Source: Holophagaceae bacterium (GTDB lineage Bacteria; Acidobacteriota; Holophagae; Holophagales; Holophagaceae). From it: DNA of 64,000 bases. Below are positions 1 to 64,000 of the stretch, in pieces; the first letter of the stretch is position 1, and each line of letters starts with the position of its first letter. The position numbers and the translations under genes are program-made. A model generated the notes under the pieces. That model worked only from the letters and a program-made list of their open reading frames with translations, searched no databases and was not told the DNA's origin. Location of the stretch: positions 496,001 through 560,000 of the forward strand of contig JAJTBS010000001.1 of assembly GCA_021286765.1 (NCBI GenBank), read 5' to 3'.

Positions 1-617
1 AGGCCTGCACCACCGGAGGCGATGAGGGGGATGGGGAGCCGCGAGGCCTGCTCGAGCAACTGGAGGTCGAAGCCATCGCCGGTGCCGTCGCGGTCCATGG
101 AGGTGAGCAGGATCTCGCCTGCGCCGAGCTCATTCAGCTCGCAGAGCCAATCGAGGGCGGCACGCGGCGTGGGTTCGGTGCCGCCCTTCAGGAACACCCG
201 CCAGCCCAGGTCCGGGTCGCGCTTCACATCCACCGCCGCCACCACGCACTGCCGGCCGAAGGCATCCGCCAGTTCGGACACCAGGGCGGGGCGCAGGGCC
301 GCCGCCGTGTTCACGGCCACCTTGTCCGCACCGGCCCGCAGCAGGCTCCGGGCATCCTCCACCCGGGAGACGCCGCCCCCCACCGTGAAGGGGATGCTCA
401 GTTCGTGGGCCACGTCGCGCACCCAGGCTTCGCGGGTGCCGCGGTTCTCGAGGGAGGCGGCGATGTCCAGGAAGACGAGCTCGTCCGCCCCTTCGGCGTC
501 GTAACGCCGGGCCAGTTCCACGGGGTGGCCCAGGTCCCGGAGGTCCTTGAATTGCACGCCCTTCACCACGCGTCCCGCTTTCACGTCCAGGCAGGGGATG
601 ATGCGCTTGGCTGGCAT
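1..617 (-). CDS. hisF: Imidazole glycerol phosphate synthase subunit HisF (partial)
   Basis: This is the cyclase subunit of imidazole glycerol phosphate synthase. It uses ammonia from HisH to turn PRFAR into IGP and AICAR. The N-terminus reads [20 protein letters not shown], the signature HisF start with the catalytic Asp at position 11. Further in are the barrel motifs VGGGVS and [15 protein letters not shown], the latter holding the second catalytic Asp. The frame stays open to the window edge, so about 50 of the usual ~255 residues are missing. The ATG overlaps the hisA stop as TGATG, so translation is probably coupled. It is the last his gene visible in the operon. Confidence 0.96.
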
Positions 618-1330
618 CAGACACTCCCTTCCAGCGCGGGACGCAGGCGGGGGTCATCCAGGGGGATGAAGCCCTCCATCAGGGCCTTGCCGCTGATGGC
701 CCCCACCACGCCTGGAACCTCGGCCAGGGGCAGGAGGTCTGCGAGATCCTTGACACCCCCGGAGGCCTGGACGAGAAAACCTTCGCGGGCCACCCAGGCG
801 GCCGCGTGGATGCCCGGGCCTTCAAGGGTTCCATCCCGGCTGACGTCGGTCACCAGGGCGCGGTGGAAGCCTAGGCTGAGCAGGGCCTCGAAGACATCCG
901 TGGAAGCGCAGGCGCTGGGTGCCTGCCAGCCCCGGGTGACGATGCGGTCGCCCTTGAGGTCAAGGGCGGCGATGATCCGATGGCCCGAAAGGCCCTTGAG
1001 GGAGGCGGGCTGCTCCACGGCCAGGGTGCCCACCACGGCGTCGAAGCCCAGGTCCAGCACGCTCTCGATGGCGGTCCGATCCCGCAGGCCGCCCCCCAGC
1101 TGGAAGTGGACCTCCGGAAAGCGAACGGGGAAGCCGGTGAACCGGCCCTGGAGCGGCCGGCCGAAGGCGCCGTCCAGGTCCACCAGGTGGATGCGACGGG
1201 CCCCGGCCTCGGCCAGCTGGCCGACCCAGTCCTCGGGTTCCATGTCATAGAAGGTGGCCTGCTTCGGATCGCCGTGGCGCAGGCGGACAAGACGGCCCTG
1301 CATCAGGTCGAGGCTCGGGATCAGTTGCAT
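617..1330 (-). CDS. hisA: Phosphoribosyl-formimino AICAR ribotide isomerase HisA
   Basis: HisA performs the Amadori isomerisation of ProFAR to PRFAR, the fourth step of histidine synthesis. The 237-residue (beta-alpha)8 barrel starts [17 protein letters not shown], with the catalytic Asp at position 8. It carries QLGGGLR in the first half and [13 protein letters not shown] with the second catalytic Asp; VQASGGVKD follows. The ATG at 1330 was chosen because it gives the family N-terminus; the open frame extends far upstream without homology. It overlaps hisH by 10 bases and abuts hisF. The IPSLDL start is a slight variant of the common IPAIDL. Confidence 0.96.
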
Positions 1331-1965
1331 GGCACCTCCGGCTGCGGGGCCGACACGCCCATCCAGGCGAGGGAGGACTGGAGCAGGAGCAGGCCGGCGC
1401 GCCCGGACTTCTCGGGGTGGGGCTGGAAGCCCATGACATTTCCCCGGGCCTCCACGGCGGCGAAGGGGCGACCGTGCTCGGCCACGAAGATGGTCTCCAC
1501 GGTGGGCGCCAGGGCGTAGCTGTGGACGAAGTAGAGCCAGCCGCCGTTGGGGTCCGGCAGGCCGGGGTGGGCACGGCGCTGCTGGACCTGGCTCCAGCCC
1601 ATGTGGGGGACTTTCACGCCCGGGCCGAGGCGGCGGACGATGCCGGGGAGGAGGCCCAGGCCCGAGGCGCGCGGCGCCTCCTCGCTGCCCTCGGCAAGCA
1701 GCTGCAGCCCCAGGCAGATGCCGAGCAGGGGCCGCCCTTCCGCGACCAGGCTGGGGAGCACGCGCCACCAGCCGCGTTCGCGCAGGGAGCGCTGGGCGGC
1801 CTCGAAGTGGCCCACGCCCGGCAGCACGATCGGGCCTTCGAGCGCGGCCTGGTCGGGGGTCGCCGCCCGCAGGTAGGGTAGCCCCAGGCGGTCCAGGGCG
1901 CCCTCCAGGGAGGCCAGGTTGCCGGCGTCATAGTCGATAAGGGTGATGGCGCTGGCGTCGCTCAT
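1321..1965 (-). CDS. hisH: Imidazole glycerol phosphate synthase glutaminase subunit HisH
   Basis: HisH is the class I glutamine amidotransferase that makes ammonia for HisF. The protein has 214 residues, normal for the family. Visible motifs are the N-terminal IDYDAGNLASLEGAL, VLPGVGHFEAA, the nucleophile motif GICLGLQLL with the catalytic Cys, and the C-terminal FQPHPEKSG with the catalytic His and Glu. The start is set by the ATGA overlap with the hisB stop. HisH and HisF are separated by hisA, a common order in bacterial his operons. Confidence 0.96.
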   Translation of the reverse strand: MSDASAITLIDYDAGNLASLEGALDRLGLPYLRAATPDQAALEGPIVLPGVGHFEAAQRSLRERGWWRVLPSLVAEGRPLLGICLGLQLLAEGSEEAPRASGLGLLPGIVRRLGPGVKVPHMGWSQVQQRRAHPGLPDPNGGWLYFVHSYALAPTVETIFVAEHGRPFAAVEARGNVMGFQPHPEKSGRAGLLLLQSSLAWMGVSAPQPEVPCN

Positions 1966-2546
1966 GCGGAGAGGGTTCCCTTCGTGGAGGGCACGCCGCC
2001 GCCTTCGATGCGGGTGGCCTGCCGCAGCGCCCGCGCCAGGGCCTTGAAGAGGGCCTCGACCTTGTGATGGGTGTTCACGCCGCGCAGCAGGTCCGCGTGG
2101 ATGGCCAGCCCGCCGCGCATGGCCAGGGCCACGAAGAACTCCCGGACCATCTCCACCTGGAAACCGTCGCCGAGGATGATGTTGGGCAGCTCCGCATGGA
2201 ACTCGCACCAGGGCCGCCCGGAGAGGTCCACCACCACGCGGGCCAGCGCTTCGTCCAGCGGCACGTAGGCATGGGCGAACCGGACCAGCCCGGCCCGGTC
2301 GCCCAGGGCCTCCTTCAGGGCCTCGCCGAGGCAGAGGCCCACGTCTTCCACGAGGTGGTGGCTGTCCACGGGCAGGTCGCCCCTGGCCTCGATGTCGAGG
2401 CCGAAGCCGCCATGCCGGGCCAGCTGCATGAGCATGTGGTCGAAGTAGCCCAGGCCTGTGCGGATGCGGGCCTCGCCCCCATCCAGTTGAAGCGAGAGCT
2501 TCACCTCGGTCTCGGTGGTGGCGCGTCGAAGGCTGGCGGTCCTCAT
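1962..2546 (-). CDS. hisB: Imidazoleglycerol-phosphate dehydratase HisB (monofunctional)
   Basis: HisB dehydrates IGP to imidazole acetol phosphate. The 194-residue protein is only the dehydratase domain, with the metal-binding signatures DSHHLVEDVG and the C-terminal NTHHKVEALFKA. It lacks the N-terminal HAD phosphatase half found in the bifunctional HisB of enteric bacteria, so histidinol-phosphate phosphatase must come from elsewhere; the neighbouring HisC-HAD fusion is the obvious candidate. It has ATGA overlaps with both hisC upstream and hisH downstream. Confidence 0.96.
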   Translation of the reverse strand: MRTASLRRATTETEVKLSLQLDGGEARIRTGLGYFDHMLMQLARHGGFGLDIEARGDLPVDSHHLVEDVGLCLGEALKEALGDRAGLVRFAHAYVPLDEALARVVVDLSGRPWCEFHAELPNIILGDGFQVEMVREFFVALAMRGGLAIHADLLRGVNTHHKVEALFKALARALRQATRIEGGGVPSTKGTLSA

Positions 2547-4306
2547 GATGGCTCCTGGTTCAGCATCGGCAGGAAATCGGGCAGGCTCGCGGATTGACCA
2601 TCGCCGGGTCCGCAGAACCGCGCGCGGTCGGGGCCCACGCCCACGAAGCGCCAGGCCAGCTCCGGCCGCTGGGCGGCGGCGGCCTGCAGGCAGCGCGCAT
2701 CGTCCACGGTATCGCCCACGAACACGATCTCCTCGGCGCGGAAGGCATCGGCCAGCTGCAGAAGACCGGCGGGTTCCGGCTTGCGGAGGTGGGGCGCGGC
2801 ATCGCAGATGGCGGGCAGCTGGAAGCCCAGGACACGCCAGGCGAGTTCCAGTTCTTCGGGTGGGCGCCCGGTCAGGATGGCCAGATCCCAGCCCGTGGCC
2901 TGGAGCTCGGGTAGGGAGACGAGGGGTCGCTCCATGTGGATGGTGTCGGCGTAGTGCTTCTGCACCACGGCCTGGGCCACAGGCTCAAGGGCCTGGAAGC
3001 GGGCTTCCAGTTCCGGGAAGCCCTGGCCTGTGGCGCCCCGCACGCGCGGCAGCAGACCCTCATCGCCATACGCTTCCGCGAGGGCCAGCGCCCCGGCCGC
3101 GAGGCGGAAATCGTTGTTGAAGCCCCCCAGGCGCTTGAAGGCCAGATAGAGCTCATCGGACCAGGGCAGAGTGGGGCGCAGCTCGGCCAGGGCGCGGGCC
3201 ACGGCTTCCGCGAAGCTGCGGTCGGCATCGATGAGGACGCCATCGATGTCGAGGACCAGCAGGCGTCGCCGGGTTCGCGGGCCGGGTGGCGGCAGGGTGG
3301 ACCCCAGGGCGGAGGCCACGCGCGCCGCCGCGGTCTCGGTGCCAAGGGTGACTCGCGCCGCGTCTGCGCCTGGCAGGCGCCGCACCTTGAGCCCCGCGGC
3401 CTCCAGCGTGTCCGAGGGATCCGGTGAGAGGTGGAGGAAGTTCCCCGCGCTGGGCGCGGCGCGATGGATGGCGAGGGCGGAGGCGAGTCGGTCGCGCCGC
3501 TCGGGCACGGCACGCACGGCAGCCTCGAAGTCGGCGGCGAAATCCAGGGCCACGTCCAGAGCCTCGAGGCTGGCGGTGGGCAGGGAGTAGGGCAGCTGAA
3601 GGGTGGCGAGCTTCGAGATCAGGGCGGGATGGCCCACCAGGTAGCCGAGCCGCCAGGCGGCGGAGGCCAGGGCTTTGCTGAATGTGCGCAGCAGCACCAC
3701 GTTCGGATAGCGGTCCACGGCCAGGCGGTGGGTGGCCGGAGCGAACTCGGCGTAGGCCTCATCCAGCACCACCAGGGGTGGCTCGGGTCGGGCGGCGGCA
3801 GCTGCCAGCAGCGGCTCCAAGGCTTCGGCCGGGAGCCAGGCGCCCGTGGGATTGTTGGGCAGGGTGAGCCAGACCTGGCGGCAGTCCAGGGCGCTGAACC
3901 AGGGCTCCAGCGGGAAACCGGTGCCCTGGGGCACCAGCCGCACGCGGCCCCCGTGGCGCCGCACCAGCAAGGGGTAGAGGCTGAAGCCGGGATCGGGAAT
4001 CGCCACCAACTCGCCGGCGCTGAGCCCGGCCATGGCCACCAGGTCCAGCAACGCGCCGCTGGAGGGACCCAGCAGCAGGCCGCCCTCCGGCGCGCCCAGG
4101 CGCCTGCAGAGCCGCTCCGTGAGTTCGGCCTGGCGCTCGGGATAGTGGTGGAAGGGAATGTCGCGAAGCCGCGCCAGCAGGGCGTTCCGGGGCGCTTCGG
4201 GCCAGTCCTGGGCCGGCTCGTTCATGTGCAGGCGCACCCCCGTGGGCGGCTCGGGGGGCCGCTGGTAGGCGGGCAGGTCAGACAGATCAGGTCGCAGCAG
4301 GGACAT
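2543..4306 (-). CDS. hisC: HisC aminotransferase fused to a HAD phosphatase domain
   Basis: This 587-residue protein has two domains. Residues ~20-335 are a PLP fold-type I histidinol-phosphate aminotransferase: LPNNPTGAW near 149-157, DEAYAEF near 182, the PLP lysine in TFSKALAS (Lys211) and a late ARVTLGT. Residues ~347-587 are a complete HAD hydrolase: motif I VLDIDGVL (Asp353, Asp355), motif II ILTGR (Thr479), motif III RKPEP (Lys509), motif IV GDTVDD (Asp532, Asp535/536), with a helical cap between I and II (subfamily I). HisC makes histidinol phosphate, and the next enzyme needed is a phosphatase that is otherwise absent from this operon. I infer the HAD half is that enzyme; this is not proven. 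The start at 4306 gives the HisC N-terminus; the frame upstream is non-homologous. Confidence 0.92.
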   Translation of the reverse strand: MSLLRPDLSDLPAYQRPPEPPTGVRLHMNEPAQDWPEAPRNALLARLRDIPFHHYPERQAELTERLCRRLGAPEGGLLLGPSSGALLDLVAMAGLSAGELVAIPDPGFSLYPLLVRRHGGRVRLVPQGTGFPLEPWFSALDCRQVWLTLPNNPTGAWLPAEALEPLLAAAAARPEPPLVVLDEAYAEFAPATHRLAVDRYPNVVLLRTFSKALASAAWRLGYLVGHPALISKLATLQLPYSLPTASLEALDVALDFAADFEAAVRAVPERRDRLASALAIHRAAPSAGNFLHLSPDPSDTLEAAGLKVRRLPGADAARVTLGTETAAARVASALGSTLPPPGPRTRRRLLVLDIDGVLIDADRSFAEAVARALAELRPTLPWSDELYLAFKRLGGFNNDFRLAAGALALAEAYGDEGLLPRVRGATGQGFPELEARFQALEPVAQAVVQKHYADTIHMERPLVSLPELQATGWDLAILTGRPPEELELAWRVLGFQLPAICDAAPHLRKPEPAGLLQLADAFRAEEIVFVGDTVDDARCLQAAAAQRPELAWRFVGVGPDRARFCGPGDGQSASLPDFLPMLNQEPS

Positions 4307-4363
4307 GGGTGGCTCGAGTTGAGGGTAGGAGAAAACTGAGCTTCTTTGGGAGAGAAGCGGAAC

Positions 4364-4388
4364 GGAACGCCGGCGATACAGGCGTTCC
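4364..4388 (-). terminator. Hairpin between hisD and hisC
   Basis: An inverted repeat, GGAACGCC at 4364-4371 and GGCGTTCC at 4381-4388, begins at the base after the hisD stop. A second short hairpin (GCTTCT/AGAAGC, 4340-4358) follows on the same strand. No run of T is present, so it may be a partial terminator or a processing/stability element in the 82-base hisD-hisC gap, the only real gap within the his operon. Confidence 0.35.
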
Positions 4389-5726
4389 CTAAGGGTGATG
4401 GTGGCCGCGGAGGGCGGCGCTGCGGCCGTGGTGGGTGAGGCCCTCTGCTTCGGCCAGTCGCTCCACCCAGGGGGCCATGGCGGCGGCATCGGCTGCGGAC
4501 AGGCGCAACAGGCTCTGCCGCTTGAGGAAGGTGGCCACGCCCAAGGGGCTGGTGTAGCGGGCGCTGCGGTCCGTGGGCAGCACGTGGTTCGGTCCGGCAC
4601 CGTAGTCCCCGAAGGCCTCGGCGCTGGCGGTTCCGATGAACACGGCGCCTGCGGTGGTGAGCGAGGGGAGCCAGGTCTCCGGATCCCCCACGCAGAGCTC
4701 CAGGTGCTCCGGGGCCCAGGCCTGGGCCAAGGCGATGGCCAGATCGCGACTGGCGCAGACGAGCCGCCCGTGGCTGGCCAGGCTTTGTTCGAGGATCGCG
4801 CGGCGGGGCGAGGCGGCCACGCGGGTCTGGAGCTCGATCGCCACTGCGTCGAGCAGAGGACGGTCGGCGCTCACCAGCACGGCGGCGGCGTCCGGGTCGT
4901 GCTCGGCCTGGGCCATCAGATCTTCAGCAAGCCAGGCGGGGTCGGCGCTGCCGTCTGCGAGGACGAGCAGCTCCGTGGGGCCCGCCAGGGCATCGATGCC
5001 GCAGGTGCCGATGAGCTGCCGCTTGGCTTCCGCCACGAAGCGGTTGCCGGGTCCGGCGATGAGGTCCACCGCGGGTTCCCCGAAGGCCAGCCAGGCGAGA
5101 GCCTGGGCCCCACCGAAGGGGTAGAGTTCGGCGAGCCCCAGTTCTGCGGCGCAAGCCAGCACCAATGGATCCACACCCCAGGCGCCAGGCAGGGTGACGG
5201 CAGGCTTGGGCGGCGTCACCCCTACGATGCGACCGACGCCGGCCACCTGGGCGGGGATCACGGTCATGGCCAGGGTGGAGGGATAGAAGGCCCGGCCGCC
5301 GGGGATGTAGACACCGGCGGTTTTCAAGGCGCACCAGCGTTCGCCCACCATGCCGCCGCCGGGCAGGGGCACCTCCAGGTCCAGCAGGCAGCCGCGCTGG
5401 CCTTCGGCGAAGCGGCGGATGTTGGCGATCATTGCGCGGAGGGCAGCCATGAGCGCAGGCTGCTGGTGGTCCAGGTCGGCCCGGGCGGATTCCAGGGCGG
5501 ACTGGGGGATGCGCAGGCACGCGGGATCCAGGCGGACGCCGTCCAGGCGCTCCGTCCAGCCCAGTACCGCGGGCAGCCCGTTCCGGCGCACGTCCGCCAG
5601 GATGGCCATCACGGCCTCCCGCGTGTTTGCCTCGCTCTCCCCGTTCCTGGCCAGTGCGGCCACCCATCCAGGCAGGTCCGCCCGGTTCGTCAGGTCAGTG
5701 ATGGGGATGAAGTAACACCTATGCAC
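4389..5726 (-). CDS. hisD: Histidinol dehydrogenase HisD
   Basis: HisD performs the last two oxidations from histidinol to histidine with NAD and zinc. The 445-residue protein carries IAGPGNRFVAEAKRQL, the AEHDPDA segment and GAGPNHVLPT, all expected in the family, with length slightly above the usual ~430. The start is a GTG at 5726 giving MHRCYFIPITDL; the only purine-rich run (GAGG) is very close to it, so the start is less certain than the gene. It is the first gene of the his operon seen here. hisG, hisI and hisE are not in the window. Confidence 0.95.
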   Translation of the reverse strand: MHRCYFIPITDLTNRADLPGWVAALARNGESEANTREAVMAILADVRRNGLPAVLGWTERLDGVRLDPACLRIPQSALESARADLDHQQPALMAALRAMIANIRRFAEGQRGCLLDLEVPLPGGGMVGERWCALKTAGVYIPGGRAFYPSTLAMTVIPAQVAGVGRIVGVTPPKPAVTLPGAWGVDPLVLACAAELGLAELYPFGGAQALAWLAFGEPAVDLIAGPGNRFVAEAKRQLIGTCGIDALAGPTELLVLADGSADPAWLAEDLMAQAEHDPDAAAVLVSADRPLLDAVAIELQTRVAASPRRAILEQSLASHGRLVCASRDLAIALAQAWAPEHLELCVGDPETWLPSLTTAGAVFIGTASAEAFGDYGAGPNHVLPTDRSARYTSPLGVATFLKRQSLLRLSAADAAAMAPWVERLAEAEGLTHHGRSAALRGHHHP

Positions 5727-5800
5727 CTCGGAGGTGAAGGATCCAGCCTGCCAGCTTCAGGGCGTCCGTCGCAACAGCAAAGGGCCCGCGACCGGAAGAT

Positions 5801-6709
5801 TCAAGCGGGTTGCGCGACCAGCGGATGGAAGAAGAAGCTGACGTTGGCGGGCTCGGCGTCTTCGGTCCACTCCCAGCAGCCGGGATCGGCGAGGATGGCC
5901 TGCGCCAGGGCTACATGCATGGCGTGGCCGGCGGCGTGGGCTTCCACCAGACCCATCAGGGGCGCGCCCAGCAGGGCCAGATCGCCCACCAGGTCGAGCA
6001 TCTTGTGGCGGACCGCTTCATCCTCGTAGCGCAGGGACTCGTTCAGGGGGCCGTCAGCTCCGAAGACCACGGCATTGTCCAGGCTGCCGCCGAGGGCCAA
6101 ACCCCGGGCGCGCATCATGTCGATCTCCTGGGCCAGGCAGAAGGTGCGGGCCGCGCCCAGCTCCCGGCGGTACTTCTCCGGCGTGAGGCTCAGCTCGCGG
6201 CTCTGGCGGCCCAGGGCGGGGATGGGAAAGTCGATGACATAGCGGAGGCGGAAACCGTCGAAGGGGAGGGCGCGGATCCAGCGGTCGCCATTCCGGATCT
6301 CCAAAGGGCGGGTGATCTTCATGAAGCGGCGGCGGCCTTCGAGGCCCTGCACGCCGGCTTCGAGGATGGCGTCCACCCAGGGGGCGGCGCTGCCATCCAG
6401 GATGGGCAGCTCCTCGGCGTCCACTTCGATGCGGAGGTGCTCCACTTCCAGGCCAGACAGGGCGGAGAGCAGGTGCTCGATGGTTTGGAGCCGTACGCCA
6501 TCCTTCACCAGGGTGGTGGCCAGGACCAGGTCGCCTGCGAGGTCGGCCTTGGCGGGGATCTCCGTCCCGGTGGGCGTGTGCACGAAGAGAAGGCCCGAAG
6601 GGCTGGCCACCGGCACCAGGCGCACTGAGCAGGGGCGGTTGCCATGCAGGCCATGGCCCGAGATCGTGATCTCGCGGCTCAGGGTCTGGGGCGTGGTGCA
6701 TCGGGGCAT
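5801..6709 (-). CDS. lpxC: UDP-3-O-acyl-N-acetylglucosamine deacetylase LpxC
   Basis: LpxC is the zinc deacetylase that commits UDP-GlcNAc derivatives to lipid A synthesis, so the cell should have a Gram-negative outer membrane. The 302-residue protein shows SGHGLHGNRP near the start, the zinc His in TIEHLLSAL, and the second zinc pair in VRHKMLDLVGDLALLG. The catalytic Glu lies just before it, and a late HAAGHAMH segment is present. The ATG at 6709 is preferred because GCGAGG lies seven bases upstream; a TTG at 6724 is possible. It precedes hisD by 74 bases and may share its transcript. Confidence 0.96.
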   Translation of the reverse strand: MPRCTTPQTLSREITISGHGLHGNRPCSVRLVPVASPSGLLFVHTPTGTEIPAKADLAGDLVLATTLVKDGVRLQTIEHLLSALSGLEVEHLRIEVDAEELPILDGSAAPWVDAILEAGVQGLEGRRRFMKITRPLEIRNGDRWIRALPFDGFRLRYVIDFPIPALGRQSRELSLTPEKYRRELGAARTFCLAQEIDMMRARGLALGGSLDNAVVFGADGPLNESLRYEDEAVRHKMLDLVGDLALLGAPLMGLVEAHAAGHAMHVALAQAILADPGCWEWTEDAEPANVSFFFHPLVAQPA

Positions 6710-6756
6710 GGATGGGCCTCGCAAGCCACCAAGCCATTTCCATGCCGTTTATTTGT

Positions 6757-6770
6757 TTGATTTATTTCAA
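6757..6770. promoter_or_regulatory. FNR/CRP-like half-palindrome upstream of lpxC
   Basis: TTGATTTATTTCAA matches the TTGAT-N4-ATCAA arrangement of FNR sites in nine of ten positions. It lies in a marked AT-rich island (6748-6778) about 48 bases upstream of the lpxC start. The island is likely the lpxC promoter region. The binding-site reading is weak because AT-rich DNA produces such matches by chance. Confidence 0.25.
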
Positions 6771-6796
6771 TATTTAGACAGCGATGAAAGAACCGC

Positions 6797-6828
6797 GTGT
6801 GTGGGTTGGGCCACCACACACTGTGGTG
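6797..6828 (-). terminator. Overlapping hairpins downstream of ispD
   Basis: GTGTGTGG (6797-6804) pairs with CCACACAC (6814-6821), and CACCACA (6812-6818) pairs with TGTGGTG (6822-6828), two alternative stems directly after the ispD stop. A short T-rich stretch follows on the minus strand. This is a possible terminator. Confidence 0.35.
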
Positions 6829-6830
6829 CC

Positions 6831-7535
6831 TCAGCGGCGCCGGGCCCGCTCCCAGTCCTCGGGGGTGGTGAGCTTCAAGTTCGAGCTTGGGCTGGGGATG
6901 AGCTTCACGGCCAGGCCAAGGCGCTCGAGCAGGGTCGCGTCATCGGTGGCGAGGAACTCGGCATGGTAGGCCGCCTCGAAGGCATGGAGCCAGGTGCCAA
7001 GCCGGGCGATCTGGGGGGTCTGGGCTCGGTAGAACTCCTCCCGGGGTTCGGTGCGCAGCACTCGGCCGAGGGGATCCACGCGTTTGAGGGTATCGGTGGA
7101 AGGTTCGCCCAGCAGGACGCCGTCGAACCGGTTGAGAGTCTCCAGGGCTTCCCAGAGGGGAGCCGCCGGCGGGAAGGGCCGCACCGCATCGTGGATCATC
7201 ACCGGTGCCAGGGGCAGGTCCGGCAGGGTTCGCAGGGCAAGCCAGACGGACTCCTGACGGGTCTCGCCGCCCGGAACGACCGTGCACGGAACCTGGAACG
7301 ACCAGCTGCGGGCCTCCTCCAGGTGGGATTCGGGAACGGCCAGGGCGATTCCGGCGAGCCGGGGCATGCCGGGGGCCAGGAAGGCCTCGACGGTCACCTG
7401 CAGGAGGGGACGGCCATCCCAGTCGCGGAACTGCTTGGGCAGACCGCCGCCCATGCGCATGCCTCGCCCACCGGCGGGGATGACCAGGAAGGGGCGCAGG
7501 GGATCAGCGCTGGCGGGTGATGAAGGGTTCGACAC
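6831..7535 (-). CDS. ispD: 2-C-methyl-D-erythritol 4-phosphate cytidylyltransferase IspD
   Basis: IspD couples CTP to MEP in the non-mevalonate isoprenoid pathway. The 234-residue protein has the nucleotide-binding start VIPAGGRGMRMGGGLPKQF, the HDAVRPF motif and FYRAQTPQ, followed by ATDDATLLERLG. The start is a GTG at 7535 with AAGGA five bases upstream; it lies inside the 3' end of rlpA (32-base overlap), so the two are probably co-translated. No ispF is adjacent. Confidence 0.95.
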   Translation of the reverse strand: MSNPSSPASADPLRPFLVIPAGGRGMRMGGGLPKQFRDWDGRPLLQVTVEAFLAPGMPRLAGIALAVPESHLEEARSWSFQVPCTVVPGGETRQESVWLALRTLPDLPLAPVMIHDAVRPFPPAAPLWEALETLNRFDGVLLGEPSTDTLKRVDPLGRVLRTEPREEFYRAQTPQIARLGTWLHAFEAAYHAEFLATDDATLLERLGLAVKLIPSPSSNLKLTTPEDWERARRR

Positions 7536-8226
7536 CGCGATCCTTCAGGAGCTTGGCGATCTGCTCGGCGGCCTGCTCGGCGTCCTGGCGGGTGGTGTAG
7601 CTCCCGACCCGGACCCGCTTGACCGACAGCCCCCCGCGCGTGACGGCGCTTTGCAGGGTGACGACGCCGAAGGTGTTTTCAAGTTCCTTTGTAAGTAATT
7701 GGATATTCTTTGGATCGGTGAGTGATGCCACCTGCACGACATAGGGGTCGCCCTGGCTGCTGACGGCGTCCAGGGCCACGGGGAGACCCATGGCATCCAC
7801 GGACCTCAGCCGGACCCTGGAGGTTCCCTGTCCGAGAAAGCCCAGCTCCTGGGCGCCCCGGCGAGAGAGGTCGAGGATCCTGCCTTTGATGAAGGGGCCC
7901 CGGTCGTTGACCCGCAGGACGGTCCGCTTGCGGTTCTCCAGGTTCTCGACCTCCACGAAGCTGCCGAGGGGGAGCGTCCGGTGGGCGCAGGTGTACTGCT
8001 CTGGGTCGAATATTTCCCCATTGGCGGTAGGCCGGCCGGAGAATCCATCATCCTCACCGCCATACCAGCTGGCCACGCCCTCTTCCACGTAGGCCTGGGC
8101 ATCCTGGGTGTTCACTCCGTTCCTGGAGCTGGCGCTGGACTCGGGGATGGAGCCCGGGGGCCGGGTGCAGTGGAGCGTGAAGCTGAGGATGACCAGGGTG
8201 GCCACCCGGGGGGTGCTCCAGCGCAT
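7504..8226 (-). CDS. rlpA: RlpA-like lipoprotein with SPOR domain
   Basis: RlpA proteins are envelope lytic transglycosylases or septal lipoproteins that act on denuded peptidoglycan. The double-psi barrel is recognised by GVASWYGGEDDGFSGRPTANGE and LRVNDRGPFIKGRILDLSRRGA. The C-terminal ~70 residues, beginning GDPYVVQVASLTD, look like a SPOR peptidoglycan-binding domain. The chosen ATG starts a signal peptide ending in FTLHC, a lipobox with an unusual His before the Cys. An ATG at 8349 has a better ribosome site (GTGGAG) and would add 41 residues in front of the signal segment, so the start is uncertain. Confidence 0.88.
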   Translation of the reverse strand: MRWSTPRVATLVILSFTLHCTRPPGSIPESSASSRNGVNTQDAQAYVEEGVASWYGGEDDGFSGRPTANGEIFDPEQYTCAHRTLPLGSFVEVENLENRKRTVLRVNDRGPFIKGRILDLSRRGAQELGFLGQGTSRVRLRSVDAMGLPVALDAVSSQGDPYVVQVASLTDPKNIQLLTKELENTFGVVTLQSAVTRGGLSVKRVRVGSYTTRQDAEQAAEQIAKLLKDRGVEPFITRQR

Positions 8227-8404
8227 GAGCCTGAGGAAGCCGCCCTTGCCTGGCTCCACCGGGGCTGGAGGATCGAAGGCGATCTGGATCTCGTGGATCC
8301 ACGAGACACAGGCCTGACTCCAGTTGGTGGGATGGAAGGGGGAAGGCATCGGACTCCACAAAGATCATTTGGCCGTAACTTAATGGACCAGCTCGTATAC
8401 ATAT

Positions 8405-8435
8405 AAAGTATGCGCGCGTTTAGATCGTTTGTAAA
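8405..8435 (-). promoter_or_regulatory. Candidate promoter for rlpA-ispD
   Basis: On the minus strand, TTTACA (8430-8435) is followed after 19 bases by TACTTT (8405-8410); the shifted ATACTT gives 18. It lies in the AT-rich gap 8362-8488 upstream of rlpA. Spacing is slightly long. Confidence 0.35.
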
Positions 8436-8451
8436 GGACCGGCATTGCAAT

Positions 8452-8470
8452 AGTGCATATATCGTGCACT
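8452..8470. promoter_or_regulatory. Operator-like palindrome upstream of rlpA
   Basis: AGTGCA and TGCACT flank a 7-base TATATCG centre in the same AT-rich gap, about 20 bases upstream of the candidate rlpA -35 element. A dimeric regulator could bind here; nothing in the window names one. Confidence 0.3.
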
Positions 8471-8488
8471 TGTTTCGTTTAGCAGGAG

Positions 8489-10147
8489 CTACTGGCGGTC
8501 GGGGATCTGGGCCACCCGGAAAGGCTTGGGCCGGTTTCCCTCCGCCAGGAAGGGAGGTGGAAGCTTTCGGGCGGCGTCCTTGGCCGCCGCCTCGGATCCG
8601 AATGTCCCGAGGAACACCTGGTAGCAGGTCCGGCCATCCCGCATGGTCATGGGAACCAGGAAGAGGTCTGGATCCTGGCCCTTGAGCAGATCCGCGGCAT
8701 GCTGGACCGTGCTGCCCTGGCAGGCGATCTCAAGCCGAAGGGTCCATTTTCCCTGCAGGGCCTTCCTCTGGGCTGACCCCTGGGACATGGCGCGTTTCCA
8801 GTCGCCCTGGGTGATGGCCTGGAGCCGATCAGACTTGGAGGCCAAGGACGCGGTCTCCTCCTTCTGTTTTGGCGGTTGCGGCGTGGCAGCGGGTGGCTTG
8901 GGGGCCACGGGCTCGGCCTTCTTCTCCGGTTTCGGAGCCGCCGGGGCAGGCTTGACCACATCTGGACCGGGTTTGACCCCTTCGGGGGCAGGCGCCAGGG
9001 GCTCGGCCGGTTTCACAGCCGGGGCCGCAGGCTTGGGAGCGGTTTCGGCCGCCTTCGGGGCTGCGGGGACCGGAGCCTTGGGACGCCGGAACCGGCTGAA
9101 GCCGAACCAGGCCAGCCCGGCCAGGGCCAGGAGGGCGGCCAGCACCAGGGGACGCCGAGAGGACCGCGGTGCCTCAGAGGGCAGGGGCGACAGGGGTTCG
9201 GGGCGCTCCGTGCTGCCTTCGGCTTCATGGTGGATGGGCAGGGCGGGTTCCGGTTCGGGGGGGGGCGGGTCGGCCGGGAAGGGGTCTTCCAGCTCGTCTT
9301 CAGGACCGAGCTGGTCCAGCGCCTCGGACAGATGCTCAAGGTTGGTGGTCGGCCGCTGGCTGGCATGGATCTCGGCGAACAGGGAGGGCGGGGTGGGCAC
9401 GGATTCGGGCAGGGGCGGCGTGATGGGCGCCTCGACCGGGTCCAGGGCCAGTTCCAGGGCGCGGCGGTCGAGGGGGGGCAGCTCATGGAGGCGGGCCCAG
9501 CCCATCTCCCGGAGGAAGAGAATGAAGGCCCCCAGGCGGAAGGGCTCAACCCCGGCTTCCCGGCTCAGCTCCATCAGCGTACGGCTGCCATCGAGGAGCC
9601 CAGGCAGCTTCATGAGGTCCGGGGGCAGGGTGAGCTCCAACAGGCGCTTGCCCTCCAATACCACCACCTGGTTCAGGGGGCCCAGCTCTTCCAGCACCCG
9701 CTCCCGGTCTGGAAGCTTCAGGACGCCAGCCAGCAGCATGGCGGCCGTGTCGAAAGGCAGTCTGACCGTGGTGGCATCCAGATCCTTGGCCTCGAAGGCC
9801 GGCGTCTGGTCCGTGGAGGCGAGGACTGCCCAGACCACCCGCTCCACCTGGCCCCGGGCCACGTCCAGCAGGTCCCGTTGGGTGATGAAGCCCATCTCGA
9901 TCAGGTTCTTGCCGATGGACATGGCGGGATTGAGGTTGGCCATGGCGTAGTCGAGCTGGGCCTGGGTGATCTTGCCCCGCTCCACCAGCAGGTGGGTCAG
10001 GCGGTCCAGGGGGTGGGTGCTGGCGGCGAAAACGATGTCCCCCGCCTCCATGAAGACCGTCCGGTGCGGCTCTTGTCCCAGCTTCCACAGGCCGGTCACG
10101 CGCTCCCGGTGCCTGGCGAACAGATCTTTGAGGGCCGGAAGGCTCAT
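8489..10147 (-). CDS. PATAN/DUF4388-like protein with TM segment and SPOR-like C-terminus
   Basis: The 552-residue protein is built in four parts. Residues ~20-120 resemble the DUF4388/PATAN domain of two-component-type regulators ([42 protein letters not shown]). A helical part continues to ~230. An acidic proline-rich linker leads to one membrane helix at 334-351. An Ala/Pro/Lys-rich stretch (356-435) follows, then a SPOR-like end (~470-552; [23 protein letters not shown]). The topology would put the PATAN part in the cytoplasm and the SPOR part in the periplasm. The ATG overlaps the tyrS stop (ATGA), so it is translationally coupled. The function is unknown; a link between an intracellular signal and the septal wall is a guess. 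Confidence 0.85.
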
Positions 10148-11346
10148 GGGGTCACCATCCATCGCTCGAGTTTCAGCTTGCCGACCTTGACCAACAGGGC
10201 CTGCCCGGGGCTGAGCGCCAGCCGGAGGGCCGGGTCCGCGGCCTTCTGGCTATCCAGGCTCACAGCTCCCTGGGCGATGAGGCGCTCCGCCTCCTTGCGG
10301 CTGGCCGCCAGACCCCGGTCCACCAGGAGGCGGGACAGGGGGACCTCGCCCTCCGTGGGGGGGATGGCCACCTCGGGGGCCTCCCCCTGGCTGCGTTCCG
10401 AGAAGCGGCGCACCCAGCGCTCCTCCGCCTCAAGCCCCGCGGCGGTGCCGTGGAAGTCGGCCACGATCTGACGGGCCAGGGCCTTCTTGGCCTCCATGGG
10501 ATGGCCCTGCTTGAGGGCCTCGATCGCGGCCGGCAGCTTGTCCGTCAGCAGCAGGTACCAGTCCCACATGAGGGTGTCGCTCACGCTCATGGCCTTTCCG
10601 AACTGGGTGTCCGGGTCCTCCATGAAGCCGATGTAGTTGCCCAGGGACTTGGACATCTTCTCCACGCCATCGAGGCCCAGCAGCAGCGGCACCGTGAGCA
10701 CCACCTGGGGTTTCTGGCCCGAGGCCTCCTGGAGGATGCGGCCCTGCATGAGGTTGAAGAGCTGGTCGTTGCCGCCCAGCTCCACGTCAGCCTGGAGGGC
10801 CACGGAATCATAGGCCTGGGTCAGGGGGTAGAGCAGCTCGTGGAGGGCGATGGGCTCCCGGGCCTCCATGCGCTTGGCGAAGTCGTTGCGCTCAAGCATC
10901 TGGGCCACGGTGAAGCGAGAGGCCAAGCGGATCCAGCCCTCGCCGACCATGCTGCCCAGCCATTCGCTGTTGAAGCGGACTTTCGTCTTTTCAGGATCGA
11001 GGATCTTGAAGACCTGGGCCTTGTAGGTCTCGGCATTGGCCAGCACCTCCTCGCGGGTGAGGGGTGGGCGCGTGGCCTTCTTGCCCGTGGGGTCGCCGAT
11101 GAGACCCGTGAAGTCGCCGATGAGGAAGGTGACTTCATGGCCCAGCTTCTGGAATTGCGCCATCTTCCGGATGAGCACGCCATGGCCGAGGTGCAGGTCC
11201 GGCGCCGTGGGATCGAAGCCGGCCTTGATGCGCAGGGGGCGGCCTTCCTTGAGCTTCGCCTCCAGCTGCTCAACCTTGTGGCAGGTGACGGTGCCCTTCG
11301 TGAGCAGGGCAAGGGCATCAGATACGGATCCGGAAGCTGCAGTCAT
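10144..11346 (-). CDS. tyrS: Tyrosyl-tRNA synthetase
   Basis: This is a class I aminoacyl-tRNA synthetase that charges tRNA-Tyr. The 400-residue protein has the HIGH-type motif [20 protein letters not shown], the tyrosine-binding [21 protein letters not shown] region and the KMSKS loop ([12 protein letters not shown]). A C-terminal S4-type RNA-binding domain begins near [22 protein letters not shown]. Length fits the shorter TyrRS class. A TAGGCT -10-like hexamer lies about 20 bases upstream of the ATG; no clear Shine-Dalgarno sequence is present. Confidence 0.96.
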
Positions 11347-11400
11347 GACTGCATCTTGGCGGAAAAAGCCTACAGGCTCAATGCGGAAGGGCCTGAGGGG

Positions 11401-11952
11401 CTAGCGGACATCCAGCTCGACGACGCGCCTGGGCCCAGGGTCGCCTGGCTTCCGGGCCTTCTCGAAGGTGACATACACGGCGCGCCCGCTCTTCGGGCTC
11501 CAGCCCACCGTCACCTTGCCGCCGAAGTCATGGTTGATCTGGAGTCCCTGCTGCTCCATCAGATCGGGGGAGAGGTCCGGCACTGAGACCACCTCCTTGT
11601 GCCACCGGGAGGCGGCCTCCAGGAAGGCGGCCTCGGTGGGCCAGGTCTTGGCGAGGCCTGGATTGGCGGCGTAGAGGGCCTGGGAGCCCTCCCGGGAGCG
11701 CAGCTGCTCCACCACGGCGCGGAAGTCCTCCCAGTCGGGGCGGACCTTCTCGAGGGCGAAGCCCATCACCTTGTTCTTGAATCCTTCGGGATCCTTCTTG
11801 ATCTTGTTGACGAAGAAGGCGCCGGCGCCCACGCAGGTGACAACCACCGCGAGGAAGGCGATGCCGCAGCCCAGGGCGATCTTGCCCCAGAGGGGCAGGC
11901 CGGCCTTGGCCGGAACGCCGTGGCCACCGTTGTCCCAGGATCCATCCGCCAT
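11401..11952 (-). CDS. Single-pass membrane protein of unknown function
   Basis: The 183-residue protein has a Gly-rich N-terminus, one hydrophobic helix (about residues 23-48, KIALGCGIAFLAVVV) and a soluble C-terminal domain of about 130 residues with the segment VTVGWSPKSGRAVYVTFEKA. I do not recognise a family. AGGAGG sits five bases upstream of the ATG and overlaps the last base of the phoH stop region, leaving a nine-base gap, so it is probably the second gene of a phoH transcript. Confidence 0.8.
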   Translation of the reverse strand: MADGSWDNGGHGVPAKAGLPLWGKIALGCGIAFLAVVVTCVGAGAFFVNKIKKDPEGFKNKVMGFALEKVRPDWEDFRAVVEQLRSREGSQALYAANPGLAKTWPTEAAFLEAASRWHKEVVSVPDLSPDLMEQQGLQINHDFGGKVTVGWSPKSGRAVYVTFEKARKPGDPGPRRVVELDVR

Positions 11953-11961
11953 GGAAGCCTC

Positions 11962-13293
11962 CTACAGGAGATTGCTCGCCAGCTCCGCCAGCTTGCTGCG
12001 CTCGCCCTTCTGCAAGGTCACGTGGCCGGAGATGTCGAGGTGCTTGAAGTGTTCCGCCAGAAAGCTGAGGCCGTTGGTGCTGGCGTCCACGTAGGGGTTG
12101 TCGATCTGGTGCGGATCGCCGGTGAAGATGACCTTGGTGCCCTCCCCGGCGCGGGTGAGGATGGTCTTCACCTCGTGCGGGGTGAGGTTCTGGGCCTCGT
12201 CCACCACCAGGTACTGCTTGGGGATGCTGCGGCCCCGGATGTAGGTGAGGGGCTCGACGCTGAGGTAGCCGGCTTCCTCCAGCTGGTTGGCGGTCATGGT
12301 GGTGCGCTTCCGGGCCTCGGTGTTGGCGCCCACGATGAACTCGAGGTTGTCGTAGATGGGCTGCATGTAGGGCCGCAGCTTCTCGCCGATGTCCCCCGGC
12401 AGGTAGCCCAGGTCGCGGCCCATGGGCATCACGGGGCGGCTCACCAGGATCTTGTCGTAGGACTCGTCGTCCACCACCTGCTGCAGGCCCGCGGCGATGG
12501 CCAGCAGGGTCTTGCCGGTGCCCGCCTTGCCCAGCAGTGTCACCACCTGGACGCTCGGATCCAGCAGCAGCTCCAGGGCGAACTGCTGTTCGCGGTTGCG
12601 GGGTTTGATGCCCCAGGGATAGGACTCCATGCGCCGCAGGGGCCGCAGCAGCCCCTCGCCGGCCTGGTGGCGGGCCAGGGCGGTGTGGCTGGGGTTGGTC
12701 TGGTCCACCAGGGTCAGGAACTGGTTGGGGTTCAGGTGCAGGTCGGGATCGGGCGCCAGGCCGCCGTCGTAGAGCTGGTCCACCATGGCTGGATCCACCT
12801 CCCAGGACTTGTGGCCGGTGTAGAGCTCATCCATCTCCACGCGGTCCGTGGTGTAGTCCTCGGCCTGCACGCCGATGGCGTCGGCCTTGATGCGCAGGTT
12901 CGTGTCCTTGGTGACCAGGACCACGCGATCCTTGCAGGTGTGGAGGAGCTCGCGGGCGCAGGCCAGGATCTGGTTGTCGGCCTTGTGCTTGTCCGCCGAG
13001 AGGATGCCGATGTCCAGGTTGTGGGCCGCCACATCCACCTTCAGGGTGCCGCCCCCCTCCAGGGGGACGCCCCGGCTGAGGCTGCCCGCGGCCCGCAGCT
13101 TGTCCAGCAGGCGGGACACGCTGCGGGCGTTGCGGCCGATCTCGGTCTGGTCCTTCTTGAAGTGGTCCACTTCCTCGATGACCACGATGGGCAGCACCAC
13201 GTCATGTTCCTGGAAGTGGAGGATGGAGTTCGGATCATGCAGGAGGACGTTCGTATCAAGGACGAAGACCTTCTTGCCGGATGGCGGGACCAA
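11962..13293 (-). CDS. PIN domain-PhoH ATPase fusion
   Basis: The 443-residue protein joins an N-terminal PIN nuclease domain (FVLDTNVLLHDP, then IVVIEEVDHFKK) to a C-terminal PhoH-type ATPase with Walker A LGKAGTGKTLLA and Walker B YLVVDEAQN, plus FTGDPHQID. Proteins of this build (YlaK/PhoH2-like) are linked to RNA cleavage and unwinding. The start is a TTG at 13293 with GGAGG five bases upstream; it gives a family-like N-terminus. The longer frame to 13434 would run through the start of the divergent peptidase gene and is rejected. The 109 bases to that gene must hold both promoters. Confidence 0.93.
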   Translation of the reverse strand: MVPPSGKKVFVLDTNVLLHDPNSILHFQEHDVVLPIVVIEEVDHFKKDQTEIGRNARSVSRLLDKLRAAGSLSRGVPLEGGGTLKVDVAAHNLDIGILSADKHKADNQILACARELLHTCKDRVVLVTKDTNLRIKADAIGVQAEDYTTDRVEMDELYTGHKSWEVDPAMVDQLYDGGLAPDPDLHLNPNQFLTLVDQTNPSHTALARHQAGEGLLRPLRRMESYPWGIKPRNREQQFALELLLDPSVQVVTLLGKAGTGKTLLAIAAGLQQVVDDESYDKILVSRPVMPMGRDLGYLPGDIGEKLRPYMQPIYDNLEFIVGANTEARKRTTMTANQLEEAGYLSVEPLTYIRGRSIPKQYLVVDEAQNLTPHEVKTILTRAGEGTKVIFTGDPHQIDNPYVDASTNGLSFLAEHFKHLDISGHVTLQKGERSKLAELASNLL

Positions 13294-13402
13294 AGAAACC
13301 TCCAGGGCTGCAGGCACCCTACCACCAAGCGGCCACCCTTGCACGGCTGGGATTCGATCGCGGATTGGTGTGAGAATGGCCCCCTGTCCGGAGGTCTGTC
13401 TC

Positions 13403-15514
13403 ATGAGGAAGCTCGCCATGGCCCTCGCCGTCACCGCAGCCCTTTCAGCCCAAACGCCCCTGACCTACCCTCCGACCCGCAAGGCGGACGTGGTGGACGA
13501 CTTCTTCGGCACCAAGGTGGCCGATCCCTACCGCTGGCTGGAAGACGACAACAGTGCCGAGACCAAGGCCTGGGTGGAGGCCCAGAACAAGGTCACCTTC
13601 GGCTACCTGGCCGAAATCCCCCAGCGCGAGAAGATCCGGGAGCGCATCACCAAGCTCTGGGACTTCGAGAAGTACAGCGCCCCCTTCAAGCGCGGCAAGC
13701 GCTACTTCTATTCCTACAACACCGGCCTGCAGAACCAGGCCGTCCTGTATGTCACGGAGGATCCCAAGGCCCAGGGCCGGGTGCTCCTCGATCCCAACAC
13801 CCTGAGCAAGGATGGGACCGTGGCGCTCAGCGGCATCAGCCTCACCGAGGACGGCCGCCTCATGGCCTATTCCGTATCGGTGGCCGGCTCCGACTGGCAG
13901 ACCTGGAAGGTGCGCGAGGTGGCCACGGGCAAGGATCTCTCCGATGAGATCCAGTGGTCCAAGGCCAGCGGCGCCTCCTGGCGCAAGGACGGCAGCGGCT
14001 TCTACTACAGCCGCTACGAAGCTCCCAAGGAGGGCGGGGCGCTCACCGGGGTGAACAACAACCACATGCTCTGCTTCCACAAGCTGGGCACGCCGCAGGC
14101 CGAGGATGTGCTCGTCTACCAGCGCCCCGACCAGCCCGAGTGGTACTTGGGCGGCTCGGTCACAGACGACGGTCGCTGGCTGGTGATCTCCGCCGGCAAG
14201 GGCACCAATCCCGAGAGCAGCCTCTTCCTGCAGGACCTCTCGAAGCCCGGCAGCCCGGTGGAGCCCTTCCTCGACAAGATGGACGCCACTTACAGCATCG
14301 TGGACAACGAAGGCGACCGCTTCTTCGTCAGCACCAACCTGGGCGCCCCCCGGAACCGCCTGGTGGCCATCCGGAAGGGCCAGACGGATCCCGCCCAGTG
14401 GACCGAGATCATCCCCCAGGCCAAGGGCAAGGACGTACTCGAGGGCGTGTCGCTTGTCGGGGGCCGCTTCGTGGCCACCTGGATGCGGGATGCCCACTCG
14501 GCCATCGAGTTCTACGACCTGAAGGGCAAGAAGACGGGCACCCTCGCGCTGCCGGCTCTGGGCACGGCCGGTGGCTTCGGTGGCCGCTGGGAGGACCAGG
14601 AGACGTTCTACACCTTCGGCAGCTTCACCTATCCCGGCACCATCTACCGCCTGGACCTGAAGACGGGCAAGAGCAGCGTCTTCCGCACCCCGAAGGTCGC
14701 CTTCAAGTCTGCGGACTACGAAGTGAAGCAGGTCTTCTACCCCAGCAAGGACGGGACGAAGGTCCCCATGTTCCTGGTGCACAAGAAGGGCCTGAAGCTC
14801 GACGGCCAGAACCCGACCCTCCTCTACGGCTACGGCGGCTTCAACGTGTCGCTGACGCCGGGCTTTTCGGTTTCCCGCATGGTCTGGCTGGAGATGGGCG
14901 GCGTTTATGCGATGGCCAACCTCCGGGGCGGCGGCGAGTACGGACTGGAGTGGTACGACGCGGGCCGCAAAGGCAAGAAGCAGAACGTCTTCGACGACTT
15001 CATCGCTGCGGCCGAATGGCTCATCGCCCACAAGGTGACCTCCACGCCGAAGCTGGCCATCAACGGCGGCAGCAATGGTGGCCTGCTCGTGGGCGCCTGC
15101 CTGACCCAGCGGCCCGACCTCTTCGGCGCTGCGGTGCCCGAGGTGGGAGTCATGGACATGCTGCGCTTCCACAAGTTCACCCTGGGCTGGGGCTGGAAGA
15201 GCGACTACGGCAGCAGCGAAACCAAGGAGGGCTTCGAGACCCTCATGACGTACTCACCCCTGCACACCATCAAGCCCGGCGTGAAGTACCCGCCCACCCT
15301 GGTCACCACCGGCGACCACGATGACCGCGTAGTGCCCGCCCACAGCCACAAGTTCACCGCCACGCTGCAGGCGGCCCAGGCTGGCCCCTCGCCCATCCTG
15401 ACCCGCATCGAGACCAGCGCGGGCCATGGCGCGGGCAAGCCCACGGCCAAGGCCATCGCCGAGCGGGCCGATGTTCTCGCCTTCCTGGTGAAGAACCTGG
15501 GCATGAAACCCTGA
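13403..15514 (+). CDS. Secreted prolyl oligopeptidase, S9A family (copy 1)
   Basis: This is a serine peptidase of the prolyl oligopeptidase family that cuts short peptides after proline. The 703-residue protein starts with a signal peptide (MRKLAMALAVTAALSAQ), so it is exported. A seven-bladed propeller fills most of residues 60-410. The catalytic domain has GGSNGGLLVG (Ser557), GDHDDRVVPAHS with the Asp, and AGHGAGKP (His675). The GGAGG eight bases upstream supports the ATG at 13403. The next gene is a clear tandem paralogue with the same layout. Confidence 0.95.
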   Translation: MRKLAMALAVTAALSAQTPLTYPPTRKADVVDDFFGTKVADPYRWLEDDNSAETKAWVEAQNKVTFGYLAEIPQREKIRERITKLWDFEKYSAPFKRGKRYFYSYNTGLQNQAVLYVTEDPKAQGRVLLDPNTLSKDGTVALSGISLTEDGRLMAYSVSVAGSDWQTWKVREVATGKDLSDEIQWSKASGASWRKDGSGFYYSRYEAPKEGGALTGVNNNHMLCFHKLGTPQAEDVLVYQRPDQPEWYLGGSVTDDGRWLVISAGKGTNPESSLFLQDLSKPGSPVEPFLDKMDATYSIVDNEGDRFFVSTNLGAPRNRLVAIRKGQTDPAQWTEIIPQAKGKDVLEGVSLVGGRFVATWMRDAHSAIEFYDLKGKKTGTLALPALGTAGGFGGRWEDQETFYTFGSFTYPGTIYRLDLKTGKSSVFRTPKVAFKSADYEVKQVFYPSKDGTKVPMFLVHKKGLKLDGQNPTLLYGYGGFNVSLTPGFSVSRMVWLEMGGVYAMANLRGGGEYGLEWYDAGRKGKKQNVFDDFIAAAEWLIAHKVTSTPKLAINGGSNGGLLVGACLTQRPDLFGAAVPEVGVMDMLRFHKFTLGWGWKSDYGSSETKEGFETLMTYSPLHTIKPGVKYPPTLVTTGDHDDRVVPAHSHKFTATLQAAQAGPSPILTRIETSAGHGAGKPTAKAIAERADVLAFLVKNLGMKP

Positions 15515-15582
15515 GGGCCTAGCTCAACCTTGTGTTACGAGGTATCCTGAAGGGCATCCCCGTGCCCTTCAGGAGGCCCATC

Positions 15583-17718
15583 ATGCCGCTGCCCCGAACC
15601 TGCCTGCTGGCCCTGGCCGCCACGGCCCTGGTGGCCCAAGCACCAATCACCTATCCCGCCACCAAGAAGGGCGACGTGGTGGACAACTACCACGGCACCA
15701 AGGTGGCCGATCCCTACCGCTGGCTGGAGGATGACCATGCGGCCGACACCGCCGCCTGGGTGGAGGCCCAGAACCAGGTGACCCAGGCCTACCTGGCCCA
15801 GATTCCCGAGCGGAAGGCCATCGAGGCCCGGATGACCCGCCTCTGGAACTACGAGAAGTACGGTGCGCCCAGCAAGCACGGCAAGTACTACATCTACTCC
15901 TACAACTCCGGGCTCCAGAACCAGGCGGTCGTCTACCTCACGGAGCGGCTGGAGGAGAAGGGCCGCGTATTCTTCGATCCCAATGCGCTGAGCAAGGATG
16001 GTACGGTGTCCCTCGGGGGCATGCGCTTCAGCGAGGATGGCGCCTACGTGGCCTACAACCTGTCCAAGGGCGGGTCCGACGTGAGCACCTGGAAGGTGCG
16101 CAACGTGGCCACCGGGGTGGATCTGCCCGATGCCTTCCCGGCGGGCCGTCTCGGCGTGAACGCCTGGGCGAAGGATGGCAGCGGCTTCTACTACACCGAC
16201 TATCCCAAGGTGGAAGCGGGCAAGGCCCTCACAGCCGTCTACAAGAACCAGAAGCTGTTCTTCCACAAACTGGGCGACCCGGTGGAAAAGGATGCCGTGG
16301 TCTACGAGCGGCCCGATCAGCCGGACTGGGGCTTCGGCGCCAACGTGACGGATGATGGCCATTGGCTGGTCATCTCCCAGCGCCAGGGCACCGAGCGGAA
16401 GAACCGGGTCTACCTGAAGGATCTCCGGAAGGCCGGCAGCCCCGTGGTACCCCTCTTTGATCGCTATGACGGCTCCTACGCGATCCTCGGCAACGACGGC
16501 GACACCTTCTATGTGCATACCGATGCCGGCGCACCGCGCCACCGCATCGTCGCCGTGGACCTCAAGGATCCCAAACCCTCGGCCTGGAAGGACCTCATTC
16601 CCGAAGGGAAGGGGCGCGACGTCCTGGCCGCGGCCGATCTCTTCGGCAACACCTTCGCCGTCACCTGGAAGATCGACGCCCTCAACATCGTGAAGCTCTA
16701 CGATCTGAAGGGCCGCTTCCTCAAGGAGATCAAGGTCGAGGGGCTGGGCAATCTCAGCGGCTTCAACGGCCGCCGCGAGGACACCGAGACATTCTACACC
16801 TTCACCTCGTACAACCAGCCGCCCACCCTCTACCGTTATGACCTGAAGGCCGGCACCAGCAGCGTGTTCCGCCAGCCCAAGGTGGACATCAAGCCCGCCG
16901 AGTTCGAGGTCAAGGAGGTCTTCTACCCCAGCAAGGACGGCACGAAGGTGCCCATGTTCCTGGCCTACAAGAAGGGGCTGAAGCTGGATGGCACCAACCC
17001 GACCCTACTCTATGCCTACGGCGGCTTCAACATCGCCCAGTCCCCCAACTACTCGCCCGTGGCCCAGGTCTGGATGGAGATGGGCGGCGTCTATGCCGTG
17101 GCCTGTCTGCGCGGCGGCAGCGAGTACGGAAAGACCTGGTGGGAGGCCGGCAAGCGGGAGACCAAGCAGAACGTCTTCGACGACTTCATCGCTGCCGGTG
17201 AGTGGCTCATCAAGGAGAAGTACACCAGCACCCCCAAGCTCGCCATCCATGGCGGCTCCAACGGCGGCCTGCTGGTGGGCGCCTGCATGACCCAGCGCCC
17301 GGAGCTCTTCGGCGCGGCCCTGCCCGCCGTGGGCGTCATGGACATGCTGCGGTACCACACCTTCACCATCGGCTGGATGTGGAAGAGCGACTACATGTCC
17401 AGCGACACGCCCGAGGGCTTCGCGAACCTCATCAAGTACTCACCGCTGCACAACCTGAAGCCCGGCGTGAAGTATCCGGCCACCCTGGTGACCACTGGTG
17501 ATCACGATGACCGCGTGGTGCCCGCCCACAGCCACAAGTTCATCGCCACCCTTCAGGCCGCCCAGGCGGGACCCGCCCCCGTGCTCACCCGCATCGAGAC
17601 CAACGCGGGCCACGGCGCCGGCAAGCCCACCGCCAAGCAGATCGCCGAGCGGGCCGACCAGTGGGCCTTCCTGGTCAAGAACCTGGGCATGAAGCTGCCC
17701 GCCGGCTTCGGCCAGTAG
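15583..17718 (+). CDS. Secreted prolyl oligopeptidase, S9A family (copy 2)
   Basis: This is a tandem paralogue of the preceding gene, 711 residues, with signal peptide MPLPRTCLLALAATALVAQ. Long stretches match copy 1 (ADPYRWLED near the N-terminus, FYPSKDGTKVPMFL before the catalytic domain). The triad is intact: GGSNGGLLVG (Ser559), GDHDDRVVPAHS and AGHGAGKP. AGGAGG lies six bases upstream of the ATG. Only 68 bases separate the two, so they may be co-transcribed. The duplication suggests two exported peptidases with somewhat different peptide preference. Confidence 0.95.
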   Translation: MPLPRTCLLALAATALVAQAPITYPATKKGDVVDNYHGTKVADPYRWLEDDHAADTAAWVEAQNQVTQAYLAQIPERKAIEARMTRLWNYEKYGAPSKHGKYYIYSYNSGLQNQAVVYLTERLEEKGRVFFDPNALSKDGTVSLGGMRFSEDGAYVAYNLSKGGSDVSTWKVRNVATGVDLPDAFPAGRLGVNAWAKDGSGFYYTDYPKVEAGKALTAVYKNQKLFFHKLGDPVEKDAVVYERPDQPDWGFGANVTDDGHWLVISQRQGTERKNRVYLKDLRKAGSPVVPLFDRYDGSYAILGNDGDTFYVHTDAGAPRHRIVAVDLKDPKPSAWKDLIPEGKGRDVLAAADLFGNTFAVTWKIDALNIVKLYDLKGRFLKEIKVEGLGNLSGFNGRREDTETFYTFTSYNQPPTLYRYDLKAGTSSVFRQPKVDIKPAEFEVKEVFYPSKDGTKVPMFLAYKKGLKLDGTNPTLLYAYGGFNIAQSPNYSPVAQVWMEMGGVYAVACLRGGSEYGKTWWEAGKRETKQNVFDDFIAAGEWLIKEKYTSTPKLAIHGGSNGGLLVGACMTQRPELFGAALPAVGVMDMLRYHTFTIGWMWKSDYMSSDTPEGFANLIKYSPLHNLKPGVKYPATLVTTGDHDDRVVPAHSHKFIATLQAAQAGPAPVLTRIETNAGHGAGKPTAKQIAERADQWAFLVKNLGMKLPAGFGQ

Positions 17719-17758
17719 TTGATTCCAAAGGCCTCCCAGGGCAGACTGGAAGGCCAGC

Positions 17759-17834
17759 GCCAACTTAGCTCAGCTGGTAGAGCAGCTGATTCGTAATCAG
17801 CAGGTCGCAGGTTCGAATCCTGTAGTTGGCTCCA
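17759..17834 (+). tRNA. tRNA-Thr (anticodon CGT)
   Basis: A full cloverleaf can be drawn: acceptor GCCAACT/AGTTGGC, D arm GCTC...GAGC, anticodon arm GCTGA-TTCGTAA-TCAGC with anticodon CGT (reads ACG, threonine), variable loop AGGTC, T arm GCAGG-TTCGAAT-CCTGT. The discriminator is T and CCA is encoded at 17832-17834. Confidence 0.96.
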
Positions 17835-17871
17835 GTGAAAAGGCCCCCGCTTGCGGGGGCCTTTTCACTGG
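17832..17871 (+). terminator. Terminator whose stem includes the tRNA CCA
   Basis: A perfect 19-base inverted repeat (17832-17850 and 17853-17871) with GGCCCCCGC at its core; the descending arm contains the run CCTTTT. The first three bases of the stem are the CCA end of tRNA-Thr. Confidence 0.8.
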
Positions 17872-18078
17872 AGTGAATCCCCCCTATGAAAGCCTCTGGT
17901 GACGACCATCAGGATGATCCGCAGAGGGTGCGACTTTGAGGAAGCAATGTCCCGTGCGGGTGGATCGACGCATGGAAGATTGCGGGTTTCAAGCAAGCGT
18001 CCTTGGGCGTTCAGCCTTGCGGGGCCAGTGATCCCGGTCTGTTGATATTCAGGTATTCTTAACGTCTCCGAGTCGCCC

Positions 18079-21000
18079 ATGACTTCCAGACGCAAATCCC
18101 CCATCGGCCTCCTGATTCTTGTGATCACCTTCGGAGTGAACCTGTCCCTGGTGTATCTCGGGGTTCGAAGCCTCGAGGCCAGCCGGAAGGATGCGGTGCG
18201 CCTGGCCGAGGTCCAGACCCGCAACCTTGCCCAGGCCATGGACCTCGGAATCTCATCCACGCTCCGGCGCGTGGATCAGGCGTTGCTGACCGTGGTCGCT
18301 GAGCTGGAGCGGGGCAAGGCCTCCGGGGCCAGGAACCGGATGGAGATGAAGCTCCTTGTCCTGGACCAGGAAAAGCTCGTCCCCGAAGCAGTGGCCATCA
18401 GGGTCGCCGATGCGGAAGGCAGGGTGATCATCAACAACCCCACCCAGAATCCGATGGCCCACTTCCGGGATCGTCCCTTCTGGATTCCCCTCCGCGACCA
18501 GTCGGAGGCGGGGTTGTATGTCTCGAAGCCCATCATCGGCATCTTCACCGGGAAGTGGGTCTTTGTGGCCGCCAGGCGCTACAACGCACCGAACGGGCAA
18601 TTCGGTGGAGTCGTCGTCGCTCCGATCTTCCTGGACCGCCTTCAACAGGCCATTGCAGGATTCGACCTCGGAGCGGGTGGAACGCTCACCCTGAGAGACA
18701 GGGATGGCGGGTTCATGGTGCGCAATCCAGAGCTTGTAAAGGGCCAGCGCCTGGCCGTCGGAAGCGAGGAGATATCGCCTGAACTCCACGGCATTCTTGC
18801 TTCCGGAGCGCAGCAGCAAACCTACTTCGCGGAGATCCCATTCGACAAGGCCAAACGGGTTCTCACCTTCCGGCGCATCCAAGGCCTGCCCATGTTCGTC
18901 GTGGCGGCCCTGGCTGAGGACGACTATCTGGCCCAGTGGCGCGTGGGCCGGAAGCGGATTCTCATCGGGCTGGGGTTGGCCCTCCTGGGCTTCTCGGCTT
19001 CAGGGTTCATCCTGCGGCGTCTCTGGTTGAATCGGGAGCACGGCAACCAGGCCTTGGCCGAGAGTGAAGAGAAGTTTCGATCCCTGGCGGAGAGCAGCAC
19101 CGACTACATCATGCGGTACGACCGGCACCACCGGCACACCTACATGAACCCTGCCGGCCTGAAGGTATCGGGCATGGCCGCCAGTGACCTGATCGGAAAG
19201 ACCCACCGCGAGAGCGGCTTCCCGGAGGATCTCTGCGAACTCTGGGAGCACCGGATCGATCTGGTCTTCCGCACAGGCATGCCGGTCGATGTCGATTTTG
19301 AGTGGATCGGGGCCGATGGTCCCGTCTTCCTGAACCTGCGGCTCACCCCTGAATTCGATGCAGAGGGCCAGGTGCGTTCGGTGCTCGGGGTCTCCCGGGA
19401 TGTTTCGGCCATGAAGCGAACGGAGGCGCTTCTCAAGAAGGTGACCGCCATGGTTCCGGGGGTGGTCTACCAGTACCTGCTTCGCCCGAATGGGAGTTCC
19501 TGCTTCCCCTATGCCAGTGAAGGCCTCTTCGATATCTACGAAGTGACCCCCGAGGAGGTGCGGGAGGACGCGACCCCGGTCTTCGGGCGGATCCATCCCG
19601 AAGACTTGGAGGCCACGGCGAACGCCATTTTCGGATCCGCCCGCACGCTGGAGTTGTTCCACTGGGAGTTCCGGGTGGTGCTGCCCAGGCAGGGGCTGCG
19701 CTGGCGCGCCTGTGATGCCAGGCCCGAGCGTCTGCCTGATGGGGGGACCCTGTGGCACGGGATCATCATGGACATCACGGAACGCAAGACCGCCGAAGAG
19801 GCCCTGAAGCGCTCCGAAGAGCGGTTCGCCCTGGCTTTCCATGCGAGCCCGGATGCCATCGCCATCACCCGGCTCTCCGATGGTGTCTATGTTCTGGTGA
19901 ATGAGGGCTTCAGCCGGATGCTGGGGCGGTCGACGGCAGAGGTGATCGGCAAGAGTTCCATGCAGTTGGGGGTCTGGGTCGATCCTGGCGACCGGGAGCG
20001 CTGGGCGGCGGCCCTTCGGCGGGACGGGCAGGTCGACAACCTGGAAGTCCGATTCCGGAAGTCAGACGGCTCCGAGATCGCCTGCCTCGTTTCCTCCCGC
20101 TCCATCACCTGGGAGGGGGAGTTGGTGCAGCTGTCCATCACCCGCGACATCTCGGATCTCAAGCGGATCGAGGCCCAGTTGCAGGAGAGCGAGCTGGAGT
20201 ACCGCCTGCTCTTCGAGCGGAGCCTGGACGCCATCATCTTCACGTCCCCCGATGGTCAGATCCTCGATGCCAACCCAGCCGCCTGCCGGATGTTCGGCCG
20301 CAGCGTGGAGGAGATCCGAGCGCTTGGCCGGAATGGGTTCATCGATACCGAAGATTCCCGCCTTCCGGCCGCGCTGGAGGCGCGGGCGATGACCGGGACA
20401 TGGATCGGAGAGCTGAATTTCCTCCGCCGGGATGGGACCACCTTCCCCTGCGAGATCTCCTCGGTTCTCTTCAAGGACAAACAGGGGCGCTCGAAGGCCG
20501 GGGTGATCATCCGCGACATCAGTGTGCGGAAGCAGGCGGAAGAGCTTCGACAGAAATTGAACGCAGAGCTCCAGCAGTCCCAGAAGCTCGACAGCCTGGG
20601 CAGCCTTGCCGGCGGCGTGGCGCACGACATGAACAACATTCTGGGAGCCATCCAGGCCGTCAATGAAACCCTGAAGCGGAAGCACGGAGCGGACCCAGCC
20701 CTGGCTGCCTCGCTCCACCTCATCGACCGGGCCTCGACCCGGGGGAAGGTGCTGGTCAACGGACTGACGAAATTCGCCCGGAAGAGCCTCCAGGAACCTG
20801 AGGTGCTGGAACTCAACCTGCTCGTGAAGGAGGAGATCGATCTTCTGAGCCGAACCACCCTCCAGAAGTTCCGCCTGGTCATGGATCTGGACGAGTCCCT
20901 TAGTCCGGTCTCCGGCGAGCGGGGGTCCCTGGCCAGCGTCCTCATGAACCTTTGCGTCAATGCTCTCGATGCCATGCCCGAGGGGGGGACGCTCACCATC

Positions 21001-21654
21001 CGGACGCGGAACCTGCCGGGCGCCCTGGTTGAACTGTCCGTGGAGGATACCGGGACGGGCATGCCTCCAGAGGTGGCGGCCAGGGCCATGGATCCGTTCT
21101 TCACCACGAAATCCATCGGCAAGGGGACTGGGCTCGGTCTTGCGCTGGCCTATGCCACGGCCCAGACCCACGGCGGCACCCTCTCAATCCAGAGCGAAGA
21201 GAGGCGTGGGACGACCGTCCGCCTTTGTCTGCCGATGCTGACTGAGGGAACTCGCCTGATCGAGGCTGAAGAGGGGCCGATCGCCACAGAGGGCTCTCTG
21301 AGAATCCTCCTGGTCGATGACGATGAGCTCATCCGGGCCGCAGTGCCCAGCATGATCGAAGCGCTTGGCCACACGGTCACCACCGCCGAGGGCGGCGCCG
21401 AGGCGCTGGCTCGTCTGAAAGCTGGGGAGCCAGTTGACCTCGTCATCCTGGACCTGAACATGCCGGGCATGAATGGCGTGGAAACCCACGGCCACCTGCG
21501 CGAGGTGTGGCCGGACCTTCCCATCCTTCTGGCCACCGGGCATCTCGATGCCAGGACGAGCGAACTCCTGCGGACAGACCCGAAGGCTGCCTCCATTTCC
21601 AAGCCCTACTCGCTGGAAGAGCTTGCCCAGAAACTCATGGGCCTGAAGGCATGA
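18079..21654 (+). CDS. Hybrid sensor histidine kinase with extracytoplasmic sensor and four PAS domains
   Basis: The 1191-residue protein has a first membrane helix (~8-29), a periplasmic sensor of about 260 residues that looks like a Cache domain (IRVADAEGRVIINN, DRPFWIPLRDQSEAGLYVSKP), and a second helix (~293-315). Four PAS units follow, starting near 329, 451, 578 and 705. The HisKA motif LAGGVAHDMNNILG holds phospho-acceptor His849. The ATPase has NLCVNALDAMP, DTGTGMPP and GTGLGLAL. A C-terminal receiver has LLVDDDE and phospho-acceptor Asp1125 in VILDLNMPGMNG. No response regulator with a DNA-binding domain is adjacent, so the output is unknown. A TATTCT hexamer at 18054-18059 may be its -10. 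The 200 bases before it hold no other gene. Confidence 0.93.
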   Translation: MTSRRKSPIGLLILVITFGVNLSLVYLGVRSLEASRKDAVRLAEVQTRNLAQAMDLGISSTLRRVDQALLTVVAELERGKASGARNRMEMKLLVLDQEKLVPEAVAIRVADAEGRVIINNPTQNPMAHFRDRPFWIPLRDQSEAGLYVSKPIIGIFTGKWVFVAARRYNAPNGQFGGVVVAPIFLDRLQQAIAGFDLGAGGTLTLRDRDGGFMVRNPELVKGQRLAVGSEEISPELHGILASGAQQQTYFAEIPFDKAKRVLTFRRIQGLPMFVVAALAEDDYLAQWRVGRKRILIGLGLALLGFSASGFILRRLWLNREHGNQALAESEEKFRSLAESSTDYIMRYDRHHRHTYMNPAGLKVSGMAASDLIGKTHRESGFPEDLCELWEHRIDLVFRTGMPVDVDFEWIGADGPVFLNLRLTPEFDAEGQVRSVLGVSRDVSAMKRTEALLKKVTAMVPGVVYQYLLRPNGSSCFPYASEGLFDIYEVTPEEVREDATPVFGRIHPEDLEATANAIFGSARTLELFHWEFRVVLPRQGLRWRACDARPERLPDGGTLWHGIIMDITERKTAEEALKRSEERFALAFHASPDAIAITRLSDGVYVLVNEGFSRMLGRSTAEVIGKSSMQLGVWVDPGDRERWAAALRRDGQVDNLEVRFRKSDGSEIACLVSSRSITWEGELVQLSITRDISDLKRIEAQLQESELEYRLLFERSLDAIIFTSPDGQILDANPAACRMFGRSVEEIRALGRNGFIDTEDSRLPAALEARAMTGTWIGELNFLRRDGTTFPCEISSVLFKDKQGRSKAGVIIRDISVRKQAEELRQKLNAELQQSQKLDSLGSLAGGVAHDMNNILGAIQAVNETLKRKHGADPALAASLHLIDRASTRGKVLVNGLTKFARKSLQEPEVLELNLLVKEEIDLLSRTTLQKFRLVMDLDESLSPVSGERGSLASVLMNLCVNALDAMPEGGTLTIRTRNLPGALVELSVEDTGTGMPPEVAARAMDPFFTTKSIGKGTGLGLALAYATAQTHGGTLSIQSEERRGTTVRLCLPMLTEGTRLIEAEEGPIATEGSLRILLVDDDELIRAAVPSMIEALGHTVTTAEGGAEALARLKAGEPVDLVILDLNMPGMNGVETHGHLREVWPDLPILLATGHLDARTSELLRTDPKAASISKPYSLEELAQKLMGLKA

Positions 21655-21671
21655 ATGACGGCAGGCATCGG

Positions 21672-21692
21672 ATGAGGTGCCTCTCACCTCAT
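21672..21692 (+). terminator. Hairpin downstream of the histidine kinase
   Basis: ATGAGGTG (21672-21679) pairs with CACCTCAT (21685-21692) across a 5-base loop in the 78-base gap between the convergent kinase and hemerythrin genes. It is followed only by TTGACT, so it is a weak terminator at best. Confidence 0.35.
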
Positions 21693-21732
21693 TTGACTGG
21701 GGTGGCGCCGAAGGGGTGATCCATCGGCTTCT

Positions 21733-22143
21733 TCACGGAAGGTGGGCGGTCTTCTCCCGGATGAACTGGACATAGCCCATGTCGACTTCGTTGATGTGGT
21801 GGGCCAGCCAGTCCGCCACGAAGGTGGCCACGTCGGCGGTGATGAGGTAGCCTTCATCCATTTTCACGATGAGGTTCTGCACCTTGGTCAGCAGCTCGGT
21901 GTGCTCGACCCGGTGGACTTCAAGCTTGGGATAGCCCACCACCCGCATGAACTCCTCTTCGGCGTAGAAGTGCTCCTTCGTGTACTCATTCAGGAAGGCC
22001 AGGCTCTCCCGGGCGCCGGCCTCGGCCTTGCCAGCCTTGAAGCACTCGGATAGCCGATTGATGACCTCGAACAGATGCTTGTGCTGGGCATCGATCTCCT
22101 CGATCCCGGTCTCGAATTTCTCGTTCCAGTCAGCGATAGCCAC
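21733..22143 (-). CDS. Bacteriohemerythrin 1
   Basis: This is a four-helix O2-binding protein with a di-iron site. The 136-residue protein has the ligands in order: the His of IDAQHKHLFEVIN, HFYAEEEFM with His and Glu, HRVEHTELL, and HHINEVDMGYV with His and Asp. The start is a GTG at 22143 with GGAG six bases upstream and gives the typical start VAIADWNEKF; an upstream ATG at 22176 lacks support. It shares DMGYVQF and the C-terminal layout with the next gene, so they are paralogues. A role in oxygen storage or delivery is known for the family; here it is inferred. Confidence 0.94.
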   Translation of the reverse strand: MAIADWNEKFETGIEEIDAQHKHLFEVINRLSECFKAGKAEAGARESLAFLNEYTKEHFYAEEEFMRVVGYPKLEVHRVEHTELLTKVQNLIVKMDEGYLITADVATFVADWLAHHINEVDMGYVQFIREKTAHLP

Positions 22144-22175
22144 GGCGCACTCCAGAGATTGGGACAAGTGTCTCA

Positions 22176-22181
22176 ATTCTA
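22176..22181 (-). promoter_or_regulatory. -10-like element of hemerythrin 1
   Basis: TAGAAT on the minus strand lies 33 bases upstream of the GTG start, leaving a leader of about 26 bases that contains the GGAG site. No convincing -35 hexamer is seen. Confidence 0.4.
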
Positions 22182-22286
22182 GGGGCGCGATTCACGCCCT
22201 GCCAGTCCTCAACCTGAAACTACAGTGTTTACCCCATGACTTCCCGGGACCAAGCCAGGAGCCGGGGTGGTGATCGAGGGGGGCCT

Positions 22287-22718
22287 TCAGGGGCGTCCCG
22301 GTTGCCGCTCCTTGGCGAACTGCACATAGCCCATGTCCGCTTCGTTGATGTGGTGCGCAAGCCAGTCGGCGGCAAAGTTGGCCATGTGGGCGGCGAAGTC
22401 GGCCCCATCCAGGGGAACCTGGAAGCCTCCGTCGAGTTTCGCCTTCATGGCCAGAATCTGGGTCATCAGGTCCGCGTGTTCCTTCTGGTGGAACTCCAGC
22501 ATCGGATAGCCGATCGCCCGCATGAGCGCTTCTTCTGTGTCGAAATGTTCCAGCGTGTATCGGGCGAGAAAGGCCAGGCTCTCCTGGGCTTCGGTTTCTT
22601 CCGTGCCCTCCCGGTAAGCCGCATCCAGGCGGTTGATGGCCTGGAAGAGGCGCTTGTGCTGCGCGTCGATTTCCGGGATCCCGGTCACGTACCGGTCGCT
22701 CCACACGGCTAGGGGCAT
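22287..22718 (-). CDS. Bacteriohemerythrin 2
   Basis: The 143-residue protein is a paralogue of hemerythrin 1, starting MPLAVWSDRYVTGIPEIDAQ. Di-iron ligands are visible in IDAQHKRLFQAIN, HFDTEEALM, HQKEHADLM and HHINEADMGYV. GGAGG five bases upstream supports the ATG. It is separated from hemerythrin 1 by about 140 bases that contain a separate -10-like element for the downstream copy, so the two are probably transcribed independently. Confidence 0.94.
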   Translation of the reverse strand: MPLAVWSDRYVTGIPEIDAQHKRLFQAINRLDAAYREGTEETEAQESLAFLARYTLEHFDTEEALMRAIGYPMLEFHQKEHADLMTQILAMKAKLDGGFQVPLDGADFAAHMANFAADWLAHHINEADMGYVQFAKERQPGRP

Positions 22719-22778
22719 TCAGGCCTCCGCGGCTTTGGATCTTGATGGTTCCATCTTAGGGCCCGAGGTCCAGGGTGG

Positions 22779-22795
22779 CTTCAATGTAGTTGAAG
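22779..22795. promoter_or_regulatory. Palindrome between divergent hemerythrin genes
   Basis: CTTCAA-TGTAG-TTGAAG is a perfect 6+6 inverted repeat 61 bases upstream of hemerythrin 2. A -10-like TAAGAT for that gene lies at 22753-22758, so the palindrome overlaps the expected -35 region. An extended -10 (TGCTAGTCT, ending 22854) for hemerythrin 3 lies on the other side. It is a plausible operator for one or both genes. Confidence 0.4.
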
Positions 22796-22919
22796 TCAAT
22801 ATTTCCTTCTCGGGCGGGCCTTGATCCTTTCCTGGAACAACCGGATGCTAGTCTGCGATTGACCAACCGAGCAGGGTGCTGCTTCAACCATGGATGTCGA
22901 TCTAACCGGAGAGTCCTGC

Positions 22920-23312
22920 ATGGCCTTCCTGTCTTGGCACGAGCGGTTCAGCGTGGGCCACGCTGAACTCGACCAGCAGCACGTGAGGCTTTTTGAACTC
23001 GTCAACCACTTTGATGACGTCATCCGGATGGGGATGCATGAGGAACTTCCCCGCATCGTGGACGACCTCATCGATCTGAGCGAGGCCCACTTCCGCTTCG
23101 AGGAGGGGCTTCTCCAGGGCATCGGATTCCCGCAGGCGGTCGATCACAGGAAGATGCACGATGAGCTGCTCGATCAGGTCCGGAAAATGCGGAGCAACAT
23201 GGCAGCTGGCGGTCATGTCACCCACAAAGCCGTCGTCCGGTTCTTGGCGGATTGGCTCACGAACCACATCCTGCGCGAGGATCGGGACTATAAGCCCTAC
23301 CTGGCCCCGTAG
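22920..23312 (+). CDS. Bacteriohemerythrin 3
   Basis: The 130-residue protein starts MAFLSWHERFSVGHAELD. It is more divergent than the other two but keeps the di-iron ligands: LDQQHVRLFELVN, HFRFEEGLL, HRKMHDELL and the C-terminal HILREDRDY. The ATG at 22920 has GGAG eight bases upstream; an ATG at 22890 would add ten residues without a ribosome site. It is divergent from hemerythrin 2. Confidence 0.92.
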   Translation: MAFLSWHERFSVGHAELDQQHVRLFELVNHFDDVIRMGMHEELPRIVDDLIDLSEAHFRFEEGLLQGIGFPQAVDHRKMHDELLDQVRKMRSNMAAGGHVTHKAVVRFLADWLTNHILREDRDYKPYLAP

Positions 23313-23431
23313 GGGGTGGCGGCCCTGGCTCTGGGGCGAATCGAACCCACCTGGGTGGAGGAAGCGGACCCCTCTGGGATCAGTGGCTTAACCCTGCCAG
23401 CAGGTCAGGACCCTGGGTCATTGAACGGCAA

Positions 23432-23459
23432 TTGAGAAGAAATGCCTTAATTTTACATT
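23432..23459 (+). promoter_or_regulatory. Candidate promoter of the 709-residue protein
   Basis: TTGAGA (23432-23437), a 16-base spacer and TACATT (23454-23459) form a sigma70-like promoter in an AT-rich patch, predicting a leader of about 90 bases before the ATG at 23558. The rest of the gap 23313-23557 shows nothing. Confidence 0.45.
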
Positions 23460-23557
23460 TCAAGCATAGACGGGGCTTGATCGAAGGGCTTTGCATCGGC
23501 ACATCGATTGCCATTGGTCCCCTGCGATTCCACCTTTTCTGGACGCAAGGAGCCCCC

Positions 23558-25687
23558 ATGGCAAAGCAGACCTCGACCCGGAGCCTGAGCCTGATGCTCA
23601 GTGCCCCCCTCCTCGACTCCCAAGGCTCGGACCGCCGACCCGCCACAGCAGCCTACGCCTTCTCCCCGGGAGGCCGGTTCCTGGGGCAGGGCGCCATCGA
23701 CGCCAAAGGCCAGGCCTCCTTAGAAGTGGGCCTCGGCGAGGCCCCCACCGGCCTTCGGCTGCTGGTGGGTCCCGCCACGGACGACAAGCTCCCGAACCTG
23801 GAGGAATTGCTGCGCCGGGGGGCCCAGGAGCGGCATCTCCGGGTGGGGTCGGGGGAAGCCCGTCTGAAGGTGGAACTGCCCATCCACCCGGACATCTGGC
23901 GGCTCTGGCTGCTGGGGCTCTGCCTGGTGAAGGGCACCTTGCAGAAGCGGGTCCTCCGGGATGGCGTCACGGTGGACCTACCGGTGTGCCATGCCACGGT
24001 GGAAATCTACGAAGTCGATCCCCTCTGGATCCTCATTCCAAAGCTGCCCAAGGACCTCATCGACCGGCTGCGCGATGTGCTGGTGAATCCGATCCCCCTG
24101 CCGGACCCTCCCCCGGAGATCTTCCCGGGCCTGGGGCCCACACCCTTCCCCGGGCCGCGTCCCGGTCCCGGGCCGGATCCCGCCCCGTTCGCGCTCCGTT
24201 CGGCTGAAACCCACCGCGTGGATCCCGTGGCCATCTCTGCCCTGCACCAGGCTTCCGGCTCGACCACCCTGCGCTTCATGGCTCTCAGCGGCAGCGACCT
24301 GGCCTTCCGGCAGTCGCTCATCGACCATGCTGAGCTCATCCGTCCCATCCTCTGCTGGCTGCACCCCACCCTGGTGACCATGCAGCGCATCGGCACTGCT
24401 TATACGGATGACTGCGGGCACTTCCGAACCACCATCTTCAAGGGCTTTGCCAATCCCGATCAGCCCGACCTCTACTTCAAAGCCACCCAGCGCCTCTTCG
24501 GCTTCTTCGATGTCACCATCTACGCGCCGACTCCCATCGCCTGTCACACCTGGTGGGACTATGCCTGCGGCACGGAAGTCAGCCTGTACACCACGCACCC
24601 GCTGGCCATGACCTGCTCCCCGTGCCCACCCGTGATCGCCGGCGACAACTGGGTGCTCTTCATGGCCATCGGCAACTTCCCCCTGAGCCGCATCCACGGC
24701 ACGGGTCAGGTGCTGGGAGCCTCCACCTCCACCAACCTGGGCCTCACCGATGGCGAGGCGCCCTGGGGCGGTCTCCTGCGGCCCCGGCTTGAGTTCGACA
24801 ACGCCCTGCGCGACAGCCTCGGCGTGAAGTACTACCGGCTCTCCTGGAAGCGGGACGCCGAATCCGCCACGGCCTACAAGCCCATGAACGGGGCCATCAG
24901 CCGCCACTACGCCCACATGATCGGCACGGACCTGGTGCTGGATGCCTACCCCCTGGGCCCCCAGACCAAGGGCTCGGAAGGCAACCTCTTCGAGATTCCG
25001 CCCTCCATTCCGCCCTTGGGCCAGTGGAGCATCCCCGATGCGGTGGAGGACACCACCAGCGGCAAGTTCAACACCGTGGCCGCCGACGGGGCGCCCATCC
25101 TGGATGGCAAGGTGCAGGTGCGGGTCGAACTCTTCGACGCCGGCGGGGCGCCGGTGGACATCGGCGCCAGGGGCATCCGCTACTTCGTGCCCACCTCCAC
25201 GGACCTCAGCGGCACCATCCACACCGTGGATGCCTCCACCCTGGGCCTGGTGGCGGGCAACACCATGGTCATCACCCTCCACGTGAACAACGAGGCCTGC
25301 AGCGCCAACATTGCGCCCCCCGCCATCGGCGGGGTCGTCGCCGATCCCTGCTGCGGCGTCCTGAAATATGGGCATGGCGACTCTGTGACCCTGGCTTGGC
25401 AGGCCAGTCATCCCCATGGCTTCGCCACTTACAGTTTCGGCGTCGTGCGCGGCGTCAGCGGAGTCTACAGCAGCAGCGGCGGCGTGGGCGGAGGCTCCTT
25501 CAGCGCCTCCCGCACCGTGGACCACCTGCTCAACGACAACCTCCCGGGTGGCTGCACGCCGGGTGGGTGCCCGGTGGCCGGATTCAGCGAGAACCTCTAT
25601 GTCTCCGCCATGACCACGGATGGCTGGTCCCGCCAGTCCCAGTACGACGCCAGCTTCGTCCGGGCCTTCGTCCTCGCCCCGAAGTAG
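23558..25687 (+). CDS. Large protein of unknown function with proline-rich linker
   Basis: I do not recognise this 709-residue protein. AAGGAG five bases upstream supports the ATG at 23558. There is no signal peptide or membrane helix, so it looks cytoplasmic or exported by a non-Sec route. The first ~130 residues look beta-rich (AAYAFSPGGRFLGQGAIDAK, LRLLVGPATDD). A segment around CHATVEIYEVDPLWILIPKLP is followed by a dense proline-rich linker (PDPPPEIFPGLGPTPFPGP). Then comes a stretch like a transthyretin/carboxypeptidase-regulatory fold (TDDCGHFRTTIFKG, DLYFKATQRL). The C-terminal third is rich in Gly, Ser and Cys pairs (DPCCGVLKYGHGD, GGCTPGGCPVAG). It stands alone between a hemerythrin and msrBA. 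Confidence 0.85.
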   Translation: MAKQTSTRSLSLMLSAPLLDSQGSDRRPATAAYAFSPGGRFLGQGAIDAKGQASLEVGLGEAPTGLRLLVGPATDDKLPNLEELLRRGAQERHLRVGSGEARLKVELPIHPDIWRLWLLGLCLVKGTLQKRVLRDGVTVDLPVCHATVEIYEVDPLWILIPKLPKDLIDRLRDVLVNPIPLPDPPPEIFPGLGPTPFPGPRPGPGPDPAPFALRSAETHRVDPVAISALHQASGSTTLRFMALSGSDLAFRQSLIDHAELIRPILCWLHPTLVTMQRIGTAYTDDCGHFRTTIFKGFANPDQPDLYFKATQRLFGFFDVTIYAPTPIACHTWWDYACGTEVSLYTTHPLAMTCSPCPPVIAGDNWVLFMAIGNFPLSRIHGTGQVLGASTSTNLGLTDGEAPWGGLLRPRLEFDNALRDSLGVKYYRLSWKRDAESATAYKPMNGAISRHYAHMIGTDLVLDAYPLGPQTKGSEGNLFEIPPSIPPLGQWSIPDAVEDTTSGKFNTVAADGAPILDGKVQVRVELFDAGGAPVDIGARGIRYFVPTSTDLSGTIHTVDASTLGLVAGNTMVITLHVNNEACSANIAPPAIGGVVADPCCGVLKYGHGDSVTLAWQASHPHGFATYSFGVVRGVSGVYSSSGGVGGGSFSASRTVDHLLNDNLPGGCTPGGCPVAGFSENLYVSAMTTDGWSRQSQYDASFVRAFVLAPK

Positions 25688-25710
25688 CCGCCCAGACCGC
25701 GGCACCCCAG

Positions 25711-25744
25711 GCACCCCAGCCCTGGGCCAGGGTGGCTGGGGTGC
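25711..25744 (+). terminator. Nested hairpin after the 709-residue protein gene
   Basis: GCACCCCAGC (25711-25720) pairs with GCTGGGGTGC (25735-25744), and the loop contains a further CCTGG/CCAGG stem. No T run follows. It is a strong structure that may end or protect the upstream transcript. A TACCAT hexamer at 25759-25764 may be the -10 for msrBA. Confidence 0.45.
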
Positions 25745-25807
25745 GCCCGTCTTCGGTGTACCATTCAGGCCCATTGATGCATCCAAGGGTTACAAAGGAG
25801 GCGATCC

Positions 25808-26866
25808 ATGCGAATACGCATGTTCTGGGGCGCCCTCGCCCTCACCGTGGCCTTGGCGGGCTTCGGTTTCGCCCTCACCACCACCCACGGCCCCGCGCGC
25901 GCGGGCGCCCCGATCCCCCACGAGGAACAGGTGACCGACTCCAAGAAGCCCAGCCCTGCCGACCTGAAGCAGAAGCTCACGCCCATGCAGTACCACGTGA
26001 CCCAGGAGGCCGGCACGGAGCCGCCCTTCCGCAACGAGTACTGGAACGAGCACCGGGACGGTGTCTACGTGGACATCGTCAGCGGAAAGCCCCTCTTCAC
26101 CTCCAAGGACAAGTTCGATTCTGGATGCGGCTGGCCCAGCTTCACGAAGCCCATCGCGGCCGAGGATGTGGTCGAGAAGCGCGACGTCAGCCTCGGCATG
26201 GTCCGCACGGAAGTTCGGTCCAAGGATGCCGATTCCCACCTGGGCCATGTCTTCGATGACGGACCGCGGGACAAGGGCGGCCTCCGCTACTGCATCAACA
26301 GCGCCTCCATGCGCTTTGTGCCAGTTGGTGATCTGGAGAAGGAGGGCCTGGGTGCCTTCCTGCCTCTCTTCGGCAAGGCCGCGTCCGCTCCAAAGGAGGA
26401 GATCGCCACCCTGGCCGGCGGCTGCTTCTGGGGCATGGAGGATCTGATCCGCAAGCAGCCCGGCGTGGTCAAGACCGAGGTGGGCTACACGGGCGGCAGC
26501 GTGGCGAACGCGACCTACCAGAACCACGAAGGCCACGCCGAGGCCGTGCTGATCCGCTTCGATCCCTCCAAGACCACGTACGAGGCCCTGCTGCGCTTCT
26601 TCTTCCGCATGCACGATCCGACCACGCTCAACCGCCAGGGCAATGACCTGGGCACCTCGTACCGCAGTGCGATCTTCTACCACTCCGAAGCCCAACGGCA
26701 GATCGCCGAGCGTGTGAAGGCGGAAGTTGAGGCCAGCGGCAAGTGGAAGCGGCCCATCGTCACCGAGATCACAGCGGCCGGTCCGTGGTGGAAGGCCGAG
26801 GAGTACCACCAGGACTACCTGATCAAGAACCCCGGTGGCTACACCTGCCACTTCGTCCGGGACTGA
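25808..26866 (+). CDS. msrBA: Exported methionine sulfoxide reductase MsrB-MsrA fusion
   Basis: This protein repairs both R- and S-methionine sulfoxide. The 352 residues begin with a signal or anchor segment ([20 protein letters not shown]), placing it in the periplasm. The MsrB half (~50-175) has resolving Cys107 in SGCGWPSF and catalytic Cys162 in [11 protein letters not shown]. Both CxxC zinc pairs usual in many MsrB are missing ([24 protein letters not shown]). The MsrA half (~197-350) has catalytic Cys206 in GGCFWGMED and GYTGG. B-before-A is the less common order. AAAGGAGG lies six bases upstream. The stop codon abuts the stop of the convergent gene. Confidence 0.95.
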
Positions 26867-27298
26867 TCAGACCCTGAAGGTGTCGGGCCGCCAACTCTGG
26901 ATGCGCTTCTTGATGGTCTCGCCATCGAGGTGCTCGTCCAGGGCTTCGCGAACCCGGTCCGACAGCTCGGCATCCGAGGCGAAGCGCAGGCCGACGAGCT
27001 GCTTGGGGGCAAGCTCGCCAATGCGCCCAGCCAGGTCCGCTGGGAGGAGGCGCTGCATGCGCAGGGTCTCTTCCAGGCGGATCACCCGGTCCTGAACCTT
27101 CAGGGCGTAGCTCCGCACCTGGATTGCGATCATGAGGAGGGCGAAGCCGAGGACCGCCATCCAGATGGTGTGGAGGTTCGGGTGCTTGATGCCCGTCCAG
27201 ATGGCGGCGATCCAGGTGATCAGGAGGATCGGCATCAGGATGAAGTGCTGCAGCGGCTCGATGCGGCGGTGGTTGGCGTAGGTTTGAGGCGTGGCCAT
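26867..27298 (-). CDS. Small two-helix membrane protein (DUF6526-like)
   Basis: The 143-residue protein starts MATPQTYANHRRIEPLQHF, has two adjacent membrane helices (about residues 19-35 and 41-60), and a cytoplasmic helical tail (IRLEETLRMQRLLP, LVGLRFASDAELSDRVREAL). The pattern resembles the DUF6526 family as I remember it; the function is unknown. GGAG five bases upstream supports the ATG. It is followed without a gap by the convergent msrBA stop and lies 25 bases downstream of arfB on the same strand. Confidence 0.85.
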   Translation of the reverse strand: MATPQTYANHRRIEPLQHFILMPILLITWIAAIWTGIKHPNLHTIWMAVLGFALLMIAIQVRSYALKVQDRVIRLEETLRMQRLLPADLAGRIGELAPKQLVGLRFASDAELSDRVREALDEHLDGETIKKRIQSWRPDTFRV

Positions 27299-27323
27299 GC
27301 TAACTCCGGCAGGGGCTCCCAGC

Positions 27324-27749
27324 TTACTCGATGGGGCCGCTGCGCTGTCGCTTGACGGCCGAAGCCCGCTTCTTGGATTCCAGCCGCCGCTCCTTGGAAC
27401 CCCGGGTCGGTTGGGTCGCCCGTCGGGGGATAGGCCGCACCAGGGCTGCGCGGATGGCCTCGGCGGCCTTCTCCCGGGCATCGTCCAGGTTCTTGAGCTG
27501 GTCCCGGGTCCTATCGCTGACGACGATCCACAGGCCCTCCGCATCGAGCCGGTTCCGCTGGGCCGCCCGCAACCGGAGCAGCGCATCCTCAGGCAGGCCC
27601 TCGATGGCCGCCAGGTCGATGCGCAGCTCCACCTTGGAGGAGACCTTGTTCACGTTCTGGCCGCCCGCGCCGCCGGCACGGACGGCCCTGAAGCGGATGG
27701 CATCGCCCGGAACCCGGACGGAAGCGGAGACGAGGATGGGATCGGCCAT
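27324..27749 (-). CDS. arfB: Peptidyl-tRNA hydrolase ArfB (ribosome rescue)
   Basis: ArfB (YaeJ) rescues ribosomes stalled on broken mRNA. The 141-residue protein has the catalytic GGQ loop in RAGGAGGQNVNKVSSKVELR and the long basic C-terminal tail (RRATQPTRGSKERRLESKKR) that enters the empty mRNA channel, so it is ArfB rather than a full release factor. No Shine-Dalgarno sequence precedes the ATG. Instead TAGCAT lies exactly six bases upstream, as expected for a leaderless transcript. Confidence 0.95.
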   Translation of the reverse strand: MADPILVSASVRVPGDAIRFRAVRAGGAGGQNVNKVSSKVELRIDLAAIEGLPEDALLRLRAAQRNRLDAEGLWIVVSDRTRDQLKNLDDAREKAAEAIRAALVRPIPRRATQPTRGSKERRLESKKRASAVKRQRSGPIE

Positions 27750-27755
27750 CCGATG

Positions 27756-27761
27756 ATGCTA
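27756..27761 (-). promoter_or_regulatory. -10 element of a probable leaderless arfB transcript
   Basis: TAGCAT on the minus strand is followed by CATCGG and then the arfB ATG, so transcription would start at or next to the A of the ATG. The hexamer includes the TAG stop of the upstream permease gene. The same hexamer and spacing occur before the GNAT gene at 36300. Confidence 0.5.
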
Positions 27762-29072
27762 GCGCATCGCTTCCATGGGGCTCAGACGCATGGCCCGGAA
27801 AGCCGGATAGAGGCCGAAGACCACCGCCAGGGTGAGGGCCACGAGCCAGGCCGTGAGCAGGCCGATGGGATTCACCACCAGGCCGTAGGGGAAGCTGGCG
27901 GAGAGGGCCTGGCAGAGCAGGGCGCCTGAGACCGTGCCCAGAAGGGCGCCGATGGCGGCGAGCACCACGGCCTCCAGCAGGAACTGGATGAAGATCTCCT
28001 GGTCGGAGGCCCCCAGGGCCTTCCGCAGGCCGATCTCGAAGCGCCGGTCGCTGAAGCTGATGAGCATCACCGACAGCACACCCACGCCGCCGACGAGGAG
28101 CACCGTGCCAGCCAGGCTCATCAGCACGATCTGCCAGCCCCGCATCTGCTCCAGGAAGTTCTGGTAGCCCTTGGCGGCCTCGGCGTCCAGATCCACCACC
28201 TCGGCATCCTCGATGCCGTGGTGGGCCTGCCGCACGCGGCCCAGCAGCATGGCTGACACCTCGCCCATGTCCTCGGGGCGGCGCAGCTTCACGGTGATCT
28301 GGGCCAGCTTGTGGGCCGGGTCCATGCGGTCCATGTAGGTTTCGAGCGGAATCAGGATGCCGTTGGCGTCGAAGTAGTTTTCATCGTTGAAGATCTGCCC
28401 AGGTGCCTGGACCCCGACGATGCGGAAGGGAACGCCGTCCACCACCAGATCACGGCCCACGGGATCGGCCCCGCCGAAGAGCTTGGTGGCGAGCGTCGCC
28501 CCCACCACGGCCACGGTGGAGCGGCGGCGCTGGTCATCTTCCGTGAGACCGCGGCCAATGCCGATGGGCCGGTTCATCCATTGCGCATAATCCGGCGACA
28601 CACCGTTCACGAAGATGCGCTCCGTATCGCCCAGGACCCGCACGGTGACCGTTTTCTGAGCCCTGGGAAGGAAGGCGAGCACTTTGGGATTGGGCGCGTT
28701 CAGGCGGCTGAGGTCCTCGTACCGGAGGCCGGGGCTCATGGTGAAGCGCTTGCGCTCCTCGTTGGTCTCGGGTGTCTTGGGGGCGATGCGGACGGTACCG
28801 TCCCAGCTCATGCCGGCGAAGCCCGTGCTGATCTTGTCCATGACGCCGTCCAGCACCGAGGTCATGACCACCAGGGCAAAGACGCCCAGCATGAGGAGGG
28901 TGAGCGTGAGCAGGCTGCGCACCTTGTGGGCCCACAACTCCACCAGGCCCGTGCGGACGACTTCCCAGAACATGGCGAAGGAGAAGCCGCGGGCTGGCGC
29001 GGCCGGGACTGGGGCCTCGCCATTGAGGAGAGAAGGGCCGGGGGATCGGAGGATGAGGGCTTCGTCACTCAT
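27759..29072 (-). CDS. ABC transporter permease, MacB/FtsX type (second)
   Basis: The 437-residue permease has an N-terminal helix (VRSLLTLTLLMLGVFALVVM), a large periplasmic MacB-like domain (~75-290) and three C-terminal helices starting near LMSLAGTVLLVGGVGVLSVML, with the FtsX-type RRFEIGLRKALGAS coupling motif and the ending RLSPMEAMR. It lacks a fused ATPase. The ATG at 29072 overlaps the stop of the upstream permease by eight bases; longer frames add a non-homologous stretch. The operon order adaptor-ATPase-permease-permease suggests a tripartite-type exporter of a small molecule, peptide or lipoprotein. No outer-membrane channel gene is adjacent. Confidence 0.9.
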   Translation of the reverse strand: MSDEALILRSPGPSLLNGEAPVPAAPARGFSFAMFWEVVRTGLVELWAHKVRSLLTLTLLMLGVFALVVMTSVLDGVMDKISTGFAGMSWDGTVRIAPKTPETNEERKRFTMSPGLRYEDLSRLNAPNPKVLAFLPRAQKTVTVRVLGDTERIFVNGVSPDYAQWMNRPIGIGRGLTEDDQRRRSTVAVVGATLATKLFGGADPVGRDLVVDGVPFRIVGVQAPGQIFNDENYFDANGILIPLETYMDRMDPAHKLAQITVKLRRPEDMGEVSAMLLGRVRQAHHGIEDAEVVDLDAEAAKGYQNFLEQMRGWQIVLMSLAGTVLLVGGVGVLSVMLISFSDRRFEIGLRKALGASDQEIFIQFLLEAVVLAAIGALLGTVSGALLCQALSASFPYGLVVNPIGLLTAWLVALTLAVVFGLYPAFRAMRLSPMEAMR

Positions 29073-30315
29073 AGCGCAGAGCCTCCATCGGAGACAGCCG
29101 GGAGGCCTTCCAGGCCGGGTAGAGCGCGAAGAGGAAGCCGAATGCGGCGGCCAGGCCGTAGGCCCAGACAAAGCTGGCGGGGGTCATGTAGAGCGGGATG
29201 CCGATGCTCTTGGTGATGACCCAGGAAAAGCCCACGCCGAGCAGCAGGCCGGCAAGGCCCCCCAGGGCGGTCAGAAGCAGGGCCTCGGTCATGAATCCCT
29301 TGAAGATCTCGCGACCGGAGGCGCCGATGGCCATCTTCACGCCGACCTCGCGCACGCGCTCCTTCAAGCTGGCCATCTGGATGTTCACATTCACGATGCC
29401 GCCGCCCACCAGGGCCAGCACGCCCGAGAGCATGAAGATGATGTCGTAGACGCTGCCCTGGCTCTGCCGCCGGCGCACGCGCGCGGCCACGTCGTCCAGG
29501 CGGAAGTCCTCCTGGAGGCGGTGGTTGGATTTCACGAGGTTCTTGAGCTGCTGGGCGAAGCCGCTCATGGCGTTCATGTCGGGGATGCGGAAGGTAACCC
29601 GGTCCACCCTGCGGTAGGCGTCCCCGTTCATGCGGCGCTGCACCAGGTTCGCGGGCACGGCGATGATGCGGTTGCGCCACCAGAACTGGTTGCCCTGGTT
29701 CTCACGGAAGCGGAACACCCGCTCCTGGAAGGTGCCGATGACGGTGACGGGAATGTCGCCGATGCGGAGGGATTGTCCCAAGGCATCACCCTTGGGGAAG
29801 AAGGTGTTGGCCGCTTCGGTGCCCAGGACGACGACGGGGGCGCCAGTTTCCATCTCGGTGTTGGAGAAGCCGCGGCCCTGGGCGATGCCATAGCCGTTGG
29901 CGGGAATGAAATCCCCGCCGATGCCGCTGATCTGCCGGTCCTGGTCCGCATAGGCGGACACGACCCGGGAGCGGGCGTTCTTCTGGCGGCTCACGCCCTG
30001 GATGGCCTCGGCCTTCAAGGCCTCGCCACCCACCGCATCCGCGTCCCGAAGGCCGAGGTTGGCCTGCTGGAGGGCCGTGGGGCGGCCATCCTTGATGGCT
30101 GCCCGGGGCTGCACGTTCAGCTTGTCGAGGCCGCCCATCTTCACGAACATCTCGTCGGACCGCTTGCGCTGGCTGTCGGAGATGGAGAACCCGCCCAACA
30201 CCGACGCCACCCCCAGCAGCACGCCGAGGGCCTGGAGCACCGAGCGGCCGAGGTTCTCCCGGATCTCCACCCAGGCTCCGAACAGCCGTTCACGGAAGGC
30301 GCCGGAGGCTTTCAT
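29065..30315 (-). CDS. ABC transporter permease, MacB/FtsX type (first)
   Basis: The 416-residue permease is paralogous to the next gene. It has an N-terminal helix (SVLQALGVLLGVASVLGGF), a periplasmic domain (~50-280), three C-terminal helices (IIFMLSGVLALVGGGIVNV onward), the motif LKERVREVGVKMAIGAS and the ending RLSPMEALRYE. Its ATG directly follows the ATPase stop. Two different permeases per operon suggest a heterodimeric membrane unit around an ATPase dimer. Confidence 0.9.
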   Translation of the reverse strand: MKASGAFRERLFGAWVEIRENLGRSVLQALGVLLGVASVLGGFSISDSQRKRSDEMFVKMGGLDKLNVQPRAAIKDGRPTALQQANLGLRDADAVGGEALKAEAIQGVSRQKNARSRVVSAYADQDRQISGIGGDFIPANGYGIAQGRGFSNTEMETGAPVVVLGTEAANTFFPKGDALGQSLRIGDIPVTVIGTFQERVFRFRENQGNQFWWRNRIIAVPANLVQRRMNGDAYRRVDRVTFRIPDMNAMSGFAQQLKNLVKSNHRLQEDFRLDDVAARVRRRQSQGSVYDIIFMLSGVLALVGGGIVNVNIQMASLKERVREVGVKMAIGASGREIFKGFMTEALLLTALGGLAGLLLGVGFSWVITKSIGIPLYMTPASFVWAYGLAAAFGFLFALYPAWKASRLSPMEALRYE

Positions 30316-31026
30316 CTAGGCCACTCCCTCCGCCACCGCGATGAGGCCGTCCCTGATCTCGACACGGCGTTCCGCCAGGGCGGCGATGGAAGGGTCATGG
30401 GTGACCAGGAGCAGGGTGTTGCCCTGGCTGTGCAACTCGCGGAAGAGGTCCAGCACCTCGGCGCCGGTTTTCGAGTCGAGGGCGCCCGTGGGTTCGTCCG
30501 CCAGGAGGAGGGCCGGGTCGTTGGCCAGGGCCCGGGCCACGGCCACGCGCTGCTTCTGGCCGCCGGAGAGCGTCGCCGGCAGCTTGTCCGCCTTGTCGGC
30601 GATGCCCACCTTTTCGAGCAGGGCCAGGGCCCGCTCGCGGCGCTCCTTGCGGCCCACGCCCGCGTAGAGCATGGGCAGTTCCACGTTGCGGGCGATGCTG
30701 GCCTTGGGCAACAGGTTGTAGCTCTGGAAGACGAAGCCGACCTTCTCATTGCGGATGCGTGCCAGCTCGCCGCCGGCCAACCCCTGGACCTGACGGCCGT
30801 CCAGGGTGTAGGTGCCTTCCGTGGGCAGGTCCAGGCAGCCCAGGATGGCCATGAGGGTGGATTTGCCGGAGCCCGAGGGGCCGATGAGGGCCACGAACTC
30901 ACCCTTCTCGACCGTGAGATCGATGCCGCGCAGGGCATGCACCGCCGCGCCATTGGCGCCGTAGACCTTGGTCAGGCCTGTGGTCTGGATGATGGGGGAG
31001 GACGAACCGCTAATTGTTTTCATCAT
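30316..31026 (-). CDS. ABC transporter ATPase, MacB/LolD type
   Basis: The 236-residue nucleotide-binding subunit powers the two permeases. It has Walker A GPSGSGKSTLM, the Q loop FVFQSYNLLP, signature LSGGQKQRVAVARAL, Walker B LLLADEPTGALD and the switch His in LLVTHDPS, all intact. It is close to MacB and LolD ATPases. It overlaps the adaptor gene by 17 bases and touches the first permease, so the four genes are one transcription unit. A second Met codon at 31023 is an alternative start. Confidence 0.94.
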   Translation of the reverse strand: MMKTISGSSSPIIQTTGLTKVYGANGAAVHALRGIDLTVEKGEFVALIGPSGSGKSTLMAILGCLDLPTEGTYTLDGRQVQGLAGGELARIRNEKVGFVFQSYNLLPKASIARNVELPMLYAGVGRKERRERALALLEKVGIADKADKLPATLSGGQKQRVAVARALANDPALLLADEPTGALDSKTGAEVLDLFRELHSQGNTLLLVTHDPSIAALAERRVEIRDGLIAVAEGVA

Positions 31027-32230
31027 CCTTCTCGACCTTCTTCTTGCTGGGGTCTTCCAGGCTGACTTGGTCGTTGGCCTTGAGGCCTGAGAGGATCTCC
31101 ACGCGCTCCAGGGTGGCGATGCCGGCCTTCACGGGCACCACGTCGAAGTATTCCTTCCAGTGGTCCGCCAGCCAGATGAACTTCCCGCGGCCGGTGAGCC
31201 CCTCCTTGGCCTTGGCCAGGTCCTGAGGCGAGAGGTTCTCCTTTAGGCGGTAGACCACGGTCTGGCCGTCGCGCCGCTGCAGGGCCTCCAGGGGCACGCT
31301 CACGGCCTTGTCGCGCTTCTCGCCGAGGATCTCGACGTTGGCGCTCATGCCGGTCTTGAAGTCGTCGGTGAGCTCATCCAGGGCCACTTCCACCTTGAAG
31401 ACCTTGATCTTCTCCACCAGGTCGGCGGCGGGGGCCACGAAGCGGACTTTGCCGGTGAAGGCGCGCTGAGGGTAGGCATCGAGGGTGATGCGGACGGGCT
31501 GGCCGACCCGGACCTTGGCGATGTCCACCTCATTTAGGTTCACTTTCACGATGAGCGACTTCAGGTCCGCCACGGTGAAGACCACGGTGCCTGCGTTGAA
31601 GGAGCTGACGCCGGAGGTGATGGTGTCACCCAGCTCCACGCCCTTCTTGATGACCACGCCGTCCATGGGGGCGGTGATGCGGGCTTTCTGGGTGGAAGCG
31701 TTGCCGCTGATGGGAATGCCCCGGTCCTCGACGATCTGGTAGCGGGTCTGAGCGCTCTTGTAGGCTTCCTCCGCGAGGTCCCGGGTGGTCTTCGCGCCCC
31801 GGAAGGCCTGGTCGGAGATAAGTCCCGCCTTGAACAGCTCCGACTGCTGGTTGAAGTCCCGCTCGGCGTTCTTGAAGCTCACCCGGGCCTGGGACACGCT
31901 GCCCTGCACGTCAGAAAGGGTCTGGGCCTGGTTCACGTCCGGCTCGACCTCGGCGAGCATCTCCCCGGCCCGCACCAGGGCACCTTCGCGGACCTTCAGC
32001 CCCACGATGCGGCCGGACACGGTGGACTTGACCTCCACCTTGGTGAGCGGGTCCACCACGCCCACTTCGCGGACGCTCACCTGCAGATCCTCGGCCTGGA
32101 CCTTGCCGAGGCGGAAGGGGGTGTTGGCCTCGGCTTTCTTGGCTTTTCCGTCGCCGCCCTTCAAGGTGAAGAGCATGCCGGCCGCCAGGGCCACTCCGGC
32201 CACGGACAGGATGACCCATCGTTTCTGCAT
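31010..32230 (-). CDS. HlyD/MacA-type periplasmic adaptor
   Basis: The 406-residue membrane fusion protein has an N-terminal anchor (MQKRWVILSVAGVALAAGML), lipoyl-like halves (EVKSTVSGRIVGLKVREGAL and ARITAPMDGVVIKKGVELG), an alpha-hairpin between them (~110-175) and beta-barrel and membrane-proximal domains after ~215. It would link the ABC permeases to an outer-membrane channel. It is the first gene of the exporter operon. The 212 bases upstream hold a GC-rich hairpin (32367-32386) and the ackA terminator but no gene. Confidence 0.92.
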   Translation of the reverse strand: MQKRWVILSVAGVALAAGMLFTLKGGDGKAKKAEANTPFRLGKVQAEDLQVSVREVGVVDPLTKVEVKSTVSGRIVGLKVREGALVRAGEMLAEVEPDVNQAQTLSDVQGSVSQARVSFKNAERDFNQQSELFKAGLISDQAFRGAKTTRDLAEEAYKSAQTRYQIVEDRGIPISGNASTQKARITAPMDGVVIKKGVELGDTITSGVSSFNAGTVVFTVADLKSLIVKVNLNEVDIAKVRVGQPVRITLDAYPQRAFTGKVRFVAPAADLVEKIKVFKVEVALDELTDDFKTGMSANVEILGEKRDKAVSVPLEALQRRDGQTVVYRLKENLSPQDLAKAKEGLTGRGKFIWLADHWKEYFDVVPVKAGIATLERVEILSGLKANDQVSLEDPSKKKVEKDDENN

Positions 32231-32398
32231 GAAACCCCCCAGATGGGAAAGACGCCGGACAGACCGGGATGATGGAACGACTACGGATCAGAGTCTGCCG
32301 CCGTTTAGAGCCGGCCTCCCGGGGGATTCGGCCACCACCCCCCGCCGGTCGGCCAGCCTCCCGCCGGGACCGGGGAATGCCGGTCCGGGGCAAACGAA

Positions 32399-32424
32399 AA
32401 GCGGCCCCCAGTTGGGGGCCGCTT
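32399..32424 (-). terminator. Rho-independent terminator of ackA
   Basis: AAGCGGCCCCC (32399-32409), loop AGTT, GGGGGCCGCTT (32414-32424). Read on the minus strand, a short T run follows the stem, 18 bases downstream of the ackA stop. Confidence 0.8.
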
Positions 32425-32442
32425 AAAGGGGGTGGGGGCGTC

Positions 32443-33612
32443 CTACCGCACGGTCTCGCGGGCGATCATCAGTTCCTCGTTGGTGGGGACGACGGTGACG
32501 ACCACGCGGGAATCCGGGGTGCTGATGATGCGCTCGCCGGTTCCATGCTCGTTGGCCTCGGGGTCCAGCTTCACGCCCAGGAAGCTGAGCTTGCTGCAGA
32601 CTTTGGCGCGGACGAAGGTGCTGTGGGTGCCGATGCCGGCGGTGAAGGTGATGGCGTCCACGCCGTCCAGCACGGTCGCATAGGCGCCGATGTACTGGCG
32701 CACGTTGTAGGTCAGGAGGTCGCGGGCGAGGCGGGCCCGGTCATTGCCGGCGTCGGCGGCCAGCTCGATCTCGCGGAAATCCGAGGAGACGCCGGAGATG
32801 CCGAGCAGGCCCGACTTCTTGTTCAGCAGGTCGGTGATGCCGTTGTAGTCGAGGTGCTCGTACTCCATGAGCATTTCCACCACGCTGGGGTCGATGGTGC
32901 CGCAGCGGGTGCCCATGATGACGCCCTGGAGGGGGGTCATGCCCATGCTGGTATCCACGCTCCGGCCATTGTGCACGGCGCAGATGCTGGTGCCGTTGCC
33001 GATGTGGCAGGTAACGATCTTCAGGGCGCGGAGGGGGCGGCAGAGCAGGATGGCGGTGCGGGCGGCGACGTAGGAATGGCTGGACCCGTGGAAGCCGTAG
33101 CGGCGGATGCCGTACTTCTGACTCAGTTCGTAGGGGATGCCGTAGGTGCGGGCGTGATCGGGGATGTTGTGGTGGAAGGCCGTATCGAAGACCGCTACGT
33201 GCGGCACGTCGGGGAAGGCCTCCCGGGCCACACGGATGCCCAGGGCGTTGGCGGGGTTGTGGAGCGGCGCGTACATCGCGAAGGTGTCGATGTCGGTGAG
33301 CACTTCGTCGGTCACGATCAGGGAATCGCCATACTTCGGGCCCCCATGGACCACCCGGTGGCCCACGGCGTGGATCGGCGTGTCGTGGAGGACCACCGCC
33401 TTGAGCCGATCGATGATCGCGTTCAGGGCCTCCCGGTGGGAGGGAAGGGGCAGGGCCTCCTTGTGCTTGTCATTGTCGAAGACGAAGGTCAGGTTGCCGT
33501 CGGCCAAGCCGATGCGCTCGGCCATGCCCTCGGCGATGGACGTTTCCTTCCCCATGTCGAAGAGATTGAACTTGAGGCTCGAGGAGCCGGCATTCAGGAC
33601 GAGAACGAACAC
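32443..33612 (-). CDS. ackA: Acetate kinase
   Basis: AckA interconverts acetate plus ATP and acetyl phosphate. The 389-residue protein starts FVLVLNAGSSSLKFNLF and holds HRVVHGG, FDTAFH, RYGFHGSSHSYV, CHIGNGTSI and FTAGIGTHS, all family signatures. I chose a GTG at 33612, which gives the normal family start and has GGGGGA four bases upstream; an ATG at 33624 adds four residues. No phosphotransacetylase gene is adjacent. Confidence 0.95.
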   Translation of the reverse strand: MFVLVLNAGSSSLKFNLFDMGKETSIAEGMAERIGLADGNLTFVFDNDKHKEALPLPSHREALNAIIDRLKAVVLHDTPIHAVGHRVVHGGPKYGDSLIVTDEVLTDIDTFAMYAPLHNPANALGIRVAREAFPDVPHVAVFDTAFHHNIPDHARTYGIPYELSQKYGIRRYGFHGSSHSYVAARTAILLCRPLRALKIVTCHIGNGTSICAVHNGRSVDTSMGMTPLQGVIMGTRCGTIDPSVVEMLMEYEHLDYNGITDLLNKKSGLLGISGVSSDFREIELAADAGNDRARLARDLLTYNVRQYIGAYATVLDGVDAITFTAGIGTHSTFVRAKVCSKLSFLGVKLDPEANEHGTGERIISTPDSRVVVTVVPTNEELMIARETVR

Positions 33613-33633
33613 GATTTCCCCCATGACAGGAAC

Positions 33634-33639
33634 AGTCTA
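33634..33639 (-). promoter_or_regulatory. -10-like element of ackA
   Basis: TAGACT on the minus strand ends 21 bases before the GTG start of ackA. The predicted leader is only about 14 bases and contains the GGGGGA site. No -35 hexamer is evident. Confidence 0.4.
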
Positions 33640-33685
33640 CCGGTCTGACCACGTGACCAGTGTCGCATTGTCGATATTGGGGTCG

Positions 33686-35284
33686 TCATGAAAGCTTGAA
33701 GCGACGCGTAAGTACCTGAAGCTGTTGGGCCAAGCTGGCCAGCTCCTCCGTCGTCCGGGCCGTTTCCTGGACCGTGGCGGAGAGCTGGGTGGCGGCCGAG
33801 GCATTGCGCTCCACCATCTGGGTGGCGGATTCCATGGCCAGAACCACCTCTTCGCTGGCCCGGCCCTGCTCGTCCATGGCGTTGGCGATCCCCTTCAGCT
33901 GGCCCGCGTTCTCCCGCACATGGACTTCGATGCGCTCCAGGCTCCGGGAGGCCTCTTTGACCGACTCGGTGCCAAAGCCCACTCGCTCGGTGCTCTCTTG
34001 GATGAGCGTCGTGATTTCCTTGGCCGCTGTGCCGCTGCGTTCGGCCAGCTTCCGGACCTCCTCGGCCACCACGGCGAAGCCCTTGCCCATGGCCCCTGCC
34101 TTGGCCGCCTCGATGGCCGCATTCAGGGAAAGGAGGTTGGTCTGCCGGGCGATGTCCGTGATCACCGTGATGATCCGGTTCACCTTGGAGGAGCTCTCCT
34201 CGATGGCCTCCATGGCGCGGCCTGTGTCCTCGACGGCGGTCAGACCCTGCTGGCCCGCCTCCTGGGAGCGGGCGGCCAGCTCCTCCGCGCGCAGGGTGCT
34301 CTGCTTCACCTGCTGGATGTTGGCGTTCATCTCCTCCAGGGCGGCGGAGGAGCGCTCCATGGCCAGCCGTTCCTGTTCCGTGCTGCGGCGGAGCTCTTCG
34401 GTGGTGCGGTTGACCTGTTCGGTCGTGGCCGAAAGCTCCGTGGCGCTGGAGGCGGTGCCCTCTGCGGACTGGGCGATGGCCTGGATGTCCGAGCGCAGGC
34501 CCTGAATGACCTGCGCGAGGCCGGCGGCCACCTGCGCCAGTTCGTCCTTGCCGTGGACCTTGGGCGTCTGGGTCAGGTCGCCATTGGCCACCGCACCCAT
34601 GATCACCTCGATGTCGTGGGCCTTCCGGCCGACCCTCGAGCCGATGGTCCGGCTCAGAATGACGCCGATCAGGATGGCGGCCAACCCGACGCCGCCGATC
34701 CAGCCCTTGGCCAGGGCAGAGTGGCCAAGGTCTTCCTGGATGGAACGCTCGGCAGCCGATTCAGCCGCTTTCTGGAGTTTGAGCACCCTGTCACGGGCGG
34801 TGCGCATGATCTCGACATTGCCTTCCATCAACTTGGAAACGGCCTGGGGAGACCGGTCGGACTGGGCCTGGGCGAGCAGGGCGGGGAAGCCGGCATCGTA
34901 TTTCCGGAAGGCCTCGATGGCCTCGTCCAGAATGACCTTGTCCTCCGGGGACCAGGTCAGTGCCTTGGCCTCGGCCAGGTCCTTCTCGAGGGTCTCCCCG
35001 TATTTCTTCATGACCCCCTGCCGCATGCTGATGTAGCCCGGATCTCCGGCTCCGCCGATCATGCTCACGTGCACGGTGCGAAAGACGTTCATGCCGTTCA
35101 GCACCCGGGAGAGGGTGGCCGTCTTGGCCAATTCCTTGGCCACATCCCGCTGGCCGCTCTGGAGTTCGTTGACGGATAGCCAACCCAGCCCACCCACCAG
35201 AATCAGAGCCAGGGTCTGGATGGCGAGGAGCAGGTTGAATTTCCCCCGCATGCGCAGATCGTCAAGGAATTTTCCGATGCTCAT
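33686..35284 (-). CDS. Methyl-accepting chemotaxis protein
   Basis: This chemoreceptor has 532 residues: a membrane helix (~17-38), a periplasmic four-helix-bundle-type sensor (~39-190), a second helix (WIGGVGLAAILIGVIL, ~193-210), a HAMP linker, and a long coiled-coil signalling domain. The hairpin tip reads IARQTNLLSLNAAIEAAKAG with GKGFAVVAEEVRKLAERS, which contacts CheA and CheW. Glutamine/glutamate-rich flanks could be methylated. No C-terminal CheR-docking pentapeptide is visible (ends RRFKLS). No che genes are adjacent. A flagellar-type sigma28 promoter seems to precede it. Confidence 0.94.
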   Translation of the reverse strand: MSIGKFLDDLRMRGKFNLLLAIQTLALILVGGLGWLSVNELQSGQRDVAKELAKTATLSRVLNGMNVFRTVHVSMIGGAGDPGYISMRQGVMKKYGETLEKDLAEAKALTWSPEDKVILDEAIEAFRKYDAGFPALLAQAQSDRSPQAVSKLMEGNVEIMRTARDRVLKLQKAAESAAERSIQEDLGHSALAKGWIGGVGLAAILIGVILSRTIGSRVGRKAHDIEVIMGAVANGDLTQTPKVHGKDELAQVAAGLAQVIQGLRSDIQAIAQSAEGTASSATELSATTEQVNRTTEELRRSTEQERLAMERSSAALEEMNANIQQVKQSTLRAEELAARSQEAGQQGLTAVEDTGRAMEAIEESSSKVNRIITVITDIARQTNLLSLNAAIEAAKAGAMGKGFAVVAEEVRKLAERSGTAAKEITTLIQESTERVGFGTESVKEASRSLERIEVHVRENAGQLKGIANAMDEQGRASEEVVLAMESATQMVERNASAATQLSATVQETARTTEELASLAQQLQVLTRRFKLS

Positions 35285-35305
35285 GATCCACCCCGTGGTC
35301 AGACC

Positions 35306-35333
35306 TTATCGGGGGCAGGGAAAGGGCGACTTA
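35306..35333 (-). promoter_or_regulatory. Sigma28 (FliA)-like promoter of the chemoreceptor gene
   Basis: On the minus strand, TAAG (35330-35333), 16 bases, then CCCGATAA (35306-35313), compared with TAAA-N15-GCCGATAA for FliA. The predicted start leaves a leader of ~15 bases containing GGGTGG before the ATG at 35284. The location before a chemoreceptor gene fits. Confidence 0.45.
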
Positions 35334-35343
35334 ATCCTGGCAA

Positions 35344-36282
35344 CTAGTTCGAGTGCAACCCCTGCATCAGGGTGCCTGGATCGGGCCAGGGGGCCTCCAG
35401 GGCGGTGTCGGCGGCGGCCATGAGCTTGGCCTCGAGGCGCCCGGCAAGGCTGGGGTCCACGGTCCAACCCCGCAGGACCATCCACGCCTCGAAGCGGGGC
35501 AGGGGGTCCTTGGCGGCCCATTCGGCGACTGCCGCCGGGTCCACGTAGCGCTGATCATCGTGTTCGGCGTGGCCCGAGCGGCGGAAGGTCTCGCAGACAA
35601 GGAAGGCCGGTCCCTTTCCTTCGAGACAGCGCTGCCGGGCCTGGGCGGCCGCCTCGTAGACCGCGGTGGCGTCATTGCCGTCCACGGTCAGCGTGAAGGC
35701 GCCCTGGGAACGCTGGGACATCCGCCCGGCCATCTGGCGTTCCGGGGGGGTGGAGAAGGCGAATCCGTTGGACTCGCCCACCACGATGAGGGGCAGCTTC
35801 TGGACCACCGCGAAGTTCAGCCCCTCGTAGAAAGCGCCGGTGGAGCTCCCGCCATCCCCGATCCAGGTCATGGCCACCCGGCGCTCCCCCTTCTGCCGGA
35901 AGGAGAGGGCCACTCCGGCCATCACCGGGATGAGGGCCCCGAGCATGGAGGTGGGGGCAATGATGCCCCGCGCCACCGAGCCGAAGTGGTTGTTGTGCTC
36001 CCGCCCGCCGGTGGGGCCCGTGGCCCGGCCCAGGTATTGGAGGAACACCTCCCGCGGAGTGACCCCGCGGACGAACATCGACCCCAGGTTGCGGATCAGA
36101 GGTGCGATGACGTCATCGGGTCCCAGGGCCAGGGCCGTGGCGCAGGCGGTGGCCTCCTGGCCCAGGCTGCGGTACACGCTGCCAAGGGTATGGCCCTGGC
36201 GGAAGAGCTTGACCAGGCGCTCCTCGGCGAGGCGGGTGAGCAGCATGGCCTCGTACAGGCGCCGGGCGGTGTCTTGGTCCAT
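35344..36282 (-). CDS. 2-oxoacid dehydrogenase E1 component, alpha subunit
   Basis: The 312-residue protein is the thiamine-diphosphate-binding alpha subunit of a pyruvate or branched-chain 2-oxoacid dehydrogenase E1. It shows RTxAEE-type N-terminus (LLTRLAEERLVKLFRQG), GGREHNNHFG, and the ThDP motif GDGGSSTGAFYEGLN ending in GESNGFAFSTPP. A beta subunit, E2 and E3 are not next to it, which is unusual. The C-terminus (RFEAWMVLRGW) fits the family. The start lies 17 bases from the divergent GNAT gene and has no Shine-Dalgarno sequence. Confidence 0.9.
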   Translation of the reverse strand: MDQDTARRLYEAMLLTRLAEERLVKLFRQGHTLGSVYRSLGQEATACATALALGPDDVIAPLIRNLGSMFVRGVTPREVFLQYLGRATGPTGGREHNNHFGSVARGIIAPTSMLGALIPVMAGVALSFRQKGERRVAMTWIGDGGSSTGAFYEGLNFAVVQKLPLIVVGESNGFAFSTPPERQMAGRMSQRSQGAFTLTVDGNDATAVYEAAAQARQRCLEGKGPAFLVCETFRRSGHAEHDDQRYVDPAAVAEWAAKDPLPRFEAWMVLRGWTVDPSLAGRLEAKLMAAADTALEAPWPDPGTLMQGLHSN

Positions 36283-36287
36283 CGGGT

Positions 36288-36294
36288 TAGCATA
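36288..36294. promoter_or_regulatory. Symmetric shared -10 element for two leaderless divergent genes
   Basis: The whole 17-base gap is CGGGTTAGCATAGACCC. On the plus strand TAGCAT is followed by six bases and the GNAT ATG; on the minus strand TATGCT is followed by six bases and the E1-alpha ATG. Both hexamers fit TAnnnT and overlap in one near-palindrome. Neither gene has a Shine-Dalgarno sequence, so both transcripts would be leaderless. No -35 hexamer is seen on either side. Confidence 0.55.
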
Positions 36295-36299
36295 GACCC

Positions 36300-36782
36300 A
36301 TGCTGACCCTCCGTCCCGCCGTCCCCGCCGATGCCCCCCTGATCCTGCAGTACATCCGCGAGCTGGCAGAGTACGAACGGGATCCCGAGGCGGCCGTCGC
36401 CACCGAGGCCGACATTCTCCGGCACGCCTTTTCCGAGCATCCCCTGGTTAAGGTGACCATGGCTGAGTGGCACGATCAGCCCGCCGGTTTCTGCCTCTGG
36501 TTCCTGAACTTCAGCACCTGGGAAGGCAAGCCCGGGATCTACCTGGAGGACCTCTTCGTGCGTCCGGCCTTCCGGGGCCATGGCATCGGGAAGGCCCTGC
36601 TGAAGCATCTGGCGGCCCTCGCGGTTCAGAACGGCTGGACCCGCTTCGTGTGGCAGGTGCTGGACTGGAACACGCCGGCCATCGAGTTCTACGAGGCCCA
36701 TGGCGCGAAGATCATGCGCCCCTGGCTCACCTGCCGGGTGGAGGGTGAGGCCCTGGCCCGCCTTGCCGAGGATGCGGGTTGA
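36300..36782 (+). CDS. GNAT family N-acetyltransferase
   Basis: The 160-residue protein is a GNAT fold acetyltransferase, closest in pattern to spermidine/diamine acetyltransferase-like members: LRPAVPADAPLILQYIRELA at the start, GIYLEDLFVRPAFRGHGIGKALL with the acetyl-CoA-binding loop, and WQVLDWNTPAIEFYEAHGA. The substrate cannot be told. Its TGA stop overlaps the TTG start of the next gene (TTGA), so the two are translationally coupled. Confidence 0.92.
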   Translation: MLTLRPAVPADAPLILQYIRELAEYERDPEAAVATEADILRHAFSEHPLVKVTMAEWHDQPAGFCLWFLNFSTWEGKPGIYLEDLFVRPAFRGHGIGKALLKHLAALAVQNGWTRFVWQVLDWNTPAIEFYEAHGAKIMRPWLTCRVEGEALARLAEDAG

Positions 36783-38131
36783 CCTGGCCTCCGCTGCTGC
36801 GCCTCCAGGAGGCCCTGGGCCCCGACTCGGAGCTGGTGATCGTGGGCGGCGCAGTCCGGGACGAGCTGCTGGGGCGGAACCATGCGGACTGGGATCTGGC
36901 CACGCGCCTGCTCCCCCAGGCCGTGATGGCGAAGGCCCGGACGGCGGGCCTGAAGGTGATCCCCACTGGGTTGCAGCACGGCACGGTGACGGTGATCCTG
37001 GAGGATCGCCCGGTGGAGGTGACCACCTTCCGCAGCGACGGCGACTACCTTGACGGGCGTCGGCCGGAGACGGTGCGGCTGGGGGTGGGCCTGGCGGAGG
37101 ACCTGTCGCGGCGGGACTTCACCATCAACGCCATGGCCCTCCCGGTGGGTGGAGGCGACCTTGTGGATCCCTTCGGTGGCCGGGCGGACCTGAAGGCTGG
37201 ATGGATCCGGGCCGTGGGCGATCCGTTGCAGCGCTTCGCCGAGGATGGCCTCCGGCCCCTGCGGGCCTGCCGCTTCGCCGCCCAGCTGGGTTTCGAGGTG
37301 GAGGCGGCCACCCGGTCGGCCATCGCCGAGCGGCTGGACGTGGCCCGCAAAGTGGCGGTGGAGCGTGTCTTCACGGAGCTGGACAAGTTGCTGCGGGGCT
37401 CGGAGCCCCAGCGGGGCCTGGCGCTCCTCGCCGAGAGTGGGCTCCTCGACCTGTGGCTGCCGGAACTGAGGCCCATGGTGGGCTGCGGCCAGAACCGCCA
37501 CCATGCCTACAATGTCTGGCGCCACACCATGGAGGTGGTCTGCTTTGCGCCGCCGGAGCCGGCCCAGCGCTGGGCGGCCCTCCTGCACGATGCGGGCAAA
37601 CCCGGCGCCCGCAGCGTCGGAGCAGACGGCGAGATCCATTTCCATGGCCACGAGGCCCGGTCCCTGGAACTGGCCGAGGGGATCTTCGATCGGCTGAAGG
37701 CCAGTCACACCCTGCGCAAGGCGATCCTGGCCCTCATCCGCCACCATGGCGTCCACCCCACGACGGCCTGGGGCGAAGCGGCCTGTCGCCGATTCCTGGG
37801 ACGGATCGAGGCCGACGGGCTGGGGCTGGCGCCCTGGGCCGCCTTCCGGCTGGCGGACCTGCGGGCCAAGGGGCTCGACTGGGAGGCGAGCCAGGCCGAG
37901 CACGCGGCGCTCATGGCACGCCTGGAGGGCCTGCTGGCGGCCAAGCCTCCCCTCACCGTCCGGGAGCTGGCGCTGGACGGGGCCGCCCTCATGAAGCTGG
38001 CTGGCCGCAGCGGCGGCCCCTGGCTGGGGGCACTGCAAAAGCGTCTGCTGGAAGTCGTGCTGGACGATCCGGCGGCCAACACCCCTGACCGGCTCGCGGA
38101 CTTCGTGCGACGAGATCCGGCGGGCCACTGA
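36779..38131 (+). CDS. CCA-adding / poly(A) polymerase family nucleotidyltransferase with HD domain
   Basis: This class II tRNA nucleotidyltransferase-type enzyme has 450 residues. The head domain shows IVGGAVRDELLGR and HADWDLAT with the catalytic acidic pair. The motif LSRRDFTINAMAL and DPFGGRADL follow, with the RNA-binding neck at FAEDGLRPLRACRFAAQLGF. A C-terminal HD phosphohydrolase domain has the motif LLHDAGKPGAR and IRHHGVH. The encoded CCA of the tRNA in this window means its role could be CCA repair. The TTG start has GAGG eight bases upstream. Confidence 0.93.
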   Translation: MTWPPLLRLQEALGPDSELVIVGGAVRDELLGRNHADWDLATRLLPQAVMAKARTAGLKVIPTGLQHGTVTVILEDRPVEVTTFRSDGDYLDGRRPETVRLGVGLAEDLSRRDFTINAMALPVGGGDLVDPFGGRADLKAGWIRAVGDPLQRFAEDGLRPLRACRFAAQLGFEVEAATRSAIAERLDVARKVAVERVFTELDKLLRGSEPQRGLALLAESGLLDLWLPELRPMVGCGQNRHHAYNVWRHTMEVVCFAPPEPAQRWAALLHDAGKPGARSVGADGEIHFHGHEARSLELAEGIFDRLKASHTLRKAILALIRHHGVHPTTAWGEAACRRFLGRIEADGLGLAPWAAFRLADLRAKGLDWEASQAEHAALMARLEGLLAAKPPLTVRELALDGAALMKLAGRSGGPWLGALQKRLLEVVLDDPAANTPDRLADFVRRDPAGH

Positions 38132-38192
38132 ACCGCCAACCGCGGCCGCAGGACTGAGCCCTGCAGCTTGAGGCCTGGCCCTGATGACCCCC

Positions 38193-38221
38193 AAAAAAAC
38201 GCCCGGCGGGTGCCGGGCGTT
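38193..38221 (-). terminator. Rho-independent terminator of sdhCAB
   Basis: Stem ACGCCCGGC (38199-38207), loop GGGT, GCCGGGCGT (38212-38220). On the minus strand it is followed by seven T (from the A run at 38193-38199). It lies 18 bases after the sdhB stop and may also stop the convergent nucleotidyltransferase transcript. Confidence 0.85.
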
Positions 38222-38238
38222 CCCCAAACCTGGCCTCG

Positions 38239-39030
38239 TCAGCCCGCGCCGCCGCCACCGCTGGTGGCGGGGCGGTAGGTGAGGCTGGCCTTGATGTAGT
38301 CACGGTTCATGCGGGCGATGTTCTCCATCTTGATGCCCTTGGGGCAGGCGGCTTCGCACTCGCCATGGTTGGTGCAGGTGCCGAACTCCTCCGCGTCCAT
38401 CTGGGCGATCATGTCGCGGACGCGGATGTAGCGTTCGGGCTGGCCCTGGGGCAGCAGGCCCAGGTGGCTGATCTTCGCGGAGACGAAGAGCATGGCGCTG
38501 GCGTTGGGGCAGGCGGCCACGCAGGCGCCACAGCCGATGCAGGCCGCGGCATCCATGGAAAGGTCGGCGTTCTCCTTGGAGATGGGCAGGGCGTTGGCAT
38601 CCTGGGGCGTGCCCGCGGGGGCGGTGATGAAGCCCCCGGCGGCGACGATGCGGTCGAAGGCCGTGCGGTCCACCACAAGGTCGCGGACGACGGGGAAGGC
38701 CTCGGCGCGCCAGGGCTCCAGGGTGATGCTGTCGCCATCCTTGAAGCTGCGCATGTGCAGCTGGCAGGTGGTGGTGCGCTCCTTGGGGCCGTGGGGGCGG
38801 CCGTTGATGACCATGCTGCACATGCCGCAGATGCCTTCGCGGCAGTCGTGGTCGAATTCGATAGGCTCCTCGCCCTTGGCAATGAGGCCTTCGTTCACGA
38901 CATCGAGCATCTCCAGAAAGGACATGTCGGGACTGACGCCATCGGCCTTGTATTCGACGAACTTGCCGTCGCACTTGGCGTTCTTCTGGCGCCACACATG
39001 GAGGGTGAGATTCATGGATTTATGGGACAT
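38239..39030 (-). CDS. sdhB: Succinate dehydrogenase iron-sulfur subunit SdhB
   Basis: The 263-residue subunit carries electrons from FAD to quinone. The [2Fe-2S] cysteines are in [10 protein letters not shown] and the later TTTCQLH. The [4Fe-4S] motif is [13 protein letters not shown], and the [3Fe-4S] region is [15 protein letters not shown]. These are typical of class B (three-subunit) SdhB/FrdB proteins. It ends in a Gly-rich tail. It is the last gene of sdhCAB, ten bases after sdhA. Confidence 0.96.
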
Positions 39031-39041
39031 GGCTCAGGCCC

Positions 39042-40961
39042 TCACTTGTAGCTGCGGGTGGCGAGGTGGACGTTGTCGAAGGTGAGGGGCTCGATGTGGC
39101 GCACCGGAGCCTGGCCTTCGCCCGTGTATTCCCAGACGGCGACGTGGCAGAAGTTCTCGTCATCGCGGAGGGCTTCGCCGTCCTCGGTCTGGAACTCCTC
39201 GCGGAAGTGGCCGCCGCAGCTTTCGCGGCGCTGCAGGGCATCAAGACACATCAGCTCGCCCAGTTCCAGGAAGTCGGCCACACGGGCGGCCATCTCCAGG
39301 CTCTGGTTGAGGCTTTCGTTCTCGCCCACCACCCGGACATCCTTCCAGAATTCCTCGCGGAGCTTGGGAATGAGCTCAAGCGCCTTCTTGAGGCCGGCCT
39401 CGTTGCGGGCCATGCCGCAGTATTCCCACATGATCTTGCCGAGCTCGCGGTGGAAGTGCGTGGGGCTCTTGGTGCCCTTGATGGACAGCAGCTTTTGGAT
39501 GCGGTCCTTCACGGCGGTCACGGTCCCTGTCACCTCCGGGTGGTCGGCGGCGGGACGCACCCCAGGCTTGAGGCCCGCCAGGTAGTTGCTCACCGTGGCC
39601 GGCAGCACGAAGTAGCCGTCGGCCAAGCCCTGCATGAGGGCCGATGCGCCTAGGCGGTTGGCGCCATGGTCGCTGAAGTTGGCTTCGCCCGCCACGAAGA
39701 GGCCGGGGATGGTGCTCTGGAGGTTGTAGTCCACCCACAGGCCGCCCATGGTGTAGTGCACGGCGGGGTAGATGCGCATGGGCGTCTCGTAGGGGTTTTC
39801 ATCCGTGATGCGCTCATACATCTCGAAGAGGTTGCCGTATTTCTCCTCGATCTTGGCCTTGCCCAGGCGCCGGATGGCGTCGGAGAAGTCCAGGTAGACG
39901 CCCAGGCCGGTCTCGCCCACGCCGCGGCCCTCATCGCAGACCTGCTTGGCGGCGCGGCTGGAGATGTCGCGCGGCGCCAGGTTGCCGAAGGAGGGGTACT
40001 TCCGCTCGAGGTAGTAGTCGCGGTCCTCTTCCTTGATGTCGTTGGGGTTCCGCTTGCAGTCTTCCTTCTTCTTCGGCACCCACACGCGGCCATCGTTGCG
40101 CAGCGACTCGGACATGAGCGTGAGCTTCGACTGGTGGTCGCCGGTCACGGGAATGCAGGTGGGGTGGATCTGCGTGAAGCAGGGGTTGCCGAAGGCGGCG
40201 CCCTTCTTGTGGGCGCGCCAGACGGCGGTGCCGTTGCAGCCCATGGCGTTGGTGGACAGGTAGAAGACGTTGCCGTAGCCGCCGGTCGAGAGGATGACCG
40301 CGTCAGCGATGTGCGACTCTATCTCCCCGGTGACCATGTCGCGGGTGACGATGCCCCTGGCCACGCCATCGACCACGATGAGCTCAAGCATCTCGTGGCG
40401 GTTGTGCATCTTCACTGTGCCGAGGCCCACCTGGCGCTCCAGGGCCTGGTAGGCGCCGATGAGGAGCTGCTGGCCGGTCTGCCCGCGGGCATAGAACGTG
40501 CGGCTCACCTGGGCGCCGCCAAAGGAGCGGTTGTCCAGCAGTCCGCCGTACTCGCGGGCGAAGGGCACGCCGTTGGCCACGCACTGGTCGATGATGTCGG
40601 CGCTGACCTCGGCAAGGCGGTAGACATTGGCTTCCCGGGCGCGGAAGTCGCCGCCCTTCACCGTGTCATAGAAGAGGCGGTAGACGCTGTCGCCATCATT
40701 CCGGTAGTTCTTGGCGGCGTTGATGCCTCCCTGGGCGGCGATGGAGTGGGCCCGCCGGGGACTGTCCTGGTAGCAGAAGCAGTCCACGTTGTAGCCCAGC
40801 TCGGCCAGGCTGGCCGCGCCGGCGCCACCGGCCAGGCCGGAGCCCACCATGATCACGCGGTACTTCCGCTTGTTGGCGGGGTTCACCAGCTTGGATTCGA
40901 ACTTGTGCTTCTCCCACTTCTTCTCGATGGGGCCGTCAGGGATGCGTGCATTGAGGTCCAT
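39042..40961 (-). CDS. sdhA: Succinate dehydrogenase flavoprotein subunit SdhA
   Basis: The 639-residue catalytic subunit oxidises succinate to fumarate with covalent FAD. The dinucleotide motif is [18 protein letters not shown]. The FAD-linking His is in [18 protein letters not shown]. Active-site parts are [15 protein letters not shown] and [15 protein letters not shown], then [20 protein letters not shown]. The length and inserts fit the Bacteroides/Wolinella-like class B enzymes. AGGAG five bases upstream supports the ATG. Confidence 0.97.
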
Positions 40962-40974
40962 GGCTGCTCCTGGA

Positions 40975-41670
40975 TCAGTGGATGACGCCGGTGAGGACGG
41001 CGATTGGGTAGGAGATGTTCACGCCGACCACGAGGAAGGTGAGGCCGGTGGCAAAGTGGCGCCGCAGGCTGTCGTAGCGGGGGTGAGCCAGGCCCAGGGA
41101 CTGGGTGACGCTCCAGACCCCGTGCCACATGTGCAGGCCGAGGCAGAGCTGGGCCACGACATAAAAACCAGCGGCGGCGGGGACCTTGAATCCATTCACG
41201 AAGTTCGCGTAGGGGTTGGCATGGTCGAAGTTGGGGTGTGCCTGCCCCGTGGTCAGGTGCAACAGGTGGTAGACGATGAAGGCCGCCAGAATGAAGCCAC
41301 TCCAGCGCATGGTGCGGGAGGACCAGGTGGAGGCGACGCTCTGCTGGGTGCGATAGCCCACGGGGCGGGCGGCCTGGTTGTCCAGGGTCAGCGTGACGGC
41401 GGCCCAGATGTGGAGGCCGGCGGCGGCCAGCAACACGGCCCGGAAGATCCAGATGCCGCCGCCATGCAGCATGCTGTGCAGGAACTTGGCATAGCCGTTG
41501 AAGGTCTCGGCGCCCATGTAGGCCTGGGTGTTGCCGATCATGTGGACCGTGACGAACCCGAAAAGGACGATGCCGGTGGCGGCCATGATGACCTTCCGGC
41601 CGACCGAGGAAGCCATGAAGCCGTGGCCGCGTGCTTCCGCGCCCGCGATGCTCTGTTCAGCAACGGACAT
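40975..41670 (-). CDS. sdhC: Succinate dehydrogenase cytochrome b subunit SdhC
   Basis: The 231-residue membrane anchor has five hydrophobic helices and several histidines suited for heme binding ([39 protein letters not shown]). One large cytochrome b subunit with two hemes is the class B pattern, so no SdhD is expected. It is the first gene of sdhCAB, with AAGGAG seven bases upstream and a good promoter at 41763-41791. Confidence 0.93.
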
Positions 41671-41762
41671 AGGGGGACTCCTTGAAGAAGGCGTGGTGGT
41701 GGAGCAGGGATCCCGAGGTGGGCAGGGGACCGGCTTCGAGGAACGGGGTCATATGGGATCCG

Positions 41763-41791
41763 ATTATCTGCCTGGGGGGCCGGAATCCCAA
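41763..41791 (-). promoter_or_regulatory. Promoter of sdhCAB
   Basis: On the minus strand TTGGGA (41786-41791), a 17-base spacer and GATAAT (41763-41768), five of six in the -10. The predicted leader is ~85 bases. A hairpin (CCTGGGGG/CCCCCAGG, 41771-41800) overlaps the spacer and -35, and a 10-base palindrome GACCTAGGTC lies at 41804-41813. The rest of the 378-base gap to hppA shows no gene and no clear hppA promoter. Confidence 0.6.
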
Positions 41792-42048
41792 GCCCCCAGG
41801 CGTGGACCTAGGTCACACTGCGCCCCGGCCTGGCAGTGGGCTGGAATCCGCCCTGCGGAGAGGCGCCGGTCTTGCGGCGGAGGCCCCTTCCGCGCTAGAG
41901 TTGCCCCCGATCCAAACATGATCTTTGGTGGTTCGCCCCCGGGTTGGGGGCTCGTGTTGCATCCACACAGGCCGCCTCGATCGTCCCGACAAACGTCACC
42001 TTCCACACCCCTAGTCCCCCATCCCCGCATCCAAACTGGAGGAAACCC

Positions 42049-44505
<2,457 letters not shown>

Positions 44506-44534
44506 TCCGACCAACCTGACAAAGAATTAACGGC

Positions 44535-44564
44535 CAGGCCCCTCAACCGAGGGGCCTGTTTTTT
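44535..44564 (+). terminator. Rho-independent terminator of hppA
   Basis: CAGGCCCCTC (44535-44544), loop AACC, GAGGGGCCTG (44549-44558), then six T (44559-44564). Confidence 0.92.
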
Positions 44565-44602
44565 CGTGGTACGTTGGACGCCATGTTCCAGAGGAGACCT
44601 CC

Positions 44603-46732
44603 ATGCCTACCCGTTCCCTCCGCCTTGCGGGCCTGGCGGCCCTCATGAGCGCTTCCATGAGCCTGACTGCCCAGGGGCCGGTGCCGCCAGTCGCCAAGCA
44701 GTTCGAGCACATCTCTGTCTGGCACGGCGAGAAGGTCAATGACCCCTGGTTCTGGCTGCGGGAGAAGACCAACCCCGAGGTGGTGGCCTACCTGAACGCG
44801 GAGAACGCCTACACGGAGGCCATGACCGCTGGTCTCAAGCCCTTCTCGGAAGCCCTCTACAAGGAGATGCTGGGCCGCATCAAGCAGACGGACCTGAGCG
44901 TGCCGGTACGCCGGGGGGCCTTCCACTACTACTCCCGGACGGAAGAGGGGAAGCAGTACCCCATCCAGTGCCGCAGGAAGGCCGCGCCAAGCGGTGCCTA
45001 TGACGAAAAGGCCGCCGAAGAGATCCTGCTGGACCAGAACGAGCTGGCCAAGGGCCTGAAATTCCTGAGCTTGGGCGGCATGACGGTCAGTGATGACGAC
45101 TGCACCCTGCTGTTCAGCACCGACGCCACCGGGTTCCGCCAATACACCCTGTTCACGAAGGACCTCGCCACCGGGAAGGTGAGCGCACCCCTTGCCGAGC
45201 GGGTGACCTCCTTCACCTGGGCCAGCGATGGGCGGACGGTCTTCTATGTGACCGAGGATGCCGTCACCAAGCGCTCGAACCTCGCCTGGCGCCTCGACCT
45301 TCAGGGGGGCAAGCCCGAGATGGTGTTCGATGAGAAGGATGAGCTCTACCGCATCGGCGTGGGGCGGACCAAGGACCACAAATTCCTGCTGATCGAGTGC
45401 CAGTCGACGGACACCTGGGAGGCCCGCTACCTGGCCACCACGGATTCGAAGGGCGCCTTCAAGGTCCTTCTGCCCCGGGAAAAAGGCCACAAGTACGACC
45501 TGGAACACCGGGAGGGCCTGTTCTACATCCGCACCAACAAGGGCGCCAAGAACTTCCGTCTGGTGACCGCCCCTGTGGCCACACCCGATCCCAAGCACTG
45601 GAAAGAGGTGCTCCCCCACCGTGCCGACGTGCTGCTGGAGGGCATGGAGCCCTTCCGGGACTTCCTCGTGGTCAGTGAGAAGAGCCAGGGGCTGGACCGG
45701 TTCCGCATCTTCGACATGAAGCAGAAGACCTGGCGGGACGTCGGCTTCCCCGAGAGCGTGTACGCGGCCTTCCCGGGCGGGACCCCGGAATACACGTCCA
45801 GCGCCTTCCGCTTCAGCTACCAGTCCATGGTCACCCCCGCCAGCATCTACGACTGCGACATGGCCACTGGCAAGCAGACCCTGCTCAAGCAGGTGGAGGT
45901 CCTGGGCGGGTACGACAAGGGCCAGTACATGACCGAACGCCTCTGGGCCACGGCCCGGGACGGCGTGAAGGTGCCCCTCTCGGTGGTCTACAAGAAGGGC
46001 GTGAAGCGGGATGGTTCCGCGCCGCTCTTCCTCTACGCCTATGGCTCCTATGGTTATGGCCAGTCCGCCACCTTCTCCTCCCCACGCCTGAGCCTGCTGG
46101 ACCGCGGCATGGTCTATGTCATAGCCCACATCCGGGGCGGCAACGAGATGGGGGAGGCCTGGCACGACGACGGCATGCTCATGAAGAAGATGAACACCTT
46201 CACCGACTTCATCGATTCCGCGGATTTCCTGGTGAAGGCGAAGTGGACAAGCAAGGATCGCCTGGTCATCGAGGGCGGCAGTGCCGGTGGCCTGCTCATG
46301 GGCGCCGTGACCAACCTGCGTCCCGACCTCTTCAAGGCCGTGCACAGCGCCGTGCCCTTCGTGGATGTGATGAACACCATGATGGACGCGAGCCTGCCCC
46401 TGACCGTGGGCGAGTACCTCGAATGGGGCAACCCCAACGAGAAAGCAGCCTTCGACTACATGCGGAGCTACAGTCCCTACGACAACCTGGCGAAGAAGTC
46501 CTACCCGGCCATCCTCGTCACCAGCAGCTTCAACGACAGCCAGGTGATGTACTGGGAGCCGGCGAAATATGTGGCCAAGCTCCGCACCCTCAAGACCGAT
46601 GGCAATCCCCTGCTGCTGAAGATGAAGATGGAGCCCGCCGGTCACGGCGGTGCCTCCGGCCGCTACGACGCGCTCAAGGACAAGGCCTTCGAGACCGCCT
46701 GGATGCTCAGCCAGGTGGGCATCACCAAGTAA
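44603..46732 (+). CDS. Secreted oligopeptidase B-like peptidase (S9A)
   Basis: The 709-residue serine peptidase resembles oligopeptidase B (PtrB), which cuts after Arg or Lys in short peptides. It begins with a signal peptide (MPTRSLRLAGLAALMSASMS). The N-terminal HGEKVNDPWFWLREKTNPEV and the propeller are typical. The triad is GGSAGGLLMG (Ser560), SFNDSQVMYWEPAK with the Asp, and AGHGGASGR with the His. It is distinct from the two POP copies at 13403-17718. It sits 38 bases after the hppA terminator; a TACGTT hexamer there may be its -10. Confidence 0.94.
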   Translation: MPTRSLRLAGLAALMSASMSLTAQGPVPPVAKQFEHISVWHGEKVNDPWFWLREKTNPEVVAYLNAENAYTEAMTAGLKPFSEALYKEMLGRIKQTDLSVPVRRGAFHYYSRTEEGKQYPIQCRRKAAPSGAYDEKAAEEILLDQNELAKGLKFLSLGGMTVSDDDCTLLFSTDATGFRQYTLFTKDLATGKVSAPLAERVTSFTWASDGRTVFYVTEDAVTKRSNLAWRLDLQGGKPEMVFDEKDELYRIGVGRTKDHKFLLIECQSTDTWEARYLATTDSKGAFKVLLPREKGHKYDLEHREGLFYIRTNKGAKNFRLVTAPVATPDPKHWKEVLPHRADVLLEGMEPFRDFLVVSEKSQGLDRFRIFDMKQKTWRDVGFPESVYAAFPGGTPEYTSSAFRFSYQSMVTPASIYDCDMATGKQTLLKQVEVLGGYDKGQYMTERLWATARDGVKVPLSVVYKKGVKRDGSAPLFLYAYGSYGYGQSATFSSPRLSLLDRGMVYVIAHIRGGNEMGEAWHDDGMLMKKMNTFTDFIDSADFLVKAKWTSKDRLVIEGGSAGGLLMGAVTNLRPDLFKAVHSAVPFVDVMNTMMDASLPLTVGEYLEWGNPNEKAAFDYMRSYSPYDNLAKKSYPAILVTSSFNDSQVMYWEPAKYVAKLRTLKTDGNPLLLKMKMEPAGHGGASGRYDALKDKAFETAWMLSQVGITK

Positions 46733-46752
46733 CCCTTCTCCTCGGAGGCCCC

Positions 46753-47181
46753 ATGGTCGCGCCCATTCCCGCCGGGTACCACACCGTTACGCCCTACCTG
46801 GTCGTTCCCAATGGCCTGGCCTTCCTGGCCTTCATCGAGAAGGCATTCGGAGCGGTGGAGAAGAGCCGGACCCTGCGTCCCGACGGGACCATCGCCAACG
46901 CGGAGGTCCAGATCGGCGACTCCAAGCTGATGATGGCCCAGGCCAGGGACCCCTGGAAACCCATGCCATCCGGCTTCTACCTCTATGTGCCGGACACGGA
47001 TGCGGTCTACCAGGCGGCTCTGGCGGCGGGAGGTGTCTCCACGCTGGAACCCGCGGACCAGTTCTACGGGGACCGCAACGCCGGAGTGCAGGACCCCTGG
47101 GGCAACAACTGGTGGATCGCCACTCACATCGAGGATGTGGATGACGCCGAGATCCAGCGCCGGATGGCGGCCCGAGGTTGA
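46753..47181 (+). CDS. VOC (glyoxalase/bleomycin-resistance) family protein
   Basis: The 142-residue protein is of the PhnB/YdcJ-like VOC group: YHTVTPYLVVPNGLAFLAFIEKAFGA at the start, MMAQARDPWKPMPSGFYLYV in the middle, and the paired second half ending QDPWGNNWWIATHIEDV. Known members bind a metal and small molecules; the substrate cannot be inferred. GGAGG four bases upstream gives the ATG at 46753; the longer frame starts inside the peptidase gene. It follows that gene by 20 bases and is probably co-transcribed. Confidence 0.9.
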   Translation: MVAPIPAGYHTVTPYLVVPNGLAFLAFIEKAFGAVEKSRTLRPDGTIANAEVQIGDSKLMMAQARDPWKPMPSGFYLYVPDTDAVYQAALAAGGVSTLEPADQFYGDRNAGVQDPWGNNWWIATHIEDVDDAEIQRRMAARG

Positions 47182-47208
47182 GTCCTGAGGGCTAACCCGC
47201 GACAATGG

Positions 47209-47238
47209 AAAGGCGCGGCCCCAGCCGCGCCTTTCTTG
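47209..47238 (+). terminator. Terminator after the VOC gene
   Basis: AAAGGCGCGGC (47209-47219), loop CCCA, GCCGCGCCTTT (47224-47234), followed by CTTG. It separates the peptidase-VOC unit from prfC. Confidence 0.75.
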
Positions 47239-47251
47239 TCTATGGAACCCC

Positions 47252-48820
47252 ATGTCCCTTCTTGAAGAAATCCAGCGGCGACGCACCTTCGCCATCATCA
47301 GCCATCCCGATGCCGGCAAGACCACGCTGACGGAAAAGCTGCTGCTCTACGGCGGTGCCATCGACCGGGCGGGCAGCGTCAAGGCCCGCGAGGGCGGGGC
47401 AGCGGCCCACTCGGACTGGATGAGCATCGAGCAGGAGCGTGGCATCAGCGTCACCTCCGCGGCCATGCAGTTCGAGTACCAGGGCAGGGTCATCAACCTG
47501 CTGGACACGCCGGGCCACCAGGATTTCAGCGAGGACACCTACCGGGCGCTCACGGCGGCCGATGCCGTGGTGATGCTGCTGGACTGTGCCAAGGGTGTGG
47601 AAGAGCAGACCAAGAAGTTGTTCCGAGTGGCCCGCGAGCGCCGGCTGCCCATCTTCACCTTCGTGAACAAGCTGGATCGCCCCGGCCGCGAACCCGTGGA
47701 GCTCATCGACGAGGTGGAGGAGCTCTTCGGCCTTCATGCGGTGCCCATGACCTGGCCCATCGGCTCGGGCACCGACTTCAAGGGCGTCTACGTCCGCGCC
47801 ACGGGCCAGATCCAAGTGTTCGAACGGGCCAAGGCCGGCCGCAAGGCCCGGGTGGCCGGGCAGGGCGGGCTGGACGATCCCGAGATTGCGGCCCTGCTCA
47901 CGCCCGCTGAATTGCAGCAGCTCAAGGACGACGTGGACCTCATGGATCACGTCCTTCCCGCCTTCGACCGCGAGGCCTTCCTGCGGGGCGAGCAGTCACC
48001 CATGTTCTTCGGGTCCGCCGTGAACAACTTCGGCGTGGCGGAATTCCTGGAGGAATTCCTGGACCTGGCCCCGGCACCGGGGGCGCGTCCCCTCATGAAC
48101 GGCGGTGAGGTCGCTCCGGAGCAGCCCTTCACGGCCTTCGTGTTCAAGGTGCAGGCCAACATGAACAAGGCCCACCGCGACCGCGTGGCCTTCGCGCGCA
48201 TCGTCTCCGGCAGGTTCGAGCGCGGCATGGACGCGCTCCACGTGCGGGAGAAGAAGTCCATCAAGCTGAACTACCCCCACATGTTCTTCGGGCGGGAGCG
48301 GCAGATCGTGGACGAGGCCTATCCGGGCGACATCCTGGGCCTCATCAACCCCGGCCTTTTCCGCATCGGCGACGTGCTCAGCGCCTCGGGGGCCATCGAG
48401 TTCCACGCGGTCCCCCGGTTCTCACCGGAGCAGTTCGCCTCCGTGCGGCTGGCCGATCCAGGCGCCCGCAAGGGCTTCCTGAAGGGCCTCAGCCAGATCG
48501 CGGAAGAAGGGGTGGTGCAGGTCTTCTGGCCCAAGGGGGGCGCGCCTCTGCCCATCCTGGGTGCCATCGGCCGCCTGCAGTTCGAGGTGCTCCAGCACCG
48601 CCTCAAGGAGGAATACGCCTGCCCCGTGCTGTTGGAGCCCCGCGGTTACCAGATGGCCCGCTGGATCACGGGCGGCTGGCCGGAGCCGAGCAAGTTCTGG
48701 GGCGAGCTGGTGGAAGACGTGGAGGGCAACCCGGCCATCCTCTTCGAGAACGACTGGCAGCGCCGGACCACGGCAGAGAAATGCCCGGGACTGGCCTTCC
48801 TGGAGCATCCCCCCAAATAG
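47252..48820 (+). CDS. prfC: Peptide chain release factor 3
   Basis: RF3 is the GTPase that removes RF1/RF2 from the ribosome after termination. The 522-residue protein has G1 SHPDAGKTTLTEKLL, the switch GISVTSAAMQFEY, G3 DTPGHQDFSEDTYRAL, G4 NKLDRPGR, then the domain II/III features VFKVQANMNKAHRDRVAFAR and GAIGRLQFEVLQHRLKEEY that separate RF3 from EF-G. Length is normal. Confidence 0.97.
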   Translation: MSLLEEIQRRRTFAIISHPDAGKTTLTEKLLLYGGAIDRAGSVKAREGGAAAHSDWMSIEQERGISVTSAAMQFEYQGRVINLLDTPGHQDFSEDTYRALTAADAVVMLLDCAKGVEEQTKKLFRVARERRLPIFTFVNKLDRPGREPVELIDEVEELFGLHAVPMTWPIGSGTDFKGVYVRATGQIQVFERAKAGRKARVAGQGGLDDPEIAALLTPAELQQLKDDVDLMDHVLPAFDREAFLRGEQSPMFFGSAVNNFGVAEFLEEFLDLAPAPGARPLMNGGEVAPEQPFTAFVFKVQANMNKAHRDRVAFARIVSGRFERGMDALHVREKKSIKLNYPHMFFGRERQIVDEAYPGDILGLINPGLFRIGDVLSASGAIEFHAVPRFSPEQFASVRLADPGARKGFLKGLSQIAEEGVVQVFWPKGGAPLPILGAIGRLQFEVLQHRLKEEYACPVLLEPRGYQMARWITGGWPEPSKFWGELVEDVEGNPAILFENDWQRRTTAEKCPGLAFLEHPPK

Positions 48821-48845
48821 GAAGCGGCGCCAAGGCGCCGCTTCC
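48820..48845. terminator. Perfect hairpin between convergent prfC and aldolase genes
   Basis: GGAAGCGGCGCC (48820-48831) and GGCGCCGCTTCC (48834-48845) form a 12-base perfect stem with a two-base centre. It begins on the last base of the prfC TAG stop and lies 20 bases after the aldolase stop. T runs are weak on both strands. It probably serves both transcripts. Confidence 0.6.
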
Positions 48846-48865
48846 CGTGGGGAACGATGGCAGGG

Positions 48866-49786
48866 TCAAGCGTTCTTGAACGTGTCCATGACGGCATGCA
48901 GGAGCTCGATGGCCTCCTTCTTGGGGCGCTGGAAGGCGTTGCGGCCCATGATCGAGCCGAAGGCGCCGCCCCTGGCCAGCTGAGCCACTTCCTGCAGCAC
49001 CTCCTCGGTGCCCTTGGCTTCGCCACCGCTGAAGATCACGATGCGGCGTCCGCCGAAGGCGCTGCGGACCACTTCCTTCACGCGGTCCGAGAGGCTGTCG
49101 ATGGCGATGCCGTTCTTCTCGAAAGCGGCCGCGGCCTCCTTCACTTCCAGGTGCTTCTTAGGCGGCTTCACCTTGATGACGTGGGCGCCCAGCTGGGCGG
49201 CGATCTGGGCGGCATAGCCCGCCACGTCCACGGCCGTCTCCCCATCCTTGGTCAGGCCCGCGCCGCGCGGATACGACCACACGACGGAGGGCAGGCCCAC
49301 GGCCTTGGCTTCCAGGATCAGTTCGCGCAGGTTCTCGTACTGTTCGTTGCGGGCGCCGCTGCCGGGGTAGATGGTGTAGCCGATGGCGGCGCAGCCCAGG
49401 CGCAGGGCGTCCTCCACGCTGCCGGTGATGGCGCTGCACGGCTCGTGGCCCTTGCTCAGGCAGTCGCTGTTGTTGAGCTTCAGGATGAGGGGGATGTCGC
49501 CGGCGTAGTCGGAGGCCACGTGCTCGATGAAACCCAGGGGGGCGGCGTAGGCGTTGCAGCCGGCCTCGATGGCCAGCTCCACGTGGTAGCGGGGATCGTA
49601 GCCCGCGGGGTTGGGCGCGAAGCTGCGGGCCGGGCCGTGCTCGAAGCCTTGGTCCACGGGCAGGATCACGAACTTGCCCGTGCCGGCTAGGCGGCCCGTG
49701 TTCATGATGCGGGCCAGGTTGGCCTTCACGCCGGGCGTTTCAGAGGAGTACCACGAGAGGATTTCGCGGACGCGTGCGGTGGCCAT
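48866..49786 (-). CDS. fbaB: Class I fructose-bisphosphate aldolase (FbaB/DhnA type)
   Basis: The 306-residue aldolase cleaves fructose-1,6-bisphosphate through a Schiff-base lysine. It matches the archaeal/FbaB type with ILPVDQGFEHGPARSF, LKLNNSDCLS, GYTIYPGSGARNEQYENLREL, VVWSYPRG, and the lysine segment HVIKVKPPKKHLE; then IVIFSGGEAKGTEEVL for phosphate binding. GGAGG six bases upstream supports the ATG. It lies 47 bases downstream of hbd on the same strand. Confidence 0.95.
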   Translation of the reverse strand: MATARVREILSWYSSETPGVKANLARIMNTGRLAGTGKFVILPVDQGFEHGPARSFAPNPAGYDPRYHVELAIEAGCNAYAAPLGFIEHVASDYAGDIPLILKLNNSDCLSKGHEPCSAITGSVEDALRLGCAAIGYTIYPGSGARNEQYENLRELILEAKAVGLPSVVWSYPRGAGLTKDGETAVDVAGYAAQIAAQLGAHVIKVKPPKKHLEVKEAAAAFEKNGIAIDSLSDRVKEVVRSAFGGRRIVIFSGGEAKGTEEVLQEVAQLARGGAFGSIMGRNAFQRPKKEAIELLHAVMDTFKNA

Positions 49787-49833
49787 GCTGAACCTCCAGA
49801 GAGGGGGGGAAGGTTGGGGTGGGACGGTTGCCT

Positions 49834-50694
49834 TCAGCCTTTCACGGCGTAGTCATAGAAGCCGCGGCCCGACTTCTTGCCGAGCCAGCCGGCATCCACG
49901 TATTTGATCAGCAGGGGGCAGGGACGGTATTTGGGATCTCCCAGGCCCTCATGCAGAACATTGAGGATGAAGAGGCACGTGTCCAGGCCGATGAAGTCGG
50001 CGAGGGTGAGCGGGCCCATGGGATGGTTCATGCCGAGCTTCATGATGCCGTCGATGCTCTCCACGGAGGCCACGCCCTCGTAGAGCGCGTAGATGGCCTC
50101 GTTGATCATGGGCAGCAGCACGCGGTTGCTGACGAAACCGGGGAAGTCATTGCAGGCGATGGGCGTCTTGCCCAGTTTGGCGGAGAGGTCCATCACGGCG
50201 GTGTAGGTGGCCTCGCTGGTGGCCAGGCCGCGGATCACCTCGATGAGTTGCATGACTGGCACCGGGTTCATGAAGTGCATCCCGATGAAGGCCTCGGGGC
50301 GCTTGGTGACCGCCGCCAGCTTGGTGATCGAGATGCTGCTGGTGTTCGAGGCGAGGATGGCGCCGGGCTTGCACACGGCATCCAGGGTCTCGAAGATCTG
50401 CTTCTTGACCTCCCACTTCTCGGTGGCGGCCTCGATGACGATGTCGCAGCCCGCCAGGTCCTCCAGCTTCGTGGTGGTGCGGATGCGGCCGAGGACGGCA
50501 GCCTTCTCGTCGGCCGTCATCTTGCCCTTGTCCACGCCCCGCTGGAGGTTCTTGTCGATGGTGGCCACACCCTTGGCGGCGAAGGCCTCGCTGATGTCCT
50601 GCATGAGGACGTGATAGCCGGCCTGGGCGAAGACGTGGGCGATGCCGTTGCCCATCTGGCCGGCGCCGATGATGCCGATGTTCTGGATGCTCAT
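49834..50694 (-). CDS. hbd: 3-hydroxybutyryl-CoA dehydrogenase
   Basis: The 286-residue NAD(P)-dependent enzyme oxidises or forms 3-hydroxybutyryl-CoA. It has the Rossmann motif [33 protein letters not shown], the catalytic His region [17 protein letters not shown], and the C-terminal [19 protein letters not shown] and [12 protein letters not shown]. It fits the PaaH/Hbd family. AAGGAG lies eight bases upstream, and a TAGGAT -10-like element is at 50758-50763. No thiolase or crotonase gene is adjacent. Confidence 0.95.
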
Positions 50695-50792
50695 GGGGAT
50701 ATCTCCTTGGAGGAAGGGATCAGGATCGGGTGGGCGAAGGCCCGGCTGGGGGTAGCTATCCTAAGCTTACCTCCTGGGCCCTTTGCCGTTCG

Positions 50793-51479
50793 TCACCAGC
50801 TCCGCAGGAGGGCGGGCAACTCCCGGATGGACGCCAGCACCGGGAAGGGAGCCTCCAGGGGACTGGCGACCGCTTCATGGGCCCAGGTGAGGGCATAGGG
50901 GATGTGGACGGCCCGGGCCCCCAGGGCCAGGACCGGCAGGATGTCGGACCGAACGGAATTGCCGACCATGGTGAAGGACTGAGGCGCGATGCCGTGGCGG
51001 GCGAGGATGGCGGCATAGGTCGCTTCGTCCTTCTCGGAGACGATCTCCACCTTCGAGAAGTGCGTGCCCAGGCCGGACCGGGCGAGCTTGGTCTCCTGGT
51101 CGAAGAGGTCGCCCTTGGTGATCAGCATCAGGTCGAAGGATCTCGACAGCTCCTGCAGCACCTCGGTCACGCCAGGCATGGGCTCCACGGGCTTGGCCAG
51201 CATGGCCTTGCCCAGATCCACCACCTGCCGGATGCCCGCCCCGTCCAGACGATCCTCCGTGAGCTCCAGGGCCGTTTCGATCATGGAGAGGGTGAAGCCC
51301 TTGATCCCATAGCCGTAGTGGCCCAGGTTCCGCATCTCCGTGTCGTGGAGGCGGGCGTCGATCCAGGCATCGTCGTGGTAGTCCCGCAGCAGGGCCCGGA
51401 AGGCCTCCTGGGTCTCGGCATAGTGGGTCTCGTTGTGCCAGAGGGTGTCATCGGCATCGAAGGCCAGGGATCGGAGCAT
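50793..51479 (-). CDS. HAD family hydrolase (subfamily IA)
   Basis: The 228-residue phosphatase-type protein has motif I FDADDTLWHNE with both Asp, a helical cap, motif II LITKG, a lysine in IVSEKDEATY and motif IV VGNSVRSDILP, where an Asn replaces the more usual Asp. It resembles YjjG-like nucleotidases or other small-molecule phosphatases; substrate unknown. An AGGA site sits six bases upstream. It is divergent from the DoxX-like gene. Confidence 0.9.
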   Translation of the reverse strand: MLRSLAFDADDTLWHNETHYAETQEAFRALLRDYHDDAWIDARLHDTEMRNLGHYGYGIKGFTLSMIETALELTEDRLDGAGIRQVVDLGKAMLAKPVEPMPGVTEVLQELSRSFDLMLITKGDLFDQETKLARSGLGTHFSKVEIVSEKDEATYAAILARHGIAPQSFTMVGNSVRSDILPVLALGARAVHIPYALTWAHEAVASPLEAPFPVLASIRELPALLRSW

Positions 51480-51502
51480 GGCGGTTCCTGCGGGGTGTCC
51501 CC

Positions 51503-51512
51503 AGCCTACAAT
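51503..51512. promoter_or_regulatory. Overlapping divergent -10 elements
   Basis: In AGCCTACAAT the plus strand reads TACAAT (51507-51512) and the minus strand TAGGCT (51503-51508); they share two bases. The predicted leaders are ~14 bases (DoxX) and ~17 bases (HAD), each with a purine-rich ribosome site. This looks like a bidirectional promoter serving the 53-base gap. Confidence 0.45.
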
Positions 51513-51532
51513 GGACGATTCCCGGGGACACC

Positions 51533-51889
51533 ATGGCCGCCTCCAAGACTCGCACCGACTGGGCCCTGCTCCTGCTCCGGCTGGCCGTGGGGGGCATGGC
51601 CGTGGCGCAGGCTTTCCCGGTTCTGCGGAACGCGCACGGCGCCATCACCTTCGACCACACGGTGCGCTGGGGTTTGGCCCTGGGCGAGCTGGTCTGCGGT
51701 GGGATGATCCTCGTCGGCATCTGGGTTTCCCTCGCGGGCGGCGTTCTCGTGGCCGTGCTGGGCTGGCCCCTGGTGCACGTCTGGCTGCATGGCGCCGGGG
51801 TGCTCTCAAACCTGGGCGGTCTCTTCCGCCTGCTGGTGGGCCTGGCCTGCGCCCTCGGTGGCGGCGGCAGGTGGGCTTTGGAAAGGTAG
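51533..51889 (+). CDS. DoxX-like small membrane protein
   Basis: The 118-residue protein has four hydrophobic helices starting LLLLRLAVGGMAVAQAF, with GLALGELVCGGMILVGIW in the second and third. This fits the DoxX/SURF4-like superfamily of small membrane proteins whose members include redox-linked and unknown roles. It is followed within eight bases by the exonuclease gene. The exact function is not clear. Confidence 0.8.
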   Translation: MAASKTRTDWALLLLRLAVGGMAVAQAFPVLRNAHGAITFDHTVRWGLALGELVCGGMILVGIWVSLAGGVLVAVLGWPLVHVWLHGAGVLSNLGGLFRLLVGLACALGGGGRWALER

Positions 51890-51896
51890 GTCCGGC

Positions 51897-52712
51897 ATGC
51901 TGCGTCCCCCCCATCACCAGATCTTCGCCTTCGATGCCGAGTGGGTGCCGGACCCCGCCACGGGCCGCCGGGTGCTCGGCCTGCCCGGGGACATGGCGGA
52001 TGAAGCCGTCATCGAGCGCATGTGGGCCTATGGCGGGGCCACCGAGGCCGAGCCCCGCCCCTACCTGAAGACCATCCTGTGCCGCGTGGTCTCCATCGCG
52101 GCCGTGATCCGCACCGTGAAGCATGGCGAAGTCACACACCGGCTCTATGCCCTGCCCGAAGGCCCCGAGGCACTGCCGGAGGACGACCTGCTCCGCCGCT
52201 TCCTGGTGGCCATGGGGGACAAGAAACCCCAGCTGGTGGGGTTCAACTCCCGGGATGCGGACCTGCCCATCCTGGTGCAGCGGGCGATGGTCCATCGCCT
52301 CTCGATCCCCGGTCTCGGCCGCAGCGCCGAGAAGTGGGCGGCCGGCGATTTCTTCGACCGCTACGGCAACCAGCACATCGACCTGCGGGAGATCACAGGC
52401 GCCTGGGGCAAGGCCTCGTCCACCCTGCACGAGCTGGCCACGGCCTGCGGCATCCCGGGCAAGCTGGGCACCGATGGCAAGAGCGTCATCGACCTCTGGC
52501 GGGCCGGGGATGTCGCCGGCATCGTCCGCTACAACCAGCTCGACGCCCTCACCACCTTCCTGGTGTGGCTGCGGGCCATGACCCTCTCAGGCCACCTGAC
52601 GCCCGAACAGATGGAAGCCGAGGAGGCCCAGATCCGTGCCCTGGTCCAGCAGAAGGCCGCTGTCGATCCGGGATTCCATGTCTACCTCGAGGGCTGGGCC
52701 GGGCTCGCTTGA
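51897..52712 (+). CDS. Predicted 3'-5' exonuclease of the PolB type
   Basis: The 271-residue protein resembles the free-standing DnaQ-like exonucleases related to the DNA polymerase B exonuclease domain (DUF2233/PF10108 type as I recall). Exo I is [10 protein letters not shown], Exo II is [14 protein letters not shown], and Exo III is [31 protein letters not shown] lies between. The acidic residues for two-metal catalysis are present. The ATG at 51897 gives the typical family N-terminus; longer frames start inside the DoxX gene. A DNA-repair role is possible but not shown. Confidence 0.9.
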
Positions 52713-52720
52713 GCCTTTTC

Positions 52721-52748
52721 TTGCAAGCCGGAAGGAGGGCGCTAGACT
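52721..52748 (+). promoter_or_regulatory. Promoter of the aquaporin gene
   Basis: TTGCAA (52721-52726), 16 bases, TAGACT (52743-52748). The predicted leader is ~40 bases and ends in an AGGAGG site. It starts just after the exonuclease stop. Confidence 0.55.
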
Positions 52749-52794
52749 GAGCGCGACCCACCATTCATGCGCTTTTTCTTCCCAGGAGGGACCT

Positions 52795-53472
52795 GTGAAC
52801 AAGCGGCTTGCGGCGGAATTTTTTGGAACCCTTTGGCTGGTCTTGGGCGGCTGCGGCAGCGCTGTCCTGGCGGCGGCCTTCCCCGGCGTGGGCATCGGCC
52901 TCCACGGGGTCAGCTTGGCCTTCGGGCTCACGGTGCTGACCATGGCCTTTGCCGTGGGCCCCATTTCCGGCTGCCACCTGAATCCCGCCGTGACCCTCGG
53001 CCTGGCGGTGGGTGGCCGCTTCGCCTATAAGGACCTGGTCCCCTATTGGATCGCCCAGGTGCTGGGGGCCGTGGCAGCCTCGGCCATCCTCTATGTGATC
53101 GCCACCGGCAATGGTTCCGCCATCGGCGGCTTCGCCAGCAACGGCTATGGCGATCACTCACCGGGAAAGTACAGCCTGGGCGCCGCTTTCCTGACCGAAG
53201 TGGTCATGACCTTCTTCTTCCTCCTGGTCATCCTTGGCAGCACGGCCAAGAAGGCGGCACCGGGCTTCGCCCCCATCGCCATCGGCCTCTGCCTCACCCT
53301 CATCCACCTGATCAGCATCCCCGTCACCAATACCTCCGTGAATCCGGCCCGCAGCACAGGGCCGGCCCTGTTCGCGGGGGGCTGGGCGCTCTCCCAGCTC
53401 TGGCTCTTCTGGGTGGCCCCCCTCCTCGGCGCCGCCCTGGCGGGCGTGATGTTCCCCAAGCTGGAGGAATAG
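52795..53472 (+). CDS. aqpZ: Aquaporin (AqpZ-like)
   Basis: The 225-residue channel has six membrane helices and both half-helix motifs, HLNPAVT and SVNPARS. The selectivity filter looks like a water channel: the Arg after the second NPA is present and the N-terminal [21 protein letters not shown] matches AqpZ. The GTG start at 52795 has AGGAGG five bases upstream; the longer frame begins inside the exonuclease gene. Water flow across the inner membrane is the known role. Confidence 0.95.
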
Positions 53473-53541
53473 CCCTCCGGTTTGGCACGGCTTGAGCAAT
53501 CCCGGCAAGGGGCCGATACACTTTTGACCCAGGGAGCTGTC

Positions 53542-53844
53542 ATGAGCCAAGAGATCCGACCCGAGGACCTCATCGTCACCGAGCAGGACGGCACCCGCCG
53601 CATCAACCACGACGTCATCGAGAGCTACGGCCTCTTCAACCTGCCCCGCGCCACCATGCGCCAGGCCCTGATGGTGTACTACGACAATGCCAGCCGGCAG
53701 GGCCGGGGCGCAGCCCAGACCGTGCGCACCTTCATCACCCTGGCCAGCTCCATCACCCGCTTCCCCCGTCAGGTGGCCATCAACTTCACCCGGGGCTTGG
53801 CCTACCGCAGGAACATGCGGATGCTGAGGCGCTTCAGCCGCTGA
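53542..53844 (+). CDS. Small basic protein of unknown function
   Basis: The 100-residue protein starts MSQEIRPEDLIVTEQDGTRR. An acidic N-terminus is followed by a basic C-terminal half (RFPRQVAINFTRGLAYRRNM, ends MLRRFSR). No membrane helix or known motif is seen. AGGGAG five bases upstream supports the ATG, and a TACACT -10-like hexamer is at 53517-53522. It ends one base before the convergent YmdB-like gene's stop. I cannot suggest a function. Confidence 0.7.
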   Translation: MSQEIRPEDLIVTEQDGTRRINHDVIESYGLFNLPRATMRQALMVYYDNASRQGRGAAQTVRTFITLASSITRFPRQVAINFTRGLAYRRNMRMLRRFSR

Positions 53845-53845
53845 T

Positions 53846-54616
53846 TCAGAGCCGACGCAAGATCCGCTCAATCCCCGTGGCCTTCTTGCCTTCGGTGGTG
53901 ACCAGCACGGCGTGAAGCTGGAGGTCCCCGTCGGCCACTTCGTACTTTGGGCGCACCACCCGGAGGAAGCGGCCCAGGCTGGCCTCCTTCTTCATGCCGA
54001 TGACGCCCTCGTAGGGCCCGGTCATGCCGATGTCGGTGACATAGGCGGTGCCTCCGGACAGCACCTTGGCGTCCAGGGTGCCCACGTGGGTGTGGGTGCC
54101 CAGCACGGCCGCCGCCCGTCCCTCCAAGTGGTAGCCCATGGCCTGGGCCTCGCTGGTGGCCTCGGCGTGCAAGTCCACGAACACCAGGTCGGCGCGCTCC
54201 TTTTGCAGGATCTGGTCCACGCAGCGGAAGGGGCAGTCGCAGGGGGGCATGTGCACCCGGCCCATGAGGTTGATGACCAGCACCTCGGCCCCCGAGGGGG
54301 TGTGCAGCTTCACCCAGCCATTCCCGGCCGTTTCGGCGGGGTGATTCGCCGGGCGGAGCAGCCGGGGTTCCTGGCGGAAATAGCCCTCGATGCCCTTCAC
54401 GTCGAAGGCATGATTGCCCGTGGTGATCACATCCACCCCCAGGCGATCAAACCACTCCCGGGCGATGGCCTCGGTGATGCCGTGACCGTGGGCGGCGTTC
54501 TCGCCGTTCACCACCACCAGGTCCGCCCCGGTCTCCCGGCGCAGCTCGGGCACGAAGGCCTCCACCAGCCGCCGCCCCGGTTCCCCCACCACGTCGCCCA
54601 ACGCCAGAATCCGCAT
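53846..54616 (-). CDS. YmdB-like metallophosphoesterase
   Basis: The 256-residue protein belongs to the YmdB family of calcineurin-like phosphodiesterases that hydrolyse 2',3'-cyclic nucleotides; in Bacillus it affects biofilm and sporulation choices. Metal-binding motifs are LALGDVVGEPGR, VVNGENAAHGHGI, TTGNHAFD, VDLHAEATSE and VLGTHTHVGTLDA, with DIGMTGPYEGVIGM near the end. Length is normal. No Shine-Dalgarno site has the right spacing; TAGGCT lies six bases before the ATG. Confidence 0.94.
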   Translation of the reverse strand: MRILALGDVVGEPGRRLVEAFVPELRRETGADLVVVNGENAAHGHGITEAIAREWFDRLGVDVITTGNHAFDVKGIEGYFRQEPRLLRPANHPAETAGNGWVKLHTPSGAEVLVINLMGRVHMPPCDCPFRCVDQILQKERADLVFVDLHAEATSEAQAMGYHLEGRAAAVLGTHTHVGTLDAKVLSGGTAYVTDIGMTGPYEGVIGMKKEASLGRFLRVVRPKYEVADGDLQLHAVLVTTEGKKATGIERILRRL

Positions 54617-54622
54617 GGATCC

Positions 54623-54628
54623 AGCCTA
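54623..54628 (-). promoter_or_regulatory. -10 element of a probable leaderless ymdB-like transcript
   Basis: On the minus strand TAGGCT, then GGATCC, then ATG. The six-base distance places the transcription start at the start codon, the same geometry as at 27756 and 36288. Confidence 0.45.
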
Positions 54629-54644
54629 GCGAATTTCCGCATGA

Positions 54645-54673
54645 AAAAGGCCCCCGGGGTGCGGGGGCCTTTT
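54645..54673 (-). terminator. Rho-independent terminator of TonB receptor 1
   Basis: AAAAGGCCCCC (54645-54655) pairs with GGGGGCCTTTT (54663-54673). On the minus strand the stem is followed by a T run. It lies 16 bases after the receptor stop. Confidence 0.85.
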
Positions 54674-54689
54674 CCTGGGGCGGATCCGA

Positions 54690-57600
54690 CTAGTACTTGA
54701 GGCGGATGCCCAGCTGCACTTCGCGGGACTTGTTGCTGTCAACTGCGGCAAGCTGAGAATAAGCAGCATTTGCAACGCCACCATTCGTGGTCACGGCATA
54801 GCCGGCGGAGGGGACGTTGAAATCGGGCCTGTTAAGGAGGTTGTAGATGTCGAGAATGCCCTCGACCTGGAACCGCTTGCTGATCTTGAAGGCGTGCGTG
54901 ACCCGCAGGTCGATCTGGTAGTAGTTCGGCTGGCGCTGGTCGTTCCGGGTGTGGCCGGCGGCGATGTTGTTGATCATGCCGTCCCCGTTGGGATCGGTGC
55001 CGTAGTAGGCCGTGTAGGGCAGGCCCGTCTGGTAGAGGCCGCGGAGCGCGACATCGGTGTTCTCGCCGAAGCCGAAGAAGAACACGACGTTCGCCACCAG
55101 GCGGCGGTCGCTATCCCCGTAACCGTAGTTGGAAGCGGGGCTCTGGGGATCGGGTGTCAGCGACGCTCCGAGTTCACCCGTGTAATCGCCGGTATTCGAG
55201 GTGTAGGTGCCACGCTCGAAGGAGCCGGTGTCCTTGGCCTTGGACCAGGTGGCGTTGGCAATGAGGCCGGTCCGATCATCCCAGTTCTTCTTGGCGGTGA
55301 AGCTGATGCCGCGATAGTCGCCGTAGCCATCGGTCTTCACGAGGTAGACATTGTCGAAGCCGCCGATGGGATTGGAGCCCGGGAGGCCGGTTCCGGGCAG
55401 GAAGTTCAGGTTCCGGCCGCCAACGGTGGCATGGCCGGGCCGATTGGCCGTGGCCGTGGACCAGGCGTTGTTGCCCGAGGCATAGCCGTCGTTGTAGTAA
55501 CCGCCGGCGATGAGCACTCCGGCGCCGTCCAACTGACCCAGGTTGATGTTCTCGAAGCGCTGGAGGTGCTCGTACTTCACGTAGGTGGCGCTGACTCCGA
55601 GGACCAGCTTGTTCCCGAGGTCATGCTCGAGGCCGAGATTGACCTTCTTGGACTGGGAGAGCTTGTTGGCGGGATCCCAGACAGAGGTCGGAGAGGAGAC
55701 CGAGTTGAGGCCTTGCAGCTCCGCGGAGGTCAGGTTCCGCATCGTCGTTCCGCTGATCAGGTTGGCGGCGCCAAGGGCACCACCCGTGCTGTAGGCGTTG
55801 AAGATGGAAGCGGTGCTGTTGCTCCTCAGGTTGAGGCTGTAATTGGTGATGATCTGGCCGTTGCCCGTCATGGTGTTGGAGTGGAGCAACAGGGGGGTGG
55901 GGCTGGTGAAAGAGCCATAGCCGCCGCGGATGACCGTCTTGCCATCGCCGTTCACATCAAAGCTGAAGGCAAGGCGGGGATCCGTCGTGCTGCCGCCGAA
56001 GCCCTGATCCAGTCCCTTGAGGTTCGGGTTCGGGTGGGGGTTGTCGGAGAAGGTCTGCTTGTTGGTGCGGAAGCCAGCTGTGAGGGTCAGGCGCTTGCTG
56101 AAGAGCCCGGAGTACTGGACCTGGCCGAAGAAGCCATCTGTGCTGGTCTTCATGGGAATGCGCCCGTTGTAGGCGCTGATGGCCCCGGCGTAGTTGATAC
56201 CGGCGCTGGTGGTCAGCCCCGGGGTCGCGGCGGTCAGGGTGTTGGTCGCCCAGGCTGCGGCGACGGCGTAGGAATTGAACGTGAAGGAACCCGCGTTGTT
56301 CTGGAAGAACTGGTTGTCCTCGTCTACCCGCAGGAGGTCCACGCCACCCTTCAGCTGCAGGTCACCGTGATTCCAGGTGGTGGCGCTGAAGAACTGGGTG
56401 GTGAGCTCATTGCTTTCGCGGGGCGTGGAAGTCTTGGTGCCGACGGCCATGCGGTTGCCGGGATTGGTGATCACCATGGAGGGCACACCCGGCGCTGCGT
56501 TGTTGCGCATGGGGCGGGCTTCCCGGGCGAACTGCAGGCGGCTCTCCGTGTACAGCTCGTTGGTCCAGATGTCGTTGGCCTCCAGCACCCAGCTGATCGA
56601 CTGCACCTTGGTGGGGATGTTGTTGCTCTCGGCGTTGTTCTTGTTGGCGCTGGTGTTCTGCAGGGTGTCGGTCATGTCCTGGAAGTTGCTGCGAAGCACG
56701 AAGCGGTGGTTCGGGCTGGCCACCCAGTCCAGCCGTCCGAAGTACACCGTGTTGGTGTTCTCCATGGGGTAGGCGTGGGCGGCGACTCCCGTGTTGGGAT
56801 TCCCGAGTTCCTGAAGGAAGGTGAGCCCCGAGCGGTTGGTCACGACGCCTGCGAGGGGGGAGTTCGCGAAGGCGGTGAAACCCGCAGCATCGTTACCGCT
56901 TGTCGCGGAACCGTTGGCCAGGAGTGGATTGGGATTGGCCGTGATCTTCTTGGTGAAGCGTTCCACGCCCACGAAGTAGAAGAGCTTGTCCTTGACCAGC
57001 GGACCGCCGATGTTGAAGTTGATGTTCTCGGAATCGTTGGTGCGCGGGGCGGCACCGGTGGTGCCGTAGGGCGGGCGCTCGGAGGACTCGGTCCAGGCGG
57101 TCTTGCGCATCTGGTAGAGGGCGCTTCCGGTCACTTCGTTGGTGCCGCCCTTGGTGATGGCGTTGATGGTGGCGCCGGCCTGGGCGTACTGGGCGTCGAA
57201 GCCGTTGGTGACGACCTGCAGTTCCTTGATGGTGTCGGCGCCGAAGATGAAGGGCGTGTAGACGCCGCCGCGCTGCTCATTGAAGAAGGCGGAGTTGTTG
57301 CTGGCGCCGTCGATCTGGATGGCGTTGAAGATCTGGCGGCCACCCTCTACGACCAGGCGCGTGCCGGCTCCGGAAGTGACGCCGGGGGCCAGCTTGGCCA
57401 CGTCCGTGAAGTTGCGGGTGACGAGGGGAATGGACTGCACGAGATCCTGCTCCAGGGTGGTCACCGTACTCACCTGCTTGGTGTCCACTGTGTTAGAGGC
57501 CGCCACCACTTCCACCACGGCGCCCACTTCCGAGGCCTCCAGCGTGGGGCTCAGGGTCACCGAGTTGCCAAGGGTGACGCGGACGTTCTCCTTCACGGGC

Positions 57601-57866
57601 TTGAAGCCGGGGGCCGAGACGAGCACCTCATAGGTGCCGCTGGGCAGCAGGGGGAAGGTGTAGTCGCCGGCGGCCGCGCTGCGCACCGTGCGGCCAGCGC
57701 CGGTCTCGAGGTTGGTGACGCGGACACTGGCGCCGCTGATGGCCTTGCCGCCGCGGTCCTTGACGGTGCCCCGCAGGGCGCCGGACGTCTGGCTGGTCTG
57801 GGCGTGGGCCACGACAGAGAGGGCGAACGCCGTGAGGACGGCGATCGGAGTGCGGCGTAAGAGCAT
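54690..57866 (-). CDS. TonB-dependent receptor with carboxypeptidase-regulatory domain (Oar-like) 1
   Basis: The 1058-residue outer-membrane protein has a signal peptide (ending AHAQ), an N-terminal CarboxypepD_reg domain (residues ~27-115; LRGTVKDRGGKAISGASVRV, YTFPLLPSGTYEVLV), a plug (~140-260) and a large beta-barrel ending in a terminal aromatic (VQLGIRLKY), as expected for outer-membrane insertion. No clear TonB box is seen. Members of this Oar-like group import or anchor polymers and peptides; the ligand is unknown. GGAGG five bases upstream sets the ATG at 57866. A paralogue lies next to it. Confidence 0.93.
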   Translation of the reverse strand: MLLRRTPIAVLTAFALSVVAHAQTSQTSGALRGTVKDRGGKAISGASVRVTNLETGAGRTVRSAAAGDYTFPLLPSGTYEVLVSAPGFKPVKENVRVTLGNSVTLSPTLEASEVGAVVEVVAASNTVDTKQVSTVTTLEQDLVQSIPLVTRNFTDVAKLAPGVTSGAGTRLVVEGGRQIFNAIQIDGASNNSAFFNEQRGGVYTPFIFGADTIKELQVVTNGFDAQYAQAGATINAITKGGTNEVTGSALYQMRKTAWTESSERPPYGTTGAAPRTNDSENINFNIGGPLVKDKLFYFVGVERFTKKITANPNPLLANGSATSGNDAAGFTAFANSPLAGVVTNRSGLTFLQELGNPNTGVAAHAYPMENTNTVYFGRLDWVASPNHRFVLRSNFQDMTDTLQNTSANKNNAESNNIPTKVQSISWVLEANDIWTNELYTESRLQFAREARPMRNNAAPGVPSMVITNPGNRMAVGTKTSTPRESNELTTQFFSATTWNHGDLQLKGGVDLLRVDEDNQFFQNNAGSFTFNSYAVAAAWATNTLTAATPGLTTSAGINYAGAISAYNGRIPMKTSTDGFFGQVQYSGLFSKRLTLTAGFRTNKQTFSDNPHPNPNLKGLDQGFGGSTTDPRLAFSFDVNGDGKTVIRGGYGSFTSPTPLLLHSNTMTGNGQIITNYSLNLRSNSTASIFNAYSTGGALGAANLISGTTMRNLTSAELQGLNSVSSPTSVWDPANKLSQSKKVNLGLEHDLGNKLVLGVSATYVKYEHLQRFENINLGQLDGAGVLIAGGYYNDGYASGNNAWSTATANRPGHATVGGRNLNFLPGTGLPGSNPIGGFDNVYLVKTDGYGDYRGISFTAKKNWDDRTGLIANATWSKAKDTGSFERGTYTSNTGDYTGELGASLTPDPQSPASNYGYGDSDRRLVANVVFFFGFGENTDVALRGLYQTGLPYTAYYGTDPNGDGMINNIAAGHTRNDQRQPNYYQIDLRVTHAFKISKRFQVEGILDIYNLLNRPDFNVPSAGYAVTTNGGVANAAYSQLAAVDSNKSREVQLGIRLKY

Positions 57867-57939
57867 GTAGTCCTCCAAGAAGGGCCGGGGGGGCGGCCTG
57901 CAGGTTGAAAAGCGGGGAAATCCGTTTCGGGATGGACGA

Positions 57940-57968
57940 ATTATGGCTGAAGCAGGGCGAAATGCCAC
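57940..57968 (-). promoter_or_regulatory. Promoter of TonB receptor 1
   Basis: On the minus strand GTGGCA (57963-57968), 17 bases, CATAAT (57940-57945), predicting a ~67-base leader. The remaining 258-base gap holds the terminator of receptor 2 and nothing else. Confidence 0.5.
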
Positions 57969-58076
57969 TCTCCGAGTGCTATTTCCAGGTAACGGCCACG
58001 TGCATTGAATTCAGGCGGGTTATCTGTATTCCTTCGCAAGCCCCCCCGCCGGCCGGGTCGAGGGGGTCGGGATATG

Positions 58077-58106
58077 AAAAAGGCGGCGCAGGTGCGCCGC
58101 CTTTTT
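58077..58106 (-). terminator. Rho-independent terminator of TonB receptor 2
   Basis: A 14-base perfect stem, AAAAAGGCGGCGCA (58077-58090) and TGCGCCGCCTTTTT (58093-58106), 18 bases after the stop of receptor 2. Confidence 0.9.
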
Positions 58107-58124
58107 GGGTCATGCCGTCCGGGT

Positions 58125-61100
58125 CTAGAAGGCGAACCGGGCACCGATCTGGATCTGGCGGGCCGAACCAAGCCAGTTCTGCTGCTGCTGCAGGTTCCTG
58201 GCATAGTTCGCATCCACAGTCGCGGGCACCACACCAGGATTGGTGGGGTTGATTCCGGTGCTGGGGTAGGAGACCCGGTTGGAGAGGTAGGTGTCCTGCC
58301 GGTTCAGGAGGTTGAAGATGTCGAGAGAGGCCGTGGCCTTCATGCGCTTGGTGATCTGGAAATCGCGGCGCAGCCCGAGGTCGAGCGTGAAGACCGAGCC
58401 AGCCCGCTGAGTGTTGCGGCCCGAGTCAACCCCGTTCTGGAAATACCGGTCGTTCGAGCTGTTGCCATCGCCGTTCACGTCCGTGCCATAGGTCAGCGTG
58501 TAGGGCGTGCCGGACTGATAGCGGAATGAGAGAGATGAAAGGATGCCAGTGAGGTTCTTGTCCATGAAGCTGAGGTAGCCGGTGAGCACGTGCCGGCGAT
58601 CCGTGTCGGCGTAGCCCCACTGGTTGCCCAGCAGGCCAGCATCCTGGATGCTGATGCCAGAGTAGTTCCGTTCGTTGGAATCGCTGTCCTTGTTGATGGC
58701 GTAGGTGTAGTAGACCTGGGCATCGAAGGCGCTGTCGTCCTTGTGGTACTTCAGGCTGAACGTGTAGGCATGGTAGATGCCGGTGGCGTCAGACAGGTAG
58801 TAGCCCATGGTGCCGTAGGCGGCATTGGGACGGACGGGCGTGTAGGCGCCGCCGGACCAGGTGGAGAGGCCCGTGGTCGGATTCGGGGCAGAGATGACGA
58901 TGGGGCTGATGGTGCTGGGGTAGATCAAGCGACCTTGGGCATTCGCCGTGGGCGTGCCGAGGTTCAGATCCGCCGTGCGCTCCAACTGGTTGCTCTTGGC
59001 ATAGGTGGCGGATAGGCCCAACACGAGGTCGCGGAAGAAGGGGCGCTCCACGCCAAGGTTCACGCGGTCGGTGTAGGGGTTCTTGAAGTCCTTGCTGAAG
59101 GTCCAGATGTTGAAAGGCGGGATGGGCGCCCCGGCCGGGAACGAGGAGATCCAGTAGGGGTTGCTGGCGTTGAAGGCTGCGCCGATGGGGATGCCGTAGG
59201 TGCCGGCCTCGGCGGCGGTGAAATCCTTGGAGCCGGTGCGCCGCCCGTTGGCCGCAAAGGCCTGGTAGAGGAACACGGCCGGGGTGGTGCTGACATAGCG
59301 GCCCAAGCTGCCGCGAACCACCGTCTTGCCCTGGTCGAAGCCAGGCGTCCAGGTGAAGGAGGCGCGGGGGGAGAACTGGCTGTCTGTGGGGATCTTGCCG
59401 GTCAGCGGCATGGGATTCGCCGAGGTGTTGCTCATGTCCAGGATCGGGTACTCGGGGTTCTCCTGGCGGTCCCAGCGGACGCCCAGGCCCAGCTTGAAGC
59501 TGTCAGCGAGGCGCCAGTCAGTCTGAACGAAGATGGCCGTCTGCTTCTCGCTGGCGCTGAAGAGGCCGGCATCCTGCACGGCTCCGCTCAGGCCGAAATT
59601 CTGGCGGTAGGTGGACCAGTTGCCGGCGCGGAAGTTGGCCAGGGAGCTGAAGAGGTAGACACCCTGCCAGTTGCCGGCGAAGAACTCGGAGACGTCCACG
59701 GTGTTGTGATCGATGCCGGCCTTCACCTGGAAGGTGGGGGTGACGTAGCTGAGGTTCTCCTGGATCTGGGTGCGCTTGGTGTTGTAGGTCCGGTCAAAGG
59801 GGTAGGCACCATAGAAGCCGACATTGCTGATGCTCACTTCGGGGATCTTGGAGAAGGTCGACCGGGGCATGTCGTCCTTGACGATGTTCACACGGAACTC
59901 GTTCATCCAGTTGGCGCCCAGCACCCAGTTCCACTGGAGGACGTAGGCATCGGTCTTGACGTCATCGGAGGCCAGGTTCTCGTAGGCGGCCGTGGTGCCG
60001 GCGCCGGTGACGCCCTTGAAGCTGGAGTGGTTCACCCGGAACTGGATGTTGTGGTTGACGGTGGGGTTCCAGTCGAAGCGCACGAAATAGGTATCCGAAT
60101 CCTCGGGCACGGAGTAGCTGCCGCCCTTGGCGATAAGCACCGCATCCCTGGGATTGGCCACTGGATCCAGCGTCACGGGGCTGTTGCCGCCCCAGACCTG
60201 GTTGATGGGAGACTTTTTGCGCTGTGCATCGTAGGCGACGAAGTAGAAGAGCTTGTCCTTGACGATGGGGCCGCCCACGCTGAAGCCGAACTGCTCCTGC
60301 TGGAAGTCGCCCACGGGGTTGGTGGTCGTGCTGCCACTGGGCTGCCGCAGGGTGGGACCGGCCTCGACGGCCTTCCGAGGCCGCATGTAGTAGAAGAGGC
60401 TGCCACTGAGGTCGTTGGTGCCGTTCTTGGTGATGGCGTTCACGTAGCCGCCACCCATGCGGCCGAACTCGGCGCTGGCGCCATCGGTCACCACCTGGTA
60501 CTCGCGGATGGCCTCGATGGAGATGGTGAAGGGGGTCTTGCCTTCCGCTGCGCCGGTGGCGCCGCCGAAGAAGGGCTCGTTGTTGTCGCCGCCGTCGATG
60601 TTGATGGAGGTGTTCACGCCGCGCTGGCCGGCGATGGCCAGGTTGCCGCGGCTGCTGTCCACCACGACCTGGGGAGCCAGGGTGGCGAGGTTGGTGAAGT
60701 TGCGGCCGAAGACCGGCAGGCTGGTCAGGTTGTCGGGGGAGACGATGGCGGCGGCGCTGGCGCGCTCGGAATCCACCTGGGTGCCTGAGGCAACCACTTC
60801 CACCACGGCGCTGCTTTCGGGGGCGAGCTTGATCATCAGCGGGGCGGCGTCGCCCAGGTTCAGGTTCACCTTGATGTTCGCGGCGGTCTGGTAACCGGCC
60901 TTGGTGACGGTCACGGTGTAGGGCCCCACGGGCAGCAGGGTGGCCAGGTAGCGGCCCTCATTGCTCGTCTGCAGGGAGCGGGTGAGGCCCGTCTCGCCGT
61001 TGCGGATCACCACCGTGGCACCGGCCACGGCGGAACCCTTGGTATCCATCACCCGGCCGCCCAGTTGGACGGACACGCCCTGGGCCATGAGGGGGGCCGC

Positions 61101-61151
61101 TGCCACCAGCAGAGCCACGAGGGATGAGCTGCTCAAGTGCCTTGAACGCAT
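58125..61151 (-). CDS. TonB-dependent receptor with carboxypeptidase-regulatory domain (Oar-like) 2
   Basis: The 1008-residue paralogue of receptor 1 has a signal peptide (ending APLMAQ), a regulatory domain (LGGRVMDTKGSAVAGATVVI, GRYLATLLPVGPYTVTV), a plug region (NFTNLATLAPQVVVD, INIDGGDNNEPFF) and a beta-barrel ending RQIQIGARFAF. The ATG at 61151 has GGAGG eight bases upstream; an upstream codon at 61166 would add five residues. It shares motifs such as VKDKLFYFV and RLVANV/RHVLTG turns with receptor 1 but differs along most of the barrel, so it is an old duplication with a probably different ligand. Confidence 0.93.
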   Translation of the reverse strand: MRSRHLSSSSLVALLVAAAPLMAQGVSVQLGGRVMDTKGSAVAGATVVIRNGETGLTRSLQTSNEGRYLATLLPVGPYTVTVTKAGYQTAANIKVNLNLGDAAPLMIKLAPESSAVVEVVASGTQVDSERASAAAIVSPDNLTSLPVFGRNFTNLATLAPQVVVDSSRGNLAIAGQRGVNTSINIDGGDNNEPFFGGATGAAEGKTPFTISIEAIREYQVVTDGASAEFGRMGGGYVNAITKNGTNDLSGSLFYYMRPRKAVEAGPTLRQPSGSTTTNPVGDFQQEQFGFSVGGPIVKDKLFYFVAYDAQRKKSPINQVWGGNSPVTLDPVANPRDAVLIAKGGSYSVPEDSDTYFVRFDWNPTVNHNIQFRVNHSSFKGVTGAGTTAAYENLASDDVKTDAYVLQWNWVLGANWMNEFRVNIVKDDMPRSTFSKIPEVSISNVGFYGAYPFDRTYNTKRTQIQENLSYVTPTFQVKAGIDHNTVDVSEFFAGNWQGVYLFSSLANFRAGNWSTYRQNFGLSGAVQDAGLFSASEKQTAIFVQTDWRLADSFKLGLGVRWDRQENPEYPILDMSNTSANPMPLTGKIPTDSQFSPRASFTWTPGFDQGKTVVRGSLGRYVSTTPAVFLYQAFAANGRRTGSKDFTAAEAGTYGIPIGAAFNASNPYWISSFPAGAPIPPFNIWTFSKDFKNPYTDRVNLGVERPFFRDLVLGLSATYAKSNQLERTADLNLGTPTANAQGRLIYPSTISPIVISAPNPTTGLSTWSGGAYTPVRPNAAYGTMGYYLSDATGIYHAYTFSLKYHKDDSAFDAQVYYTYAINKDSDSNERNYSGISIQDAGLLGNQWGYADTDRRHVLTGYLSFMDKNLTGILSSLSFRYQSGTPYTLTYGTDVNGDGNSSNDRYFQNGVDSGRNTQRAGSVFTLDLGLRRDFQITKRMKATASLDIFNLLNRQDTYLSNRVSYPSTGINPTNPGVVPATVDANYARNLQQQQNWLGSARQIQIGARFAF

Positions 61152-61226
61152 AGGAAGTTCCTCCATGCTTCGAGGGTAGCGGGGAGGGGGCCCCCGAAGA
61201 AGGGGACCTTTGGGTCGTGGAACGAA

Positions 61227-61255
61227 TGTGACCGCCAGAACACCTGATGGTCACA
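61227..61255. promoter_or_regulatory. Inverted repeat between TonB receptor 2 and the S55 gene
   Basis: TGTGACC (61227-61233) and GGTCACA (61249-61255) lie 15 bases apart in the 156-base divergent gap. A TAGGCT -10-like element for the S55 gene is at 61281-61286 and a TACCCT for the receptor at 61173-61178 (minus). The repeat is placed to act on both genes. Confidence 0.4.
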
Positions 61256-61307
61256 GGGGGGTCCAAGGGGGGCCGTCTGTTAGGCTTTTTCTTTCCTTGA
61301 GATCCAC

Positions 61308-63047
61308 ATGAAACTGGCCGGCCTTCTCGTTTTATTCCTGTCCTTCGGGTCCCTTTTTGCCCAGACCCCGGCCACCATGGGCGTGGGAGAGATCCGGGCT
61401 GGCATGAAGGGCTTTGGTCGCACCGTCTTCCAGGCCGGGAAGATCGATCGTTTCGAGTTCGAAGTGCTGGGCGTGCAGAAGAACGCAGCGCCAGGCCGCA
61501 GCCGCATCATGGTGCGGGCCTCCGGCGGCCCCCTGGCCGACACGGGCATCCTGGCGGGCATGAGCGGCAGCCCCTGCTACATCGACGGCAAGCTCATCGG
61601 GGCCCTGAGCACGGGCATCGCCTTCGAGAAGGAGCCCATCGGCGGCATCACCCCCATCGCCGAAATGCTGGACCAGCTGCGGGACATCCCCGAGCTGGCC
61701 CCCAGCCGGACGCCCCTCATCCTGCCCAAGCTGGAGCCCCCCAAAGTGCTGAAGGCCGCCCTGCTGGGGCAGATGCTGGACTTCAACACCCTGGCCGGCG
61801 AAAGCGACCCCCAGGCCCTGCCCATGGCGTTGGCGGGCAGCCCCCTCGGTGCTGACGCCCAGCGCCTCTGGTCCGGCTGGCCGGTCACCTTCACGGCGGT
61901 GCCCACGCTTGCCGGGGGCCGGGAGGACGCGAGTCCCATCGAGCCCGGAGGCATGGCAGCCATCACCCTCATGCAGGGGGACCTGGATCTGGCAGCCTCC
62001 GGCACCATCACCTATGTCTCGGGCAAGCGGGTCCTGCTCTTCGGCCACCAGCTGTTCAACCTGGGCCCCGTGGACCTGCCCCTCTGGTCGGCCACGGTGT
62101 CCACCACCGTGGCGAGCTACCAGAACTCCTTCAAGCTGGCCATGCCCGTGGCCCCCATCGGCGCCCTGCGGCTGGACCGCAGCTCCGGCGTCGCCGGCAT
62201 CCTGGGGGCTGAGGCGCGCATGGTGCCCATGCGCATCGGCCTGAACCTGGGCGGCAAGAAAACCCTGAACTTCCGCTTCGAGCTCATGGACCATCCGGTG
62301 GCCACTGCGGCCCTGGCCGCCACGGCCGTGGCCCAGACCCTGGATGCCCACACCCGGGGCCTCGGCCTGCAGAGCCTCTCCATGCAGGGCAACATCAAAC
62401 TCGCAGGGCAGCCGGCCATCGTCATCGAGAACGTCATCGCCGACCTGAACCCCGGCCGCATGTCGCAGTACGTGGGCGCCATGCTGCAGGCGATCTGCCT
62501 GAACCCCTTCGAGAAGCCGCTGATCGAGGGCATCTCCCTCACCATCAAGGCCGAGGAGCGGCTGGACCTGACCGCCATCGCCGGGGTGCGCCTGCTCAAG
62601 GCCCGGGCCAAGCGGGGCGAGGTCCTGCCGGTGCTGGTGACGCTCCAGAACATCCAGGGTGTCCGCGAAACCGCGACCTTCAACATCCAGGTGCCCTCCT
62701 CGGCGGCCAAGGGGAAGGCCATCCTCATGGTGGGCGACGGCTACAGCCTCACCGCGGCCGATCCCGACGAACGCGTGATCGAGACGGCCTCCCTCGGCGA
62801 TGTGGTGCGGATCCTTAACGGGGCCCTGCGGAACAACCATGCCTATGCCCTCCTGGTGCAGGCGCAGCCCGGCGCGGGCCTGCGCGGCAGCCGCATCGAG
62901 GGCATTCCGCCCTCCGTGGCCAGTCTGGTGGGCGGCGATGGGGCCAGTAGCGACAACCGTCTGCAGCGCCGCATCATCGGGCGCGCCCTCCTGCCCCTGG
63001 AGCGGGAAGTGCGCGGCATCAGCCAGCTGGAAGTGGAGATTGAATAG
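61308..63047 (+). CDS. SpoIVB/S55-type serine peptidase-like protein
   Basis: The 579-residue exported protein (signal peptide MKLAGLLVLFLSFGSLFAQ) resembles the SpoIVB peptidase S55 family as found in acidobacteria. It starts MGVGEIRAGMKGFGRTVF, carries the nucleophile motif AGMSGSPCYIDGKLIGAL (Ser86), and a GH motif in RVLLFGHQLFNLGPVDL (His247). In Bacillus SpoIVB the His precedes the Ser; here the order is reversed. The remaining ~300 residues are not recognised and seem to hold beta domains (LPVLVTLQNIQGVRETATFN). Whether it is an active peptidase is unclear. The next gene starts at the base after its stop. Confidence 0.85.
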   Translation: MKLAGLLVLFLSFGSLFAQTPATMGVGEIRAGMKGFGRTVFQAGKIDRFEFEVLGVQKNAAPGRSRIMVRASGGPLADTGILAGMSGSPCYIDGKLIGALSTGIAFEKEPIGGITPIAEMLDQLRDIPELAPSRTPLILPKLEPPKVLKAALLGQMLDFNTLAGESDPQALPMALAGSPLGADAQRLWSGWPVTFTAVPTLAGGREDASPIEPGGMAAITLMQGDLDLAASGTITYVSGKRVLLFGHQLFNLGPVDLPLWSATVSTTVASYQNSFKLAMPVAPIGALRLDRSSGVAGILGAEARMVPMRIGLNLGGKKTLNFRFELMDHPVATAALAATAVAQTLDAHTRGLGLQSLSMQGNIKLAGQPAIVIENVIADLNPGRMSQYVGAMLQAICLNPFEKPLIEGISLTIKAEERLDLTAIAGVRLLKARAKRGEVLPVLVTLQNIQGVRETATFNIQVPSSAAKGKAILMVGDGYSLTAADPDERVIETASLGDVVRILNGALRNNHAYALLVQAQPGAGLRGSRIEGIPPSVASLVGGDGASSDNRLQRRIIGRALLPLEREVRGISQLEVEIE

Positions 63048-64000
63048 ATGCGTTCGCGAAAGGGTTCTATGCGCTGGATGACCGTCCTTCTTTCCGCCGC
63101 CATGGGGGTGTCCGCCCTCGCCGACCAGCCCACGGCCACGTTCTCGGGCTTCAATGACTGGCTCGGCTCAGAGACCCGGGGCGTCCGCATCGGCGCGGAT
63201 GGGCGCCTGCGCCTGGCCCCGAACCTCCGCCGGGTCGGCCAGCTGCCGGAAGGGGTGATCTGGTCGGCGCTGCCGGATGGTGCGGGTGGCGCCTACCTGT
63301 CCGCCGGCACCGATGGCAAGCTGTTCCACTACGTTGGCGGCCAGATGAAGCCCCTGGGGCAGGTGAAGGGCGGCATCGTCTTCGCCATGGCCCGCCTGGG
63401 CCAGGATCTCATCGTGGCTCCCACCGGGGAGGGCAAGCTGATTCGGGTCTCACCCGGTGGCGAGGTGAAGCCCTTCGCCGAGATTGAGGCGCGCATCGTG
63501 TGGGCCATGGCCGTGGAAGGCGATGCGGTGATCGTGGCCGGCGGCTCCGAAAAGGGGGCCCAGCTGATCCAGGCCCGGGAAGGCTCCAGCCGCCGCCTGG
63601 CGGAGCTGGCGGATGAGACGGCCTTCACGGCCCTGACGTCCGACGGGCAGGGCGGCTGGTATCTCGGCAGCCATGGGCGAGGCCTGGTGTTGCGCTACAA
63701 CCGCCAGGGCGACCGCCTGGACACCCTGATGGACACCCCCTTCGACGAGGTCCGCGCCCTGGCCGTGGCCGATGGCCAGCTGTACATCGGCGCCGACAAT
63801 GGACTCACGCCCAAGTTCAGCACGGGCCAGCTGGAACGCCGGGAGGGTTACCTTCAGGCGGATGCCCTGATCACCGCGCGCTCCGCCGTCATCCGCCTGG
63901 ACCGCGACCGCGTGCCGGAGACCCTCTGGCAGAGCGCCCAGAGCCAGGTCTATGCCCTCACGGTCTGGAAAGGGCAGCTGCTGGTGGGCACGGGCAACCG
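63048..64000 (+). CDS. Secreted beta-propeller-like repeat protein (partial)
   Basis: The frame is open to the window edge (317 complete codons). It starts with a signal peptide (MRWMTVLLSAAMGVSALADQ from an inner ATG at 63069, which has AAGGG five bases upstream; the ATG at 63048 abuts the S55 stop). The rest consists of repeated short units such as LPDGAGGAYLSAGTDGKLF, GQDLIVAPTGEGKLIRV, DGQGGWYLGSHGRGLVLRY and VADGQLYIGADNG, typical of a beta-propeller. It probably works with the S55 protein in the envelope; the function is unknown. Confidence 0.85.
   Translation, partial: MRSRKGSMRWMTVLLSAAMGVSALADQPTATFSGFNDWLGSETRGVRIGADGRLRLAPNLRRVGQLPEGVIWSALPDGAGGAYLSAGTDGKLFHYVGGQMKPLGQVKGGIVFAMARLGQDLIVAPTGEGKLIRVSPGGEVKPFAEIEARIVWAMAVEGDAVIVAGGSEKGAQLIQAREGSSRRLAELADETAFTALTSDGQGGWYLGSHGRGLVLRYNRQGDRLDTLMDTPFDEVRALAVADGQLYIGADNGLTPKFSTGQLERREGYLQADALITARSAVIRLDRDRVPETLWQSAQSQVYALTVWKGQLLVGTGN

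Follow-up and report, generated by a model that had tools for sequence, protein, structure and literature searches.

A near-palindromic -10 core between divergent E1-alpha and GNAT genes in Geothrix as a candidate promoter for two leaderless mRNAs

Introduction

Can a single symmetric -10 element, confined to a gap of 17 bases, serve two divergent genes whose mRNAs would both begin at the start codon? The question is raised by a locus in the window (the whole 64,000-nucleotide stretch analysed here) from the 3.15-Mb genome of a member of Geothrix, a genus of soil and sediment bacteria in the Holophagaceae (Acidobacteriota). The gap at 36283-36299, read directly from the window as CGGGTTAGCATAGACCC, separates the start codons of an E1-alpha-like gene and a GNAT-family gene (Table 1). 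The original prediction placed TAGCATA in this gap with a TANNNT hexamer on each strand six bases from an ATG, and the coordinates and spacings are as claimed; the absence of a Shine-Dalgarno sequence that it also reported holds for both starts, with no 4-base match at either.

Table 1. Features of the E1-alpha/GNAT locus, in window coordinates
Feature	Position	Strand	Remarks
Thiamine-dependent dehydrogenase E1-alpha-like protein, 312 aa	35344..36282	-	Pfam PF00676 (E1_dh) E=1e-57; start conserved
GNAT-family N-acetyltransferase, 160 aa	36300..36782	+	Pfam PF00583 (Acetyltransf_1) E=3e-19; start conserved in genus
CCA-adding/poly(A) polymerase-like tRNA nucleotidyltransferase	36779..38131	+	Pfam PF01743 E=9e-31
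Common -10 core TAGCATA (TANNNTA)	36288..36294	both	near-palindrome of seven letters; dyad centre 36291
GNAT -10 element TAGCAT	36288..36293	+	six bases 5' of ATG; same hexamer in 4/51 TANNNT-at-6 genes
E1-alpha -10 element TATGCT	36289..36294	-	six bases 5' of ATG; same hexamer in 5/51 TANNNT-at-6 genes
Predicted GNAT transcription start, A of ATG	36300	+	inferred from -10 spacing
Predicted E1-alpha transcription start, A of ATG	36282	-	inferred from -10 spacing

Genes and start codons

The argument depends on the two start codons, for which independent gene calls give the same positions, 36282 on the minus strand and 36300 on the plus strand. The two ATGs, 17 bases apart, are preserved at 40 loci in Geothrix, of which 37 have distinct sequences across the compared stretch, and this agreement and conservation bear out the predicted starts and make it unlikely that the true start lies deeper within either gene. 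In GNAT, an in-frame TAG stop occurs four codons upstream with no intervening start codon, so 36300 is the most upstream start available to it. The called start of the CCA nucleotidyltransferase gene overlaps the GNAT stop, and the two genes are therefore probably carried on one leaderless mRNA. The E1-alpha-like protein scores 208 bits, far below the NCBIfam cut-off of 411 for pyruvate dehydrogenase E1-alpha, and the downstream neighbour of its gene encodes a chemotaxis receptor rather than an E1-beta subunit.

A leaderless gene class in the source genome

Class statistics were drawn from 1070 genes called with a simple codon model over 1.2 Mb of the largest contig. A TANNNT hexamer lies exactly six bases from the start codon in 51 of these, and each of the other spacings from 0 to 38 accounts for 0-17 genes. 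Shine-Dalgarno-like motifs are scarce in this set (3/51, versus 547/1019 among the remaining genes; p=2e-12), and ATG starts predominate (50/51 versus 792/1019; p=8e-5). From the spacing peak and the scarcity of Shine-Dalgarno motifs, the genome has a real class of leaderless genes, as judged by sequence statistics. E1-alpha and GNAT share its features: a TANNNT ending six bases from the start, an ATG and no Shine-Dalgarno motif. The 51 starts also favour G at -14 (67%), -6 (65%) and -5 (63%), and C at -1 (73%). A search for a -35 signal upstream of them found none evident, and at the E1-alpha/GNAT locus no match to a -35 element was found on either strand. For three genomes of Acidobacteria, 9.7-19.4% of genes have been predicted to be leaderless (Zheng et al. 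2011, PMC3160421); the strict TANNNT count used here gives a smaller fraction. Two more divergent pairs on the contig are predicted to be fully leaderless, with gaps of 31 and 38 bases, and their -10 elements are separate rather than shared.

Conservation of the symmetric arrangement

The pattern CATN5TANNNTAN5ATG, which describes the full layout from one start codon to the other, matches the source genome once, at the E1-alpha/GNAT gap. Across 47 Geothrix genomes it has 65 matches, compared with 7 for a control with six-base arms, 8 for one with four-base arms and 6 for the reversed pattern. Matched strings and fetched loci place these sites at the E1-alpha/GNAT pair in 37 genomes and at a second pair in 16, and the other 11 are close to the background number. 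TANNNTA is a short motif, with a probability of about 7e-4 at a fixed place, and at a single locus it might arise by coincidence or beside a miscalled start codon. That account is hardly credible once the relatives are considered: 37/47 genomes conserve the pattern together with both orthologous starts, the controls stay at background, and the comparison largely refutes it. The symmetric arrangement, on these genome counts, is not a product of chance.

Within the gap, positions 36288-36294 read TAG[C/G]ATA in the 37 distinct Geothrix sequences, six of the seven letters being fixed and the centre alone varying. The two genes, over their first 28 codons, contain 15 fourfold-degenerate sites, of which 0/15 are fixed, with a mean of 1.07 bits. 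All of these conservation counts are raw tallies of sequences, uncorrected for relatedness among the genomes. The gap of G. paludis, a cultured Geothrix, reads CCGGTTAGCATAGACCC. The check on conservation among relatives is thus strongly favourable to the original prediction, with the core invariant except at its centre. Exact leaderlessness may not hold at two loci, L015 and the sister-genus L290, because their plus-side spacings are 5 and 8 rather than six. One genome carries the E1-alpha/GNAT promoter twice on a single 36.7-kb contig (G009, C40), in opposite orientations at 2099-2121 and 34604-34626, near the contig ends; this doubling may be an assembly artefact.

A phylum-wide rule for the shared-core layout was considered and rejected: among 226 sampled Acidobacteriota genomes outside Geothrix, the pattern occurs in 88 and a one-base-longer control in 84, and in the absence of an excess over the control the rule was dropped.

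Recurrence of the layout at a second gene pair

The second recurrent site lies between gluQ, whose product matches TIGR03838 above its cut-off and is identified as GluQRS, and a divergent gene whose 250-aa product matches a methyltransferase weakly, scoring under the Pfam cut-off. This pair has exactly the same 17-base layout in 16 Geothrix genomes, and additional copies have GTG starts; in the source genome the pair has a near-copy of the layout with an 18-base gap. The design has thus either originated or persisted at two gene pairs that are unrelated.

A string resembling TTAG[C/G]ATAG is common to the gluQ locus and the E1-alpha/GNAT gap, and palindromes in divergent gaps are frequently operators. 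The near-palindrome could accordingly be read as the binding site of a DNA-binding regulator, with the promoters elsewhere. That possibility is very unlikely: the centre of the core varies while its outer TA/TA letters are fixed, both ATGs stand at an exact distance from it, and spacings altered by one base show no enrichment; an operator would need none of these. It also fits poorly with those relatives in which GNAT stands apart from E1-alpha and has, in place of the palindrome, a box resembling a -10 element equally far from its start.

Relatives in which the genes are separated

In five genomes (L018, L021, L026, L027 and L289) the distance between E1-alpha and GNAT is 355-400 bp, the gap in L289 being 369. 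The separated GNAT has TTGAAT exactly six bases 5' of its ATG in all five, with G at -6, and the separated E1-alpha has AATGAT 6-7 bases 5' of its ATG. Both genes thus appear leaderless-like after separation. A tree of both proteins places the five wide-spacing genomes together in a single clade nested within those that have the shared gap, and at the sister-genus locus L290 the gap is 19 bases long and contains TAGGATA, six bases from E1-alpha and eight from GNAT. From the nesting and the L290 core, the shared state is probably the older one, with the genes later split in one Geothrix clade. In L018, L021, L026 and L027 the intergenic stretch (~350-400 bp) contains an apparent minus-strand small gene of ~70 codons. 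In contrast to the leaderless genes on either side, it has a Shine-Dalgarno-like GGAGG close to its start.

Base -6: one promoter or two

A promoter that reads in one direction only would leave the second TANNNT as a by-product of -10 symmetry, with one gene truly leaderless and the other transcribed mainly from inside its opposite neighbour. Such an account has precedent, since many bidirectional promoters of other bacteria give a non-coding antisense RNA in the divergent direction (PMC10268837). The base at -6 distinguishes it from a promoter that serves both genes. Among the 51 leaderless genes this base is G in 33, C in 13 and T in 3; A occurs only in E1-alpha and GNAT, and in none of the other 49. 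In a shared TANNNTA the -6 base can only be A, since its complement is the -12T of the partner. The two outer letters concerned, 36288 T and 36294 A, are invariant, each being the -12T of one promoter and the opposite-strand -6 of the other. When GNAT is not opposite E1-alpha, its -6 base is G in the five separated genomes, C in L039 and T in L040. The pair therefore retains a base that is otherwise avoided in the class. A promoter reading in one direction leaves this unexplained, and the base shows the constraint of both -10 elements at once. Also against the one-direction account are the boxes resembling a -10 element that both genes, once separated, retain at roughly the original spacing, and the use of TAGCAT and TATGCT alike by other leaderless genes; we regard that account as improbable. 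As A at -6 is unusual for the class, each of the two promoters may be weak.

L039 and L040 are MAG contigs labelled Chloroflexi, and their GNAT has 79-87% protein identity to that of Geothrix; the contigs are probably misbinned or mislabelled.

Proposed mechanism

Conservation of the gap, the leaderless class, the double constraint at -6 and the recurrence of the layout at the gluQ pair together support the original prediction of one symmetric element and two leaderless mRNAs at the level of sequence comparison; that prediction included neither the second gene pair nor the match of the 18-bp start distance to known bidirectional promoters. The 17-base gap is very probably a minimal bidirectional promoter for the housekeeping sigma factor. 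RNA polymerase carrying that factor, the presumed one at this promoter, would melt the near-palindromic core in either orientation and begin transcription at the A of each ATG, at predicted starts 18 bp apart. The leftward leaderless mRNA would encode E1-alpha, and the rightward one GNAT, probably together with the CCA nucleotidyltransferase. Polymerase occupancy of the two orientations is expected to be mutually exclusive, which would give E1-alpha and GNAT one landing site in common. Both mRNAs would then be translated by the leaderless route, by whole ribosomes. With the initiating A being the A of each AUG, both start codons would double as promoter letters: 36300 supplies, on the minus strand, the -18 T of the E1-alpha promoter, and 36282 supplies, on the plus strand, that of the GNAT promoter.

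A stronger proposal is that the stretch from ATG to ATG is one selected 23-bp unit, with the promoter and the start codons of two genes written in the same letters, that forces E1-alpha and GNAT-CCA to compete for one polymerase. We hold this only tentatively, as a possibility with the odds against it. Five bidirectional promoters tested in E. coli had basal activities too low to make competition important, but activating one side can repress the opposite side (PMC12825309). If the proposal were true, central carbon metabolism and tRNA maintenance would be coupled without a regulator, and GluQRS and the methyltransferase-like protein would also compete at the second locus.

The arrangement is of interest as about the most compact expression of two genes, requiring seven common base pairs and two start codons. 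It would offer a natural test of polymerase competition at a shared -10 element with no leader to tune translation, and nature supplies the controls: relatives with the split pair, a second pair of the same design and the unusual A at -6, which would show the cost of sharing. It also adds the Acidobacteriota, in which leaderless transcription had been predicted and has now been looked at by comparison.

Comparison with known systems

The closest parallels are the bidirectional promoters described by Warman, Grainger and colleagues (PMC12825309, PMC10268837), which have a pseudo-symmetric common -10 element with reciprocal pairing of -7T and -11A. The opposed -10 elements overlap in the same way in TAGCATA, where both strands show the reciprocal -7T/-11A pairs. 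Known bidirectional promoters have starts 7-25 bp apart, typically 18 as predicted here. In E. coli and Salmonella no distance between starts is commoner than 18 bp (PMC12825309, PMC10268837), because at this distance the -7T/-11A pairing is reciprocal and each initiating A gives the -18 T of the opposite strand. A T likewise lies at -18 relative to each predicted start in the Geothrix gap. Polymerase binding in the two orientations is mutually exclusive at those promoters, as is proposed here. The difference is that both RNAs are predicted here to be leaderless mRNAs, so that the start codons supply +1 and the -18T of the partner; PMC12825309 and PMC10268837 do not mention leaderless transcripts.

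The leaderless genes of Zheng et al. 2011 (PMC3160421) likewise have a TANNNT ~12 bases upstream of the start and no Shine-Dalgarno sequence, but they are treated there as single genes, and no element common to a divergent pair was found in that text. In M. tuberculosis, Rv1130 prpD and Rv1129c, for example, are divergent neighbours that are both leaderless, in their case from mapped starts, and closely juxtaposed divergent promoters are called common; the portion of that report consulted describes no single common -10 element, unlike the situation proposed here (PMC3898074). Restriction-modification operons of the EcoRV type (PMC5333194) also have overlapping divergent core promoters with exclusive polymerase binding, but their C transcript is not leaderless and the C protein regulates the switch, whereas neither E1-alpha nor GNAT is an evident regulator. 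The literature searched, an incomplete set that lacked the original 2021 description of bidirectional promoters, contains no conserved pair in which one -10 element gives two leaderless mRNAs. Promoters that share a -10 element are well known, as are leaderless genes; their conserved, fully leaderless combination, by this comparison, appears to be new.
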